Source of the DNA: Gimesia benthica
GTDB lineage: Bacteria; Planctomycetota; Planctomycetia; Planctomycetales; Planctomycetaceae
Assembly: GCF_009720525.1 (NCBI RefSeq)
Contig: NZ_CP043930.1
Location: 4,186,501 to 4,250,500, forward strand
DNA: 64,000 bases
Direction: 5' to 3'
Positions 1 to 64,000 of this stretch are shown here, one piece after another; within the stretch, counting starts at the first letter, position 1; every line of letters starts with the position of its first letter. The notes under the pieces are model-generated. The model saw nothing but the letters and a program-made list of their open reading frames with translations. It was not told the DNA's origin and made no database searches. The position numbers were made by a program, and so were the translations under genes.

Positions 1-479
1 ATCACCATGTTCGGTTTATCTGCGGGCTTGCCCTGGGCTTCGCGGCGTTTACGCCAGTTCCATTTCAGCGCCATGCCACCCAGCATCGCCGCTTCACTGG
101 AACCGATGGTCGAGCAGCCGATCGAGTTTTCCTCTGAAGGAGAATTCCATAACTGGGCCAGCATGTTGGTACAGCGGAGTTCGATTTCCGCAGTCTGCGG
201 ATACTCGTCTTTGTCGATCATGTTCTTATCGAACGTTTCAGACATCAACTGCCGGGCTTCGTCTTCCATCCAGGTCGTAACGAACGTCGCCAGGTTCAGT
301 CGCGAGTTGCCGTCCAGAATCAGTTCGTCGCGAATCAGGTTGTAAGCGACTTTGGGAGGCAGGCCGTCCTGGGGCATCTGGTATTTGGGAACCGGTTCCC
401 GAATGTAGCGGCCGCCGTAAGCGGGCGTGATGACTGAGTCGAGATCGTCTTCGTTAGGATTTTTCTGGCCGTGCAGCAT
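1..479 (-). CDS. gadB: Glutamate decarboxylase, N-terminal part (cut by window edge)
   Basis: PLP-dependent decarboxylase converting L-glutamate to GABA with uptake of a cytoplasmic proton. About 159 residues are visible. They read colinearly, from memory, with E. coli GadA/GadB: a segment YNLIRDELILDGNSRLNLATF, then DKDEYPQTAEIELRC, then TIGSSEAAMLGGMALKWNW followed by RKRREAQGKP. The PLP-binding lysine lies beyond the window edge, so catalytic competence cannot be judged. The ATG at 479-477 is preceded by a strong ribosome-binding site (AGGAGG on the minus strand, 494-489) with 9 nt spacing. No antiporter (gadC-like) gene is visible on this side; it could lie outside. The family call is secure from the motifs; a role in acid resistance is an inference from other bacteria. 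Confidence 0.9.
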   Translation of the reverse strand, partial: MLHGQKNPNEDDLDSVITPAYGGRYIREPVPKYQMPQDGLPPKVAYNLIRDELILDGNSRLNLATFVTTWMEDEARQLMSETFDKNMIDKDEYPQTAEIELRCTNMLAQLWNSPSEENSIGCSTIGSSEAAMLGGMALKWNWRKRREAQGKPADKPNMV

Positions 480-593
480 GAGCAGTTCCCTCCTGGATGT
501 TCAACCGGTGAAAGAGCGGGTTACTGCTATCCTACTGAATGACTCGAGGAATAAAATATCGATCGAGTGACCGATCGGTTTTTCTCTCAAATT

Positions 594-2027
594 TTATGTA
601 TTACAACCCACGGCGCACTGTCCGATGATGTCCAGCTTATCGTCATTCAGGTAACAGTAGCGATTGACCCAGACGCCGTCCGGGCTGATATCAGTCGCAG
701 CCTGCATCCGCTCGCGAAAATCTTCCGTAGGTCCGTAACCGTGCGCGAGCGCATAAATCGGCATCGGTCGCGCCAGCTTGCGGGCTGCCAGGATTTTTCG
801 CTCTTGAGCCAGCGGTCCGGAGAGATGCGGTTCATCAGGGCCGGGGTAATAGACTTCAGAAAGTCGTTCCGGCGGATCCGCATCGGTGATATCCAGGAAT
901 TTGAATAACGCGCGAACCAGTAGTGTTTCCGAGAGCCCTGGGTTCGCTGCCAGCAGTTGATCGCCGTAGGATCTGAGAATCATCGACCAGTGCATGCCAT
1001 ACAGTTTGACGCTGACCGAATTACAGTATTTCGCTGCCAGCGAATAGTTCATCCCCGAAATGATCGACCAGGGAGGCGGAAACGCGCTGGGCGCGAGTTC
1101 GACGTTCGGCTTGCCGGCGTCATCCATCGTTTTGCGAAAGCCCGCCAACAGTTCTTTGGAGAGCTGCGCCTTGAGCAGCAGCATCGCGGACGCCCCGGGG
1201 AAATGATCGTTGAGCCAGACCGTGAAGTTCGCGGCCTGATTTTCTTCGGCGAGCCAGTTATCCAGGTCGAAGTTCGTCAGCCCACCGTTGAGCTTCTGAT
1301 ACAAAGCCAGCGAGTCTTCCCGTATCTGTTCGAAGTGGTAGCCGAGTCGGTCGGCCGCCCGTCGGGCATGGTCGCTGAAATCGAAGAATGCCGAATCCAG
1401 GAAGTAAGGCGGATACTCGGGCCAGTCGAAGCGAATGCCGTCGATGTCCGGGTAATGCTGTAACAGATCGCGAATCAGTGCATGCTGGTATTCGATGATG
1501 TGCGGGCTCGCCAGGCTTCCGTTATTCGCGACGCGTTTCCGCGGGAGCGAACCATCGGGCAGGCGGGGAATATCTTCTTCGACCGGGCCTCCAAACTGCA
1601 CACGATACCCGGGCGGGATCGCAGCCTGCACCTGGAAATAGACTTCCAGGCCACGGTCATGGGCCGCTTCAATGAAGTGGGCTACCACCTGACCTTCGCG
1701 ATGTGTCAGTTCATCGGCACTCGCGGGTTGATAGCGCAAGTCTGCATAGAGCCTTTCATCGGGTACGAAACTCGGGGAGGTTCGCACCCACAGCTCCCGC
1801 TTCCCTTCCCAGAGGGGACGGTCCAGCAGACGGACCTGGCCGGCTCCCGCATCCGCAGGGGGCTCGCGGACTCCAGTCTGTACGTCGGCCAGTTGCATGA
1901 CGTAAGGCGAGGTGGAGACGGCAGTCACCCCTGCCCGCTGCATGAGATTGTCGAGCACATTTTCGACTCCCTCGTACTGCAGATACTCCGGTAAGACGGT
2001 CACGCCGATTTGTCTCTGCTGACTCAT
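594..2027 (-). CDS. Conserved TIM-barrel / glycoside-hydrolase-like protein
   Basis: 477-residue cytoplasmic protein without a signal peptide. It alternates hydrophobic strands with helices in TIM-barrel style. Examples are GLEVYFQVQAAIPPGY (about 126-141), which resembles barrel strands of putative glycosyl-hydrolase-like families, and DGIRFDWPEYPPYF (196-209), which puts Asp and Glu at the end of a strand as in such hydrolases. I do not recognise a named enzyme family with certainty, and substrate is unknown. The ATG at 2027 has a GAGGG ribosome-binding site 5 nt upstream, supporting this start. It runs in the same direction as gadB, but the gap of about 110 bases with an A/T-rich stretch makes co-transcription uncertain. 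A sugar isomerase or a pseudo-enzyme is also possible. Confidence 0.7.
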   Translation of the reverse strand: MSQQRQIGVTVLPEYLQYEGVENVLDNLMQRAGVTAVSTSPYVMQLADVQTGVREPPADAGAGQVRLLDRPLWEGKRELWVRTSPSFVPDERLYADLRYQPASADELTHREGQVVAHFIEAAHDRGLEVYFQVQAAIPPGYRVQFGGPVEEDIPRLPDGSLPRKRVANNGSLASPHIIEYQHALIRDLLQHYPDIDGIRFDWPEYPPYFLDSAFFDFSDHARRAADRLGYHFEQIREDSLALYQKLNGGLTNFDLDNWLAEENQAANFTVWLNDHFPGASAMLLLKAQLSKELLAGFRKTMDDAGKPNVELAPSAFPPPWSIISGMNYSLAAKYCNSVSVKLYGMHWSMILRSYGDQLLAANPGLSETLLVRALFKFLDITDADPPERLSEVYYPGPDEPHLSGPLAQERKILAARKLARPMPIYALAHGYGPTEDFRERMQAATDISPDGVWVNRYCYLNDDKLDIIGQCAVGCNT

Positions 2028-2125
2028 GATTCCCTCGTAAAGAAGCAGAATGGACTATCAGAGTCCTTTATCTTATCGGCCCGTCAGATTTTTTCTCCAG
2101 CCCACAGGGGGGATTTTTTTACACT

Positions 2126-2320
2126 TTATTGAGGCCCGGGCAGCTTCTCGCAGAAAGCGACCAGGATAAACGTCGCGATGGGGCCCAGTAACAGCGAGAT
2201 CAGAAACCAGGCCAGCCCGCTCCGGTTTTTACCCTGAGCGAGTCCGGCGTTGATCAATGACAGCGTTCCCCAGCCCACAAGATAGCCGGGTTCCTGACCC
2301 AGTGGCGCAGCAATCAGCAT
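2126..2320 (-). CDS. Small two-segment membrane protein
   Basis: 64-residue protein with two hydrophobic segments (about residues 12-27 and 36-57) joined by a short basic loop (QGKNRSG), and a short charged C-terminus. The second half, GLAWFLISLLLGPIATFIL, resembles the common small bacterial inner-membrane proteins that carry a loop of about five residues between a helix and an LLGP turn. A ribosome-binding site AGGAG lies 8 nt before the ATG, which makes it a believable gene despite its size. It lies between ilvB and the TIM-barrel gene, all on the minus strand. Function unknown. Confidence 0.6.
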   Translation of the reverse strand: MLIAAPLGQEPGYLVGWGTLSLINAGLAQGKNRSGLAWFLISLLLGPIATFILVAFCEKLPGPQ

Positions 2321-2389
2321 TGACGTTACTCCTGTTCAATACCGGGTTTGTTTCAATCCGTTTCCTGCGCCAGGTCAGGTGACCGTCGA

Positions 2390-4171
2390 TTACTCAGTGA
2401 TGATGTCGTTCACGGTTCCACCGCTGGGAATCATCGGCAGCACGTGTTCCTGATAAGTACAGATCACGTCCAGCAGATAAGGCTCGTCTGAAGCCAGCAT
2501 CTCCGCCAGGGCAGCCGGGTACTCGGCTTTGGAGCGAACCTGTTTCGCTTTCAGGCCGAAACCTTTTGCGATCGAAACGAAGTCGGGATATGTGACTTCC
2601 CCATGATCACCGGAACCTTTGCCCTCCCATTCAGGATGGTGCACGGGACCCAGGTAAGTATGAGCACGACGACCTTCCATGAAGCGGTCTTCCCACTGCA
2701 CCACCATGCCCAGGTGCTGGTTGTTCAACAGCAGGATTTTCACCGGCAGATTTTCAGTGTGGAGTGTTGCCATTTCCTGGACATTCATCAGCATCGAACC
2801 GTCGCCATCAATGTCAACCACCAGCGAATCAGGGAACTGGGCCTGAACGCCCATCGCTGCGGGCAGACCGAAGCCCATCGTTCCCAGTCCGGAACTGCTG
2901 AGCCAGTGACGGGGCTTGTTGAACTTGTAGAACTGGGCAGCCCACATCTGGTGCTGACCAACGCCTACGGTGATGTAAGGATCTTTGTCTTTGGTCTGCT
3001 GCCAGAGTTCGTGAATCGCATACTGCTGCGACATCACATCACCCAACTCGGGATACTTGAGCGGGTACTTTTCTTTCCATTCTTTGACCTGGGCCAGCCA
3101 GTTATCAACCTGGGGCAGGTCATCGTCGGTAATCGCTTCGTTCAATGCAGCCAGAACGTGTTTCAGATCCGCATTGATTGGAATGTGCGCTTCCTTGTTT
3201 TTCTGCAGCTCAGACGGGTCGATGTCCACGTGCACAATCTTACCATGCTTGGCGAACTCTTCGAGCTTACCAGTCACGCGGTCGTCAAACCGCACGCCGA
3301 ATGCCAGCAGCAGGTCGGCTTCGTTGACGGCATAGTTCGCATACACGGTGCCGTGCATCCCCAGCATGTCCAGACTCAGGGGATCGTCACCGGGGAATAC
3401 GCCCAGTCCCATTACGGTCGTGGTTACGGGAATGTTGGTCTTACGGGCGAACTTCACGAGTTCTTCAGAAGCGTCGGAAATGATGGCACCGCCACCGACG
3501 TATAAAATAGGTTTCTTGGAACGCTTGATCGCTGCCAGAATCTGTTTGATCTGTTCGGGAGCCGCTTTCCGCAACTCGGGACGATAACCGGGCAGATAGG
3601 TTTCGGGATCGTAATCCGGCTCGGCATCGAGTGTGGCCAGCTGACAGTCTTTGGGGAAGTCGATCAGCACGGGACCCGGACGGCCGGTGTTCGCAATGAA
3701 GAAGGCTTCCTTCACGATGCGGGCAACGTCTTTCACGTCGGTAACCATGTAGGTGTGTTTGGTGATGGCGCGGGAAATTTCAACCATCGGCGTTTCCTGG
3801 AACGCGTCGCTACCGATGACAGCCTGCGGTACCTGACCGGTAATCGCCACCATCGGAATACTGTCCAGCTTGGCATCCGCCAGGGCCGTTACCAGGTTGG
3901 TTGCACCCGGACCACTGGTCGCCATACAGACGCCCACTTCACCCGTTGTACGGGCAATCCCCTGGGCTGCGAAACCACCACCCTGTTCGTGACGGGGCAG
4001 CAGGGTGCGGATGTCGTCTTTGTATTTCATCAAAGCCTGATGCAGAGGCATGCTGCAACCGCCGGGGTAGGCGAAGATCGTCTTGACGCCCTGCCGCACC
4101 AATGCCTGAACCAGAATCTCAGCGCCATTGATGGTAGTCGTTTTCGTCTCTTTTTCGTTGGCAGTGGCCAC
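2390..4171 (-). CDS. ilvB: Acetolactate synthase, large (catalytic) subunit
   Basis: Thiamine-diphosphate enzyme that condenses two pyruvates, or pyruvate and 2-oxobutyrate, in the first common step of valine, leucine and isoleucine synthesis. 593 residues, normal for the family. The N-terminal ThDP-binding region shows [13 protein letters not shown] and HEQGGG with the activating Glu62. The ThDP/Mg motif is GDGS at 456-459 with the trailing Asn at 463, followed by [11 protein letters not shown]. It reads as a biosynthetic synthase rather than pyruvate oxidase or sulfoacetaldehyde acetyltransferase, but these are close relatives. The start is GTG with AGAAGG upstream. No regulatory subunit (ilvN) or ilvC is adjacent, so the pathway genes are scattered. 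Confidence 0.92.
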
Positions 4172-4787
4172 TGTTTCACCCTTCTTTTCGATGATCTTTA
4201 AAACTCTGAAATTCTATCTGACTGATCTCAGATCCCCCGTCGGTTTCAGTCGGGGAACCTGCTCGATCAGCGTTCGCTGTCACCATAACAGACAAACCTG
4301 TAGACGCACCTCGTACGCCTGATGTTCGGTTTGGGAAAATCAAAGACTGATTTCGTTCTCAATTCTATCTACTCCGGGGGACAATAACGAGTCATTTCCT
4401 GCTCAGAATCCGATTTTCGTCCAGAGACATTCGCATTAATCAGCCTCTGCTAACGGGTTACAAAACCTGTTTCGATTATTCAGGTTAAGTCGCTCCTGAC
4501 CACTTCCACGCGATCCCGACAGAGAAAATCAAAAGTCTCCAAAATATGGATGGCTATAAGTTAATAAATTTCATTGATTTACGTCCAATTGAACGACGAA
4601 ATCGCAGATCAGTCCCATTCCGGCTGGGAAAAGTTTGGAACAGTGGATTCATTTTGGTACGATATATAAGCAGGTGTTTAAGTGAATCTCTGCTGCTGCC
4701 CGACCACCGTGAATGTGGACTCTGCAGCAGAGACCTTGAGTCAGACACCTGAATTTCCCACCAACACAGCCAGCCGAGGTAATCACA
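4172..4787. other. Divergent intergenic region between ilvB and the DUF1501 gene
   Basis: 616 bases without a credible gene. It should hold the promoters of both divergent genes. The left part (4172-4330) is the ilvB leader on the minus strand; I looked for a branched-chain leader peptide with runs of Leu/Val/Ile codons and did not find a convincing one. A weak promoter candidate facing right is listed separately. Confidence 0.5.
4635..4663 (+). promoter_or_regulatory. Candidate sigma-70-like promoter for the DUF1501 gene
   Basis: TTGGAA (4635-4640) and TACGAT (4658-4663) are separated by exactly 17 bp, in an A/T-rich stretch about 125 bp upstream of the DUF1501 start. Each box matches the consensus in only four positions, so this is a weak prediction. 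Confidence 0.3.
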
Positions 4788-6164
4788 ATGAACCGTCCCG
4801 CGACACCGCTTCAGGCGCTCCAGTCTCGACGTTCTTTTCTCCAGGCCGGATTCCTGACACTCGGCGGATTGAGTCTGGCTGACCTGTTGCGCCTCCGCGC
4901 CGCCAGTGCAGCACCCCATAAGTCGACCCCCGATACCTCGGTGATTCTCATCTGGCTGCAGGGCGGACCCAGCCATATGGAAACCTATGACCTCAAGCCT
5001 AACGCTCCGGTGGAATACCGGGGGGAGTTCAATCCGATTCACACCAATGTGCCGGGTATGGATATCTGCGAGCATCTTCCCCTGCACGCGAAAGTCGCGG
5101 ATCGCTTTACCGTAATCCGATCGATCTCCCACGGTTTTGCCAACCACGCCGGCGGAGCAGGGCGGTTCCTCTCCGGCCGCGATCCGCTGCGGCCCCTTGA
5201 TCCCATCTCGCAGTTTCCGACCATCGGTCCCATCGTCTCCCGCATGCGCGAACATGTGAATAACGGTCTGCCCAACTACATCGGGAATCAACCCCGCGTC
5301 TATGGTGGCGGCAGCGCCTACCTGGGCGAGGCTGCCCTCCCCTTCGTCGTGGGCGCCGATCCGAACCTGGACAACTTCCAGGTCCCCAACATCACGATGG
5401 ACGATAAGCTCAAAGAACGTCTCGATGATCGTATGACGTTGCTGACCTCCTTCGACCAGATGCGCCGCGATATCGATCAGAACGGTTCGCTCGCTTCGAT
5501 CGACAAGTTCAACAGCAAAGCCTTGAACATGCTCACCAGCGACAAGGCCCGCAACGCGTTTGATATGTCGCAGGAGAGCGACGCCACCCGCGAAAAATAC
5601 GGACGTCACAAATGGGGACAGCGCGCCCTGCTGGCCCGCCGTCTGGTCGAAGCGGGTTGCAGCTTCGTCACCATGCAGATGCAGAACCCCGGCGTCCAGG
5701 GTTGTGCCGGCAACTGGGATATTCACGCTGTTAACGGTCACCTCTACGACGACCTCCGTGGTCGCCTCCCCATTTTCGACCGTGCCGTCTCCGCGCTGGT
5801 GGAAGATATCTACGATCGCGGGCTGGATGAAAAAGTGATGGTCATCGTGTCCGGCGAGTTCGGTCGCACCCCCCGCATCAATCCTCAGAAGGGAACCCGT
5901 TCCAAAATCATGCAGCCCGGCCGCGATCACTGGCCCGGCGCCATGTCGGTCCTCGTCTCCGGCGGTGGCATGAAAATGGGACAGGTCATCGGTTCGACCA
6001 CCGCCAACGGTGCCTACGCCAAAGACAACAAGCTCGATCCCAACGATCTGCTCGCGACCATGTATCGTTTCCTGGGCATCGACCACCACCACGCCTTCCT
6101 CGATCACAGCGGCCGTCCCATGCCCATCCTTCCCAAAGGATCCCCCATCCCCGAACTCAGCTGA
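4788..6164 (+). CDS. Tat-exported DUF1501 (sulfatase-fold) protein
   Basis: 458-residue member of DUF1501, a family expanded in planctomycetes with an alkaline-phosphatase/sulfatase-like fold and mostly unknown substrates. The N-terminus has a twin-arginine signal (SRRSFLQAGFLTLGGLSL, Arg14-Arg15), so export in a folded state is expected. Internal landmarks are WLQGGPSHMETYDLKP, SHGFANHAGGAGRFLSG and SGEFGRTPRIN with a following RDHWPGAMSV. The last resembles the metal-binding part of phosphatase-superfamily enzymes. A GAGGT ribosome-binding site sits 7 nt before the ATG. In planctomycetes this family is usually coupled to a DUF1549/DUF1553 cytochrome-like partner; none is beside it here. A long antisense reading frame opposite this gene is a coding shadow. 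Confidence 0.9.
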   Translation: MNRPATPLQALQSRRSFLQAGFLTLGGLSLADLLRLRAASAAPHKSTPDTSVILIWLQGGPSHMETYDLKPNAPVEYRGEFNPIHTNVPGMDICEHLPLHAKVADRFTVIRSISHGFANHAGGAGRFLSGRDPLRPLDPISQFPTIGPIVSRMREHVNNGLPNYIGNQPRVYGGGSAYLGEAALPFVVGADPNLDNFQVPNITMDDKLKERLDDRMTLLTSFDQMRRDIDQNGSLASIDKFNSKALNMLTSDKARNAFDMSQESDATREKYGRHKWGQRALLARRLVEAGCSFVTMQMQNPGVQGCAGNWDIHAVNGHLYDDLRGRLPIFDRAVSALVEDIYDRGLDEKVMVIVSGEFGRTPRINPQKGTRSKIMQPGRDHWPGAMSVLVSGGGMKMGQVIGSTTANGAYAKDNKLDPNDLLATMYRFLGIDHHHAFLDHSGRPMPILPKGSPIPELS

Positions 6165-6230
6165 CCTGTTGAGAGGACGACCATCACCAGCGGTGAAAGC
6201 GGCGCATCCCCTCGTCAGTCTACCTACCTT

Positions 6231-6257
6231 AAGCGGAATGGCGCTAGCCACCGGTAA
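6231..6257 (+). repeat. Half copy of the 77-bp palindromic repeat
   Basis: The segment AAGCGGAATGGCGCTAGCC followed by ACCGGTAA matches one arm of the 77-bp palindromes found further right. The other arm is missing. It lies about 67 bases after the DUF1501 stop codon and directly before a GGCCCGAAT palindrome. Confidence 0.7.
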
Positions 6258-6264
6258 ATGGATG

Positions 6265-6285
6265 GGCCCGAATAAAATTCGGGCC
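6265..6285. repeat. Perfect GGCCCGAAT inverted repeat, copy 1
   Basis: Arms GGCCCGAAT and ATTCGGGCC surround an AAA centre, giving a perfect 9-bp stem. A second copy with an 8-bp stem occurs at 7187-7205, and both are followed by GCGAGCAGGAAAC. Probably part of a dispersed repeat family. Confidence 0.75.
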
Positions 6286-6605
6286 GTCCAACGCGAGCAG
6301 GAAACTGACGGTGTAACACTTCGATTGTCGTCATCACTTATCCACCTCCTGTATCGATCGGGGGCCACAGCAATCCACACCTGCAGATCTCCCCACTGAA
6401 CGTCCTCCACTCCCACCTGAACGAACTCCCCTTGATCGCCCTCCGCCGAAACGTATCTTGTTCCCATCTGGCTCGCGCGCGAAGACGTTGAACCGGGTAC
6501 GGTTTCTGGAAAAACAGTGAGCCAGCCACACCTGCTTTTCAGCTGATCTCCACTGGAACAAGACAAACATGTTCGCGGTGTTCCCTGCAATCTGTGCATG
6601 ACACA

Positions 6606-6690
6606 CCAGGACAAAACCCGGCCAGACCAGGACAGAATTCGGGACAGACCAGGACAAAATCTGGGCACACCAGGACAAAATTCTGTCCTG
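6606..6690. repeat. Four CCAGGACA direct repeats at 21-22 bp spacing, ending in a palindrome
   Basis: CCAGGACA occurs at 6606, 6627, 6649 and 6670, a spacing of 21, 22 and 21 bp, i.e. two helical turns. All copies are followed by A/G-AA(T/C). The last copy forms a palindrome with TGTCCTG (6671-6690, 7-bp arms, 6-bp centre). The same-face spacing is typical of protein-binding arrays, but no regulator is adjacent and a chance repeat cannot be excluded. Confidence 0.7.
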
Positions 6691-6764
6691 CCCCCTTCGT
6701 CCCGTTTCATAAAATGAGTGCGTATCATGACAATCTTCCGAGTAAATATATTACGCAACAGATA

Positions 6765-6903
6765 CCACCTGGCGACCCGCCACCTGATTCAACATCCAAG
6801 GGGAATCAGGTCACACTCACCAACCCTGAGCGGCAAGGCGCCAGCCGCCGGTAAATTTATCTGCCGTCAACCCAGCTACCGGTGGCTAGCGCCATTCCGC
6901 TCA
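6765..6903. repeat. Compound repeat, copy 1 (5'-truncated)
   Basis: About 60 bases of the right end of the spacer unit (through CCAAGGGGAATCAGGTCAC) followed by a 77-bp imperfect palindrome at 6827-6903 that begins TGAGCGGCAAGG and ends GCGCCATTCCGCTCA. The left part of the spacer is missing compared with the two later copies. Confidence 0.75.
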
Positions 6904-7169
6904 CTAAAAAAACGGGTGGTCGCGGATGCAATCCGTGATTGCCACCGGCAACAGGAGGTTACAGAACAATCAATCAATTAATAACCAGTCCCCCAACCCG
7001 AGAGTCGTAGGAGCGAACCCATGTGCCTGCCCGCCTGACGACATCCCACCAGCTTCAACACCCAAGGGAAATCAAATCACGCCCACCAATCCTGAGCGGC
7101 AAGTCGCTAGCTGCCGGTAAATCGATCTACCGTCAACCCAGTTACCGGTGGCTAGCGCCATTCCGCTCA
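6904..7169. repeat. Compound repeat, copy 2 (spacer plus 77-bp palindrome)
   Basis: A spacer of about 189 bp begins near GGGTGGTCGCGGATGCAATC and contains CGGAT-GCA-ATCCG. It is followed by the 77-bp palindrome at 7093-7169. The whole unit is repeated with scattered mismatches at 7438-7701, so the two are direct repeats of one another. Confidence 0.85.
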
Positions 7170-7186
7170 CTAAAAAAACAGGGTGA

Positions 7187-7205
7187 GCCCGAATAAAATT
7201 CGGGC
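7187..7205. repeat. GCCCGAAT inverted repeat, copy 2
   Basis: Arms GCCCGAAT and ATTCGGGC around AAA, as in the copy at 6265-6285. It follows a 77-bp palindrome, as copy 1 follows a half palindrome, so the two repeat families travel together. Confidence 0.75.
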
Positions 7206-7387
7206 CGAGTGCAGCGAGCAGGAAACGGTAAGTGTTGCGTCCCTGGGAAGTCAGCGCTTCCGTTTCGTGAAACGGCGTCTGTATGATTCCAGCCCAAAAG
7301 ACAAACGGTCCATTCTAAGAAAACGAAACGACCACCCCTAGCTGAATATCGCGAACCGGTAAACAGAACTCAATGGGCACAGGCCGC

Positions 7388-7435
7388 ATGGTTGATAATG
7401 TTCCGCGTTACCGCTGACGAACTCCTCCCTGCTCA
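7388..7435. repeat. Degenerate remnant of the palindromic repeat
   Basis: GGTTGATAATGTTCCGCGTTACCG resembles the centre and right arm start of the copy at 8200-8276 (GGTTGATAACGTTCCGAGTTACCG), but the outer arms have decayed. Read as an old copy. Confidence 0.5.
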
Positions 7436-7437
7436 CA

Positions 7438-7701
7438 TAAAAACAGGGTGGTCGCGGATGCAATCCGTGATTGCCGCAGGCAACAGGAGGTCGCAGAACA
7501 ACCAATCAATTAATAACCAGGCCCCCAACCCGTGAGTTGTAGGGGCAAACCCATGTGTTCGCCCGCCTGGCGACATACCACCAGCTTCAACGTCCAAGGG
7601 AAATCAGATCACGCCCCCCAACCCTGAGCGGCAAAGCGCTAGCTGCCGGTAAATCTATCTGCCGTCAACCCAGCTACCGGTGGCAAGCGCCATTCCGCTC
7701 A
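7438..7701. repeat. Compound repeat, copy 3 (spacer plus 77-bp palindrome)
   Basis: Second full spacer (through CAATCAATTAATAACCAG and CCAAGGGAAATCAGATCAC) and the 77-bp palindrome at 7625-7701. Its right arm has a small variation (GGCAAGCGCC instead of GGCTAGCGCC). It ends 41 bases from the glyoxalase gene. Confidence 0.85.
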
Positions 7702-7741
7702 TAAAACCCGTGGAAAAACCAACAGCACCACTCGAGCCCCT

Positions 7742-8152
7742 TCATCCTTCTGTCCTCTGAGAACAGAACACCAGCAGGTTGCCGAACGGATCATAGAGAT
7801 TCAGATCCGTGTTCCTCCCCTGGTGGCGTGGATCCACGGGGATCGGCTTCGGATAATCCGCTTGCTTAGAGATCAGGTAGTCACAAAATTTCTGTAATCC
7901 CAGAACGGGAATATTCACCTCAGTAGTCGGTGCATCTGCCAGCGCATGTCCGTTGAGATGCAGGATGGATTCACCCAGATGGATCTGCAGATACAGCGGT
8001 GCTGTCGGAGAGAACCGCGACTCCCAGTCCACCTCGAAGCCCAGATAATCGATGTAGAATGCCTTCGCTTTCACTTCATCAAACATCCGCAACACCGGAA
8101 TCGAAGACCTGATCTCGAAGCCGTACTCAGATTCTGTCTTTGAGTGACTCAT
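7742..8152 (-). CDS. Glyoxalase/bleomycin-resistance fold (VOC) protein
   Basis: 136-residue cytoplasmic protein with the two beta-alpha-beta-beta-beta modules of the vicinal oxygen chelate superfamily. Characteristic segments are IPVLRMFDEVKAKAFYIDYL, FEVDWESRF, LGESILHLNGH, and the C-terminal NLYDPFGNLLVF that typifies this fold. The length and the VLRMFDEVKAKAFYIDYLGF type of opening resemble the bleomycin-binding/glyoxalase family of unknown substrate. Real substrate unknown; resistance is not implied. The gene sits between repeat blocks and is probably transcribed alone, with the upstream 77-bp palindrome 48 bp before its start. Confidence 0.8.
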   Translation of the reverse strand: MSHSKTESEYGFEIRSSIPVLRMFDEVKAKAFYIDYLGFEVDWESRFSPTAPLYLQIHLGESILHLNGHALADAPTTEVNIPVLGLQKFCDYLISKQADYPKPIPVDPRHQGRNTDLNLYDPFGNLLVFCSQRTEG

Positions 8153-8199
8153 GATAAGTTACCTCAATCGGCGTATGTGATTTAGACGCACAAATCAAC

Positions 8200-8276
8200 T
8201 GAGCGGAATGACGCTAGCCATCGGTAGCAGGGTTGATAACGTTCCGAGTTACCGGCGGCTAGCGCCTCGCCGCTCA
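8200..8276. repeat. 77-bp imperfect palindrome, opposite orientation
   Basis: Begins TGAGCGGAATGACGCTAGCC and ends GGCTAGCGCCTCGCCGCTCA. It has the same 77-base length as the copies at 6827, 7093 and 7625, but its centre matches their reverse complement, so it is inverted. It fills the gap between the sulfatase stop and the glyoxalase start, both on the minus strand, where a transcript-end hairpin would form. Confidence 0.85.
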
Positions 8277-8289
8277 GGTAAAATAGCAC

Positions 8290-9759
8290 TCAATCCTTCC
8301 CATCCGCTTTCCGCGGGAACTGCACCTCCAGCAACTGCACTGCTTTTTCAAACTCCCCCTGATCCGACGGGTGATCGATGATGTTCGTGTTCTCCTCCGG
8401 ATCGCTGTCGTGATCATACAGCTCCCGTGCGATCACTTTACCCGATTTGAAATCACGCCATTCGGTGTAACGATAGCGGGGCGTACGCACCGATACACCC
8501 ATGTTCTCGGGTTGCTTTTTGTAATAGGCGGGGCGTGGGTGCTGTGTGTAAGCAGCCGGCTTCACGGTCTTTTCAGGATCTTCCAGCACCGGCACCAGGC
8601 TCTTGCCTTCCAGCTTCTCGGGAGCAGGCAGGTGACAAAGCTCGACCAACGTGGGATACATGTCAAGCAGTTCCACCAGTGCATCGGAAGACTCGCCCGC
8701 CGTCTGCATGTGCGGCACCGAAATCAGCAGCGGCACACGCGCATCGTTTTCGAAGTTCGAGGTCTTACACCACAGTCCATGTTCGCCCAGGTGAAAACCA
8801 TGGTCGGACCAGAAAACGATAATCGTATTGTCACTCAACCCTGAACGATCCAGTTCATCCAGCATCTTACCCACCTGCGCGTCGAGAAAACTGATTCCCG
8901 CCAGGTAGCCGGACCGGATCTCAATGATCTGCTCCCGCGTCAGTTCCCCTTTCGCGGCCCGCATCAGTTCGCGGCTGTCGTGTAAAGCGATCTGGGGAAC
9001 GTTTTGAGGAGGCTTGGAATTGCGGGCCGGTTTCACGGGACTCTCTTTGTAGAGGTCCCAGTATTTTTTGGGAGGATTGAAAGGCAGATGCGGTTTCCAG
9101 AACCCGACCGCCAGAAAGAACGGCTGCTGTTTCTGTTCGAAGCCTTTCAGTGCTTTCACCGCGAGGTCACCAATCCGTCCGTCGAAGTACGCCGAGTCGG
9201 GAACGTCCCGTCGCTCGGTCCGCGGTGCAGTCGCGAGATTCATCGGCAGCTCTCGGTTATTATTGAGCTGCGGCTGATCGTCATCGTGACGCGCGTAATG
9301 CAAAACGGCAGGCACACTCCAGGAAGCGGGATCGCCTTCGATTTTCTGGCGCCAGTTGTGATACACCTTGCCGATGTTCTGCGTGAAATAGCCGTTCTGT
9401 TTAAACAGCTGGGGCAGTGCGACGATCTTCGGATCGGCTTCGCGAAAGTGTTTCGGCAGATTCCAGATTTCCAGGCTGTCCGGTCGGCGGCCCGTCATCA
9501 GGGAGGCTCGCGAAGGATTGCATAACGCCTGCTGGCAGTACGCCTGTTTGAACAAAACGCCCCGGCTCGCCAGCCTGTCGAGGTTCGGCGTCTTCACCAG
9601 CGGATGACCGTAGCAGGCCAGGTCGCACCGCAGGTCGTCAGCGGCGATGAACAGCACGTTCGGTTTGTCGGCGGCGAACAGCGAGGGGGACACAACAGGG
9701 CAGAGGAGCAGCAACAGCGCGAGCACCAGCAGTCGAGGGCGTCTGCCTGAAATATGCAT
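8290..9759 (-). CDS. Secreted sulfatase (iduronate-2-sulfatase-like)
   Basis: 489-residue type I sulfatase, exported by a Sec signal peptide (hydrophobic run to about residue 29). The formylglycine motif is CNPSR at 80-84, which needs an anaerobic-type or FGE-type maturase encoded elsewhere. Metal ligands Asp41-Asp42 follow the signal ([12 protein letters not shown]). A second metal/active-site block [17 protein letters not shown] is visible near residue 315. The overall layout, with [13 protein letters not shown] at the end, is that of iduronate-2-sulfatase relatives common in planctomycetes that degrade sulfated algal polysaccharides; the true substrate is unknown. The minus-strand start codon at 9759 gives a credible signal peptide. 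Confidence 0.93.
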
Positions 9760-9884
9760 GGAACAACTTTCTATAAGAGATGCAGGGAGAAAAGGTTACG
9801 CTCCTTTATTCTGCAGACTCATCAGGGGGGATGCAACACTGGATCGCCGCGCCCGGCAGTTCGTCCGTATTTCTGAAAAAGTGA

Positions 9885-9924
9885 TTGACATTTGATTTTA
9901 ACTGTATTACTGTGTTGATACAGT
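9885..9924 (+). promoter_or_regulatory. Promoter and inverted-repeat operator of the GntR-ABC operon
   Basis: A perfect TTGACA -35 box lies at 9885-9890. The -10 region falls inside the inverted repeat ACTGTAT (9901-9907)-N10-ATACAGT (9918-9924), which lies 16 bp before the GntR start. Operators of this shape are bound by YtrA-type GntR repressors in Gram-positive bacteria, and they sit on the promoter of the regulator's own operon. Autorepression is inferred. Confidence 0.6.
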
Positions 9925-9940
9925 ACTCAGGAGTGAAACA

Positions 9941-10342
9941 ATGCAGATTCAACTCTCAGAAGCGGACGGCACCCCGTATTACCAGCAGGTGGTAAACCAG
10001 GTCAAATTCCTGGTGGCCTCGGGGCGTTTGCAGCCGCACGATCAACTCCCTTCGGTGCGCGGGCTCGCACAACAGTTGACGATCACTCCCAATACCGTGG
10101 CCCGCGCCTATCGTGAGCTGGAAGCCGAAGGAGTTGTGATCTCCCGACGCGGTTCCGGCGTTTACATTTCCAGTGGCGTTTCTCCCCTCTCGAGTAAAGA
10201 AAAACGCCGTATTCTCAACGAACGCATGGATGCCCTGCTGACCGAATCGCGTCAGCTGGGCGTGGATGAAGAGACCCTGCTGAAGCTGCTGCGGGAGCGC
10301 AGCCGTAAGTTTGATGCACACCCCCAAGAGGTCGAACCATGA
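9941..10342 (+). CDS. GntR-family (YtrA subfamily) transcriptional regulator
   Basis: 133-residue regulator: a winged helix-turn-helix at about residues 9-75 (PYYQQVVNQVKFLVASGRL, QLPSVRGLAQQLTITPNTVA, GVVISRRGSGVYI), then a short helical tail without an effector-binding domain. The short C-terminus is the defining feature of the YtrA subfamily, which controls neighbouring ABC transporter genes. It is first in a four-gene operon and its stop codon overlaps the ATPase start (ATGA). The ribosome-binding site AGGAG precedes the ATG. The inverted repeat at its promoter fits autorepression. The signal it responds to is unknown; cell-wall or lipid-targeting stress in relatives is a guess. Confidence 0.9.
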   Translation: MQIQLSEADGTPYYQQVVNQVKFLVASGRLQPHDQLPSVRGLAQQLTITPNTVARAYRELEAEGVVISRRGSGVYISSGVSPLSSKEKRRILNERMDALLTESRQLGVDEETLLKLLRERSRKFDAHPQEVEP

Positions 10343-11244
10343 GCACGCATGTCATTGAAATCGAAAATCTGAGCCGCCGCTTCGGTAAGAAGCAGGCCCT
10401 GGCCAACGTCTGTCTCTCCGTTCCCGAAGGAGCCGTCTTCGGTCTCGTGGGCGAGAACGGCGCCGGCAAAACCACACTGTTGAAACACATTCTCGGCTTC
10501 CTCAAACCGCAGTCCGGCACCGTACGGGTCTTCGGTCTCGATCCGGTCGCCGATCCGCCGGGCGTGTTGAGTCGCATCGGACATCTCTCGGAAACCCGCG
10601 ACCTGCCCCCCTGGATGACGATTCGCGAACTGTTTGAATTCACGCGGGCCTTTTATCCCAAGTGGGATCCGGTCTACGCCGAAGAGCTGCGGATGATGTT
10701 CGAACTCACAATGACACAGAAAGTTTCCACGCTTTCCCGTGGTCAGCTGGCCCGCGCCGGGCTTCTGCTGGCGCTCGCTCATCGTCCTCCGCTGCTGGTG
10801 CTGGACGAACCATCGTCGGGCCTCGATCCTCTGGTTCGCAAAGACATCCTGGACGCCATCATCCGCACGGTCGTCGATGAAGGTCGCACCGTATTGTTTT
10901 CTTCGCACCTGCTGGACGAAGTGCAGCGCGTTTCGGATCAGGTCGCCATTCTCGACCAGGGCCAGCTGCTGCTCACCAGCCCGCTGGATGAAGTCCTGGT
11001 CTCGCATTATCGACTGACGGTCAGCTTCGCCGAGCCGCAGCCCTTCTTCCCGCAACTGACGGGCGCCTTGACCTGGACCGGTTCCGGCAAGGAATGGGAC
11101 ATCATCTGCAACGGCCAGCGGCAGGAACTGGAAGCCGCCTTAAAAGACCTGGACGCCGAAATCCTGGCCCAGACGGCACCCACCCTGGAAGAAATCTTCG
11201 TAGCCCGCATGAAATCAGCCGCCCGGAGTTCGTTTAAGGACTGA
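10339..11244 (+). CDS. ABC transporter ATP-binding protein
   Basis: 301-residue ATPase subunit. Walker A is GENGAGKT (38-45), signature LSRGQ at 132-136, Walker B and catalytic Glu in LLVLDEP (Asp156, Glu157), followed by the H-loop SSHLLDE. The signature motif is LSRGQ, a change from the usual LSGGQ that occurs in multidrug-type and bacitracin-type ATPases. A C-terminal region of about 80 residues after the H-loop is typical of exporters of the CcmA/NatA/YtrB kind. The start overlaps the regulator stop by 4 nt, so translational coupling is likely. Both permeases follow directly. It drives export of an unknown compound across the cytoplasmic membrane. Confidence 0.94.
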   Translation: MSTHVIEIENLSRRFGKKQALANVCLSVPEGAVFGLVGENGAGKTTLLKHILGFLKPQSGTVRVFGLDPVADPPGVLSRIGHLSETRDLPPWMTIRELFEFTRAFYPKWDPVYAEELRMMFELTMTQKVSTLSRGQLARAGLLLALAHRPPLLVLDEPSSGLDPLVRKDILDAIIRTVVDEGRTVLFSSHLLDEVQRVSDQVAILDQGQLLLTSPLDEVLVSHYRLTVSFAEPQPFFPQLTGALTWTGSGKEWDIICNGQRQELEAALKDLDAEILAQTAPTLEEIFVARMKSAARSSFKD

Positions 11245-11249
11245 GTGTA

Positions 11250-12917
11250 ATGTCATCAGCCTTTGTCATGACAACTCGACTCATCTGGAAGCGTGCCTGG
11301 CCACTGGCGCTGTTTTGCGTGGCCTTGTTCGTGCTGGGCCCCTACGTGATTTTAAAAGTACAGGAAATGATGGCGGCCCCGGGGGGCTGTGGTAACGCCG
11401 GTGTCTTCGAATTTGGCTTCCTCTTCGGCTATTATATGTTCCAGTCCAGCCTCGCTTTTCTGGGTGTTTCTGTTGGCGTGACGACAGGCTTCCAGAAGTA
11501 TTTTCTCAGGCTACCCATCCCCTCTCGTACCATCGCCAGCGGAATGATGTTCACCGTGGTGACGCTCTTTCTCTCAATGCAACTGGCAACGAATGGTTTT
11601 TACCGCCTGCTCTTCTTCGACCAGAACTGGCTGTCCGATTACTGGCCGCTCACGGGAACCCTGTTGTTTCTCGTGACGCTCACACTGGTCGGGTATGCTG
11701 TTTTCTGGTTGCTGCAGGCTCCCAGTCTGACGCGATTAGGTGCCTCTGTCAGCTTCATCGCCGGGATGCTGGTCTGGTTCGTTTCCCGGTTTTATCCCCA
11801 TGGATTCAGCGGAGAGGTCGTTCCCTGGGCTCGGGTGACTCCGGGAGAAGGGGCGGCCATGCTTGGCGTCTCGCTGGGCGCCTGGTACCTGGGAACCGTT
11901 GCCTTCGCACAGATCCGTTCCGGTACGGCACTTCCCAGTCCCACCTGGGAACGTATGAAACAAGGGTGGAAAACACTGGCGGTGGGGGCAAGCTCTGAGA
12001 GAGAAAATGATCCCCATACGCAAACCGCGATCGCCACACTGAAGGAGACGCACTGGCGGGACTCCTGTCGTAGTAGTGTGCTCATCGGATTCGGCCTGGC
12101 CGGGGTGACATTCTGCTGCAATCTGGCTGCCTTTCTCATCTGGTCAGACCCCGATGAATTTCTGGGACCCTTTACCTATCTGCCTGCGTTGTTCCTGACC
12201 GGCCTGTCCCTGCAGATTGCCGTTGCCACGCTGATGTTCAACCCCGGGACCTCTCTCAGCCCCAAAGGGAATCGGCAGATGAAGGACTATTGGGCTACTG
12301 TCCCTCTGTCTGATCGGGAACTTGCGGCAGCGTTGATGCAGAACATTCTCAAGTCCGGGATGCTGATGCTGCTGGCGATTGTTGCAATCGGTCTGGGAGG
12401 GAGTTATCTCCTGTATGCCCTCATACACGGGCAGGGTGTGATCAGTTCAGACTGGCAGTTTCTGGTCGAGCATCAGCTGTTTACGGCTGCGATTTATCAG
12501 ATCGGCATCATGCTGTTATTTTACTTCTCGACGATAATGAATTTCACTGCATTCTGCTGGTTCCCTCGCCCCTGCGTTGGCTGGAGGATCCTGTTCTCAC
12601 TTCCTGCTCTCCTGATTCTGTCTCTCACGATAAGTGAATTTCTACCTGGCTTCCGGGCGCCTCTGTTGCTGTTGAATGCCTGCCTGCTCTGTGGGTTAGC
12701 AGTCCTCGCCTTTCTGCACGCGTATCGCTCTGACTTGATCGGCAGAAAGACCATCTGGCTCTCAGTCTTATTCTACCCGGTGATCAGCATCACGTTCTGG
12801 AACTTCTGGAAAACCGATCTGTTGATTGACCGCGTTTTATTTTCCGCCTTAATGATCTTCACCGTACTCCCATTCGCGACGATCCCCCTAGCGGTCTCGT
12901 GGAATCGGCATCGGTGA
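11250..12917 (+). CDS. ABC transporter permease, paralogue 1
   Basis: 555-residue integral membrane protein with about twelve hydrophobic segments, for example WPLALFCVALFVLGPYVIL, TGTLLFLVTLTLVGYAVFW, and SVLFYPVISITFWNFW near the end. It starts 5 nt after the ATPase stop. It is a tandem duplicate of the next gene: both share LFFD(Q/E)(N/H)WLSDYWPL, PS(L/F)T(R/H)LG and (P/S)PxWERM at corresponding positions and end in SWNRHR / RWNRHR. Two paralogous permeases with one ATPase suggest a heterodimer. Substrate unknown. Confidence 0.85.
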   Translation: MSSAFVMTTRLIWKRAWPLALFCVALFVLGPYVILKVQEMMAAPGGCGNAGVFEFGFLFGYYMFQSSLAFLGVSVGVTTGFQKYFLRLPIPSRTIASGMMFTVVTLFLSMQLATNGFYRLLFFDQNWLSDYWPLTGTLLFLVTLTLVGYAVFWLLQAPSLTRLGASVSFIAGMLVWFVSRFYPHGFSGEVVPWARVTPGEGAAMLGVSLGAWYLGTVAFAQIRSGTALPSPTWERMKQGWKTLAVGASSERENDPHTQTAIATLKETHWRDSCRSSVLIGFGLAGVTFCCNLAAFLIWSDPDEFLGPFTYLPALFLTGLSLQIAVATLMFNPGTSLSPKGNRQMKDYWATVPLSDRELAAALMQNILKSGMLMLLAIVAIGLGGSYLLYALIHGQGVISSDWQFLVEHQLFTAAIYQIGIMLLFYFSTIMNFTAFCWFPRPCVGWRILFSLPALLILSLTISEFLPGFRAPLLLLNACLLCGLAVLAFLHAYRSDLIGRKTIWLSVLFYPVISITFWNFWKTDLLIDRVLFSALMIFTVLPFATIPLAVSWNRHR

Positions 12918-12974
12918 TGTGGGCTGCTCTAAATTGTAGTTGTGTTTTCGTAACTTGAAATCTGAGGTGTGGTG

Positions 12975-14669
12975 ATGACAACCGCCTTGTATGTAACGAC
13001 GAAACAGTTCTGTAAACGGGCCTGGTTTGGGGCGCTGCTTGCGGTCGGTACCCTGATCCTGGGCCCTTTGGCATTCGTGCTGCTCACGCGGATGCAGGGA
13101 CTGAACCTGGAATACATGGAGCATGATCTCACAGGCTACCACTTCGCCTATCTCGGGCTCTCCTGGGTCGGCTTCCTCGGTGTCTGCCTGCATGCACAGT
13201 CGGGCTGCCAGAAGCTCTGTCTCACGCTCCCCGTCAGCTCGAAAGCCATCGCCAGCTGGATGATGTTCACGATGGTCGGACTGGTCGTGCTGTTACAACT
13301 GCTGACCAGCGGTGCCTATCGCATGCTGTTTTTTGACGAACACTGGCTGTCCGACTACTGGCCGCTGCTCGGCCCCTTACTGTTTATCGTCTCGTTGATC
13401 CTGGTTGGACACTGCCTGTTCTGGATGATGCACGCCCCCAGCTTTACCCACCTGGGAGTGGGAGCCGCGGTGATTGTGGGCATGTTTTACTGGTTCATCA
13501 GCCGCTACTATCCAGCAGGCTTCCACGCAAAACTGATTCCCTGGAGCCGGGTCTCGCTGGGCGAATTCGTCACGCTGCAAATCGTCTGCATTACAGCCTG
13601 GTATCAGGGCACGCGGTCCTTCGCCTTGTACCGTGCGGGGATCGCTGTTCCCAGCCCTGCGTGGGAACGCATGCTGCTCTTGTGGAACGCACTGTTGACC
13701 GGGGCAATTCCCGATCAGCCGCTGGTCCCCCTTTCACGCAGCGATACACTCGCGAAACTCCACTGGCGGGATTCCTGTCATCGGGCCGTCATCTTCACCG
13801 GACTTCTGTTCGGCTGCATGGAGCTGGGGGTCACGCTGGCCATCGGTGCGCAGCATCGTATGGATCCCGCAGATATCCTGGACGCCGCCCAGGGTTGCCT
13901 GATGATCACGCTGATGACCAGTCTGATCTCGTCCATCCTTGTCGCCTTCATGCTGGGGGATGGCATCTGTAACCCGGGACGCGCGGAGATGCGACGCTAC
14001 CTGGCGATCGCGCCTTTGAAAGATACCGAACTGATCCGACGACTGTTTCGCAATCTGATCAAAACCTGTCTCTGCACGCTGGCGATTATCTTCGGTGCGC
14101 TGCTGCTCAGCCTGACGATCAACTCGCTGCTCTGGGGACCAGTCCTTGCGAAACAGCTCGGCCGACTGCTTATTAACGAAAAAGAATATCTGGCGCAGAT
14201 ACTGCTGGCGTTTTCCGGGTTCTGGCTGCTCGCCGGGAATGCGGTCTCTGTGCTCTGGACGGGACGCACCTGGTTCATCAACACTTCCATCGGCGTCGTG
14301 TTCGGCGGACTCATCTTTTATATCGTCACAATTAATCTGCTCGAAACGATCTTCCGCGATTTCATGCTGTCGCGGTTTATTGTCGTCGCCATGTTAATGC
14401 TCGTGTATGCGTTGATCATGGGAGGCACCCTGATCGCCTACACCGGTGCCCTGTATCAGGGATTGATTTCAAAACGCAAAACTCTCTGCTGCGGCCTGCT
14501 GTTCGCGCTGGGAGTCACGACGATCGTGGTGGGGATTCTGCAGACTGCTTCCTTGTATCAGGGCCGGCCGCAGTGGTTTTTCTTTTTCCTGTACTCGGCT
14601 GTGCTGGCACTGCTGCTGGCACCGATCGCCACGATTCCGCTGGCCCTTCGCTGGAACCGCCACCGGTAA
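12975..14669 (+). CDS. ABC transporter permease, paralogue 2
   Basis: About 564-residue membrane protein, paralogue of the preceding permease, with roughly a dozen hydrophobic segments. I chose the ATG at 12975 because GAGG (12964-12967) is 7 nt upstream; a GTG start two codons earlier is possible. Conserved with its neighbour are FFDEHWLSDYWPLLGPLLF, GVGAAVIVGMFYWFISRYYP and the C-terminal RWNRHR. It is separated by 57 bases from paralogue 1 and is the last gene of the operon. The exported compound is unknown. Confidence 0.85.
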   Translation: MTTALYVTTKQFCKRAWFGALLAVGTLILGPLAFVLLTRMQGLNLEYMEHDLTGYHFAYLGLSWVGFLGVCLHAQSGCQKLCLTLPVSSKAIASWMMFTMVGLVVLLQLLTSGAYRMLFFDEHWLSDYWPLLGPLLFIVSLILVGHCLFWMMHAPSFTHLGVGAAVIVGMFYWFISRYYPAGFHAKLIPWSRVSLGEFVTLQIVCITAWYQGTRSFALYRAGIAVPSPAWERMLLLWNALLTGAIPDQPLVPLSRSDTLAKLHWRDSCHRAVIFTGLLFGCMELGVTLAIGAQHRMDPADILDAAQGCLMITLMTSLISSILVAFMLGDGICNPGRAEMRRYLAIAPLKDTELIRRLFRNLIKTCLCTLAIIFGALLLSLTINSLLWGPVLAKQLGRLLINEKEYLAQILLAFSGFWLLAGNAVSVLWTGRTWFINTSIGVVFGGLIFYIVTINLLETIFRDFMLSRFIVVAMLMLVYALIMGGTLIAYTGALYQGLISKRKTLCCGLLFALGVTTIVVGILQTASLYQGRPQWFFFFLYSAVLALLLAPIATIPLALRWNRHR

Positions 14670-14930
14670 GCTCAGGGACAATAAGCAATTACGGCTGATG
14701 CCTTCGGTCGTAAATCCTGTGAAAATCTCACTTTCAATTCAATTCAGCGTCGATAGTGACTTGCAGTCCTGTGCGCAGCGACTAAAAATATGGAATTGAG
14801 GTAACTTTTCTGTTCCGGGACCACCATTTTCATAGCGTTCCCGTCGTGAATTGTGTGCACACATTCACTGCAACAACAGTTATCCGCCCGATACAGCTTT
14901 TTTAAGTCGTCCACGTAGTGAGGTGAGATA

Positions 14931-15971
14931 ATGGCGCTGGAAAAACAACGTAAATTCGTGCGAACCCTGATCGCAGGCGGAGCGGCCGCTCTGCTGATCC
15001 ACGTCGGTATCGTCGCTGCGCAGGCGGAGGATTTTGTGATTGAAGTTCCCGCCGGTCTGCCCCCGGTTCCCTTCCCCGCAGACAACCCGCCGACCCCGGA
15101 AAAAATTGCCCTCGGCAAGCAGCTTTATTTCGACAAACGCCTTTCGCGTGACAACACCATCTCCTGTGCCAGCTGTCACGACCCCGGCAAGGGTTACAGC
15201 AACGCCGATCAGTTTGCGACCGGCTTCAAAGGCCAGAAGGGGGGCCGCAACTCCCCCACGGTGATTAACGCCGCCTATAACAACTTCCACTTCTGGGACG
15301 GACGTGCCGGCTCCCTGGAAGAGCAGGCCCTGGGACCGATCGCTAACCCCATCGAAATGAACCTGACACTCCCGGAAGCCGTCGACCGGATCAATAAGAT
15401 CCCCGGCTATAAATCACAGTTCCAGAAGATCTTCGGCTCCGATGCGACCGAAGAAAACATCGCCAGGGCCATTGCCTCTTACGAGCGGACCATTCTCTGC
15501 GGCGATGCACCTTACGACCGTTTCAAAGCCGGCGACAAGAAAGCCCTTTCGCCCGAAGCCCAGCGGGGCATGGGACTCTTTTTTGGTCGGGCGGCCTGCA
15601 GTTCCTGTCACTCCGGTCCCAACTTTACTGACAACGCGTTTCACAACATCGGCGTGGGTATGGATGCGGACAAACCGGATGAAGGACGCAAGACCATCAG
15701 CAATCTCGGCGGCGACACCGGCAGCTTCAAAACACCGACGCTGCGGGACATTGCCAAGTCCGGACCCTACATGCACGACGGTAGTATGAAGACTTTGAAA
15801 GAAGTCGTGGAACACTATAATAAAGGCGGTGTTCCCAACGAATTTCTCGACGAAGAGATTTTCAAGCTGAATTTAACACCGCAGGAAGTGGATGATCTGG
15901 TGACCTTCATGAAGGAAGGCCTGACCAGTTCGAATTATCCTGAGCATAAGATGCCCGAGTTACCCAAGTAA
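14931..15971 (+). CDS. Periplasmic di-heme cytochrome c peroxidase (CcpA/MauG family)
   Basis: 346-residue secreted protein with an N-terminal hydrophobic signal (residues 8-31). It has two c-type heme attachment motifs, CASCH at 79-83 and CSSCH at 223-227, spaced as in bacterial di-heme cytochrome c peroxidases and MauG-like proteins. FKTPTLRDIAKSGPYMHDGS, the family's C-terminal conserved block with the axial Met, is present. The Tyr/Met distinction between peroxidase and MauG-type enzymes cannot be settled without alignment. The likely role is hydrogen peroxide reduction by cytochrome c in the periplasm. A ribosome-binding site GAGGTGAG precedes the ATG. The neighbouring propeller and peroxiredoxin genes, in the same direction, make a peroxide-defence cluster plausible. 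Confidence 0.92.
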   Translation: MALEKQRKFVRTLIAGGAAALLIHVGIVAAQAEDFVIEVPAGLPPVPFPADNPPTPEKIALGKQLYFDKRLSRDNTISCASCHDPGKGYSNADQFATGFKGQKGGRNSPTVINAAYNNFHFWDGRAGSLEEQALGPIANPIEMNLTLPEAVDRINKIPGYKSQFQKIFGSDATEENIARAIASYERTILCGDAPYDRFKAGDKKALSPEAQRGMGLFFGRAACSSCHSGPNFTDNAFHNIGVGMDADKPDEGRKTISNLGGDTGSFKTPTLRDIAKSGPYMHDGSMKTLKEVVEHYNKGGVPNEFLDEEIFKLNLTPQEVDDLVTFMKEGLTSSNYPEHKMPELPK

Positions 15972-16053
15972 GATCGCGGCGGACATTTCGCGTCACAGGA
16001 TGAGTTTTTGGAAAACTAATTGAAAATCCCCTTTTCAAAGGAAGATGAACACC

Positions 16054-17274
16054 ATGCAGTGGAATTTACAACAAGTCTTGAAACTCAGCGCGTACTGCCT
16101 GACCGCAGTTTGCCTGACACTCGGAAGTTCTCATCTGATCGCCGATGAAAAAGGTGATAAGAAAGGCGACGAAAAAGCCGCCGAGAAGAAAGAAGAGCCC
16201 AAGAAAGAGGCTCCTAAAAAAGAAGAGCCCAAAAAGGAAGAGAAAAAAGAAGCTCCCAAGAAGGAAGAACCCAAAAAGGAAGAGCCTAAGAAAGAGGAGC
16301 CCAAAAAAGAAGAACCTAAAAAGCCGGCCGTGACCGTCAAAACCCTGGTCACCAACCTGGAAAGCCCCAGCGGGATCGCCATCCAGGAAGGCACCGGACA
16401 CGTCTTCGTTGCCAGCCGCTACGGTGTTTACCGTTACGACCCCAAAGGCAAAACCGTTGATCTCGAAATCGACGCTTACCCGACCGATGTCTACGGCAAA
16501 GGTCCCAAGTACAACATCGGACCCCTGGGCCTGACCTTCATGAGCAAGGACATGCTGGTCGTCGGTGACGGCAGCCGTCCCGATGGTGAAGAACTCGTTC
16601 GCATCTACAAAATCGGCGACAAGCCACTGGCCAAGTGGGTTAAAGAAGACACCGCAGCCCAGACTCTGGGACCGATCAAAGCCGGCGACAAGTCTGCTAA
16701 AGGCGAAGGTAACTTCTACGGCGTCGCTTTCGGCGACGGAGCGATCTTCGTGACCTGTAACGGCGACGACACCAAAGGCTGGGTTGCCAAGTCGGTTGTC
16801 AAAGACGGCAAAGCCGGTCCGCTGGAACCCAGCATCGAAACCAAAACCGCAACTAACGTTGATGCTCCCGCAGCCATCACTTTCACACTCGACGGCAAAG
16901 AACTGGTCGTCGGTCAGATGGGTGAAGTCAACGTCGCCGGCGATTCGCTGCTGACCTTCTACGACCCCAAAACCGGTAAGCTGACCAAGAGCCTGAAGAC
17001 CGGCCTGAGCGACATCGCCGGCCTGGCTTACAGCCCCAAAACCAAGAAACTGTACGCCACCGATTTCTCCTGGGTCGACGCTGCCAAAGGCGGTCTGTTC
17101 GAATTGAAAATCGAAGGCGACAAAGTGACTGCCGAGCAGATTGTCACTCTCGACAAGCCCGCAGCCATCGCCTTCGACAAGGAAGGCAACCTGTATCTGA
17201 GCACCTTTGGAACTCAGGGAAAAGATCCGGAAAAATCTCCCGGTTCACTTTCCGTGATCAAAGCTGGTCTCTAA
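16054..17274 (+). CDS. Secreted beta-propeller with Lys/Glu/Pro-rich linker
   Basis: About 406 residues: a signal peptide (VLKLSAYCLTAVCLTLGSS), then a charged low-complexity linker of about 60 residues built from repeats such as KKEEPKKEEPKKEE, then a beta-propeller of NHL/SMP-30-like repeats. The propeller contains strands such as IAIQEGTGHVFVASRYGVY, GEGNFYGVAFGDGAIF and GLAYSPKTKKLYATDF. Start at 16054 is preferred because AAGGA (16038-16042) is at a workable distance; 16045 is the alternative. The ligand is unknown. The stretched, highly charged linker may keep the propeller away from the membrane or cell surface. It sits between the peroxidase and the peroxiredoxin genes. Confidence 0.75.
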   Translation: MQWNLQQVLKLSAYCLTAVCLTLGSSHLIADEKGDKKGDEKAAEKKEEPKKEAPKKEEPKKEEKKEAPKKEEPKKEEPKKEEPKKEEPKKPAVTVKTLVTNLESPSGIAIQEGTGHVFVASRYGVYRYDPKGKTVDLEIDAYPTDVYGKGPKYNIGPLGLTFMSKDMLVVGDGSRPDGEELVRIYKIGDKPLAKWVKEDTAAQTLGPIKAGDKSAKGEGNFYGVAFGDGAIFVTCNGDDTKGWVAKSVVKDGKAGPLEPSIETKTATNVDAPAAITFTLDGKELVVGQMGEVNVAGDSLLTFYDPKTGKLTKSLKTGLSDIAGLAYSPKTKKLYATDFSWVDAAKGGLFELKIEGDKVTAEQIVTLDKPAAIAFDKEGNLYLSTFGTQGKDPEKSPGSLSVIKAGL

Positions 17275-17376
17275 AACTGACGCTCATGACACGGGTTGAT
17301 CCTGCAGGCAGGCAGCCCGTGTCTTGTATTTTAAAAACATTTCGATTCACCGTTTTTTGAAGGTAAGACAAGAATA

Positions 17377-17904
17377 ATGACAGCTCAAGTAATGCAGCCC
17401 GCTCCCGATTTCGCACTGCAGGGTTACGATCGCACATCCGATTCTTTCAAGGATTACAAACTGGAAGATTTCAAAGGCAAATGGGTTTGCCTGTTCTTCT
17501 ATCCCCTGGACTTCACGTTCGTTTGCCCGACTGAGTTGGTTGCATTCAACGATGCCCTCGGTCAGTTCGAAGAACGGAACTGCCAGGTGCTGACCGCCAG
17601 TACCGACAGCAAGTACTCCCACAAAGGCTGGTGCGACGCTGATCCCCAGCTGGCCGACCTCAAGTACCCCATGCTCGCTGACGGAACTCACAAGCTCTCC
17701 AGCGACTACGGCGTTCTGAAAGAAGAACTCGGTATCTCACTGCGTGGTATCTTCCTGATCGATCCGGAAGGCGTCTGCCAGTGGCTGGCCATCCACCCGC
17801 TGAGCGTCGGGCGTAACGTCGACGAAGTACTGCGTGTACTCGACGCACTCCAGACAGGCGAAAACGTTCCCTGTAACTGGAAAAAAGGCGAAAAGACTCT
17901 CTAA
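17377..17904 (+). CDS. Typical 2-Cys peroxiredoxin (AhpC/TSA family)
   Basis: 175-residue thiol peroxidase that reduces hydrogen peroxide and organic hydroperoxides in the cytoplasm, using thioredoxin-like or AhpF-like reductants. The peroxidatic Cys50 lies in DFTFVCPTELVAF. The resolving Cys166 lies in VPCNWKKG near the C-terminus, as in typical 2-Cys enzymes. No signal peptide. It has a ribosome-binding site-like GAAGG and is followed by a strong terminator at 17931-17966. No ahpF-type reductase is adjacent. Confidence 0.94.
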   Translation: MTAQVMQPAPDFALQGYDRTSDSFKDYKLEDFKGKWVCLFFYPLDFTFVCPTELVAFNDALGQFEERNCQVLTASTDSKYSHKGWCDADPQLADLKYPMLADGTHKLSSDYGVLKEELGISLRGIFLIDPEGVCQWLAIHPLSVGRNVDEVLRVLDALQTGENVPCNWKKGEKTL

Positions 17905-17930
17905 GTCTTTCCCCGCTGCAAAGCATTCAA

Positions 17931-17966
17931 AGCAGGAGCTTCCCGCATGGGACTCCTGCTTTTTTT
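17931..17966 (+). terminator. Rho-independent terminator of the peroxiredoxin gene
   Basis: Stem AGCAGGAG (17931-17938) with CTCCTGCT (17953-17960), extended inside by TCCC/GGGA, followed by seven T residues. Located 27 bases after the stop codon. Good match to an intrinsic terminator. Confidence 0.85.
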
Positions 17967-18069
17967 ACGCGCGGTAGGAGGGTGGTGTCGGGAGTGAGTA
18001 CCATCAAAGGCAAACGTTCTAAAGAGATCTATCCCACCCAGGCTATTCAACTCCGACCTTTATAGAAAA

Positions 18070-18099
18070 TTAGCCGCAGGGCGTTAGCCCTGCGGCTAA
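18070..18099. repeat. Perfect 12-bp-stem hairpin (dispersed-repeat type)
   Basis: TTAGCCGCAGGG (18070-18081), loop CGTTAG, then CCCTGCGGCTAA (18088-18099). It is a perfect inverted repeat, with no T-run, in the gap between peroxiredoxin and SDR genes. It resembles planctomycete intergenic repeat elements, but only one copy is present in this window. Confidence 0.7.
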
Positions 18100-18211
18100 T
18101 GGTGTTTTCTGTTTCGGTTGCCTGATAGTCATCCTAGAAAAAATGTAATCACAGACCGACACTCCGCGGATGTCTGCTACTTCAGTTCCTGGGCCAGCCC
18201 GACGAGAAATC

Positions 18212-18958
18212 CTACCTCCCGCCGGCAATTTCAATGAAGCTGCCGGTGGTATAAGTAGATTCGTCAGACAGCAGCCACAGAATCGCAAACGCGACCTCCT
18301 CCGTCGTCCCGCCCCGTTTGAGGGGGACCTGTGCTTTGACCCGTTCGATGCGGTTCGGTTCGCCGCCGCTGGCGTGCATCGCGGTGTCGATAAAGCCGGG
18401 CCGGACCGCATTCACGCGAATGCCGGCGTCTGCGACTTCTTTGGAGAGACCAAGCGTCAGTGAGTCGACGGCTCCTTTGGACGCAGCGTAGTCTACGTAT
18501 TCAAACGGGGATCCTGCACGGGAAGCCAGCGAGGAGACATTCACAATCGCGCCCCCCTGACCGCCGTGATGAGTCGACATTCTGCGAATCGCAGCCCGAC
18601 AGCAGAGGAAGCTGCCGAACACGTTGGTATCGAAAATCCGCTTCCAGCGATCGTAAGTCATCTCCTCGAACTTCATCTGCTGTTCGAGGATGCCGGCGTT
18701 GTTCACGAGCGCTGTGACGGGCCCCAGCTTTTCGTCGGTGGTCTGGAACAGCCGTTCGACTTCGTCTTCGTTCGAGACATCGGCCTGGACGGCAATCGCG
18801 GTGCCCCCCGCATTGCGAATCCGACAGACAACGGAGTCCGCGGAGGTTTCGTTTGTCCGGTAGTTCACACAAACCGCATAGCCGCGCTGGGCCGCCAGCA
18901 CGGCTGTCGCCGCGCCGATTCCCTGTCCGCCGCCAGTAATGATAGCAACCTGTTTCAT
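18212..18958 (-). CDS. Short-chain dehydrogenase/reductase
   Basis: 248-residue NAD(P)H-dependent oxidoreductase of the classical SDR type. The Rossmann motif is TGGGQGIG at 8-15, the NNAG motif follows (ALVNNAGIL), and the catalytic triad includes Ser142 and Y-x-x-x-K at 157-161 (YAASK). The C-terminal block PGFIDTAMHASGGEPNRIERV is typical of 3-oxoacyl-ACP reductase-like (FabG-like) SDRs. I chose the ATG at 18958; a GTG 24 bases earlier adds a poorly conserved stretch. The substrate cannot be read from sequence. No fatty-acid genes are nearby, so this is likely a stand-alone paralogue. Confidence 0.9.
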   Translation of the reverse strand: MKQVAIITGGGQGIGAATAVLAAQRGYAVCVNYRTNETSADSVVCRIRNAGGTAIAVQADVSNEDEVERLFQTTDEKLGPVTALVNNAGILEQQMKFEEMTYDRWKRIFDTNVFGSFLCCRAAIRRMSTHHGGQGGAIVNVSSLASRAGSPFEYVDYAASKGAVDSLTLGLSKEVADAGIRVNAVRPGFIDTAMHASGGEPNRIERVKAQVPLKRGGTTEEVAFAILWLLSDESTYTTGSFIEIAGGR

Positions 18959-19228
18959 GACAGAGCACTTTCTATGAAACACGAAGTGAAATTGGAAATG
19001 GATCTCTGATGACTATTATAGGCGACTCATGTAAATGAAACAGCCCCGCCTGAAAACCGGTCTCCTGAAGCTCGTTATCCAGACCATGATTGCCGCCAAT
19101 TCCGGAATCAACGACTGTTTTTTAGTGACTTGGATCGGTGCGACTGGTACTGTAAAGGCATCGGTTCCGGGACTCTGATTCGGGGGCCGGCATTATTCTC
19201 ATTCCAGATTCAGAGGAGAACTCCGTCG

Positions 19229-20281
19229 ATGTGCGCGCCGTCATTGTCAAAATATAGTCTCTTGCTTATGTGCTGTTTCTGCCTGTTTTCCTGTGCCGCA
19301 GGGGAGCCGGCCAGTCAGGCGCAGGCCGAGCAGACAGAAACCCAGGACCAGGGCGATAAGCTGTCGGTGCTGCTGATCGACGGGCAGAATAATCATAACT
19401 GGCGGGAGACGACGCCGGTGCTGAAAAAGATTCTGGAGAACTCGGGCAAATTCACCGTAGAAGTTTCCACCACGCCGCCGGGCGTTCCCCGTCCACCGCG
19501 GAAGCCGGCTAATAAGAAACTGACGGAAGAACAGGAAAAACAGTTCGAGGAATACAAGAAAGCCTGGGAAGCCGAACTCGCCCGACTGCAGAAAGAGAAC
19601 CCGGCACTCTGGAAGCAGTGGCGTCCCGATTTCAAAAAGTACGATGTCGTCATCAGTAACTATAACGGCGAGAACTGGCCCAAAGAAGTGCAGCAGGCGT
19701 TCGACGAGTACGTCACAAACGGCGGCGGCTTCGTGTCGTACCACGCGGCCGACAATGCATTTCCCGAGTGGGACGCTTACAACAAAATGATCGCCGTCGG
19801 CGGTTGGGCCGGTCGCGATGAAAAATCTGGTCCGATGCTGCGTCTGCGGGACGGCAAATGGGAACAGGATACCACCGCCGGTCGGGGGGGCACGCACGGC
19901 ACTCGGATTCCGGTTGTGGTCAAGGTTCGCGAAGCAGAGCATCCGATTGTGAAAGGCCTGCCCCTGGAATGGATGCACCCCGCCGACGAAGTTTACGGCA
20001 AACTCCGCGGTCCGGCTGAGAATGTCCAGGTGCTGGCGACTGCCTATTCCGAACCCAGCGAACGGGGAACCGGCGAGCACGAACCGATCATGATGGTCAT
20101 CGATTACGGCAAAGGACGCGTCTTCCACACCACCCTCGGTCACGATACGACCGCCCTGCAGGGGACCGGTTTTCAGATCACCCTGCAGCGGGGTGCCGAA
20201 TGGGCGGCGACCGGCGACGTCACGCAGGCCGTTCCCGAAGTCGACTGGAAAGACAACGAACCCACCGTGCAGACTCCCTGA
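19229..20281 (+). CDS. ThuA-domain lipoprotein
   Basis: 350-residue exported protein. The start at 19229 is supported by AGAGGAGA 9 bases upstream, and a lipoprotein signal follows with a lipobox around FSCAAGE (Cys just after the hydrophobic run). The mature part has the ThuA (trehalose utilization) flavodoxin-like domain: LSVLLIDGQNNHNWRETTPVL, NGGGFVSYHAADNAF, and GKGRVFHTTLGHDTTAL with a conserved His. The domain is a glutamine amidotransferase-like fold, and planctomycetes have many such proteins with unknown activity on sugars. A lysine-rich insert (about 110-160) separates the first strands. Next gene is convergent. Confidence 0.85.
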   Translation: MCAPSLSKYSLLLMCCFCLFSCAAGEPASQAQAEQTETQDQGDKLSVLLIDGQNNHNWRETTPVLKKILENSGKFTVEVSTTPPGVPRPPRKPANKKLTEEQEKQFEEYKKAWEAELARLQKENPALWKQWRPDFKKYDVVISNYNGENWPKEVQQAFDEYVTNGGGFVSYHAADNAFPEWDAYNKMIAVGGWAGRDEKSGPMLRLRDGKWEQDTTAGRGGTHGTRIPVVVKVREAEHPIVKGLPLEWMHPADEVYGKLRGPAENVQVLATAYSEPSERGTGEHEPIMMVIDYGKGRVFHTTLGHDTTALQGTGFQITLQRGAEWAATGDVTQAVPEVDWKDNEPTVQTP

Positions 20282-20315
20282 TCACAGGCATCAGCGCGAC
20301 AGTGATCGATCAGTA

Positions 20316-20347
20316 GAGGGTGAAGTCAGTCAGCTGGCGTCACCCTC
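20316..20347. terminator. Candidate bidirectional terminator between ThuA and TerC genes
   Basis: GAGGGTGA (20316-20323) pairs perfectly with TCACCCTC (20340-20347) over a 16-nt loop, between two convergent genes. The right arm overlaps the end of the terC-like gene. There is only a weak T-rich tail on the plus side (TTCCAGTTTCTT), so this is a moderate prediction. Confidence 0.4.
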
Positions 20348-21091
20348 TTCCAGTTTCTTATGCAGGTGCACCGGTTCGGCGTGAGCTTTCCGCATCCGCA
20401 GGTTGAGCATTTCTACCGTGACGGAGAAGGCCATCGCGAAATAGATGTAGCCTTTGGGAACGTGGACCTCGAAGCCTTCGACCATCAGTGTTACGCCGAC
20501 CATGATCAGAAAGGAAAGCGCCAGGATCTTGATGGTCGGGTGCCGATCTACGAACTCGCCAATTGATTTCGCAGCCAGCAGCATCACGCCGACCGAGAGA
20601 ATGATCGCAATTGCCATGATCGAGATGTGGTCGGCCAGTCCGACCGCGGTGATCACCGAGTCCAGCGAAAAGACGATGTCCAGAATGCCGATCTGCACCA
20701 GGACCGAACCGAAGGTCGCCGTCGCGGTGGATGAAGCCTTTTCGTGTGCCGTCGGTCCTTCCAGGCTGTTGTGAATTTCATGCGTCGCTTTGGCCAGCAG
20801 GAACAGGCCGCCGCCAATCAGGATCAGGTCGCGTCCTGAAAAATCGTAGCCGAACAACGAGAACCAGGGTTCGGTCAGCCCCATCACCCAGGAGATCGAG
20901 AACAGCAGCACCAGGCGGGCGATCATCGCCAGGCTCAAACCCAGTTTGCGTGCCAGGTCGCGTTCTTTCTCGGGGAGCCGTCCCACCAGGATCGAGATGA
21001 AAATAATGTTGTCGATGCCGAGTACGATTTCCAGGCTGGCGAGGGTTGCTAATGCGATCCAGGCCTCAGGACTGGCGATCCATTCAAACAT
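20330..21091 (-). CDS. TerC-family integral membrane protein
   Basis: 253 residues with about seven transmembrane segments and a family-typical opening (LEIVLGIDNIIFISILVGRLP) containing the conserved Asp in the membrane, and a second acidic motif, LDIVFSLDSVITAVGL. TerC/YgdQ proteins are linked to tellurium resistance and metal-ion (Mn, Ca) handling in the secretory pathway; the sequence does not tell which. A ribosome-binding site AGGAG lies 8 nt before the ATG. The cytoplasmic C-terminus is basic (NLRMRKAHAEPVHLHKK). No ter operon partner is adjacent. Confidence 0.92.
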   Translation of the reverse strand: MFEWIASPEAWIALATLASLEIVLGIDNIIFISILVGRLPEKERDLARKLGLSLAMIARLVLLFSISWVMGLTEPWFSLFGYDFSGRDLILIGGGLFLLAKATHEIHNSLEGPTAHEKASSTATATFGSVLVQIGILDIVFSLDSVITAVGLADHISIMAIAIILSVGVMLLAAKSIGEFVDRHPTIKILALSFLIMVGVTLMVEGFEVHVPKGYIYFAMAFSVTVEMLNLRMRKAHAEPVHLHKKLEEGDAS

Positions 21092-21444
21092 AGTGGCTCC
21101 TGTCAGGTTGTAAGGTGTGCAGTGGGACCCGGATTATACACATCGTGCCGGTTCTGAAAAGCACAGCAACGGCTGGCAAAGCGCGCGGGATCAAGGAAAT
21201 GCGGCGGAATCGAATGGGAATCAGAAAAATGGTATGGCTCTGCTTCTGCTGTGTAGAAACTCCCCCGACAGACCGCGGAGAAGAGCACAAAGTTCAGGGG
21301 TCAGCCTCAGTCAGAGATTCAAAATAGATAAAACAGTATAATTGATGTTTATTTGTTGTATGTTCTTTTATAAATGAGTAGTATACGCTAGTGTATATAC
21401 TTAATGACCATATATAGCCCCTCTCTGGGGGATCTAACCGGATA
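21092..21444. other. A/T-rich upstream region of the giant protein gene
   Basis: 353 bases without a gene. The last 120 bases are A/T rich and include AGTATA (21380-21385)-N10-TATACT (21396-21401), a TATATA-type box near 21411, and a CCCC-TCTCT-GGGG hairpin just before the start. These could be promoter and leader elements, but I cannot assign them further. Confidence 0.5.
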
Positions 21445-24400
21445 ATGCGCAACATGTTTCAATTAAAATGGTTATCTTCGCTGCAAAAGCAGCTGAAGTC
21501 GTCTCTTTCCACCAATATTCGTTCCCGTCGCAGTCGTCACCGGGGTTCCTGTACCCCCGTCAGAACGGGTGCCCTGTACCAGCAGACCGCTGAGAATCTG
21601 GAAGACCGTACACTTCTGACCGCCTTTACCGTAATGAACGCCAACGATTCTGGCACAGGCAGCCTGCGGTCAGCGATCGAAGCCGCGAATGCGAATTCGG
21701 GAGCGGATACCATTTCGTTTGACGCCGCTCTGGCGGGCCAGACGATCATCCTCACCGATGAGTTGCTGGTTACCGATGATCTGACCATTACCGGCCTGGG
21801 AGCCAGTCAGCTCACGCTGGATGGGGATAATAACAGTCGGGTCTTTCAGATTGATGATAGTTCCGGTTCAGGGATCATCACAGTTGAGATCACCGGGCTG
21901 ACGCTGACGAACGGGTATTCCACTGATAATGGGGGAGCCATCCTGAGTTCCGAAAACCTGATCGTTGAAGATTGTGTCTTTACGGGGAACACGGCCGACA
22001 AGGGCGGGGCGATTTATGATGATGCCAGTTCTTTAAGCGTTCGCGGCAGTCTGTTTTCCGGGAATATCGCAGCGACAAGTGATGGCGGCGCAATCTACCA
22101 TAGTGAAACGTTTCCCTATCCGAGTGACGAAGAACGGATGCTTATCGAAAACAGTCAGTTCACCACGAATTATTCCAAATTTTCTGGAGGGGCCGTTCTG
22201 CTGCGCGACGGGATCGGCATCATCGACGGCTGTCTGTTCACACAAAATACCGCTGATTTTCCCGGAGGCGCAATTCGAAATATCTTTGGCAGCCTGACTG
22301 TCACTGACAGTAGTTTTGTCAGGAATGCGACGGATTTCAGCGGGGCTGCTATTTCCAACGGAGGTGAGTTGGAGGTTCAACGGTCGACCTTTGAAGGAAA
22401 TACTGCTGAAGTGAACGGCGGGGCCATCTACAGCCAGGGCGCTGATGAGGTCACCATCCTGAACAGCACATTTTCCGGAAACAGCAGTGTGTTTGATGGA
22501 GGGGGGATTTTCGTTCTCGGCAACAAACCCGTTTCTGTCATCAACAGTACCATTGTTGATAATGAGTCTGGTCGGGGAGGCGGAATCTATCTGTTTGGAA
22601 CCGATCCGACCATGATCGCGAATACAATCATTGCCGGTAATCGAGCCAGTAACGATCCTCAGGTGTATGGCAGTTTCACCGGTACTGCCAACGTCATCCA
22701 GGCGAGTTTTGATGGCCTGCTGGATCCTGTTCTGAAAGACAATGGCGGCCCCACAAAAACGCATGCGCTGCTGCCCGACAGTATTGCCATTAACGCGGGC
22801 GATAATTCGGTCGCCACAGATGCCGGGCTGACGACAGATCAGCGGGGGACCGGTTTCGAAAGAGTCATTGATGGTCTGGTTGATATTGGGGCTTTTGAAG
22901 CCACAGTCACGGGACCAGACAGCCTGATTGTCGACACCACTTCCGATGTGGACGATGGTGATTATTCCGTCGGTCAGTTGTCACTCCGCGAGGCGATTCT
23001 GCTGGCGAATGCAAATTCCGGCGCAGATACGATTACCTTCGCTGCCGCCCTGGCCGGTCAATCAATCATCCTGACCGGTGAATTGCTGATCTCCGACGAC
23101 CTGACTATCACCGGCCTGGGAGCCGACCAGCTGACACTGGACGGAAATTACAACAGCCGGATTTTCAGGGTCGATAACGGGAATCAGTTCACCCGCATCA
23201 TGGTTGAAATTGAGGGCCTGACTCTGACGAATGGAAATTCGATCGAAACAGGGGCGACGCCCAATGGTTATGGCGGTGCGATCATGAGCTTCGAAGACCT
23301 GACTGTGAAAAACAGTGTTATTAAAGGCAATCACGCCCGACTGGGCGGCGGTGGCATCTACAGCAGTTATGCGTCCCTGACGATCGAAAACAGCCTGATC
23401 ACAGAGAATACGGCAGAAATGCATGGGGGGGCTGGGGTTTATTACTTGCTATCCGGTGGCATGGGCCTGTCTATCAGTGAGAGTACATTCTCATTCAACG
23501 CGACAGATCGCAGAGGTGGAGCCGTATTTTTTAATTCAGGTGTCGCGTCTATCCGGAACAGCACGTTCACGGAAAATTATGCCGGCGATGGTGGGGCAGG
23601 CGTCTATAATAATACCGGTTCAATGACAATTGAATCATCGACAGTCGCGAAAAATATTTCGGGATATAACGGTGGCGGGCTTTACAATTCAGGCGAGCTT
23701 TTCGTCTCAAACAGCACCATCTCTGAGAATAGTGCGCTGCATGTGGGCGCGGGGATTTACTCATTCACGTCGGCTCATCTGGAAGTCACCAGCAGCACGA
23801 TTGTCCTGAATTATGGCAGATCCAGTTTATCTCAAGGTGGCGGTATTTATGGCAGCAACACCACTGCCGTTTCGATAACTAACAGCATCGTCGCGGCGAA
23901 TAAGGCTGCCAGTAATCCCCAGATCGCAGGCCTCTATACCAGTCCCTACAACATTGTTACCGATGGTCTTTCCGGCCTGCTTGATCCGGTCCTGCGGGAC
24001 AATGGCGGGACCACGAAAACCCATGCCCTGCTGCCCGGCAGTGCCGCCGTTGATGCCGGTCGCAATCTGTATGCTACGGATGCAGGACTCTCGACCGACC
24101 AGCGAGGAACCGGTTATCTTCGAATTGCAAACGCAAAGATAGACATCGGCGCCTTCGAGACTCAGGTAGCCAGTCTGATCGTTGATAACAGCTCTGATAT
24201 TGATGACGGTGATTATACGCTCGGTCAGTTGTCACTCCGCGAAGCGATTGAATTGGCGAATTTGAATCCCGTGGTCAATTCGATTTCCTTTGCTGCCTCC
24301 CTGTCGGGACAAGCGATTGTGTTGTCTGAAGAGCTGATGATTACCGATCATCTCGTCTTGAGCGGTCCGGGAGCCGATCAGCTCACGCTGGATGGCAATG

Positions 24401-27400
24401 GCACCAGTCGGATCTTTAACATCGACAACGGGGATCCGGATATCAGTCTCACTGTAGAAATTGAAGGGCTGACGCTCACAAATGGAGATTCGAGTGAGAC
24501 GGGAGCAATGCCGGATGGTTTTGGCGGTGCCATTCTGAGTTTCGAAGACCTGACAATCAAAAACAGTATTCTCCAGGGGAATCACGCTCGGCTGGGGGGC
24601 GGGGGCATCTACAGCAGCAACGCGTCCCTGACGATCGAAAACAGCCAGTTCATAGAGAATACAGCAGGTCAGCAGGGGGGAGGGATCTATTACACGCAAG
24701 TCAGCGGAACCGGACTGTCTGTCGACCAGAGTACTTTTTCTACCAACTCCGCCGATCTTGAAGGGGGAGGCATCTATGTCAGACGGGGGGATGCCTCGAT
24801 TCAGAACAGTACGTTCACAGATAATTCGGCCGGTGTAGGCGGGGGAGCCGTTCTGAACGGGCTCCGGGGGACAACGACCATCAATGCCTCCACGTTTTAT
24901 AAAAATAGATCCGACTACAATGGGGGCGCTCTTTACAATTCAGGCGAGCTCTTCGTCTCTAACAGTACGCTTTCTGAGAACAGCGCCCGCGAACTGGGCG
25001 GGGGCATCTATTCCTTTACCTCGGCTCAGCTGGAAGTCATTAACAGTACCATCGTCGCCAACCAGGCGACGTCCGACATCTCTCGAGGCGGTGGCATCTA
25101 TGGGAGCAATACAACTCCTGTTTCCATATCCAACACCATCATTGCAGCCAATACGGCGGCCAATAATCCCCAGATCGCCAGCCTTTTTACAGATACCTTC
25201 AACATTGTTACCGATAGTCTTGCCGGACTGATTGATCCGGTCCTGCGCGACAATGGTGGGTTCACAAAAACGCATGCCCTGCTGCCCGGCAGTGCTGCCA
25301 TCAATGCCGGCAGTAATGCAGCAGCGATGAATGCAGGACTCTCAATGGATCAGCGGGGCACCGGTTACAGCAGAATCCTTGAGGGGACTGTGGACATTGG
25401 CGCCGTCGAAACCCAGCTCCCTTATTTCATGGTGGACGTCACTTCTGATGTTGATGATGGCGACTATTCCGACGGGCATCTCTCCCTGCGGGAAGCTGTC
25501 AAACTGGCGAATAATTCCCCAGTCACAAATCTGATTGTTTTTGACTCCTCACTGGCCGGCCAGACAATTCTGCTCCACAGCGAGCTGGTGATCTCGGATC
25601 ACCTGACCATCACCGGCCTGGGGGCAGACCAGCTTACCCTGGACGGCAATCACAACAACCGGATCTTTCTGATCGATGATGGCGATCTTGAGACCACGAT
25701 CTCGATCGAAATCGATGGGCTGTCCCTGGTCAACGGCAGCACTTACAGTACCGGTGGTGCCATTCTGAGTTTCGAAGATCTGATCCTTAAAAACAGTACC
25801 CTGAAAGGCAATCATGCCGAACTGGGGGGCGGCGGCATCTACAGCAGTCATGCGTCCCTGACGATTGAAAACAGCCTGATTACCGAAAATTCCGCAACCG
25901 CGCAAGCGGGAGGTGGAGTGCTGTATTTTCAACCTGGCGATAACGGTTTAACGATCAATCAGAGTACCTTTTCTCACAATACCTCAGGGGGTGACGGGGG
26001 AGCTGTCTATTTTGATGAAGGCGTTGCGTCAATTCGCAACAGCACCTTCACCGAAAACCAGGCAGAAGGGGAAGGGGGAGCGGTCCAGAATGGATTTGCT
26101 GGCTCGATGACCATTGAATCCTCCACCTTCAATCAGAATCGAGCAGAAGATAAAGGCGGCGCTCTCTCAAACCTGAATGAACTTTACCTGAGGAACAGCA
26201 CCCTCTCTGAGAATAGTGCCGACTATATCGGCGGTGGAATTTACACATATCGCCATACGACTCTGGCGATCGTCAACAGCACCATCGTTCTGAATCACGG
26301 GACATCTGACAGATCCTACGGGGGAGGCATCTATTCTACATCCCCGAACACCATCCAACTTTCAAACAGCATCGTCGCGGGCAATACTGCAGTGAATGAT
26401 CAGCAGGTCAAAGCTGATATTGCCGGTAGCTCGAATATTATTTCTGACAGCATTGCCGGACTGATCGACCCGGTCCTGCGAGACAATGACGGCTTCACAA
26501 AGACTCATGCATTACTGAGTAACAGCGCTGCGCTCGATGCCGGCGATAATACGGCAGCGACAGCTGCAGGGCTCACGACAGATCAACGTGGAACAGGCTT
26601 TGCCAGAATCCTCAATGGCACGGTAGACGTGGGAGCCTTTGAAGCAGCTGTAGCACACTTTCTCGTGGACACCACATCAGATGTCGACGATGGCGATTAC
26701 TCTGCCGGTCAACTGTCACTGCGGGAGGCGATCAAGCTGGCCAATGCTGCTCCCTCGGCGGACATCATCTCCTTCGATGCCTCACTGACCGGACAGACAA
26801 TTGTCGTGACTGCTGAACTGGTCATCTCCGATGATCTGACGATCATCGGACTGGGCGCAGATCAACTGACCATCAGCGGTGGCGGCACCAGTCGGATCTT
26901 AAACATTACAGATCACGACAGCTCCCATGCGCTCTCTGTCGAAATCAGTGGCCTGACCTTCACGAATGCCTATGCCACGTATGGTGCAGCGATTCTGAAT
27001 TATGAAACCCTTTTACTGAAGGAAACCATACTGACGGAGAATACGGCCACCCAGTCTGGGGCAGGGATCTATTCATCCCAGGGAAACGTTTTGATGACCG
27101 ATTCCAGCCTGACCTCAAACCACGCCGACAGGGGGGCAGGCATCTATAGTATCAGCGGGATTCTGACGTTGAATCACTCCACGATTTCAGGAAATGTCTC
27201 GACCAGGGAGGGGGCCGGAATCTATTACACTAATTTTGGTGGGGCAGAAACGACCCCGTCGGTCATCATTGAGTCTACCTTTACCGGAAATCGCTCTTCT
27301 GGCTCCGGTGGGGGCCTTTATAATTCGCGTGGTATTTTCAATGTGATCGACAGTACGTTTTCCAGCAATGAAGCGGTTTTCGGCGGCGGGATTTACAGTA

Positions 27401-29910
27401 CCACCAATACCGATGTTGGGAGTGTGTCAGTTGTCGGCAGCACATTCTCGGGAAATATTCAGGTGGAATCCGGCGGGGGCATCTACAACTCGGGAGCTGT
27501 CCTCTCCATTGAGGATTCATTCTTTAGTGGAAACGCGGCTGTGGGAGAAAATTCGACGGGCCTGGGTGGCGGTATTTATAGCGTCAATGGACCTCTAACG
27601 GTCACCCGCACGGAATTTTCCGGTAATACAGCCACACTTGGTGGAGGGATCTATTCCGGGCTCGATGGTAGCCTGTCGGTTACCGATTCGCTCTTTCTAC
27701 AGAATCAAGGACGATCAGGGGGCGGAATTCTTAACACGCGAGCTGCGATGACCATTCTTGGTTCCCGCTTTATCGAAAATCAGGCTTTGACGGATCCGGA
27801 ATATGCGTATCTGTCCTCAGAAGGAGGTGCCGTTTATCACTCTCCAGCACCAGGAACAGAAGCAGGAGAACAGGACGCGTTTATCACTGACAGCGAGTTC
27901 ACGGACAACTTTTCCGACACCACAGGCGGAGCCGTGAAACTCTACACAGGCTATATGACCATCGCAGACAGTGTCTTCGTCGGAAACAGAAGTGATCTGA
28001 CAGGAGGTGCCGTAGACAGTTTGCTGGGGCACCTGACAGTCCGGCAAAGTGCGTTTTCAGGAAATACGTCAGACACAAATGGGGGAGCCATCAGCAGTAC
28101 TGGGCCCCTGTTGCTCAGCGAAAGTACCATCGCTGAGAATAGCACAAAGTATTATGGCGGGGGAGTCTACCTCTGGGGGCAGGGAACGGCGACAATTGAA
28201 AACACGACTCTTTCTGGTAATCGGTCATTATCACGGGGCGGTGGCTTATATTCCACCAGCGATCAGCCTTTGACGCTGATTAACACCACGATTACCGGTA
28301 ATTCGTCGGGTCGCGGTGGTGGTGTTGCCAGCAACTCTGCGACACCCCTGGTGATCAACACCATTATTGCTGGAAATTCAGCAAGTCAGAATTCGCAGAT
28401 CGACGGCACTTATACGGGCGGTAATAACATTATCCAGGACAGTATCGCAGGCCTGCTGGACCCGGTGTTGAGAGACAATGGCGGCTCGACTCTAACACAT
28501 GCATTGTTGCTTGGAAGTGCCGCCATCAATGCGGGCAATAATACCGCAGTGAATGATGCTGGTCTCATGACGGATCAGCGCGGCACTGGTTTTTCTCGGA
28601 TTCAGGATGGAACGGTCGACATCGGGGCCTACGAAGTTCAGATCGATCATACCCAGGTCGACTTCCGTATTGTCAGTTCAAAAACCTCAACCGGATCCAA
28701 TGGTGAAGTCGACTCTCTCCCCGAAAGCAGGGAATGGATTGACGAATGGGGCGGCTACTGGCTGGAAATCTGGATCAGCACACCGGCTCCCTCAGATCGT
28801 GACATCCGGTCGATCACAATCGATTTCAGTTACAACACTGCCATCACGACTGCCACTGCAATCGAATATGGCGCCGCCTTTTCTACGAATCAGACCGGCA
28901 CCCTCAATGATCAGACAGGACGGGTTGAAAGTCTGTCTGCCGAGACCAGTCTTTCTGATGTGGGCTATGATCGCCCTGTCCTGTTTGCCCGCATCCGTTT
29001 TGAGCCAACGGTTGATGATGCCGTCAATCTGGATCGGGATGGCCAGAGCCTGAATCCGCAGGGTACTGCATACTCTATTGAGAACCTGGAAATTCTGGAT
29101 GCCGTGGGGGCCGTCAGGGACGATCAACTCATCCTGGGGGCCCAGGCACAGATCTTCGCCAACCCGTTCGACCTGAATGACGACGACAAGATCAACTACC
29201 GAGATCTGATTCTCTTTGCCAGTGTCTATCAGCACATACCCAGCCAGTCAAATTCGGAAAATGCCTGGTTCTCCGACTACAACCAGGATAATGCAGTAAA
29301 CTACCGCGATCTGATTCAGTTCGCTGTGAACTATGGAAAACATAAGTCGGGATCGACTCCGGTGCATTACCTGGCAAATTATCCCGACATCTGGAATCAA
29401 CTTATAATGGTTGATGCTCAACAGTCACCTCAAGAAACCGCAGCCAGGGTTAAGCAGTCTGAGGCCGAGACGGTTCTGGAATCGACGATTGCCGAGATCA
29501 GCCCACAACTGACGACACAGCAGCAGCAAACGCTCTCAGAGATCGACATCAAAGTCGTTGACCTTTCGGATGAGACGCTGGGCCGCGCCGCTGCCGGTAC
29601 GATTTACATCGACGTCAACGCCGCCGGCTATGGCTGGTTCATTGATACGACTCCCGCAGAGCACAGCGAGTTCTCTCAAGTCAGCGATCTGACCCTGATT
29701 GCACTCCCCGACAGTGAAGCCGCCGGGCTGATCGATCTCCGCACCGTGATCCTGCATGAACTCAGCCACCTGTTGGGTTATGAGCATAACACCAACGGTC
29801 TGATGCAGGAAACGCTGTCTCCCGGCGTTCGCTACCTACCGGACTGGGAATCCGCCACAGATGAGTTCTTCGGCGCACTGACCGACGAAACAGCCCCCGA
29901 AATTTTCTAA
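21445..29910 (+). CDS. Giant beta-helix surface protein with dockerin and metzincin-like domain
   Basis: 2821 residues. Order: a basic N-terminus with the planctomycete-type export/anchoring motif LEDRTLL (52-58); five modules of right-handed parallel beta-helix repeats (about 59-492, 493-909, 910-1326, 1327-1737, 1738-2397); each opens with a CSLREA-like block (LSLREAIxLAN) and closes with PVLRDNGGxTKTHALLPxS and DQRGTGxxRI-VDIGAxE. Then comes a beta-rich, cohesin-like segment (2400-2560), a dockerin pair (DLNDDDKINYRDL and DYNQDNAVNYRDL), and a last domain with HELSHLLGYEH (2771-2781) plus a Met-turn (GLMQE) of metzincin zinc proteases. Repeat units contain GGAIYS-type turns as in chlamydial polymorphic membrane proteins. 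Function likely adhesion or surface degradation; inference. Confidence 0.88.
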   Translation: MRNMFQLKWLSSLQKQLKSSLSTNIRSRRSRHRGSCTPVRTGALYQQTAENLEDRTLLTAFTVMNANDSGTGSLRSAIEAANANSGADTISFDAALAGQTIILTDELLVTDDLTITGLGASQLTLDGDNNSRVFQIDDSSGSGIITVEITGLTLTNGYSTDNGGAILSSENLIVEDCVFTGNTADKGGAIYDDASSLSVRGSLFSGNIAATSDGGAIYHSETFPYPSDEERMLIENSQFTTNYSKFSGGAVLLRDGIGIIDGCLFTQNTADFPGGAIRNIFGSLTVTDSSFVRNATDFSGAAISNGGELEVQRSTFEGNTAEVNGGAIYSQGADEVTILNSTFSGNSSVFDGGGIFVLGNKPVSVINSTIVDNESGRGGGIYLFGTDPTMIANTIIAGNRASNDPQVYGSFTGTANVIQASFDGLLDPVLKDNGGPTKTHALLPDSIAINAGDNSVATDAGLTTDQRGTGFERVIDGLVDIGAFEATVTGPDSLIVDTTSDVDDGDYSVGQLSLREAILLANANSGADTITFAAALAGQSIILTGELLISDDLTITGLGADQLTLDGNYNSRIFRVDNGNQFTRIMVEIEGLTLTNGNSIETGATPNGYGGAIMSFEDLTVKNSVIKGNHARLGGGGIYSSYASLTIENSLITENTAEMHGGAGVYYLLSGGMGLSISESTFSFNATDRRGGAVFFNSGVASIRNSTFTENYAGDGGAGVYNNTGSMTIESSTVAKNISGYNGGGLYNSGELFVSNSTISENSALHVGAGIYSFTSAHLEVTSSTIVLNYGRSSLSQGGGIYGSNTTAVSITNSIVAANKAASNPQIAGLYTSPYNIVTDGLSGLLDPVLRDNGGTTKTHALLPGSAAVDAGRNLYATDAGLSTDQRGTGYLRIANAKIDIGAFETQVASLIVDNSSDIDDGDYTLGQLSLREAIELANLNPVVNSISFAASLSGQAIVLSEELMITDHLVLSGPGADQLTLDGNGTSRIFNIDNGDPDISLTVEIEGLTLTNGDSSETGAMPDGFGGAILSFEDLTIKNSILQGNHARLGGGGIYSSNASLTIENSQFIENTAGQQGGGIYYTQVSGTGLSVDQSTFSTNSADLEGGGIYVRRGDASIQNSTFTDNSAGVGGGAVLNGLRGTTTINASTFYKNRSDYNGGALYNSGELFVSNSTLSENSARELGGGIYSFTSAQLEVINSTIVANQATSDISRGGGIYGSNTTPVSISNTIIAANTAANNPQIASLFTDTFNIVTDSLAGLIDPVLRDNGGFTKTHALLPGSAAINAGSNAAAMNAGLSMDQRGTGYSRILEGTVDIGAVETQLPYFMVDVTSDVDDGDYSDGHLSLREAVKLANNSPVTNLIVFDSSLAGQTILLHSELVISDHLTITGLGADQLTLDGNHNNRIFLIDDGDLETTISIEIDGLSLVNGSTYSTGGAILSFEDLILKNSTLKGNHAELGGGGIYSSHASLTIENSLITENSATAQAGGGVLYFQPGDNGLTINQSTFSHNTSGGDGGAVYFDEGVASIRNSTFTENQAEGEGGAVQNGFAGSMTIESSTFNQNRAEDKGGALSNLNELYLRNSTLSENSADYIGGGIYTYRHTTLAIVNSTIVLNHGTSDRSYGGGIYSTSPNTIQLSNSIVAGNTAVNDQQVKADIAGSSNIISDSIAGLIDPVLRDNDGFTKTHALLSNSAALDAGDNTAATAAGLTTDQRGTGFARILNGTVDVGAFEAAVAHFLVDTTSDVDDGDYSAGQLSLREAIKLANAAPSADIISFDASLTGQTIVVTAELVISDDLTIIGLGADQLTISGGGTSRILNITDHDSSHALSVEISGLTFTNAYATYGAAILNYETLLLKETILTENTATQSGAGIYSSQGNVLMTDSSLTSNHADRGAGIYSISGILTLNHSTISGNVSTREGAGIYYTNFGGAETTPSVIIESTFTGNRSSGSGGGLYNSRGIFNVIDSTFSSNEAVFGGGIYSTTNTDVGSVSVVGSTFSGNIQVESGGGIYNSGAVLSIEDSFFSGNAAVGENSTGLGGGIYSVNGPLTVTRTEFSGNTATLGGGIYSGLDGSLSVTDSLFLQNQGRSGGGILNTRAAMTILGSRFIENQALTDPEYAYLSSEGGAVYHSPAPGTEAGEQDAFITDSEFTDNFSDTTGGAVKLYTGYMTIADSVFVGNRSDLTGGAVDSLLGHLTVRQSAFSGNTSDTNGGAISSTGPLLLSESTIAENSTKYYGGGVYLWGQGTATIENTTLSGNRSLSRGGGLYSTSDQPLTLINTTITGNSSGRGGGVASNSATPLVINTIIAGNSASQNSQIDGTYTGGNNIIQDSIAGLLDPVLRDNGGSTLTHALLLGSAAINAGNNTAVNDAGLMTDQRGTGFSRIQDGTVDIGAYEVQIDHTQVDFRIVSSKTSTGSNGEVDSLPESREWIDEWGGYWLEIWISTPAPSDRDIRSITIDFSYNTAITTATAIEYGAAFSTNQTGTLNDQTGRVESLSAETSLSDVGYDRPVLFARIRFEPTVDDAVNLDRDGQSLNPQGTAYSIENLEILDAVGAVRDDQLILGAQAQIFANPFDLNDDDKINYRDLILFASVYQHIPSQSNSENAWFSDYNQDNAVNYRDLIQFAVNYGKHKSGSTPVHYLANYPDIWNQLIMVDAQQSPQETAARVKQSEAETVLESTIAEISPQLTTQQQQTLSEIDIKVVDLSDETLGRAAAGTIYIDVNAAGYGWFIDTTPAEHSEFSQVSDLTLIALPDSEAAGLIDLRTVILHELSHLLGYEHNTNGLMQETLSPGVRYLPDWESATDEFFGALTDETAPEIF

Positions 29911-30029
29911 AGATCGTTTCCTTTGAATTCCGGGGCCACTTCTGTGGAATGAATCGCCTGCGGGCCTGGTTTGCGTTAGAATCAGGGTTCACCTTTGGCC
30001 GTTTATTTATCCCGAGGAGTTCAAAACCC

Positions 30030-31022
30030 ATGCAGCTACGGAACCGCGCTCACTCCGAACCTGGCATCGCTTTCTCTCAAATCAACCGCTTCTGGCTGCT
30101 ACTGCTGATGGTAGTCTGTTGTTTCACGGGAAGCATCCCCGTGGACGCCGGCGAGGAAGATTCCATCCGGCATTCATTTCTGGGAGTGGGCAAGGCAAAC
30201 CGGGCGGTCATTATTGGAGAGGACGGGGCCGTAGAATGGAAGTTCGACATGCCCGCCAGCGATGGCTGGGTCCTGCCCAACGGCAATGTGTTGCTGGCCC
30301 TGTATGGGACCAAGGAGTTTCCCCATGGCGGCGTCGTTGAAGTCGACCGGAAAACAAAACAGATCCTGTTTCAGTACCAGGGGCAGCAGAAAGAAATCAG
30401 TACGGTACAACCTTTAGCCGACGGCACTTTCCTCGTCGCTGAACTCGGGCCCGAGCCGCGGGCCATTGTTATCAATCGCCAGGGAAAGATCGTAAAGACG
30501 ACGCCCCTGCAGTGCCAGAAGAATAATACCCATATGCAGACCCGCATGCTGCGTGTCCTGCCCAACGGCCATTACATCGCCCCGCATCTGCTGGACTTTG
30601 CCGTCAAAGAATATGACCCGGAAAGCGGTGCAGTGCTGCAGGTCATCGCGACCGACGATCGGGGCCGCGAGAAACGTGACTGGCCATTCACCGCGATCCG
30701 CCTTAAGAATGGCAACACGCTCATTGCCTGCACGAACGGGAACCGCATCATTGAAACCAATCCCCAGGGCAAAATTATCTGGAGTGTAACGAATGCCGAT
30801 CTGGGAGAAAATCTGTTTTACGATGCCTGTGGTGCCCAGCGATTACCCAACGGAAATACCGTGATTGCCAGCTATCGCGCCAAAGGGGACCAGGTCAAAT
30901 TGTTCGAAGTGACTCCGGACAAAAAAGTAGTCTGGCGTTATACGGGCATGAAATCCGGCTTTCATCACTTTCAGATCCTGACGACCAACGGCAAACCGGT
31001 TAAAGAGAATACCTGGAAATAA
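30030..31022 (+). CDS. Secreted beta-propeller (arylsulfotransferase/PQQ-like repeats)
   Basis: 330 residues after the start at 30030, chosen because GAGGAG lies 10 bases upstream and a signal peptide follows (FWLLLLMVVCCFTGSIPVDA). The mature part has six or so repeats of the type GWVLPNGNVLLAL, NGHYIAPHLLDFAVKEYDP, NGNTLIACTNGNRIIETNP and GKIIWSVTNADLG, with conserved PNGN turns and W-containing strands. Such propellers are related to the ASST and PQQ-like families. No catalytic His motif of arylsulfotransferase is apparent, so a binding or scaffold role is as likely as an enzyme. It follows the giant gene in the same direction by 119 bases and precedes a sulfatase gene by 19 bases. Confidence 0.75.
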   Translation: MQLRNRAHSEPGIAFSQINRFWLLLLMVVCCFTGSIPVDAGEEDSIRHSFLGVGKANRAVIIGEDGAVEWKFDMPASDGWVLPNGNVLLALYGTKEFPHGGVVEVDRKTKQILFQYQGQQKEISTVQPLADGTFLVAELGPEPRAIVINRQGKIVKTTPLQCQKNNTHMQTRMLRVLPNGHYIAPHLLDFAVKEYDPESGAVLQVIATDDRGREKRDWPFTAIRLKNGNTLIACTNGNRIIETNPQGKIIWSVTNADLGENLFYDACGAQRLPNGNTVIASYRAKGDQVKLFEVTPDKKVVWRYTGMKSGFHHFQILTTNGKPVKENTWK

Positions 31023-31041
31023 TCACGAAGGGAGACGGAAG

Positions 31042-32571
31042 ATGAATTCGCTGCGCCGCGTGCATTTCATCTTGATGACATGCTTGATTCTTCTGCTGAG
31101 CGGGAGTGCCTCAGCTGCCGAACGTCCCAATGTGCTGCTGATTCTCGTCGATGACCTGAAACCCGCGCTGGGCTGTTACGGCGATCCGATCGCCCGGACT
31201 CCTAACATCGATGCCCTTGCCGCTCGCGGCATGCGCTTCGAGCGGGCCTACTGTAACCAGGCTGTCTGCGCACCCTCGCGGTTCACCCTCATGCTCGGCG
31301 CACATTCCACATCGACCGGCTTATACGGACTGGGCAGTCAGTTGCGCGAAATCGTTCCCGACGCCGTCACCCTCCCGCAATACTTCGCGCAGCACGGCGG
31401 TTACCGCACCGAATCGCTGGGCAAAGTCTTTCACATCGGGCACGGCAACCACGGAGATCCCGCTTCTTTCAGCGTGCCGCATTTCCATGACAAGGTGATC
31501 GAATACCTCGACCCCGCCAGCACCCAGGGGGGAAAGCTCACCCGCGAAGAAGCCTACTTCACCAATCAGCACCTCGATCGCATTAAATCGCTCCCCCGCG
31601 GCGCCGCGTTCGAAGCACCGGATGTGGCGGACATTAAATACGCCGACGGCCGCGTCGCCGCCGAAACGGTCAAACGACTCCAGGCCGCCCACAATCGACG
31701 CAAGCAGGAGGAGACGCCGTTCTTCATCGTCGCCGGCTTTGCCCGTCCGCATCTGCCCTTCAGCGCACCAAAGAAATACTGGGACCTCTACGATCCGTCC
31801 GAACTGCCACTACCCGAAAATGAAGAACTCCCCGCGAACGCCCCGAAAGTGGCCGGCAAGCGGGGCGGCGAGATTACGAATTACAGCCCCGTGCCGACCG
31901 AAAGAAATGCCAGGTTCAGTGAAGACCTCAAGCGTCAACTGATTCACGGCTATTACGCCAGCACCAGTTTCGTCGACGCGCAGATCGGCAAGGTACTCGA
32001 CGAACTCAAACGCCTGGGACTTGCCGAGAACACGATCGTCGTCTTGTGGGGCGATCACGGTTTTCATCTGGGCGATTTGGGGATCTGGACCAAGCACACG
32101 AACTACGAACAGGCCAACCGCATCCCGATTCTCATCGCAGCTCCTGGAGTCACACAGCCCGACTCCGCCACACAGCAGCTCGCCGAAAGCGTGGACCTCT
32201 TTCCCACACTGGCCGAGCTCGCCGGCCTCCCGGCCCCCAAGGTGCCCCAGCCCCTCGACGGCGTCAGCCTGGTCCCGGTCCTGAAGAACCCCCAGGCCCG
32301 CGTGAGGAACCACGCTTATCACGCCTATCCCAAACAGAAACTGGGCCGCGCGATCCGCACCGAACGTTATCGACTGGTAGAGTGGAAGCCTTACAGGAAT
32401 TCCAATGCCCCCGCCGAGTATGAACTCTACGACTACCAGACCGACCCGTTAGAAACACGCAACCTGGCCCGGAAACAACCGGCGGTAGTAGAGTCACTCA
32501 AACAGATCCTCGCCAACTACCCCGAGCCACTCCCACGCAACGCCCAACCTGCGAAGAAGACTGTGCAGTAG
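31042..32571 (+). CDS. Secreted sulfatase (iduronate-2-sulfatase-like)
   Basis: 509-residue exported type I sulfatase. A signal peptide ends near residue 26 (SGSASAAERPNVLL). Metal ligands Asp37-Asp38 lie in LVDDLKPALGCYG. The formylglycine motif is CAPSR at 76-80. Active-site blocks WGDHGFHLGDLGIWTKHTNYE and [15 protein letters not shown] are conserved. It starts 19 bases after the propeller gene with GGGAGACGG as a ribosome-binding site, so the two are probably co-transcribed. The formylglycine-generating enzyme must be elsewhere. The sulfated substrate (algal polysaccharide, for example) is inferred from family ecology only. Confidence 0.93.
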   Translation: MNSLRRVHFILMTCLILLLSGSASAAERPNVLLILVDDLKPALGCYGDPIARTPNIDALAARGMRFERAYCNQAVCAPSRFTLMLGAHSTSTGLYGLGSQLREIVPDAVTLPQYFAQHGGYRTESLGKVFHIGHGNHGDPASFSVPHFHDKVIEYLDPASTQGGKLTREEAYFTNQHLDRIKSLPRGAAFEAPDVADIKYADGRVAAETVKRLQAAHNRRKQEETPFFIVAGFARPHLPFSAPKKYWDLYDPSELPLPENEELPANAPKVAGKRGGEITNYSPVPTERNARFSEDLKRQLIHGYYASTSFVDAQIGKVLDELKRLGLAENTIVVLWGDHGFHLGDLGIWTKHTNYEQANRIPILIAAPGVTQPDSATQQLAESVDLFPTLAELAGLPAPKVPQPLDGVSLVPVLKNPQARVRNHAYHAYPKQKLGRAIRTERYRLVEWKPYRNSNAPAEYELYDYQTDPLETRNLARKQPAVVESLKQILANYPEPLPRNAQPAKKTVQ

Positions 32572-32842
32572 TTCAAGGGGGATAAAATGCTGCCTGGGGT
32601 GGCAATAAAACCTTCTAAATGGAACGAGGAACTGTTTTTTCGACAGTAAACTGTATCTGGTCTGTGATAAATTCAGATTACAAAGGTTCAATTCTTCTGG
32701 CAGCTTACTCATTGGTGGAGTGTATTATCGGAGGGCTTGGATGAAAATTGCTGGATACTCATTTGAATTATTGTAGCATGATTCAAAGCGGGGCAGTTGT
32801 TCCTGGCTAATGGATTTCTCCAATCTGGTAGTGAGGGGAGAG

Positions 32843-33991
32843 ATGATCGAGAATAAAGCTGTAGAAAAAAGCAGACGCTTACCTCACAGGAACATGAAGA
32901 TTCTCGTCCCGACGATTCTCGTGGGGCTGATCCTGCTGGTTCAATTTCGTAGAGAGATTTACGTCTTCATAATGGTCAACTGTGGAGGCCTCTACCTTAA
33001 TATCAATGCCACGCCTCATGTACTCAAAGTTCAACGCACGCTGCTGGATGAAGAGCTCCAGGCGGCAAAGACTCAGGAAGAAGAGATCGCTATTCTGCGC
33101 AGGAATCTCCAGCACAAATACTCCTGGGTTCGGAATCATGCGCTCCAGTATATCAAACGCCACAGTGACCGACTGAGCCAGCCTCTCTTTCTGGACCTGT
33201 TGACTATCCTTGAACAAGACTTCGGTGGACCACCGCATAGTGCATTTTTTCTGCTCGTTGATGCAGTAGAGGTTCCAGACAAGGCCCCGCAGAGAATCCT
33301 GGATCTGGCACGCACTGGTGAACCGGAATGGCGTCGCATGGATGCATTGACTTTAATGCGAATACACAGGTCGTCATTCGATAATTCCGAATTAGTGAAA
33401 GTGTCTATCGAGCAAGCCTCAGAGAGTGAAAATATTCTTGTAAGAGAACAAGCGCTGTCCCTGTTGAAGTCGTTGAACCGGGAAAAGCTAATTCCCCGGG
33501 AGGCGATTCTCACATTGATCGATTCCAGGTTTGAAGAATCGCAGAGCGTCGGCCTGCAGTTGCTCGCTAAAGTCGATCCCTCTCTGACGATTGAAATGGC
33601 AAATAAGTATTTGAAAAACTCCAAGCCAGAACTTCAGGCAGTTGCTCTGAATTTCCTTGGTGAACTTGATCCACAGCAGGCCAGGGAGGTGGCGAGACGC
33701 AAATTGAATTCTGCCTATACGCAGGTTCGTGTCCAGGGGTTTCTAACGTTGCAAAAGCTGAAAGAGCCTGTTGATGAAAACCTGCGGTCCCAAATTGTGG
33801 AGGCCCTGATTGAAGAGATTCAGTCAACACGATTTGTCGGGCACGAGCGGATGAGTCGACTTTGGCTCCTGCACGAAGTTGATGCAGGTCGTGCAATCGC
33901 TGTCGCAGAATCAATGATGGCAGCAAAACAACTGGGGACGCTACCGGAAAACTTCCTCAGAACAGTTCAGACCGGTCAGTCGGAAAAGTAG
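32843..33991 (+). CDS. HEAT-like repeat protein with N-terminal membrane anchor
   Basis: 382-residue protein. I use the ATG at 32843, because GAGGGGAG precedes it; the earlier ATG at 32810 has no such site. One hydrophobic segment (about residues 20-40, ILVPTILVGLILLVQFR) anchors it. The rest consists of helical pairs in HEAT-repeat style: YSWVRNHALQYIKRH, EPEWRRMDALTLMRIH, LVREQALSLLKSLNR, ESQSVGLQLLAKVD and KPELQAVALNFLGELDP. Such repeats bind other proteins. No motif indicates a partner. The gene is flanked by spaced intergenic regions and looks monocistronic. Confidence 0.7.
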   Translation: MIENKAVEKSRRLPHRNMKILVPTILVGLILLVQFRREIYVFIMVNCGGLYLNINATPHVLKVQRTLLDEELQAAKTQEEEIAILRRNLQHKYSWVRNHALQYIKRHSDRLSQPLFLDLLTILEQDFGGPPHSAFFLLVDAVEVPDKAPQRILDLARTGEPEWRRMDALTLMRIHRSSFDNSELVKVSIEQASESENILVREQALSLLKSLNREKLIPREAILTLIDSRFEESQSVGLQLLAKVDPSLTIEMANKYLKNSKPELQAVALNFLGELDPQQAREVARRKLNSAYTQVRVQGFLTLQKLKEPVDENLRSQIVEALIEEIQSTRFVGHERMSRLWLLHEVDAGRAIAVAESMMAAKQLGTLPENFLRTVQTGQSEK

Positions 33992-34157
33992 AGCTAAATA
34001 TGCTTGGTCAACAGCTTTCATTTCTCTGAAATAATTTTTGTGAAATGCCGCTGAGCTCCACCCCACGCGATCTGAAACGGTTGCAGAAAAACATCTGGGC
34101 AGGTCAGTGAAACTATTGATCAAGCAGCGTCAATTAATCCTCGATGTGAAAGCAAGA

Positions 34158-35378
34158 TCAATCCATAGGCGCTTCTTTGAGACGGGCCCCGGCATCCTTC
34201 ACAGGACTCCCTGTCTGAAGCGAGAAATCACCACCACGAACGTTCTTGAACTTCGGGTCCTGGCCATACGATCCGCCGGTTTCCTGTGTGGGCAACCTTA
34301 CCAGTTGGCGTGTGCGCTCGGGGCGGTCCTGGCAGTACCACCAGTTGTCTGCGAACTTGAATGTTTCCGGGGCGGTCTGGGAGCCAATGTTGACGACTTC
34401 ACCGACTTCGTTCGAGCGCAGCACAATCAGGTTGTTGGTGAAACGGCCCTTGCGCGAAGGGACGAATGAGCTCTGATTGTTTTCCTGCAGGATTCGCAAA
34501 ACCCATTTGGTCGGTCGATAAATGGTATTGTGATGCACGTGAGCTCCGTCCACGCCGACAAAGGCAATCGCCGCCATCGAACCAATGAACGTGCAGTCCG
34601 AGACGGTGATATCACGGGCTTCAAATCCTGCAGGCTCAGGACGAAAGAATTCCAACCCGGTGCTGCCCCCAATGTTAATCGACCGGCCCCCCGCATGGTC
34701 AAAGCGACAACGGCTCACGGTGATATCACGACTGCCCCCTTTCATCTGCACCCCGTTTCCGAAGATCTTGTCTCCTTCAAGAAACGTGCACCCGGAAACC
34801 GTTCCCCGCTGACAACCCACCATATCGATGCCGGAGCCTTTTTGTCCCCAGCGTTTCACCGTGCAGTTCTGGATCTGGAAATCAGCCAGGCCCGACAGCT
34901 TGATCCCATCCTGGTTACCGTTCGAGCCGATATTCTGGACGGTCAGGTTACTCAGCACAATGTGCTGGGCCGGTTTGTCTTTGGAGCCGCCATCGTCAAT
35001 GTTCAAACCATTGCCGCGGGCTCCCTGCAGAATGAGATTACGCAGCTCTACATGCGCTGGTTGAATGAGATGCAGGCAGGTGTTCCCGCCCGCGATCACC
35101 GGAGGCTGACGAGCGTCTGCTGCCGCAATCACGATTGGCTGCTTCGCCGTACCCTGTAACCTGTGGAAACTCAAGCCACCTCGATATTGACCTGGAGCGA
35201 GGAGAATTGTGCTCCCCGGTTTCGCGTTAGCGACAGCGCTGCGCAATTCATCATCGTCCGTCACACGGACTTCAATGCCACCTGCTGTTGCAGATACAGA
35301 GTGCATTGGGACGACTGCCAGTAAAGCCATCAGGAAGTAAGGGACCAGAGTCAGTTCAGCAGACTTCAATCGATTCAT
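34158..35378 (-). CDS. Secreted right-handed beta-helix (pectate-lyase-like) protein
   Basis: 406 residues after the ATG at 35378 (signal peptide LVPYFLMALLAVVPMHSVSA). The mature part opens with DDELRSAVANAKPGSTILLAPGQY, the opening of parallel beta-helix lyases of the chondroitinase-B/alginate-lyase and PbH1 type. It continues with stacked turns (GSGIDMVGCQRGTVSGCTF, GVQMKGGSRDITVSRCRF, INIGGSTGLEFF). The C-terminal end reads LQTGSPVKDAGARLKEAP, a typical closing cap. Its probable role is polysaccharide binding or cleavage outside the cell; no catalytic residues can be assigned by eye. A short GAGG ribosome-binding site precedes the ATG. Confidence 0.82.
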   Translation of the reverse strand: MNRLKSAELTLVPYFLMALLAVVPMHSVSATAGGIEVRVTDDDELRSAVANAKPGSTILLAPGQYRGGLSFHRLQGTAKQPIVIAAADARQPPVIAGGNTCLHLIQPAHVELRNLILQGARGNGLNIDDGGSKDKPAQHIVLSNLTVQNIGSNGNQDGIKLSGLADFQIQNCTVKRWGQKGSGIDMVGCQRGTVSGCTFLEGDKIFGNGVQMKGGSRDITVSRCRFDHAGGRSINIGGSTGLEFFRPEPAGFEARDITVSDCTFIGSMAAIAFVGVDGAHVHHNTIYRPTKWVLRILQENNQSSFVPSRKGRFTNNLIVLRSNEVGEVVNIGSQTAPETFKFADNWWYCQDRPERTRQLVRLPTQETGGSYGQDPKFKNVRGGDFSLQTGSPVKDAGARLKEAPMD

Positions 35379-35699
35379 GGCGGCCTCATGATTGGTCGGC
35401 GAGATCGTTTGTGAATTGAAATTGCCAGACTGGAAATTCTCCAGAGGGCAATGCAACAGACAGGTTTATGTCGATCTGAGTATAAGCTGGCGTAACATGT
35501 TGTCAAACAAATTGTCTGTAGCGCTCAGAGCCGTGCCAACTTTGCAATATGATCCTGAGAAAATAGCCCCATGAAGTGATCAGCACAAAAGCCAGAGAGT
35601 AACTGATGTGGGAATGTATTTAGTTTGATTGCAAACCGATTCTGTTCAATTTAGGCTGAAGCATAGCTGCGTACATTTTTTAGAGCCGGAGGAATCCTT
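35379..35699. other. Intergenic region
   Basis: 321 bases between divergent genes. The only structure seen is an AACATGTT palindrome near 35498 and a GGAGG ribosome-binding site at the right edge. Presumably holds the two promoters. Confidence 0.4.
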
Positions 35700-36299
35700 T
35701 TGATCGAATTCAGTTGTCCCCACTGTTCACACAAGATTAAAGCTCAAATGAACGCTACCGGAATTCAGATTAAATGCCCACGTTGCAAGGCAAATATTGC
35801 GGTGCCGATGCCAGAGAGATCGGAGCCGATCTTTGAAGAAGATAATCTTATCGAAGATCCGAAGCAGCCCGGCAGGTCGGAGTTCTGGGTGAAGTTCCTG
35901 GTCGTGGTTGGTCTGCTGCTGTTCATACTGATTGCGCCACGACTGGTACCTCGCAATTCCGGTAATATCAACCGCCATGAAGTTTCTCAGGAGCAGTCGA
36001 GGCAACTCAATGAAGAGATTCAGCAAAATAAATCTCGCCCAGATATGAAATTCATAAAGAAGTGGATGGTTCCGGGGGACTTTGTTACCTCTGCGGAACT
36101 CTGGGAAAAGAATGGACAATACAATCTGGTACACAGCATGAGCGATGGAAGTAAATGGACTCAGCGTGTCGCTAAAAAAAGTGAAAGACTGATTCCTGAT
36201 CAGAATGACTATCCGGGGGAGTACTACATTATCAACCAGAACGGTGACCTGGAATCGTGGGATCGGGATGGGAAAATCAGTACTTCAACAGGTTTGTAA
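35700..36299 (+). CDS. Zinc-ribbon (MJ0042-type) membrane protein
   Basis: 199 residues starting at a TTG with GGAGG 8 nt upstream. The N-terminus has a four-cysteine zinc ribbon, CPHC at 6-9 and CPRC at 26-29, of the MJ0042 kind. A single transmembrane helix (about residues 62-82, FWVKFLVVVGLLLFILIAPRL) divides it from a C-terminal part of about 115 residues with no match known to me. Such cytoplasmic zinc ribbons tethered to the membrane are common in planctomycete proteins of unknown function. Confidence 0.75.
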   Translation: MIEFSCPHCSHKIKAQMNATGIQIKCPRCKANIAVPMPERSEPIFEEDNLIEDPKQPGRSEFWVKFLVVVGLLLFILIAPRLVPRNSGNINRHEVSQEQSRQLNEEIQQNKSRPDMKFIKKWMVPGDFVTSAELWEKNGQYNLVHSMSDGSKWTQRVAKKSERLIPDQNDYPGEYYIINQNGDLESWDRDGKISTSTGL

Positions 36300-36447
36300 T
36301 CAACCTCCAATCATTTTTTTACTGGTCCCGAAATGGAGATTCGCTTCTACAAAAACTCCCGGACTTGTCGGTTCGGAGGGATGGAGCCGTTGAGTCAGCT
36401 ATGTTGCGGAGTCATTTTTCTAAATGATTCACCAGCGCAAAAGAAAA

Positions 36448-36480
36448 CCCCGATGCGGCGACAATGTCACTGCATCGGGG
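36448..36480 (-). terminator. Terminator downstream of the initiator tRNA
   Basis: Perfect 9-bp stem CCCCGATGC (36448-36456) and GCATCGGGG (36472-36480). Read on the minus strand it lies 9 nt after the tRNA and is followed by TTTTCTTTT (36447-36439). A good intrinsic terminator that ends the tRNA transcript, and it faces a convergent protein gene. Confidence 0.85.
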
Positions 36481-36488
36481 TATCTAAG

Positions 36489-36562
<74 letters not shown>

Positions 36563-36791
36563 TTATGGGTCCTGTGAAGGACTGAAATTGCTTATTTGAG
36601 AGCAGATGAACAGACTGACTTCGCTGGTTTTCAACGGCGTCTGTCCAGTTATAAGCCCTAACTACAGTAACGGAATATCGTTACCGAGTCAGGGCATTAT
36701 AGACACATCGTCTGCTGACGTCGAGTAACTTTGTTCATTTTCACAAAAATCGATGGGAAGTCCGTGAAAATCACCGGTTTTGGCCCGGAAA

Positions 36792-38267
36792 TTACTCGTA
36801 TTCCCACTTCAATACCCAGGGATCTTTCGTCTTTTCCTGCCAGGCTTTCAGCTTTTTCTGCAGTTTGTCCAGGGTTTCCTGGTGCTCCGGCTCGAAGGCC
36901 AGGTTCTTGCCTTCGTAGGGATCGGCTACCAGGTCGTACAGTTCATGGCGGGGGCGGTTCAGGTAAGCGTAGACCGTCCGCTGCCCGTACATCTTGTCAC
37001 CCCGCTTGAGCACACCCTGCCACGTGGGGGACCGATATAAATCGGAGGCGAACGGGTAGGGCAGTTCGTGCGCGATGTTGAAGATGTACTTGTACTTGCC
37101 GCTGATGATGACCCGCATCGGGTAATACATCGTGATCTCATGGAACGTGTGTGAAGCGTAATGTTCGTCGAAGTCGGGCGCATGTTCCTTGTTCAATGCA
37201 CTGCGGAACGAACGGCCGTGGAATTGGTAAGGCACGGGTTTGCCGCGACCTTGGGTCCGCTTGCCGTTGTTTTCGGTAGGACGGATCGGGGGAACAGGTT
37301 TTGGGGTGACTTCACAGTAATCCAGAATCGTCGGGACGAGGTCGGCCCAGGTGACGAGGGCGTCGGTGGTGATGCCCTGTTTTTTCTGCGTCGGATCCCG
37401 CACGATCAGCGGCAGGTTCATACCGGGTTGATAGAGGTTCGTTTTCGCGCCGGGGAACGGAGGTCCGTTATCGCTGAGGAACATGACCAGCGTGTCTTCC
37501 CAGTGGCCGGTCTCTTTGAGCGTATCGATCAGCGAGACCACGCCCTGGTCGAGACGGGAAATCGCCTGGTAGTATTCGGCCAGTTCCTCTTTGACTTCCT
37601 GATGATTGGGCAGCCACGGTGGCACGACAATCTGTTCGGGCTTGTATTTGATCGGCGTCACGCCGGGGTAGTGATCGGGATCGTCATTAAAGTTGGAGTA
37701 ACCATCGGGGCCGCCGCCACGGTGGGGATCGCTGCTGCAGTAGTAGAGGAAGAAGGGACGATCATCGTCTTCGGTGATCCACTCTTTCGCGTTAGCCGCC
37801 ATCTTTGCGGAGTTGCGATTTCCCTGGATGCCTTGGTTGCGATACTCCTGGAAATGATAAACGTATTCGGGAGCCAGATGATATTTTCCGATTGAGCAGG
37901 TCCGGTAGCCGGCTTCTTCCAGGATGATGGGCAGCGATTTCACCGTAGTATAAGTGCTGAAGTGGTTGTAGCTGTGAGCGTGTCCGTAATGGCCGGTCGC
38001 GTGGTTATACAGACCTGTCATGATCACGGAGCGACTGGCGGAACAACTGGCGGTCGTGCAGTGGGCCCGGGTGAAGCGGGTACCCGATTCGGCCAGCATA
38101 TCAATGCCCGGCGTTTTGATGACTTTATTACCGTAACAGCCGGCCTGAAAACCCTGGTCGTCGACCACGATTACAAGCACGTTTTTCTGTTGCGGAGCAG
38201 CGGACGCTGGTGTGATTGAAGCACAGACCAGCAGCAGGCAGAGCATTGCGTAAAGACAGCGATTCAT
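36792..38267 (-). CDS. Secreted sulfatase (heparan N-sulfatase-like)
   Basis: 491-residue type I sulfatase with a signal peptide ending near residue 24. Metal ligands are Asp36-Asp37 ([14 protein letters not shown]). The formylglycine motif is CSASR at 75-79, the Ser/Ala form of the C-x-(A/P)-S-R consensus, as in heparan N-sulfatase relatives. [18 protein letters not shown] and [14 protein letters not shown] match the family's second metal site and the C-terminal fold. Its likely substrate is a sulfated glycan. It lies beside the initiator tRNA with no other gene of the same direction, so it is probably a single unit. Confidence 0.92.
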
Positions 38268-38534
38268 GATGTTCTTTCTTCTGAGAGCGGGAAAGGCGGG
38301 AATCGGATGATTGATGTCTGGTTAGAATTCCATTCATTCTAATGGCGGTGCAGACCAATCGCAAATCGACAATTGTCCCCGCAGGGAGTTTATGCGAATG
38401 CAGTGAAATCGGGGAGGACTGGCTTGCGAGCGGGGAAGTTCCTTTCGATAATTAAGAAATTCACGACTCATACCACCGGTCCTGTTTCCATGCAGGACTC
38501 CCCCCTGGTTAACAACAGAATGAAGGTTACGACT

Positions 38535-39236
38535 ATGATTACCTGGAAACGCACCACATTGCTGCTGGCTCTGCTGCTGGCCGTGACTTCGCTCAACCTG
38601 GCGGAAGCCGAAGAAGCTAAACTGAATCAGCCCCCGGAAGGTTTCAAGCAACTCTTCAACGGCAAAGACCTGACCGGCTGGAAAGGCCTGGTGGGCAACC
38701 CCAAAACACGGGCCAAGATGAGCCCTGAAGAACTGGCCGAAGCTCAGAAAAAAGCTGACGAGAGCATGAACGAGCACTGGAAGGTCGTGGATGGCATCAT
38801 CGTCTTTGACGGTAAAGGTCAGAGCCTGTGCACCGCCAAAGATTACGGCGACTTTGAAATGCTGGTCGACTGGAAGATCAAGAAAGACGGCGACAGCGGT
38901 ATCTATCTGCGTGGTTCGCCACAGGTGCAGATCTGGGATCCGGCTGTGAAAGCCGCAGGCGGCGTCGGTTCCGGCGGACTCTACAACAACAAAAAGAACC
39001 CCAGCAAACCACTGCTGACCGCCGATAATCCTGTGGGTGAATGGAACACGTTCCGCATTAAAATGGTCGGCGAAAAAGTCAGCGTCTGGCTCAACGGCAA
39101 ACTGGTCGTCGACGACACTCCGCTGGAAAACTACTGGGAGCGGGACAAGCCGATCTACGAAACCGGTCAGATCGAGTTGCAGAACCACGGCAACACACTT
39201 TATTTCCGCAATGTGTTTATCAAAGAACTGGATTAG
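38535..39236 (+). CDS. DUF1080 (3-keto-disaccharide hydrolase-type) protein
   Basis: 234 residues from the ATG at 38535 (AAGG 8 bases upstream); the ATG at 38520 is an alternative. A signal peptide follows (LLLALLLAVTSLNLAEA). The single domain has the DUF1080 opening PPEGFKQLFNGKDLTGWKG and the family's final block YETGQIELQNHGNTLYFRNV. This jelly-roll domain belongs to the concanavalin-like fold and includes 3-keto-glycoside hydrolases, so an extracellular or periplasmic sugar-related role is likely. The signal and fold are clear; activity is unknown. Confidence 0.9.
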   Translation: MITWKRTTLLLALLLAVTSLNLAEAEEAKLNQPPEGFKQLFNGKDLTGWKGLVGNPKTRAKMSPEELAEAQKKADESMNEHWKVVDGIIVFDGKGQSLCTAKDYGDFEMLVDWKIKKDGDSGIYLRGSPQVQIWDPAVKAAGGVGSGGLYNNKKNPSKPLLTADNPVGEWNTFRIKMVGEKVSVWLNGKLVVDDTPLENYWERDKPIYETGQIELQNHGNTLYFRNVFIKELD

Positions 39237-39337
39237 TGATCTGAGAGATCAATCCTGATACCATGGGAAAGCGCAGGGAGCATGCTCTCTGTGCTTTCTG
39301 TCTTACTGCGGATTACTTTCTTACGAAACTTCACGAT

Positions 39338-40243
39338 ATGCTGTCAAAGGACGCGCCACTTTCAGACCCCACCGCGCTGGCCCGGTTTGGCAAACTCGAT
39401 GTTGTCACCCGGCTCGTCGTGGAAGGTTTCATGATGGGACAGCACAAGAGTCCTTTCAAAGGAGCCAGTGTTGAATTCGTGGAGCATCGGCAGTATTACC
39501 CGGGCGACGAAATCCGTCATATCGACTGGCGGGCCTACGGCAAGACCGGGAAGTATTACGTTAAGGAGTTCGAGGAAGAGACCAACCTCCGCTGTTACCT
39601 GCTGCTCGACTGTTCGGGCAGCATGGCTTATGCCGGCAAGACGCTCAGCAAGTTCGACTATGCGAAACAACTGGCGGCAGCGCTGGGTTACCTGCTGCTC
39701 AGTCAACGCGACGCGGTGGGGTTGATCACCTTCGACAGCAAACGCCGCGACTTCATTCAGCCTTCAGCCAATCCGAAGAATTTCGGTCAGATGCTGGAGA
39801 TCCTGGAGAATGCCAAACCGCGACACGAAACCGCGATCTCGACCGTCCTGTCCGAAGTGCAGCCGCTGATCAAACGCCGCAGTCTGGTCGTGTTGATCTC
39901 CGACTGTTTCGATGAACCCGAGGCACTGACGACCACCCTCAAACAACTCCGCCACGATCGGCATGAAGTGCTGCTGTTCCAGGTCGTGGCACCGGAGGAG
40001 GAAGAGTTCCCCTTCAGCAAGCCGACCCAGTTCCGTAGCCTCGAGTTGCGGGGACATCATCAACTGGTCGACCCGCACCAGCTGCGGGCTCGCTACCTGG
40101 AGCAGTATCAGGAATTCTGTGCGACACTGGCCCGGCAGTGCGGCTCGGTGCACGTGGATTATCTCAAGTTTCGCACGACCGACCCCTATCATCTGGCGCT
40201 GGGGGCATTCCTCAATCAGCGCACCCGCCCCGGACGCAAGTAG
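39338..40243 (+). CDS. DUF58 / von Willebrand factor A-like protein
   Basis: About 301 residues from the ATG at 39338; the upstream ATG at 39263 would add a cysteine-rich, poorly conserved leader and neither start has a clear ribosome-binding site. The N-terminus has the DUF58 motif (SVEFVEHRQYYPGDEIRHIDWRAY). The vWA-like domain follows with a metal-ion-dependent adhesion motif LLLDCSGSMAY and VVLISDCFDEPE. DUF58 proteins usually pair with a MoxR ATPase and assist in protein complex maturation; no moxR gene is adjacent in this window. It may be co-transcribed with the next small membrane protein (11 bases apart). Confidence 0.88.
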   Translation: MLSKDAPLSDPTALARFGKLDVVTRLVVEGFMMGQHKSPFKGASVEFVEHRQYYPGDEIRHIDWRAYGKTGKYYVKEFEEETNLRCYLLLDCSGSMAYAGKTLSKFDYAKQLAAALGYLLLSQRDAVGLITFDSKRRDFIQPSANPKNFGQMLEILENAKPRHETAISTVLSEVQPLIKRRSLVVLISDCFDEPEALTTTLKQLRHDRHEVLLFQVVAPEEEEFPFSKPTQFRSLELRGHHQLVDPHQLRARYLEQYQEFCATLARQCGSVHVDYLKFRTTDPYHLALGAFLNQRTRPGRK

Positions 40244-40254
40244 ACGAGTATTGT

Positions 40255-40617
40255 ATGGCTGGTGAAAAAATTCCGATCAACCGCACCCTCGTAGGCATTA
40301 TCGCTCTGGCCTGTCTGGGAGTCGCCGGCTACCTCTACTGGTTCGCCGAACAGGACCTGTTTGCGCAACAGGATATTGTCACGGGGGCCTTCATGCGGGT
40401 GGGATTGCTGATGCTGGCCTTCTGGCTGGCACTACCGACCAGGAATCGTGATGCGGCCTGGGCGAATGTGCCACCGTGGCTGTTCGTGGCGGTAGCGGTG
40501 ACAATCGTCTTATTCGCGACCAGGCCCAAAGTCGCGATCCCCCTGGTGCTGTTCTTCGGCATCATCGGTTTTGTACTCAGGCCCCGTAATAAAAAAAGAC
40601 GTCCTCCGCGGTATTAA
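40255..40617 (+). CDS. Small membrane protein, probable operon partner of DUF58
   Basis: 120-residue protein with about four hydrophobic segments (TLVGIIALACLGVAGYLYWF; AFMRVGLLMLAFWLALP; PWLFVAVAVTIVLFA; AIPLVLFFGIIGFVL) and a basic C-terminus (RPRNKKRRPPRY). It begins 11 bases after the DUF58 stop. The last codons overlap a terminator that serves the gene on the other strand. Function unknown; the pair resembles DUF58-membrane protein pairs of the Bat/Mox type. Confidence 0.7.
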   Translation: MAGEKIPINRTLVGIIALACLGVAGYLYWFAEQDLFAQQDIVTGAFMRVGLLMLAFWLALPTRNRDAAWANVPPWLFVAVAVTIVLFATRPKVAIPLVLFFGIIGFVLRPRNKKRRPPRY

Positions 40618-40630
40618 ACACGCGGAGGAC
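40591..40630 (-). terminator. Terminator of the minus-strand gene, embedded in the convergent gene
   Basis: Stem arms GTCCTCCGCG (40601-40610) and CGCGGAGGAC (40621-40630) form a perfect 10-bp hairpin around a loop that contains the stop codon of the plus-strand gene. On the minus strand the hairpin is followed by GTC and seven T residues (rc of 40591-40600). It ends the transcript of the gene at 40639-41760. The left arm encodes the last residues of the convergent protein. Confidence 0.85.
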
Positions 40631-40638
40631 ATGCTGAT

Positions 40639-41760
40639 TTAATTCGGGCTTTGAGCTCGACTGATCGGCTGAACCTGCAGGTCGCTGGACAGCTTGCGTG
40701 GTGCCTGACCGCTGGTCTGCGAGACCGGATCGATCGGCTGTGGTCGCTGCAGACGACGACGCAGTGCTTCGGGATTCTCTCGCTGTTTACCGTCGATGTA
40801 GACCCGGGCTGCTACTTTGAGCAACTGCGGACGACGGATGGGCAGGACCCCTTCCAGGTTACCCGCCAGGCGTTCGACCCAGCCGGGCTGGCGTTCCATG
40901 GCCAGCGTCATCATGTGCAGGAAGATGGAAACTTCCTTGAAGTTGCGGTCCAGAATCGCATTACTGACCGGGGCCAGAATTTTGGCGGCAACTTCCACTG
41001 TTTGTGAAGGAAACGAAACATACATCGTCACCTGATGTGAGATGGAATCCCGCTTTTCATCCTTACCCGGATAATATTCGGTCTGCAGATGGAGCAGGGC
41101 TCGGGCTGAGATCGGTTTGGCAAGCAACGGACTTTTATAGACTCCCGAGCAGACTACGATCGACTCGGCAGGGGTCTGATAAATGACATCCAGTGTACCC
41201 ACTGTGCCGTCGCCGGCATCGACTTCATATGAATACGGACCGGTCTGCCACATCTTGAATTCGGAAAGCTGCATCTGTCGCCAGATGCTCACGACCACAT
41301 CGGGGTGGGCGATGAAATACGCGTACGCCGAGTGGTTCACATCCAGGTGGATCTTGGGCAGCGTGCGAAACATGCTGATGTCTTTCAGCACGTATTCGGC
41401 ATTTGTACGGTTGGCGGGCGTCATCTTATCCAGGGGCAGGCTGGCCAGGCAGGCTTTCCGGGCACTGCGGGTCGAGGATCCCTTGGCTAATTCTTGAATC
41501 AGTTCTTCTTCGCTGGGAATGGGCAGAGGTTCGTCCTGTCTGCGGTTTTCCCGTTCGAATTCAGTCAGCTGCCGATCATCGTCCTTTAACAGATATTGAT
41601 CGGCAGCTGACTTCGTCAGGGCCGGGCTCTGGCCATCGCGTTGGTTGGCGGGTGTATCCTGGGCGGAGACAAATGCAGCAGGAACTGTGATGCTGGTTGT
41701 TACGGTCAGTACCAGAATCGTCAGTCGCTGTATGAATTGTGTCTTGTCCATTTTGATCAT
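40639..41760 (-). CDS. Secreted planctomycete protein of unknown function
   Basis: 373-residue exported protein. N-terminus has a signal peptide (FIQRLTILVLTVTTSITVPAAFVSA). A low-complexity, acidic region follows (DDRQLTEFERENRRQDEPLP), then a structured domain from about residue 130 to 330 (HPDVVVSIWRQMQLSEFKMWQ; YEVDAGDGTVGTLDVIYQTP; VTMYVSFPSQTVEVAAKIL). The domain has the style of uncharacterised planctomycete exported proteins. The start with AGGT upstream is acceptable. It is followed by an intrinsic terminator at 40591-40630. The next gene upstream on the same strand, 71 bases away, encodes a lipoprotein and may be in the same operon. Confidence 0.7.
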   Translation of the reverse strand: MIKMDKTQFIQRLTILVLTVTTSITVPAAFVSAQDTPANQRDGQSPALTKSAADQYLLKDDDRQLTEFERENRRQDEPLPIPSEEELIQELAKGSSTRSARKACLASLPLDKMTPANRTNAEYVLKDISMFRTLPKIHLDVNHSAYAYFIAHPDVVVSIWRQMQLSEFKMWQTGPYSYEVDAGDGTVGTLDVIYQTPAESIVVCSGVYKSPLLAKPISARALLHLQTEYYPGKDEKRDSISHQVTMYVSFPSQTVEVAAKILAPVSNAILDRNFKEVSIFLHMMTLAMERQPGWVERLAGNLEGVLPIRRPQLLKVAARVYIDGKQRENPEALRRRLQRPQPIDPVSQTSGQAPRKLSSDLQVQPISRAQSPN

Positions 41761-41831
41761 AGTGTGACCTGTCTCTTTCCGCTGTCCGCTGATTATGGGT
41801 CTGGTTTTGCGCTGGATTCAGACTGAACATG

Positions 41832-42272
41832 TCAGTCAACGGGCGCACTTGCGGCGGGGGCTAGCTCGGGGCCATCCTCTGCCACGGGCGTGCTGTCGAT
41901 TCCATTGGGGTAGGGATCGGGGGGCACAAACGTGGCTGGCTCAGGAAGAGGGACCAGGTCATCGACCGATTCGTCACTGATGTCCTGCTGAGGACGGCTA
42001 TATTCCGTGCGGGCCTCGGCAGAGTAGTAGTATTCCGGTCGGCAGTCAGAGCAGCATTTGCACCACCAGCGGTTGAATCGCGAGCGACACCAGTCTGGCT
42101 TGCCGATACGAGTCAGGTCCCAGGTGGGACGATAGAATCGATCCGCATACAGCTGCGTGTCACTGACATCATCGATCATGTTGTAATAGAGATTGCTGGC
42201 CCTGAAACACTGACAACCTGAGCAAAACAGGATTGGCTGTGCCAGGACGATGCAGACAAATGCTGCGCGCAT
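41832..42272 (-). CDS. Probable lipoprotein with Cys/Trp-rich middle
   Basis: 146 residues starting at 42272, chosen because GGAGG is 9 bases upstream; an earlier ATG at 42293 lies inside that poly-G region. A lipoprotein signal follows with FCSGCQCF as lipobox. The middle is unusually rich in aromatic and cysteine residues (WCRSRFNRWWCKCCSDCRPEYYY), and the C-terminus is acidic and Pro-rich. No domain recognised. Exported and membrane-attached by inference. It runs in the same direction as the secreted gene at 40639-41760. Confidence 0.65.
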   Translation of the reverse strand: MRAAFVCIVLAQPILFCSGCQCFRASNLYYNMIDDVSDTQLYADRFYRPTWDLTRIGKPDWCRSRFNRWWCKCCSDCRPEYYYSAEARTEYSRPQQDISDESVDDLVPLPEPATFVPPDPYPNGIDSTPVAEDGPELAPAASAPVD

Positions 42273-42635
42273 TCGTGGTATCCTCCCCCCCATTTAAGCG
42301 TGACCATCCATGGTCACCACCATTCTGATGAAGCTGTTCATCAGTCGTACAATCGCCTGTACCTAAAGATGATCGGCTGGGGCAGACGCGAAACTTTATC
42401 GATTATTCGGAATGGTCCGGTTATCGCGGTATTGCAGGTGTGCCTCTATCAGAGACCGCCTGGTGGGGCAGAAAACACTGTATTAGTAGAGGAAAATGCA
42501 ACAAAACCGAGCAGTTTTTCCGGAGAACTCCTTGCCATACGAAGCAATCTTGAGATTTGAGTCCGCAGGCAGGATACTGGAGAGAGGATGCACCTTACTG
42601 ACGCAGTTCAACCGGGATCAAAAGGGAGAATGTAC
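42273..42635. other. Intergenic region with a GTGACCA palindrome
   Basis: About 360 bases. It contains GTGACCA-TCCA-TGGTCAC at 42300-42317, centred some 35 bases upstream of the lipoprotein start, as a possible operator. Nothing else is recognised; a 42300-42560 plus-strand frame lacks credible features. Confidence 0.4.
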
Positions 42636-43886
42636 ATGTACACGCTGATGAGAAAACGCGCGAACGTGATCTGTCTGCTGGGCTTCTGGCTTCTGGGGCA
42701 TCCATTGCAGGCGGAGGAGCCGGACCGTGGCACTCCCTGGCAGATCCATATCATAGATGACTCTTCCCGCGGTGCAGACGGTGTGAAACTCTATGATATA
42801 GACGGCGACGGTCTGTTGGACCTGACCACCGGCTGGGAAGAGGGGGGCATCACCCGTATCTACCGCAATCCGGGACCTGATAAGGTGAAAGCGACCTGGC
42901 CTGCGTTGACCGTTGGTAAAACACCCCAGGTGGAAGACGCTGCCTGGATCGATCTCGAGCACAAAGGCACCTGCCGGGCGGTCGTCAGTTGTAGTGAAGG
43001 GAAAACGCGGTCCGTCTTCGTGCATTGGACGCCTGAAGATAAACCGTTTGAAAACACCTGGGAGCAGGCTGTGATCCCCGCCTCGAAAGATCGCATGATG
43101 TGGATGTTCGCTATCCCCGCGAAACTCAGCCAGGATGCAAGCGGAGGGGAAGTTCTGGTGGCAGCCGGTAAAGGACCGGGGGCCGAGATTGGCTGGTTTG
43201 AATGTACCGGCGAACCGCGGGATCTGTCGTCCTATCAATGGCATCCACTTGCCCCAGCTGGCTGGATCATGTCTCTCTATGCCGTCGACATGGACGGCGA
43301 TGGTGACCAGGACCTGTTAACCACGGATCGCAAAGGGAAGCACCGCGGATGCCGCTGGCTCGAGAATCCAGGTTCCGACAGTTCTAAAGGGAAGCCGTGG
43401 CAAAATCACTGGGTCGGCGGTCAGGATCGCGAAGTGATGTTTGCCCATCTGGCGGATCTCGACCAGGATGGCCTGCAGGATATTCTGGTGGTTTCGCGGG
43501 CTCCCGATGAAGTGCACTGGTACCGTCGCCTGGATCAGAGTGGTCTGAAATGGGATCACCGCGTTATTCCTTATCCCCAAAACACGGGAGGTGGAAAGGG
43601 AGTTGCCGTAGGAGATCTGGACAGGGATGGTCAACTGGACCTGGTCCTCAGTTGTGAACATGCCGCGCCACCCAGGTCCGGGATGTTCTGGCTCCGCGGT
43701 ACTCGCGACGGAGATCAGTTCAACTGGGAGCCACGGGAAATCAGCGGTCCCCAAGGAATCAAGTATGACCGCATCGAACTGCTGGACCTTGATGCCGACG
43801 GCGATCTGGATGTGCTCTGCTGCGAAGAACGCCACAAGAAACGCGGGCTCGGTTTGTTCTGGTATGAAAACCCGGGTCAGAAATAA
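42636..43886 (+). CDS. Exported FG-GAP/VCBS repeat protein
   Basis: About 416 residues from 42636 (GGGAGA 7 bases upstream; other ATGs at 42588, 42630 and 42648 are possible). A signal peptide follows (RANVICLLGFWLLGHPLQA). Calcium-binding FG-GAP-like loops recur: DIDGDGLLDLTTGWEEGG, DMDGDGDQDLLTTDRKG, DLDQDGLQDILVVSRA, DLDRDGQLDLVLSCEH and DLDADGDLDVLCCEE. These make a beta-propeller of the integrin-alpha kind, and the family is frequent in planctomycete extracellular proteins. The function is probably binding of a surface or polymer. It faces the GAF-HlyD gene convergently with only 10 bases between the stop codons. Confidence 0.88.
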   Translation: MYTLMRKRANVICLLGFWLLGHPLQAEEPDRGTPWQIHIIDDSSRGADGVKLYDIDGDGLLDLTTGWEEGGITRIYRNPGPDKVKATWPALTVGKTPQVEDAAWIDLEHKGTCRAVVSCSEGKTRSVFVHWTPEDKPFENTWEQAVIPASKDRMMWMFAIPAKLSQDASGGEVLVAAGKGPGAEIGWFECTGEPRDLSSYQWHPLAPAGWIMSLYAVDMDGDGDQDLLTTDRKGKHRGCRWLENPGSDSSKGKPWQNHWVGGQDREVMFAHLADLDQDGLQDILVVSRAPDEVHWYRRLDQSGLKWDHRVIPYPQNTGGGKGVAVGDLDRDGQLDLVLSCEHAAPPRSGMFWLRGTRDGDQFNWEPREISGPQGIKYDRIELLDLDADGDLDVLCCEERHKKRGLGLFWYENPGQK

Positions 43887-43896
43887 GGAACACTGT

Positions 43897-45960
43897 TCAG
43901 AACAGGAAGAATTCCCGTTGAACGGTTTCCCATAACCGTCTGAGCCAGACATAGCCCAGCGAACGTTGGCCACAATCGATCTGAGGAAGTACTGATGCCC
44001 CCGGACGCAGCCCTTTCATCGATTCACGATCCAGTTTGACCGTGATCTGCACGGCGGGGGTTCCTTCCTGGTCAGGTTCCGCAGTGGCTGCGATCGATTG
44101 AATGGTGCCGGTATAAGTCTGGTCCGGATCTGTCAATAATAAGAAGCAGACATTGAGGGGCGTCTCACTTCGACGTTGCGCTTCCAGAACGTGTCCCACT
44201 TCAGAGTCGGGTACCTGCATTTTCAGTTCCCAGGGGCCGGCCAGGCGAGCTACGGTGAGCAGACGTTGTCCCCGCTGGACCGGGCGGGCCAATAGTTTCT
44301 CCTGCAGATCCCACGTAAGGACTTCTCCCGCGATAGGGCTTTTGAGCAGCAGGGCATCCTGTTGATTCTTCAGCAGGGTCCGCTGTTCGGTCAGACTTTT
44401 GAGTCGTTCGTTGAGTTCTTCCTGTTCCGCAGTCAGCCGGTTGGCGCGTTGCAGGGCATCGGCGTCGGTCGGATTGAGTTCGAGGCGTGCCGCCTGAATT
44501 ACGGCGAGACGTTTCTGGACCGTCTGGATCTCGCCCCGCACGCGACTGGATTCGAGTTCCAATTCCGAGTCACGCAGCGTGAGCAGTGTCTGATCTTGAG
44601 TGACTTCGTCTCCCTGTTGAACAAGGATCTGGTCGACGATGCCATCAGCGGTCGCGAAGATGTTCTGTTGATCGACGGGTTGTAGAGTGCCGGTTCCTTC
44701 TATCGTGAAGTCAGCAGGGATCAGGATCAGCAGGGCCGCGATCACGGCCAGTACCACCCCGGCAGTCGCCAGTTTCCGCCAGGTCAATTGTCGTTTGCGG
44801 ACAGGTGAATGCGACCAGAATTTAAGTACGGGAAAGAAAGGAAAGCTTTCATACTGTAGCGCATTATAGAGGGCCGTTCCCCCGTGCCGCGCTACCGCCA
44901 GAGAACGATCAAGAAAAGTCTGTCCGGCACTTGCTTCGTGAAACTGCTCGACAACGATCGCGCCAATCGTCTGTTCCGCGGGACTGCTCTGGTCATGCAG
45001 TCGGGTATTATTAACCGGTTCTGTTGATTCCTGGGTGATGTGTTTCAACGGGAAAATCATCAGCGAACGGGAGGCCGCCAGGTCAAGATAGGCGTGCAGC
45101 GGTTCGGTGATCTGCGGGGGATAGTTCTGATCCGCTTCCCAGTTCCAGTAAGGTCGATTCAAAGCCTGAATACGATTGACGAGTGTTTCCAGTCGCTGTA
45201 CCGATTCGGAACGGCGTTCAATACTCTCAACTCCACTGGCGGCCAGCAGGCGATAGGCAGAACCGCTCCGTTGCAGTACCGAGACCCGGTCACAGTTGAT
45301 GAGCAGCCGCCCTTCATTGGCAATGATGTAGGCCGTCTGTTGCGTATCCAGGTGCAGATGCACGTGTTCGGAGAATCGTTCGAACTCTTCCCAGAGCGTT
45401 TCCAGTTCCTGGAGTTTGAGCAACTGTTGATGCTGACAGAAGTCTTCTGAGATTTCACACAGCGCGCTGATGAACCGCAGGTAACCTTCCTGCGCCTCGT
45501 AAGAGCGGGGCGCGGCATGGATGATTTCCAGGATTCCGATGCTGGCAACCGAATCACGCATGATGCGGACGGGACAGAGAATCAGATTTTCTGAGAGGGG
45601 ATTCTTTCCCTGGTGTTCTGCCGACAATCCGGTTCCGGCAGCGATACTGGCAGGTTCGTTCTCAAGCAGGACTTCGTTGAGCAGCATCCGGTGTCGATGG
45701 ACCTGCTCCTGGCTGAGGCCCAGAATCGGATCGGTTTCGGGATTCAGCCCCTGTTGTTCAATGAGTTCGAAGTCCCTGTGCGAATCCGGAATCCAGAGCA
45801 GGGCGCCTCGCGCGCTGAGACCCTGGATGGCCCGCTCCACCAGTTCGGAATAGAACCGCTGACTCGAAATCTCGGTACGTGAGATTTGCGCCAGCCCCAT
45901 TACGAGCTCTTCGATCTCCTGCCAGACATTTTCGATGGAAGAGGATTCGTCAGTTGTCAT
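43897..45960 (-). CDS. GAF-domain-containing HlyD-type membrane fusion protein
   Basis: 687 residues. The N-terminal 390 are cytoplasmic and include GAF-like alpha/beta regions (GLSARGALLWIPDSH; LSENLILCPVRIMRDSVASIGILEI; DRVSVLQRSGSAYRLLAASG and PLKHITQESTE). One transmembrane helix follows at about 405-427 (GVVLAVIAALLILIP). The periplasmic part has a biotinyl-lipoyl hammerhead (TADGIVDQILVQQGDEV), a long coiled coil (ELELESSRVRGEIQTVQK) and a beta-barrel (ITVKLDRESMKGLRPG). It is an efflux adaptor whose cytoplasmic domain could sense a small ligand. No permease adjoins; the divergent TolC-like gene is the likely partner. Confidence 0.85.
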   Translation of the reverse strand: MTTDESSSIENVWQEIEELVMGLAQISRTEISSQRFYSELVERAIQGLSARGALLWIPDSHRDFELIEQQGLNPETDPILGLSQEQVHRHRMLLNEVLLENEPASIAAGTGLSAEHQGKNPLSENLILCPVRIMRDSVASIGILEIIHAAPRSYEAQEGYLRFISALCEISEDFCQHQQLLKLQELETLWEEFERFSEHVHLHLDTQQTAYIIANEGRLLINCDRVSVLQRSGSAYRLLAASGVESIERRSESVQRLETLVNRIQALNRPYWNWEADQNYPPQITEPLHAYLDLAASRSLMIFPLKHITQESTEPVNNTRLHDQSSPAEQTIGAIVVEQFHEASAGQTFLDRSLAVARHGGTALYNALQYESFPFFPVLKFWSHSPVRKRQLTWRKLATAGVVLAVIAALLILIPADFTIEGTGTLQPVDQQNIFATADGIVDQILVQQGDEVTQDQTLLTLRDSELELESSRVRGEIQTVQKRLAVIQAARLELNPTDADALQRANRLTAEQEELNERLKSLTEQRTLLKNQQDALLLKSPIAGEVLTWDLQEKLLARPVQRGQRLLTVARLAGPWELKMQVPDSEVGHVLEAQRRSETPLNVCFLLLTDPDQTYTGTIQSIAATAEPDQEGTPAVQITVKLDRESMKGLRPGASVLPQIDCGQRSLGYVWLRRLWETVQREFFLF

Positions 45961-46361
45961 CAGTTTGTCGAGTCAAAGGTTTCAGGTTGCCGCTGATACC
46001 AGCAGGCAGGGGACGCCAGTAAAGGTCCCTGTTTCCTACATCCTAACACGGCTGCTTCGCCAGCGTGGGGATCGAGCAAGAAAAAGCAGACAGCGCTGCC
46101 AAAGTATTTGGTGTACAACTTTAAATCATTGCGCAGCTTCGCTGATCGATGCAGGCTGCTGGGCTCTGGAACATTCACATAGTGTGCAAATAGGGTGAAT
46201 GTGTGACATGAGCTGATTGGGGCGAGTCTTTCGGTTGTCCGATTATATGGAATATTCTGAATATGACGAAAATTCGCTTTGGGTCGGCCCGGTTTCGAGC
46301 CGATGAGAGGAGAGAGTGTAAAGCTTTTTGGTACGTGGTCCAGACTGACCAGGGTTATTCA

Positions 46362-48893
46362 ATGAACCATTTCCTGACAAGATTGATGCTTCTGCTGGCG
46401 GTAGCTCCTACGCTACTGGGGCCAGGCTGCAGCAGTTTCATGAACAAGTCGATTCAAGACGAGTTTGTGGACAGTGAGGAAGTGTACCAGCAGGTCGCTC
46501 ACGAAATTGAGTATCCCAACGTGGATTCCATTGATGAAGGCGACACGATCGGCACAATGGCGCCTTCGAGTGTCGCCAGCTCTGCAACCCCCGATTACTG
46601 GGATCTTTCGTTGCAGGAAGCAGTCCGGATGGCACTGGAGAGTTCCAAGGTGCTGGGTGATGTCGGTGGTGTTTCATTAAATACGCCGGCTGCAGTGACC
46701 ACGAAATACGATCCTGCCATTACCGAGTCGGACCCGCGATATGGCGTGCCTGCGGCACTAAGCGCCTATGATGCCACGCTGTCAGCGAGTACGTTTTTTG
46801 AGAAGAATGACAAGGCGTTGAACAACGTCTTCTTCGGCGGTGGTACTCGTCTGTTGCGACAGGATGCAATGGTGATCCAGGCGCAGCTGACCAAGCGTGC
46901 CATGACCGGTACTGAATTTACCCTGCGGGACTACATCGACTACGATGCTAATAACTCGCCCGGTAACCAGTTCCCCCACGCCTACCAGAACAATATCGAA
47001 ATGGAATTCCGTCATCCGCTGTTGCGGGGAGGCGGAATCGATTTCAACCAGCTGGCCGGACCGAGTAACACGCCGGGAGTGATCAATGGTGTGATCATCG
47101 CCCGCATGAATACTGACATCAGTCTTGGCGAATTCGAGATTGCCGTTCGTAACCTGGTGAGCGACGTTGAGAACGCTTACTGGGATTTGTATTTCGGGTA
47201 TCGTGATCTCGATGCGAAAATCATGGCCCGCGATTCCGCACTGGAAACCTGGCGGCGGATTCATGCGTTGTATGAAAATGGACGTCGTGGCGGCGAAGCC
47301 GAAAAAGAAGCGCAGGCCCGCGAACAGTATTTCCGCTATCAGGCCGAAGTGGAAAATGCACTCAGCGGTCGACTGCTGAATGGCACGCATACCAACAACG
47401 GCAGCCAGGGCGGAACCTTTCAGAGCAATCATGGTGTGTATGTTGCGGAACGACGCCTGCGGAAGCTGATGGGCATTCCGATCAATGACGGTCGACTGAT
47501 TCGTCCAGCGGATGAACCATCGCTGGCTCGTGTTGATTTCGACTGGGAAGAGACCCTGGTGGAATCGCTGGACCGTCGCCCCGAAATTCGTCGTCAACGC
47601 TGGGCGATCAAAAAATACGAACTGGAACTGCAGGCCAACGAAAACTTCCTGCTGCCCGAACTCGACCTGATTGGCCGGTATCGCTGGCGTGGCTTTGGTA
47701 AGAACTTCCTGGCCGAAGGTTCCAATCCCGGACCTTACGAAGGTGCTTTGAATACCCTGTTTGACGGGAATCTGCAGGAATGGCAGCTGGGTCTGGAATT
47801 CTCTGTACCCCTGGGACGTCGGCAGGCGCATGCAGCCATGCGAAACGCAGAACTGCAGCTGGCACGCAGCCGGGCGATCCTGCATGAACAGGAACGAACT
47901 GTGGTGCAGAGTCTGAGTAACGCCATCGCCGATGTCGATCGTGCGTATGCCGTAATGCAGACATCCTTCAACCGTCGTCATGCTGCCCGACAGGAAGTGG
48001 CTGCAGTGCAGGCGGCTTATGAATCAGACAATGCGACCCTGGACCTGCTGCTGGAAGCACAGCGTCGTCAGGCGGAAGCAGACAGCAGTTACTACCGTTC
48101 GCTGGTCGAGTATGCCCTCGCGATTAAGAACGTGCAGTTTGAGAAAGGCTCGCTGCTGTCATATAACAACATTTTCCTGGCTGAAGGGGGCTGGCCTCAG
48201 AAAGCCTACATGGATGCTGCAGAGCGGGATCGTCTGAAAGGGCGTGTCCGGAACATCGCGGCAGCACCACTCTATACGGATGAGATTTCGCGGGGTGTTT
48301 ATCCTCAGCTGCTGACCCCGGGCGAAGCACCACCCGAGCCGGTAGCTCCTGCTGCGGAAGCGATGCCTCAGACACCAGCACCGCCGGTACCCGGCGTGAA
48401 GAGTGAATCTGCGGCAGCACCCGTGAATGAAAAAATTCAGTCGATCGATTTCAGCGAACCAGCGGAATCCGCGGCTGCCATCCAGAATCTGCAGGGAACT
48501 CAACCGGGTCCCGGTGGCACTCCTTTCATTCCTCCGGCACCCACTCAACGTGAAGCATCTGCGACACTGAAGGCTGCCTTCCTGGGAACGGAAGCTGATT
48601 CGTCCGCTGTGACGCTTCCGCTGTCGGAACCGGCTCCTCAGCCGGGAGCGAACTTTAACTCCTCGCCAGGTGTCGAGTTCGAACCGAGCCTGCGAGCAGC
48701 CCGACAGCACCAGATTCCGGAATTCCCGGTACGTGGCCGTGCGGGAGAACAGGATCCCTTTAAAAATTACCGGAACTCTGGCCCCCGCTGGGAACCCGTG
48801 GCGATTCCCGCTGAGCAACAGCGGAATTTGAGGGATTTTTCGGGCGAAGTAAAGCGATTTCCCCTGAAAGAGGCAGATTCATCAGACAGATGA
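46362..48893 (+). CDS. TolC-like outer membrane efflux protein
   Basis: About 843 residues from the ATG at 46362, which gives a lipoprotein-like signal (LMLLLAVAPTLLGPGCSSF). The outer-membrane efflux domain has the family's paired helical hairpins and strands (ISLGEFEIAVRNLVSDVENAYWDLYFGYRDLDAKI; AVQAAYESDNATLDLLLEAQRRQAEADSSYYRSLVEYALAIKN). It is much longer than a typical TolC (about 450-500), because of an N-terminal insert and a long Pro/Ala-rich C-terminal extension after residue 640. It lies divergently from the GAF-HlyD adaptor with about 400 bases between them, suggesting a two-part efflux system. The start is not certain; 46263 is another option. Confidence 0.87.
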   Translation: MNHFLTRLMLLLAVAPTLLGPGCSSFMNKSIQDEFVDSEEVYQQVAHEIEYPNVDSIDEGDTIGTMAPSSVASSATPDYWDLSLQEAVRMALESSKVLGDVGGVSLNTPAAVTTKYDPAITESDPRYGVPAALSAYDATLSASTFFEKNDKALNNVFFGGGTRLLRQDAMVIQAQLTKRAMTGTEFTLRDYIDYDANNSPGNQFPHAYQNNIEMEFRHPLLRGGGIDFNQLAGPSNTPGVINGVIIARMNTDISLGEFEIAVRNLVSDVENAYWDLYFGYRDLDAKIMARDSALETWRRIHALYENGRRGGEAEKEAQAREQYFRYQAEVENALSGRLLNGTHTNNGSQGGTFQSNHGVYVAERRLRKLMGIPINDGRLIRPADEPSLARVDFDWEETLVESLDRRPEIRRQRWAIKKYELELQANENFLLPELDLIGRYRWRGFGKNFLAEGSNPGPYEGALNTLFDGNLQEWQLGLEFSVPLGRRQAHAAMRNAELQLARSRAILHEQERTVVQSLSNAIADVDRAYAVMQTSFNRRHAARQEVAAVQAAYESDNATLDLLLEAQRRQAEADSSYYRSLVEYALAIKNVQFEKGSLLSYNNIFLAEGGWPQKAYMDAAERDRLKGRVRNIAAAPLYTDEISRGVYPQLLTPGEAPPEPVAPAAEAMPQTPAPPVPGVKSESAAAPVNEKIQSIDFSEPAESAAAIQNLQGTQPGPGGTPFIPPAPTQREASATLKAAFLGTEADSSAVTLPLSEPAPQPGANFNSSPGVEFEPSLRAARQHQIPEFPVRGRAGEQDPFKNYRNSGPRWEPVAIPAEQQRNLRDFSGEVKRFPLKEADSSDR

Positions 48894-49205
48894 ACAGACT
48901 CTGTTCGACGGAAATACCGCTGAAACTGAGGGGGGAACCGGTTCAAAGTTCAGTCCCAGTGAAGCGATTTCGGATAAAATAGTGTATCAATGTTACTTGC
49001 CACTTTTTGCCAATTGATATAACTTAAGATGTAACAGTATATTTTTGCCAGAATGTATAACTGGAATCTGGTATGCGGCAAAGGCATCTCCTGCAGAGAT
49101 GTTCTTTTTTCATATCAGTAGTCAGAGAGTGTGTTTCCCGACTTTTGAAAGTACTAAGCGGGACACAAAACTAATTTCTTGATTCGATACAAGGAGAAAC
49201 AAGCA
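48894..49205. other. infC leader and downstream region of the TolC gene
   Basis: 312 bases holding a terminator-like hairpin at 49084-49110, A/T-rich blocks and the infC ribosome-binding site. The hairpin may end the tolC transcript or regulate infC. No leader peptide is recognised. Confidence 0.5.
49084..49110 (+). terminator. Intrinsic terminator or attenuator upstream of infC
   Basis: GCATCTC (49084-49090) pairs with GAGATGT (49096-49102, one G-T pair) over a 5-nt loop, then TCTTTTTT. It lies 190 nt after the tolC stop and about 96 nt before the infC start. Either terminator of the upstream gene or attenuator of infC. Confidence 0.7.
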
Positions 49206-49712
49206 ATCGAAACAACGCAGAGACTTAATGACCAGATCCGGATCAGTCCGGTGCGGGTCATTGATCAAGACGGGGAACAACTCGGAGTGATCCCCACAGC
49301 GGAAGCATTGAAGTTAGCGATGGAGGCCAACCTGGATCTGGTGGAAGTGGCCTCAGACGCAAAGCCCCCCGTCTGTCGTATCATGGACTACGGGAAGCTG
49401 AAGTACGAGCGTAAAAAGAAGACCAGCAAAAACACCAAGCAGCATCAGGTGCATCTGAAAGAAATCCGGATGCGTCCGAAAATCGGCAAACATGACATTG
49501 AGTTCAAGCTGAAAAGCGCCCGGAAGTTTCTGGAGCAGAAAGACAAGGTCAAATTCAATATCATGTTCCGTGGTCGTGAAAACGCGCACCATGAACTCGG
49601 CCGAACCATCCTCGGAGAAATCCAGGAACAGCTTTCCGATCTGGCAAAAGTGGAGCAGGCTCCCTCAATGGCCAGCGGTCGGAATATGATCATGGTGCTG
49701 GCTCCCAGGTAG
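49206..49712 (+). CDS. infC: Translation initiation factor IF-3
   Basis: About 168 residues. IF-3 binds the 30S subunit, favours initiator tRNA and rejects wrong start codons. Core motifs are [44 protein letters not shown]-type text (here [27 protein letters not shown]) and [21 protein letters not shown]. The ribosome-binding site AAGGAG is at 49191-49196, so I place the start at the ATC at 49206, 9 nt downstream. A TTG at 49179 without a ribosome-binding site is the alternative. E. coli infC also uses a non-AUG start (AUU) for autoregulation. No rpmI or rplT follows; the next gene is convergent. Confidence 0.9.
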
Positions 49713-49793
49713 AACTGTCTGGCAGACCGTACTTCTCCGGTAAAATTCGAACCTCGACCTCCCCATGGCTGATCGTGCGCGCCCTGTACGCAA

Positions 49794-49815
49794 CCTGCCT
49801 GAATCTGCAGGCAGG
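49794..49815. other. Hairpin between infC and the Gfo/Idh gene
   Basis: CCTGCCTG (49794-49801), loop AATCTG, CAGGCAGG (49808-49815): a perfect 8-bp stem between convergent genes. Neither strand has a T-run after it, so factor-dependent or processing function is possible, but the structure alone is weak support. Confidence 0.4.
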
Positions 49816-49854
49816 CTGGTTGCTCTCGGAATGCAGCTTGGCGAAGCTCGAAAA

Positions 49855-50847
49855 TCAGGGTTTTACCCAGGCGCCGCTGCGGTTGCTCTCAATAATCGCC
49901 TCGATCACTTTCATGTTGGCGACAGCATCGGTAAGTGGCGTGGGCACCGCGGTGTTGTTGAGGATGGCCAGCGAGAACAGATCGCCCTGGATACTGTATT
50001 GATTGCACAGATCCAGTTTGACCTCGGCGATATCAGCGCCGGTCTGGTGCCAGACACGACAGGGGCGGTCGATCGGCGCATTGAAGGGAATTTCAATCTC
50101 CACCCGTCCCTGTGTGCCATGAATCTGCACCCGCTGATAGGGATTGAGCTGTGTCGAGCAGGTGAAGGTGGAGGTTCCTCTGCCGAAGTCTAGCGTGGCC
50201 GAAGCCAGGCGATCGGTCCCCAGCTCACTGTCGTATTCGACGATTCCTGAGACGCGCTGCGGTTCCTCGCCAAAGATAAATCGTGAGAGTGAGATGGGAT
50301 AGCAGCCGATGTCCATCAGGCCGCCACCACCGATTTCGCTCTGGTTACGAATGTTCTGCGGATCGTCATTGAAGTAAGAGAAAAATGACTGAATCGTACG
50401 CAGTTCCCCGATTGTGCCGTCTGTCACCAGCTTCCTGGCCAACTGCCACTGGGGGTGGTGGCGATACATGAAGGCTTCCATCACTTTCAGCTCGGGATGC
50501 GCTGCGGCGCAGTCAACCAGTTGCTGGCCCTCGCTGGAGGAGAGCCCGATTGGCTTTTCACACAACACATGTTTGCCTGCTTCGATGGCCTTGATGGACC
50601 AGGGGACATGCAGATGGTTGGGCAGGGGATTGTAGATCGCATCAATGTCCTGATCGGCCAGCAGTTCTTCGTAAGAACCGTACGCACGGGGGATTCCCAG
50701 CTCGGCGGCAGTCTGCTCAGCCTGGTCGAGCGTGCGGGAAGCGATCGCGCTGATCTCACAATGTTCTCCCTGCTGCATGGCGGGGATGACCTGTATGGTG
50801 CCGATTTTTGCGGTGCTTAAAATGCCCCAGCGAATGCGATTGCTCAT
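49855..50847 (-). CDS. Gfo/Idh/MocA-family oxidoreductase
   Basis: 330-residue NAD(P)-dependent sugar or inositol dehydrogenase-like protein. The N-terminal Rossmann region begins IRWGILSTAKIGTIQVIPAM, then VLCEKPIGLSSSEGQQL (the EKP motif). The C-terminal alpha/beta domain has GGGLMDIGCYPISLSRFIFG (the conserved G-G-x-x-D-x-G-x-H/Y region), with Asp and Cys/Tyr near the substrate. No signal peptide; a cytoplasmic role is likely. The substrate is unknown; the family covers deoxyscyllo-inosose, glucose-fructose and other sugar oxidoreductases. No partner genes adjoin. Confidence 0.9.
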   Translation of the reverse strand: MSNRIRWGILSTAKIGTIQVIPAMQQGEHCEISAIASRTLDQAEQTAAELGIPRAYGSYEELLADQDIDAIYNPLPNHLHVPWSIKAIEAGKHVLCEKPIGLSSSEGQQLVDCAAAHPELKVMEAFMYRHHPQWQLARKLVTDGTIGELRTIQSFFSYFNDDPQNIRNQSEIGGGGLMDIGCYPISLSRFIFGEEPQRVSGIVEYDSELGTDRLASATLDFGRGTSTFTCSTQLNPYQRVQIHGTQGRVEIEIPFNAPIDRPCRVWHQTGADIAEVKLDLCNQYSIQGDLFSLAILNNTAVPTPLTDAVANMKVIEAIIESNRSGAWVKP

Positions 50848-51159
50848 AGACGAAGCCGCCTCTGTCCAAGTGTGAGTGGATATGATGTGTTCGAGTTGCT
50901 GAATCTGTATTCATCATGCAGCATTGCCGGCGGAGTGTAAAGGCACTGGAGATGCAGCGGAATCGAATGCCTGGTGAGCAGGATCTCTTCATTGAAATTC
51001 TTGGGGAGGAAAACACCGTAAACAGATGCTGTGGTCGGGTTCCGTCTACTGTGTGATGCGTTCACTGTTGACGGAATTTTCTGATTCTCGACAATGAGAC
51101 TGTCATCTGTCCGGGCCGCGAGAACGGGGGGTGCCGTGCAAATTGGACTAAAAAGTCCT

Positions 51160-51240
51160 TTATTGGGGCTCGTGCTGCAATTTTGCGGGGTTCATGGCTG
51201 TCTGGCTTAGCATGCAGCAGCGGGGGCTTGTCCCCAATAA
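51160..51240. other. Nested inverted repeat (candidate structured leader RNA or repeat)
   Basis: Outer arms TTATTGGGG (51160-51168) and CCCCAATAA (51232-51240) are a perfect 9-bp pair; inner arms TGCTGCA (51173-51179) and TGCAGCA (51213-51219) are a perfect 7-bp pair. GGGG at 51222-51226 can pair instead with the CCCC of the outer right arm, making an alternative hairpin. It is about 233 bases before actA and could be a switchable leader or a dispersed repeat. Confidence 0.45.
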
Positions 51241-51323
51241 TGAGAATTTTAAATCCGGCGACTCCCGACTCCAAGAAACTTTCCTTTACCTGACGCTGAA
51301 TGGATTGCTTACATCTCCCCTTG

Positions 51324-51346
51324 CATCTATTGTGCGAAAATAGATG
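51324..51346 (+). promoter_or_regulatory. Leader hairpin upstream of actA
   Basis: CATCTATT (51324-51331) and AATAGATG (51339-51346) form an 8-bp stem with a 7-nt loop, about 126 bases before actA. Adjoining CCC and GGG can extend it with a bulge. Purpose unknown. Confidence 0.4.
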
Positions 51347-51472
51347 GGGTATCATCTCTCCAAACCGGTTGAAAAGTCCGCCGCGACCATCGATTGACTC
51401 ATCAATCTCCAAGACACGTTCTGTCTGTTTCAGGTTGGTCCGGCTCGAAAGGTCTTGTCAGGTATAGCAAAA

Positions 51473-52156
51473 ATGGATCGTTTTCTGTTTCCAAAATGGA
51501 CAAATACGATTGTACCAGTGCTGGGTGCGCTGGGGGCGATTGGTGTCCTGTATGTCGTTGGTATGGTTGCATTTGGGGCGAGTCCGGAGACGACGGACGT
51601 CGGTTATCAGCCCGAGCAGCCACTCCCCTTCAGTCATGCTCTGCACGCAGGCAAGTTGAAGCTGGACTGCCGCTACTGTCATAACACAGTTGAAGTTGCC
51701 GGCCACGCTGCTGTGCCTCCTACCGCGACCTGTCTGAACTGCCACTCTGGTGCAGACGCCAACGGGGTAGTCAACACTGTTGCTATTCACTCGACCAGCC
51801 CCAAGCTGGCTCCCATCCGGGAAAGCCAGGCGACCGGGAAGTCGATGCAGTGGCGTCGTGTGCATGACCTGCCGGACTATGTGTACTTCAACCATAGTGC
51901 TCACGTTCGTCGTGGTGTGAGCTGTGTTTCCTGCCATGGTCGCGTTGACAAAATGGACAAGGTCACACAGGTTAAGCCGTTGAGCATGGGCTGGTGTCTG
52001 GAGTGTCATCGGCACCCTGAACCGAATCTGCGTCCACCTGAGCTGGTAACGAAGCTCGACTGGAAACCCGAAGGGGATCCGGAAGAAGTGGGTGCGAAGA
52101 TTCGGAAAGAATTGAATTTGAATCCTTCTACTAATTGTTCTACGTGTCACCGCTAA
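51473..52156 (+). CDS. actA: Alternative complex III subunit ActA (pentaheme cytochrome c)
   Basis: About 227 residues. One N-terminal membrane helix (about 8-30, [21 protein letters not shown]) anchors a periplasmic domain with five CxxCH motifs at about C66, C87, C151, C175 and C222 (CRYCH, CLNCH, CVSCH, CLECH, CSTCH). That matches the pentaheme ActA of Rhodothermus and Flavobacterium ACIII. It passes electrons from the quinol site toward the mono-heme ActE part and cytochrome oxidase. The start at 51473 is preferred; a TTG at 51455 is possible. First gene of the operon, 11 bases before actB. Confidence 0.93.
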
Positions 52157-52167
52157 GGGGTTCGGTT

Positions 52168-55100
52168 GTGGATAAAAAGTATTGGCGAAGTCTGGGTGAG
52201 TTGCATTCCACACCGGAATTTGAAGAGATATTGCATCGCGAGTTTCCCGTGGCCGCTTCGGAGTATCCGGAAGGTGTTTCGCGGCGTCGCTGGATGCAGA
52301 TCATGGGTGCATCCGTTGCTCTGGCCAGTGTGTCGGGGTGTCGCTGGGAAGATGAGAAGATTTCACCGAGCGTGTCTCGTCCCGAGGGGATGATTCCCGG
52401 TGAGCCTCAGAAATATGCGACCTTTGTTGAACTGGGCGGGCAGGCCCAAAGTCTGCTGGTCACCAGCTACGACGGGCGTCCGATCAAAGTTGAAGGGAAT
52501 CCCGATTCGGCTCAGAACCGTGGTTCTTCCACGGCACAGGCGCAGTCAGAAACTCTGTCTCTGTACGATCCCGATCGTGCGGTCGGCGTGATTGAGCGTC
52601 AGGACGGAAATCGCTATGTCCGTGACTGGCAGGCGTTTCTGGCATATTCAGATAAAGTGCTGGGTCAGGCACGCGAGAACGGTGGAGCCAGGCTGCGAGT
52701 GCTCGCCGATCTCAGTACTTCTGTAACCCGAAAGGGATTGCAGGACAAATTCGCAGCCATGTATCCCCAGGCGCGCTGGTTCGATTACGGAGCCGGTAAC
52801 CGGGATAATGCTTACGCCGGTTCCCGTCTGGCATTCGGCGAAGTTGTTCGTCCTCACTTCGATCTGAAGAAAGCGAACATCATTGTCTGCTTGGATGAAG
52901 ATCTGCTGTCAGAGCATCCCGCCGGTATGCTGCACACTCGCGAGTGGGCCGCCCGTCGGGATCCCGCCGCTGGTCCGATGAACCGTCTCTACGTGGTTGA
53001 AAGCCGTTACACCACAACCGGTGTGGCTGCCGACCATCGTCTGCCGACTCGTTCGGTCGATCTGGGGGCGTTTCTGTCGAAGCTGGAATCTCAGGTTCAG
53101 GCACGTGTCGATGGGAAGAAGCCGGAAGCAGCCAGCGAAGAATACGCTGACAAAGTTCTCGCTGCGATGGCTGAAGACCTGGTGGCCAATCAGGGTTCCA
53201 GCCTGGTCGCGATCGGCGAGAATCAGCCTGCTGAATTGCACGCCCGCGTCCATAAGCTGAATGAGCAGCTGGGCAATGTTGGCGAGACGGTCAAATACAC
53301 GCAGGAGCCGCTGGCAACGGAACTTCCTTCTGTTGAAGCACTGCGGACGCTGACGGAAGAAATGCAGTCTGGTGCCGTCGAAACCCTGGTCATTCTGGGT
53401 GGAAACCCCGCTTACAATGCTCCTGGCGACATCGATTTTGTCTCTGCTCTCTCCAAGGTGCCGAATGCGATTCACCTGGGTGAGTACGAAGACGAAACTT
53501 CACTGCTCTGTCACTGGCACCTGCCAAAGACACATCCGTTCGAACAGTGGGGTGATTCCCGGGCCTACGACGGAACTCTGTGCGTAGGTCAGCCGCTGAT
53601 TGAGCCTCTGCACGACGGAAAATCAGAAGTCGAGCTGCTGGCAATTCTGTGCGGCGACAAACATCCGGTCGCTCTGGATCTGGTGAAAGAAGCCGTCAAA
53701 GGTTCGCTGGATTCCATGGCGGTTAACGCCTCCTGGCGTCGCTCGGTGCACGATGGTTTCGTGAAAGGTACATCGCTGCCCGCAGTCTCGCCCAAAGTGA
53801 AAGACCTGCCCGCTGCCAAGGCTGTTGAAACTTCCGACGAAGATCTGGAACTGGTTTTCTATCTCAGCCCGAAACTGTATGACGGTCGTTTCGCCAACAG
53901 TGGCTGGTTGCAGGAAACTCCCGACAGCCTGAGCAAGATTACCTGGGACAACGCAGCCCTGATTGCTCCGAAGACCGCCGATGACCTGGGTGTCAAATTC
54001 GGTTCTGTCGTCAAGCTGATCCTGGATGGAAAGTCTCTGGAGCTGCCCGTTTACGTGATGCCCGGTCAGGCTCCGAATTCGGTTGCCGTCGCTCTGGGCT
54101 ACGGTCGTACCGCCGCCGGTCTGGTTGGCGGAGACGTCGCTCGCGATGTGAAACCCGTTGGTGAGAACGTCGCTGCCCTGCAGGCTAAGGGAGCGATGAA
54201 CTTCAAGACCGGTCTGAAAGTCGAAGACACCGGCAAGGAGTACGAGCTCGCCGTCACCCAGGATCACCATGCCATCGACACCGTCGGCGGCAACGAAGTG
54301 CTGGGCCGCGTTGGTCAGCTGGTCCGGGAAGGTACCCTGGGCGAGTGGGAAAAATATCCCGACTTCGCCGAACATCGGACACACCATCCGCCGCTCAAGT
54401 CACCCTGGGAAGAACTGTCTTACGACGGTCACGCCTGGGGGATGTCGATCGACCTCTCCAAGTGTGTAGGCTGTAATGCGTGTACCGTCGCCTGTCAGGC
54501 AGAGAACAACGTTCCGGTCGTTGGTCGCGAGCAGGTCATCAACAGCCGTGAAATGCACTGGATGCGAATCGATCGTTACTTCACCGGTGACGACGTCAAC
54601 AATCCCGGCGTAGCAACTCAGCCGATGCTCTGTCAGCAGTGCGAACTGGCACCCTGTGAGCAGGTTTGTCCGGTCGCTGCTACCGTGCACACCGACGAAG
54701 GTCTGAACGACATGGTTTACAACCGCTGTGTCGGTACCCGTTACTGTGCGAACAACTGTCCTTATAAAGTACGTCGCTTCAACTACTTCAACTTCAACAA
54801 AGTTTACGAAGAGCCACGCGGCAAGCTGCAGGCCCTGGTACTGAATCCGGAAGTCACGGTGCGTCATCGTGGTGTGATGGAGAAATGTACTTACTGTGTG
54901 CAGCGAATCAAGGCCGTTCAGATCGAAGCCAAGAACGAACAGCGGCCGATCAAGGATGGCGAAATCGTGACTGCCTGCCAGCAGGCCTGTTCTGCCAAGG
55001 CGATTGAGTTTGGCGACCTGAATAACGAAAACAGCCGCGTTGCCAAGGCCCATGCAAATCCGCGGACCTACACGGCACTCTCGGAACTGAATATCAAACC

Positions 55101-55260
55101 TCGTACTTCTTACATGGCCCGGATTTCGAATCCGCATCCATCACTGGCACCTCCGGTTCCAGAACCTCATGGTCACGGTCATGGCGAGCAGCATGCTGAA
55201 GCCGACGGTCACGGCGATCATAAGCATTATGAGAAGCACGAAAAGAGTGAGAAACATTAA
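52168..55260 (+). CDS. actB: Alternative complex III subunit ActB (Mo-enzyme-like, Fe-S)
   Basis: About 1030 residues from the GTG at 52168 (AAGGGG 7 nt upstream). A twin-arginine signal (SRRRWMQIMGASVALASVSGC) leads to an exported or lipid-attached protein. The N-terminal two thirds resemble a molybdopterin oxidoreductase that, in characterised ACIII, lacks the cofactor. The C-terminal third (about 760-930) binds three [4Fe-4S] clusters and one [3Fe-4S] cluster: CVGCNACTVAC from Cys766, CQQCELAPCEQVCP, CVGTRYCANNCP, and CTYCVQRI with CQQACS. The tail is very rich in His (HGHGHGEQHAEADGHGDHKH). It is the electron-wiring subunit between ActA and the quinol-binding ActC. Confidence 0.94.
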   Translation: MDKKYWRSLGELHSTPEFEEILHREFPVAASEYPEGVSRRRWMQIMGASVALASVSGCRWEDEKISPSVSRPEGMIPGEPQKYATFVELGGQAQSLLVTSYDGRPIKVEGNPDSAQNRGSSTAQAQSETLSLYDPDRAVGVIERQDGNRYVRDWQAFLAYSDKVLGQARENGGARLRVLADLSTSVTRKGLQDKFAAMYPQARWFDYGAGNRDNAYAGSRLAFGEVVRPHFDLKKANIIVCLDEDLLSEHPAGMLHTREWAARRDPAAGPMNRLYVVESRYTTTGVAADHRLPTRSVDLGAFLSKLESQVQARVDGKKPEAASEEYADKVLAAMAEDLVANQGSSLVAIGENQPAELHARVHKLNEQLGNVGETVKYTQEPLATELPSVEALRTLTEEMQSGAVETLVILGGNPAYNAPGDIDFVSALSKVPNAIHLGEYEDETSLLCHWHLPKTHPFEQWGDSRAYDGTLCVGQPLIEPLHDGKSEVELLAILCGDKHPVALDLVKEAVKGSLDSMAVNASWRRSVHDGFVKGTSLPAVSPKVKDLPAAKAVETSDEDLELVFYLSPKLYDGRFANSGWLQETPDSLSKITWDNAALIAPKTADDLGVKFGSVVKLILDGKSLELPVYVMPGQAPNSVAVALGYGRTAAGLVGGDVARDVKPVGENVAALQAKGAMNFKTGLKVEDTGKEYELAVTQDHHAIDTVGGNEVLGRVGQLVREGTLGEWEKYPDFAEHRTHHPPLKSPWEELSYDGHAWGMSIDLSKCVGCNACTVACQAENNVPVVGREQVINSREMHWMRIDRYFTGDDVNNPGVATQPMLCQQCELAPCEQVCPVAATVHTDEGLNDMVYNRCVGTRYCANNCPYKVRRFNYFNFNKVYEEPRGKLQALVLNPEVTVRHRGVMEKCTYCVQRIKAVQIEAKNEQRPIKDGEIVTACQQACSAKAIEFGDLNNENSRVAKAHANPRTYTALSELNIKPRTSYMARISNPHPSLAPPVPEPHGHGHGEQHAEADGHGDHKHYEKHEKSEKH

Positions 55261-55350
55261 GAGTGGAGCAGGGCGGTAGAAACTCTCTGCCGCTGTGTGA
55301 CAAAACGAATTACCAATCCGTTTGATTTTATAAAGTAAAGAACTGGAACT

Positions 55351-56763
<1,413 letters not shown>

Positions 56764-56810
56764 AGGCAATCAGAACGACTGTCAGACTGTATTTTAATAC
56801 GGTATAAAAC

Positions 56811-58208
56811 ATGAGTATGAATAAAGAAATTATGGCGACCACGATCGAACATCCAGCTGAGAACAAAGTAGAACCCGAACTCCTGGGGTTGCTGGCCGAG
56901 TTCAATGATCCGGAATCCCTGATGGAAGCATCCCGGAAGGTGCGCGATGCCGGCTACAATCGCTGGGATACCCATACCCCGTTCCCGGTTCACGGGATCG
57001 ATGAAGCCATGGGCATCAAATACACGATTCTGCCCTGGATTGTGGCTGCCTGCGGTCTGACCGGCGGTACCATCGCGATCAGTATGCAGTACTGGATGAA
57101 CGCCGTCGATTACCCGTTCCTGATCAGTGGTAAGCCGCTCTTCAGTATTCCGGCCTGTATTCCGATCATGTTCGAACTCTCGGTTCTGCTGGCTGCCTTT
57201 GGTGCATTCTTCGGCATGCTCGGTCTGAACCAGTTGCCTAAACTGTACAACCCGATTTTCAAATCGGATGCTTTCCGTCGTGCAACCAACGACCGCTTCT
57301 TTCTGAGTATGGATGCCAGCGATCCCAAGTTCTCCGAAATCGATACCGGGGAATTCGTGAAGTCGCTCAATCCAAACCATGTGGAAGAGTTCTGGTCGGA
57401 TGTCGAATCACCAAAACTGCCACGGAACCTGAAACTGGGCCTGAGCCTGTTCGGCGTCCTGATGCTGATGCCGATCGCCCTGGTTGCCTACAAGCGGTCG
57501 ACTGTGACCGATAATCCGCGGATCCATATCATTCCCGACATGGACTTCCAGCCTTATCTTAAGGCACAGAATACCACTACAATCTTCGGCGACGGACGTG
57601 AAATGCGTCCGCATATCCCCGGTACGATTCCCCGTGGTCAGTATAAAGATGACAACATTCCCTTCTACTATGGTCTGAAAGTTCTGCCGGAAGATCAGGA
57701 TGTGATTACGATCGCCGCCCAGGACGAAGCGAAAGCCGATGAAAAGAAACCGGCTGAAGCAAAACCAGCAGAAGGTGCCAACGCTGATGCCCAGGCGGCA
57801 GCAGAAGACAAACTGGCTAGTCTGCCCTGGGTCACCGAGTTTCCGATGCCCGTCACCGATAAGATGATGGCTCGGGGTAAAGAACGCTACCGGATTTACT
57901 GTTCTGTCTGTCACGGTCTGGGTGGGGAAGGTGATGGTCTGGTCACCCTGCGAGCCATGGATCTGCAGCAGGGAACCTGGGTACGCCCGGCTTCCTACCA
58001 TACCGACAACGTTCGTAAGCAGCCTGTGGGACGCCTGTTCCACACGATCACCAACGGTGTTCGCAAGATGCCTGCCTATGGGCCGCAGATTCCGCCGGAA
58101 GATCGCTGGGCGATTGTGCTCTATCTGAAGGCCCTGCAGAAGAGCCATCAGGTCGACGCAGATACCCTGACAAATGATGAAAAACGAAAACTTCGGGACA
58201 CCAAATAA
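56811..58208 (+). CDS. actD: ActD-ActE fusion: DUF3341 protein plus mono-heme cytochrome c
   Basis: 465 residues. Residues 1 to about 190 are the DUF3341/ActD type (ELLGLLAEFNDPESLMEASRKV; HTPFPVHGIDEAMGIK; a two-helix membrane part). A short helix LGLSLFGVLMLMPIALVAY at about 205-225 then anchors a periplasmic region with an Ala/Lys linker and a single heme site CSVCH at 364-368 followed by GLGGEGDG and the Met ligand segment (RKMPAYGPQIPPEDRW), which is ActE. In several characterised ACIII complexes ActD and ActE are separate. The gene order fits the canonical act operon. A start codon eight residues later (56832) is an alternative. Confidence 0.92.
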   Translation: MSMNKEIMATTIEHPAENKVEPELLGLLAEFNDPESLMEASRKVRDAGYNRWDTHTPFPVHGIDEAMGIKYTILPWIVAACGLTGGTIAISMQYWMNAVDYPFLISGKPLFSIPACIPIMFELSVLLAAFGAFFGMLGLNQLPKLYNPIFKSDAFRRATNDRFFLSMDASDPKFSEIDTGEFVKSLNPNHVEEFWSDVESPKLPRNLKLGLSLFGVLMLMPIALVAYKRSTVTDNPRIHIIPDMDFQPYLKAQNTTTIFGDGREMRPHIPGTIPRGQYKDDNIPFYYGLKVLPEDQDVITIAAQDEAKADEKKPAEAKPAEGANADAQAAAEDKLASLPWVTEFPMPVTDKMMARGKERYRIYCSVCHGLGGEGDGLVTLRAMDLQQGTWVRPASYHTDNVRKQPVGRLFHTITNGVRKMPAYGPQIPPEDRWAIVLYLKALQKSHQVDADTLTNDEKRKLRDTK

Positions 58209-58265
58209 CAGGTTTCCTCTATAATTCACTGTTGAATATTATCTCGTTGTAAAACAAGAAACGTT

Positions 58266-59507
58266 ATGCAAACCTCACACGACGCTGACAAAAAGATTAC
58301 TGTGCAAACCCTGGATGAACTGGGGCCGCTTCCATTGAAGATCGCTCTGGGCTGCTCTGTCCTGCTGCCGGTAGCGTTCGTACTGGGGCTGGTCTTCAAT
58401 CACGGTTGGGATCTGTTTGCCTTCTCTTACCTGCAGAGCACATTCTTTTGCCTGAGTATTTCGCTGGGCGCGCTGTTCTTCGTGATGATTCAGCAGCTGA
58501 CCCGTGCCGGCTGGAGTGTAGTCCTGCGGCGTATTTCGGAATTTCTCTCCCTGGGTGTGATTCCGATGGCTGTCCTCGTACTGCCGATCGTGCTGCTGTC
58601 CCTGACAGGCAACGATACGCTCTACAAGTGGGCCAGCGCGGAGAATGTAGCTCAAGATACTCTGCTGCAGCATAAAGCGCCTTACCTGAATAACGGCTTC
58701 TTTGCGATTCGCTACGTGATTTACTTCGCTTCCTGGATCTTTCTGGCCCGGTTCTTTCTGAATAAATCGCTGGCACAGGATGAGTCTGGTGACCCGGAAC
58801 TGACGCTGCTCATGGAGCGTCGCAGTGGTCCCGCAATCCTGCTGTATGCGTTCACGCTGACCTTTGCCGCCTTCGACTTCATCATGTCGCTGGATGCTCA
58901 CTGGTTCAGTACGATCTTCGGCGTCTACTACTTCGCCGCTGGCCTGGTCGGATTCTTCAGTGTGCTGGCCATCAGCCTGGTCTTCCTGCGGAGCAAAGGG
59001 TTACTCAAAGAGCCCGTAACCGTCGAGCACCTGCACGATGTTGGTAAGCTGCTGTTTGCCTTCAACTGCTTCTGGGCCTACATCGCGATTTCCCAGTATC
59101 TGTTGATCTGGTATGCAAATATTCCTGAAGAAACCACCTTCTTCCTGCCCCGTCAGACAAATGGCTGGGGAACAGTATCGCTGATGCTGGTCATTGGACA
59201 CTTTGCGATTCCTTTTGTCTTCTTCATGTCACGCTGGATGAAGCGAAACCCCAAGACTCTCTGTTTCTGGGCCGTTTACCTGCTGATCATGAACTGGGTT
59301 GATATCTTCTGGCTCGTGATGCCTAACCTGGCCTTTGATGGCATGGATCCGGCAGTCTCGTTCCCGATGATCCTGATCAACGTCTGTTGTACAATTGGAG
59401 TCGGCGGAATCTTTGTGGCGACCATTCTGAAGCTGTCAGCTGGCAAGTCGATTATGCCGGTCCGTGACCCGCGTCTGGAAGAATCGCTCGAGTTTCATAA
59501 CATTTAA
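58266..59507 (+). CDS. actF: Alternative complex III subunit ActF (short NrfD-like)
   Basis: 413-residue membrane protein with about ten hydrophobic segments (IALGCSVLLPVAFVLGLVFN; FLSLGVIPMAVLVLPIVLLSL; AIRYVIYFASWIFLARFFLNKSLAQ; GTVSLMLVIGHFAIPFVFFMSRW). It is the shorter homologue of ActC found in ACIII operons and belongs to the membrane arm. The conserved WIFLARFFL segment matches that family. It follows actDE by 57 bases and precedes the small gene by 50. Confidence 0.92.
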   Translation: MQTSHDADKKITVQTLDELGPLPLKIALGCSVLLPVAFVLGLVFNHGWDLFAFSYLQSTFFCLSISLGALFFVMIQQLTRAGWSVVLRRISEFLSLGVIPMAVLVLPIVLLSLTGNDTLYKWASAENVAQDTLLQHKAPYLNNGFFAIRYVIYFASWIFLARFFLNKSLAQDESGDPELTLLMERRSGPAILLYAFTLTFAAFDFIMSLDAHWFSTIFGVYYFAAGLVGFFSVLAISLVFLRSKGLLKEPVTVEHLHDVGKLLFAFNCFWAYIAISQYLLIWYANIPEETTFFLPRQTNGWGTVSLMLVIGHFAIPFVFFMSRWMKRNPKTLCFWAVYLLIMNWVDIFWLVMPNLAFDGMDPAVSFPMILINVCCTIGVGGIFVATILKLSAGKSIMPVRDPRLEESLEFHNI

Positions 59508-59557
59508 ACATAGCCTGGTTACTCAGATCAGCCACTTTTAGGATAAGAGATAAAATT

Positions 59558-59887
59558 ATGTCGAGTCATAAAGCAGCCTATGATGACCTCGATACGACGA
59601 TGATCGCATTTGTCGGCGTCGTTGGAACCATCATTACATTTTTCCTGGTGTTCGCGATTGCCGCTTTGAGCTACTCGTTTGAGAAATCAGAAACGGAAGT
59701 CAAAGTGATCGAGGTACCGGAGGTGACTTCGGACAGCGTTCTGGCAAACCAGGCGGCAGCGTTGTCGGAATATCGCTGGATTGATCAGGATAAGAATATT
59801 GCAGCCGTGCCCATTGATCGGGCTATGGAGTTCGTGGTTCAGGAGGAACAAGAGAAACAAAAGAAAAACAAAAACAAATCGCCATGA
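59558..59887 (+). CDS. Small single-pass protein in the ACIII-oxidase operon
   Basis: 109 residues: a cytoplasmic leader (SSHKAAYDDLDTTMIAF), one hydrophobic segment (VGVVGTIITFFLVFAIAALSYSF), then a polar tail (DKNIAAVPIDRAMEFVVQ) with a lysine-rich end. AGGATAAG precedes the ATG, and its stop overlaps the SCO gene start by 4 bases (ATGA), so it is translated. I do not recognise a family; the position suggests an accessory subunit of the ACIII or of the oxidase. It could correspond to one of the small subunits reported in ACIII (for example ActG/ActH), but no sequence match can be claimed. Confidence 0.75.
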   Translation: MSSHKAAYDDLDTTMIAFVGVVGTIITFFLVFAIAALSYSFEKSETEVKVIEVPEVTSDSVLANQAAALSEYRWIDQDKNIAAVPIDRAMEFVVQEEQEKQKKNKNKSP

Positions 59888-60765
59888 AACCCTTGCACAC
59901 ATCCATCCTGATCCTCTTTCTCTGGGGACTGAATGTCCTGCCAGTACAGGCGGACCGGATGGAAAAAGCTCCTAAAAGTATCGAGAAACTGGACGTCATT
60001 GAGCACCTGGATACTCAATTACCCCTGGATCTCAAATTTCAGGATAGTTCCGGGAAACCGGTAACCCTGGGCGACTACTTTAAAAAAGACCGTCCGGTTA
60101 TTCTCTCGCTGAATTATTCCAACTGTCCCATGTTGTGTTCTCTGCAACTGACGGCACTGGTTCGGGGACTGAAGGAGCTGGAGTGGTCTGCGGATGAGCA
60201 ATATGATTTTGTTTCGGTGAGTATCGATCCCAAAGAGACTTACCAGAGAGCCAACCTGACCAAACAGAAATACTTTAAAGAATACGATCGTGCGGGAACT
60301 GCCGGAGGCTGGCATTTTCTGTGCGGTCGGCAAGAGTCCATCGATAAATTAGCGGATGCGATGGGAGTCCAATATCAGTATGTGGCGGAACGCCAGGAAT
60401 ATGCCCATCCGGCGGTCCTGCTGGTCTGCACTCCCGATGGACGCGTTTCCCGTTACTTATACGGAATTAATTTTCCGAAACAGACCCTGAAACTGGCGCT
60501 GGTGGAAGCGTCAGAAGGTAAAATCGGTTCCACCGTTGATCGTTTTTTACTGTTCTGTTTTCACTACGATGCAGACAGTGGTCGGTATGCTCCGACCGCA
60601 CGGAATATCATGAAAATCGGCGGCTTTGCCACCGTCTTTATTCTGACTGTCGTTCTGATTCCCTACTGGAGGGGACGTAAGGGCAGACAGGCACTGGAGA
60701 CAGGCGATGCTCTGACTCATGAAATTCCACAGGAGACGAGGCATTTCTCAGCTCCCGAAAATTAG
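59884..60765 (+). CDS. SCO1/SenC-family copper chaperone
   Basis: 293 residues with a signal peptide (MKPLHTSILILFLWGLNVLPVQA) and a C-terminal transmembrane helix (GFATVFILTVVLIPYW). The thioredoxin-like domain carries the copper-binding motif C-P-M-L-C at 81-85 and the ligand His175 (EYAHPAVLLV). Such proteins deliver copper to the CuA centre of cytochrome oxidase subunit II, which is encoded two genes downstream. The operon position (actF, small gene, SCO, coxB) supports that use. It is larger than usual because of the extra membrane helix. Confidence 0.93.
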   Translation: MKPLHTSILILFLWGLNVLPVQADRMEKAPKSIEKLDVIEHLDTQLPLDLKFQDSSGKPVTLGDYFKKDRPVILSLNYSNCPMLCSLQLTALVRGLKELEWSADEQYDFVSVSIDPKETYQRANLTKQKYFKEYDRAGTAGGWHFLCGRQESIDKLADAMGVQYQYVAERQEYAHPAVLLVCTPDGRVSRYLYGINFPKQTLKLALVEASEGKIGSTVDRFLLFCFHYDADSGRYAPTARNIMKIGGFATVFILTVVLIPYWRGRKGRQALETGDALTHEIPQETRHFSAPEN

Positions 60766-60834
60766 CGATATTGTGATTTAATCAGTTCTGGTTAATACCT
60801 GAAATTATTTAACACTCAACAGTTGATTGTGTGA

Positions 60835-61809
60835 ATGCAGATGAAACTATTCATCCCTAACATGTTAGCAAACGCCGATGCCGGGTTCTGGTTCCCGCCG
60901 CAAGGTTCAACAGTGGCAGAACACAGCGATTCTGTCTACTTCTTCATTCTGTATGTCTGTACGTTTTTCTTCGTACTGATTGTCAGTCTGATGGTGCTGT
61001 TTATGGTCAAATACCGCCATCGACCTGGTGTCGAAGCCGAAAAGACCAGCACACACAATCTGACGCTGGAACTTTCCTGGTCCGTGATCCCGACACTGCT
61101 CACCATTGTGATGTTCTGGGTCGGCTTTACTGGCTACATCGATATGCGGACGCCTCCCAGCGATTCTTACGATATCAACGTGATTGCCAAGAAGTGGTCC
61201 TGGGCCTTCCAGTATCCTAATGGCTGGATCGAAAGCGAACTGCACATTCCCAAAGGGGAAAACGTCACGCTGACCATGGCTTCCGACGACGTGATTCACA
61301 GTCTGTGGGTTCCCGCCTTCCGGACTAAAATGGACGTCGTTCCCGGACGTTACACCCAGGAATGGTTCAAAGCCACGCGTGCCGGAGAGTACCCGCTGAT
61401 GTGTGCTGAATACTGTGGTCAGAAACACTCTAACATGATTAGCAAGGTCGTGGTACACGAAACCCGCGGCGACTTCGACAAGTGGCTGCAGCAGGCATCT
61501 GACATTCATAAAAACAAATCACCTGTCGAAGCGGGTGAATATTTCTACAAAAGTCGTGGTTGTATCCAGTGTCATTCGCTGGACGGCACACCCAAAAACG
61601 GACCGACCTTCAAAGGTCTGTTTGGTAGTGAACGTAAGTTTGCAGACGGAAGTACCGGGGTGGCTGATAAGAATTACATCCGTCAGTCCATTCTGGAACC
61701 CCAGTCCCAGGTGGTGGCCGGATTCCGACCGATTATGCCGACCTTTAAAGGTCAGCTGACCGATCAGGACATTACGGCGATTATCGCCTTTATCGAAGCT
61801 CAGAAGTAA
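60835..61809 (+). CDS. coxB: Cytochrome c oxidase subunit II with fused cytochrome c (caa3 type)
   Basis: 324 residues. Two transmembrane helices at the N-terminus (FFILYVCTFFFVLIVSLMVLFMV; WSVIPTLLTIVMFWVGFTGYI), then the CuA domain with VIHSLWVPAF and CAEYCGQKHSNM (both Cys, His and Met ligands present). A C-terminal cytochrome c with CIQCHSLDGTPKNGP and axial Met in PIMPTFKG completes the caa3 design. The fused heme allows direct electron delivery from ACIII without a soluble cytochrome. It begins 70 bases after the SCO gene. Confidence 0.96.
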   Translation: MQMKLFIPNMLANADAGFWFPPQGSTVAEHSDSVYFFILYVCTFFFVLIVSLMVLFMVKYRHRPGVEAEKTSTHNLTLELSWSVIPTLLTIVMFWVGFTGYIDMRTPPSDSYDINVIAKKWSWAFQYPNGWIESELHIPKGENVTLTMASDDVIHSLWVPAFRTKMDVVPGRYTQEWFKATRAGEYPLMCAEYCGQKHSNMISKVVVHETRGDFDKWLQQASDIHKNKSPVEAGEYFYKSRGCIQCHSLDGTPKNGPTFKGLFGSERKFADGSTGVADKNYIRQSILEPQSQVVAGFRPIMPTFKGQLTDQDITAIIAFIEAQK

Positions 61810-61920
61810 AACGGGCGACTGACGTCGCTGATAAAATAAATCAAAGTGAGAACCTGGTTCTCGATTGTGTTTCCGGATCGCCGATCCGACATTATTTGAA
61901 ATCATTCAGGAGGCTGGAAG

Positions 61921-63638
<1,718 letters not shown>

Positions 63639-63639
<1 letters not shown>

Positions 63640-64000
63640 TGAATACCGCGGCCACCACCACAACAGACGAACATTCAGACGCCCATGATCATGAGCACCA
63701 TGATCCCCGGCTGGCGCATCACTTCGACTCTCATCAGCAGCAGTTTGATACCGGTAAACTGGGTATCTGGCTGTTCCTGGTCACCGAAGTGCTGTTCTTC
63801 AGCGGTCTGTTCGGCTTCTACGCCGTCTATCGTTCACTGCACCCTGAAGTCTTTGTCTATGCCAGCCAGTTCCTTGATACGACCCTCGGGGCAGCTAATA
63901 CCATCGTACTGCTCTTCAGCAGTCTGACCATGGCCTGGGGCGTTCGTTGTGCCCAGTTGGGACAGACACGCGGATTGCTGACCTGTCTGGTGATTACCCT
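63639..64000 (+). CDS. coxC: Cytochrome c oxidase subunit III, N-terminal part (cut by window edge)
   Basis: First 120 residues of a subunit III. The N-terminal tail before the first helix is rich in His and Asp ([20 protein letters not shown]), then [34 protein letters not shown], the standard first two helices of the family. It starts in the coxA stop codon. The remaining helices and any subunit IV lie beyond the window. Confidence 0.9.

Follow-up and report, generated by a model that had tools for sequence, protein, structure and literature searches.

Planctomycetes carry many giant genes for whose products we know of no route out of the cell. The closest described counterpart of the exporter genes considered here is the secondary SecA_DEAD/HlyD/Peptidase_M50 locus of Kamneva et al. 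2015 (PMC4452313), for which a broader role is given as unknown in the accessible part of that paper. The gene set described there (SecA-like, GAF-HlyD, M50-HlyD, and HlyD) is the same as that found beside giant genes in the present analysis, whereas the accessible text names no cargo, LEPR-type tag, or giant metzincin protein. Our literature search found no paper that connects the SecA locus with the LEPR motif and none assigning a cargo to the SecA_DEAD/HlyD/M50 locus. The planctosome hypothesis of Andrei et al. 2019 (PMC6461901) proposes that freshwater planctomycetes build complexes of cohesins and dockerins that include metallopeptidases, and thus shares cohesin, dockerin, and metallopeptidase with the protein described below, but its parts reside on separate proteins and in another lineage; the search returned no paper naming Gimesia together with dockerin. 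Cellulosomal cohesins and dockerins have the cohesin fold as well as the duplication of the Ca loops in common with this protein, whereas here both domains occur in cis on one chain.

The gene under study belongs to Gimesia benthica and lies in a window of 64,000 nucleotides, the whole stretch of DNA that was analyzed (Table 1). The sequence-only reading had proposed an LEDRTLL motif, five beta-helix modules, a cohesin-like segment, a dockerin, and an HExxHxxGxxH site with its Met on 2821 residues, and this architecture was recovered throughout. The highest 17-residue Kyte-Doolittle mean within leader residues 1-51 was 0.31. The motif following this leader resembles that of LEPR-XLL proteins (NF012209), very large repeat proteins that likewise carry a short LExRxLL motif close to the N-terminus, although the planctomycete LEDRTLL form escapes this model, which matched neither the window N-terminus nor the planctomycete leaders.

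Table 1. Positions of the giant gene, its parts, and related genes; window coordinates unless another sequence is named
Feature	Position	Strand	Remark
Giant gene, Gimesia benthica	21445..29910	+	2821 aa in one uninterrupted frame
Basic N-terminal leader, residues 1-51	21445..21597	+	without hydrophobic segment
LEDRTLL motif (LEPR-XLL-like tag), residues 52-58	21598..21618	+	
Beta-helix module 1, residues 59-485	21619..22899	+	
Beta-helix module 2 (CSLREA + coils + choice-of-anchor Q)	22900..24159	+	modeled
Beta-helix module 3	24160..25410	+	
Beta-helix module 4	25411..26643	+	
Beta-helix module 5, longer, residues 1734-2397	26644..28635	+	
Cohesin domain, residues 2402-2573	28648..29163	+	fold search of tail model
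Dockerin, two Ca loops	29167..29346	+	DLNDDDKINYRD and DYNQDNAVNYRD
Matrixin-like metzincin domain, residues ~2653-2815	29401..29889	+	profiles, predicted helix/strand order
HELSHLLGYEH zinc site, residues 2771-2781	29755..29787	+	
Met-turn methionine, residue 2787	29803..29805	+	six residues past zinc site
GAF-HlyD adaptor, candidate exporter part	43897..45960	-	~30% identity across its length to homologues that neighbor family genes of other planctomycetes
TolC-type outer membrane efflux protein (OEP), candidate exporter part	46263..48893	+	divergent to GAF-HlyD gene
Second LEDRTLL gene	L164:7088-12058		equivalents in L163, L165, L166, L199-L205
Broken-frame giants	G000:C1 1387563-1395877 (L136), 1396093-1410040 (L137), 2069290-2083705 (L138), 5807298-5824774 (L139)		
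Broken-frame giants	G000:C1 6764861-6778326 (L140), 5103212-5107572 (L146), 7647045-7648213 (L141), 5966157-5971126 (L143)		

In an NCBIfam scan, NF041518 was matched in five stretches (1.2e-85), together with POMP repeats, CSLREA, and rhombotarget A, and the choice-of-anchor-Q ends of the five modules fell at residues ~482, 902, 1319, 1730, and 2394. With module 2 as the reference, modules 1, 3, and 4 aligned to it at 48-65% identity, and we therefore regard modules 1-4 as tandem duplicates. The model of module 2 (pLDDT 74.7, falling towards the module end) consists of regular three-strand coils, and its closest solved fold in the PDB is Rhombotarget A. Although Rhombotarget A is the nearest relative of these modules both as a solved fold and as a sequence model, no cohesin-dockerin-metzincin tail was seen in the matched model, and it is known here as a beta-helix model only. 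An autotransporter or POMP reading was rejected, since the modeled tail shows no C-terminal beta-barrel and folds as cohesin, dockerin, and a domain of mixed helices and strands; the Pfam scan of the window protein matched no autotransporter model.

Structure prediction of the tail, which the sequence-only reading had put forward as a check, yielded a confident AlphaFold2 model from an alignment of 75 relatives (mean pLDDT 91.5, pTM 0.81). Tail-model residues 6-177 matched solved cohesins, with a best Z of 13.3 (4uyq, 136 residues, rmsd 2.5), the best 48 rows of a second-look structure alignment were cohesins throughout, and Foldseek agreed. The cohesin-like segment thus has a real cohesin fold in the predicted structure, and the earlier reservation that it might be another fold falls away. 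By sequence profile, PF00963 gave no match to the window protein at E 0.1 and matched 13 of 30 relatives (best 4.8e-6). The adjoining dockerin has two 12-residue Ca loops of the type I pattern, D-x-N-x-D with D at position 12, and PF00404 aligned to residues 2575-2623 with an E of 1.8e-4 and 22.1 bits against a cut-off of 22.9 when the tail was scanned alone, and with 25.2 bits, above the cut-off, in the whole-genome search; the family dockerin profile also matches cellulosomal dockerins. Genome-wide, all five dockerin matches and the single cohesin match fall within the family that shares this cassette; this, like the large paralogous family itself and the link of the N-terminal motif to an orphan export locus, was beyond the reach of the sequence-only reading. 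A cellulosome-like scaffold was rejected, as these models found neither a separate scaffoldin nor a dockerin enzyme in the genome. The linker between cohesin and dockerin measures only ~3-5 residues, so that canonical docking in cis looks awkward and the putative contacts would rather form between family members. With the shared cohesin-dockerin-peptidase tail, such contacts would also have an example beyond cellulosomes.

The last domain had been claimed to be a zinc metalloprotease, and this claim stood as regards the motif, the M10 and karilysin profiles, and the predicted helix/strand order, which in the tail model fits a metzincin, but the window protein alone stayed below the PF00413 cut-off (17.9 vs 24 bits; the relative L115 scored 30.7). 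Peptidase_M10 was matched by 28 of 30 tail relatives and by 26 of the 27 diverse members of the metzincin unit, among which H, E, H, and Met are invariant across phyla; a chance zinc motif is thereby excluded. The wider metzincin family aligned with karilysin at 2.1e-6. The window tail shares the active-site helix and Met-turn with karilysin and the matrix metalloproteinases (M10), although detectable similarity is confined to that stretch. In the whole-tail fold searches, cohesins fill the matches listed, with no metzincin row among them. Together, the profiles and the modeled secondary structure support a matrixin-like metzincin with a putative metzincin fold. In at least one paralogue of the same genome (5103233), the zinc site is lost, so catalysis is not essential in every member.

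The window giant is not a unique protein, as it represents one of about a dozen family members per Gimesia genome. Besides one short fragment, the 8.03 Mb genome holds 13 proteins with the tail or with parts of it, and sister Gimesia genomes hold 5-19 each, on frames of up to ~7900 residues. All members in this genome, the short fragment aside, carry an upstream LExRxLL-type motif, and several paralogue frames are broken. Across 17 Gimesia genomes, LEDRTLL occurred 176 times vs 4 for the reversed pattern, and in nine single-contig genomes at least 70 of 111 LEDRTLL occurrences had a cassette on their own strand no more than 25 kb downstream, compared with 1.6% of random points, which together exclude a chance tag. 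The remaining occurrences show that the tag is also used apart from the cassette. Some planctomycete proteins possess cohesin and dockerin but no peptidase, and the metzincin unit in turn occurs without cohesin or dockerin in proteins of Proteobacteria, Desulfobacterota, and Opitutales; judged by these sequences, the cohesin-dockerin and the metzincin are two separable units. Outside planctomycetes, the metzincin unit is located either C-terminally or behind an N-terminal stretch of a few hundred residues, and several relatives bearing it match NF012209 (LEPR-XLL).

Gene-neighborhood analysis of the relatives revealed GAF-HlyD, M50-HlyD, short SecA-like ATPase, and HlyD genes beside the non-planctomycete giants. 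At least one exporter gene adjoins the giant in 17 of 22 non-planctomycete metzincin loci, a set that includes several closely related proteobacterial loci; of the five loci without such a gene, some have little flank. In all 13 Gimesia genomes examined, a LEDRTLL-cohesin-dockerin-metzincin gene and a SecA-like gene are direct neighbors in divergent orientation, these 13 neighborhoods being one inherited arrangement and not 13 independent events. M50-HlyD was present in 13 of the 14 genomes reached through giant loci. Among 274 sampled Gammaproteobacteria, 37 have M50-HlyD, and all three genomes with a strong metzincin, one of which is the center of the sample, have it within ~5.5 kb. Most gammaproteobacterial M50-HlyD loci occur without a metzincin; the idea that export by this route requires the peptidase was therefore rejected. 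Some of these other loci adjoin giants, part of which have LEPR-like leaders. This linkage of tagged giants with the SecA-like/GAF-HlyD/M50-HlyD/HlyD locus is new, and it is a property of the family rather than of the window gene, whose own neighborhood has no adjoining exporter gene, the nearest candidate parts (GAF-HlyD and TolC-type) being 14 kb away. In the genome as a whole, SecA-like, M50-HlyD, and GAF-HlyD genes are each present twice.

The tagged N-termini themselves are too weakly hydrophobic for a signal peptide, with a median maximum 17-residue hydropathy of 0.68 among 57 sequences; the single one exceeding 1.6 belongs to an ORF that probably starts later and was called with extra upstream sequence. 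This weak hydrophobicity and the locus linkage together suggest that the tag serves the SecA-like/HlyD/M50 route. We accordingly put forward, tentatively and with slightly less than even confidence, that the SecA-like/M50-HlyD/GAF-HlyD/HlyD locus forms a secretion system in its own right, reserved for LExRxLL-tagged giants, in which the tag would replace the signal peptide and a co-inherited metzincin would mature the cargo. If LExRxLL is such an address label, the export route of the giants and the cargo of the SecA_DEAD/HlyD/M50 locus both become testable. Near the gammaproteobacterial exporter genes, two giants show variant leaders, LEPRMMFDG and LESQERRILFSAD (L197:11164-17238, L189:13821-18428), so the tag may extend beyond LExRxLL.

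Computation directly established the order of the domains, the fold of the cohesin, the conservation of the zinc site, the cassette and tag common to the family, and the exporter linkage in relatives, and around them we propose the following account, which we judge evenly balanced between right and wrong: the window protein may be a secreted, tagged giant that leaves by an accessory exporter and carries a beta-helix stalk, cohesin-dockerin contacts, and a zinc peptidase tail. The basic leader ending in LEDRTLL, which has no Sec-type hydrophobic signal, would send the giant to this exporter, in which the short SecA-like ATPase would work with an M50-HlyD protein of the membrane, adaptors of the GAF-HlyD and HlyD types, and a TolC channel in the outer membrane. 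Once exported, the five stacked right-handed beta-helix modules may form a long surface stalk, and cohesin and dockerin would make Ca-dependent contacts, most likely between family members. The matrixin-like domain would act as a zinc peptidase in the maturation or release of its own chain and its siblings, or on an external protein.

An external target is also central to a planctosome-like surface array for digestion, in which the beta-helix would bind polysaccharide or matrix, the peptidase would digest external protein for nutrition, and cohesin-dockerin pairs would hold several chains together. The complexes proposed by Andrei et al. 2019, the catalytic residues conserved across phyla, and the presence of polysaccharide-active proteins among beta-helix folds are all consistent with such an array; however, each peptidase is fused to its giant and not docked, some paralogues without the zinc site retain the rest of the cassette, and the metzincin unit near the N-terminus of some giants of other phyla is unlike a catalytic tip on a stalk, so that we consider the array unlikely. 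The self-processing adhesin suggested by the sequence-only reading, in which a C-terminal metzincin would cut the chain that carries it and a cis lock between cohesin and dockerin would hold or release the tail, is in keeping with the conserved zinc site that relatives with the cassette carry on one chain with cohesin and dockerin, but no cleavage site was identified, the linker is very short, and the metzincin occupies either chain end in related proteins, which makes this explanation quite doubtful. An ordinary repeat adhesin, whose tail would be a structural or anchoring module with a mostly non-catalytic zinc site, would fit the degenerate zinc sites of some members and the commonness of giant adhesin-like surface proteins in planctomycetes, but is improbable given the four invariant residues in the 27 diverse metzincin units.

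Several further features of the loci were recorded. The giant gene is flanked by a TerC-family gene, a Mala_s_1-like gene (probably a propeller), which begins 38 bases downstream, and a sulfatase (window 20330-21091 on the minus strand and 29949-32571 on the plus strand), none with an evident link to the giant. In the Gimesia SecA-like locus, a second LEDRTLL gene is located downstream of the family gene, usually encoding 1634-1715 aa where complete, and its counterpart in this genome exhibits a different metzincin-type site, HEAGHFFGLWH. Of the tagged giant genes of this genome, at least eight span two or three successive frames, the window gene being intact; in the one case compared (L143 vs L164 of a sister genome), a short stretch of G has lost a single base, reflecting either sequencing error or real decay. 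The metzincin unit also occurs in gammaproteobacterial frames of 10327-12249 residues (G179:C1:2470064 and 1863154, G149:C121:33970).
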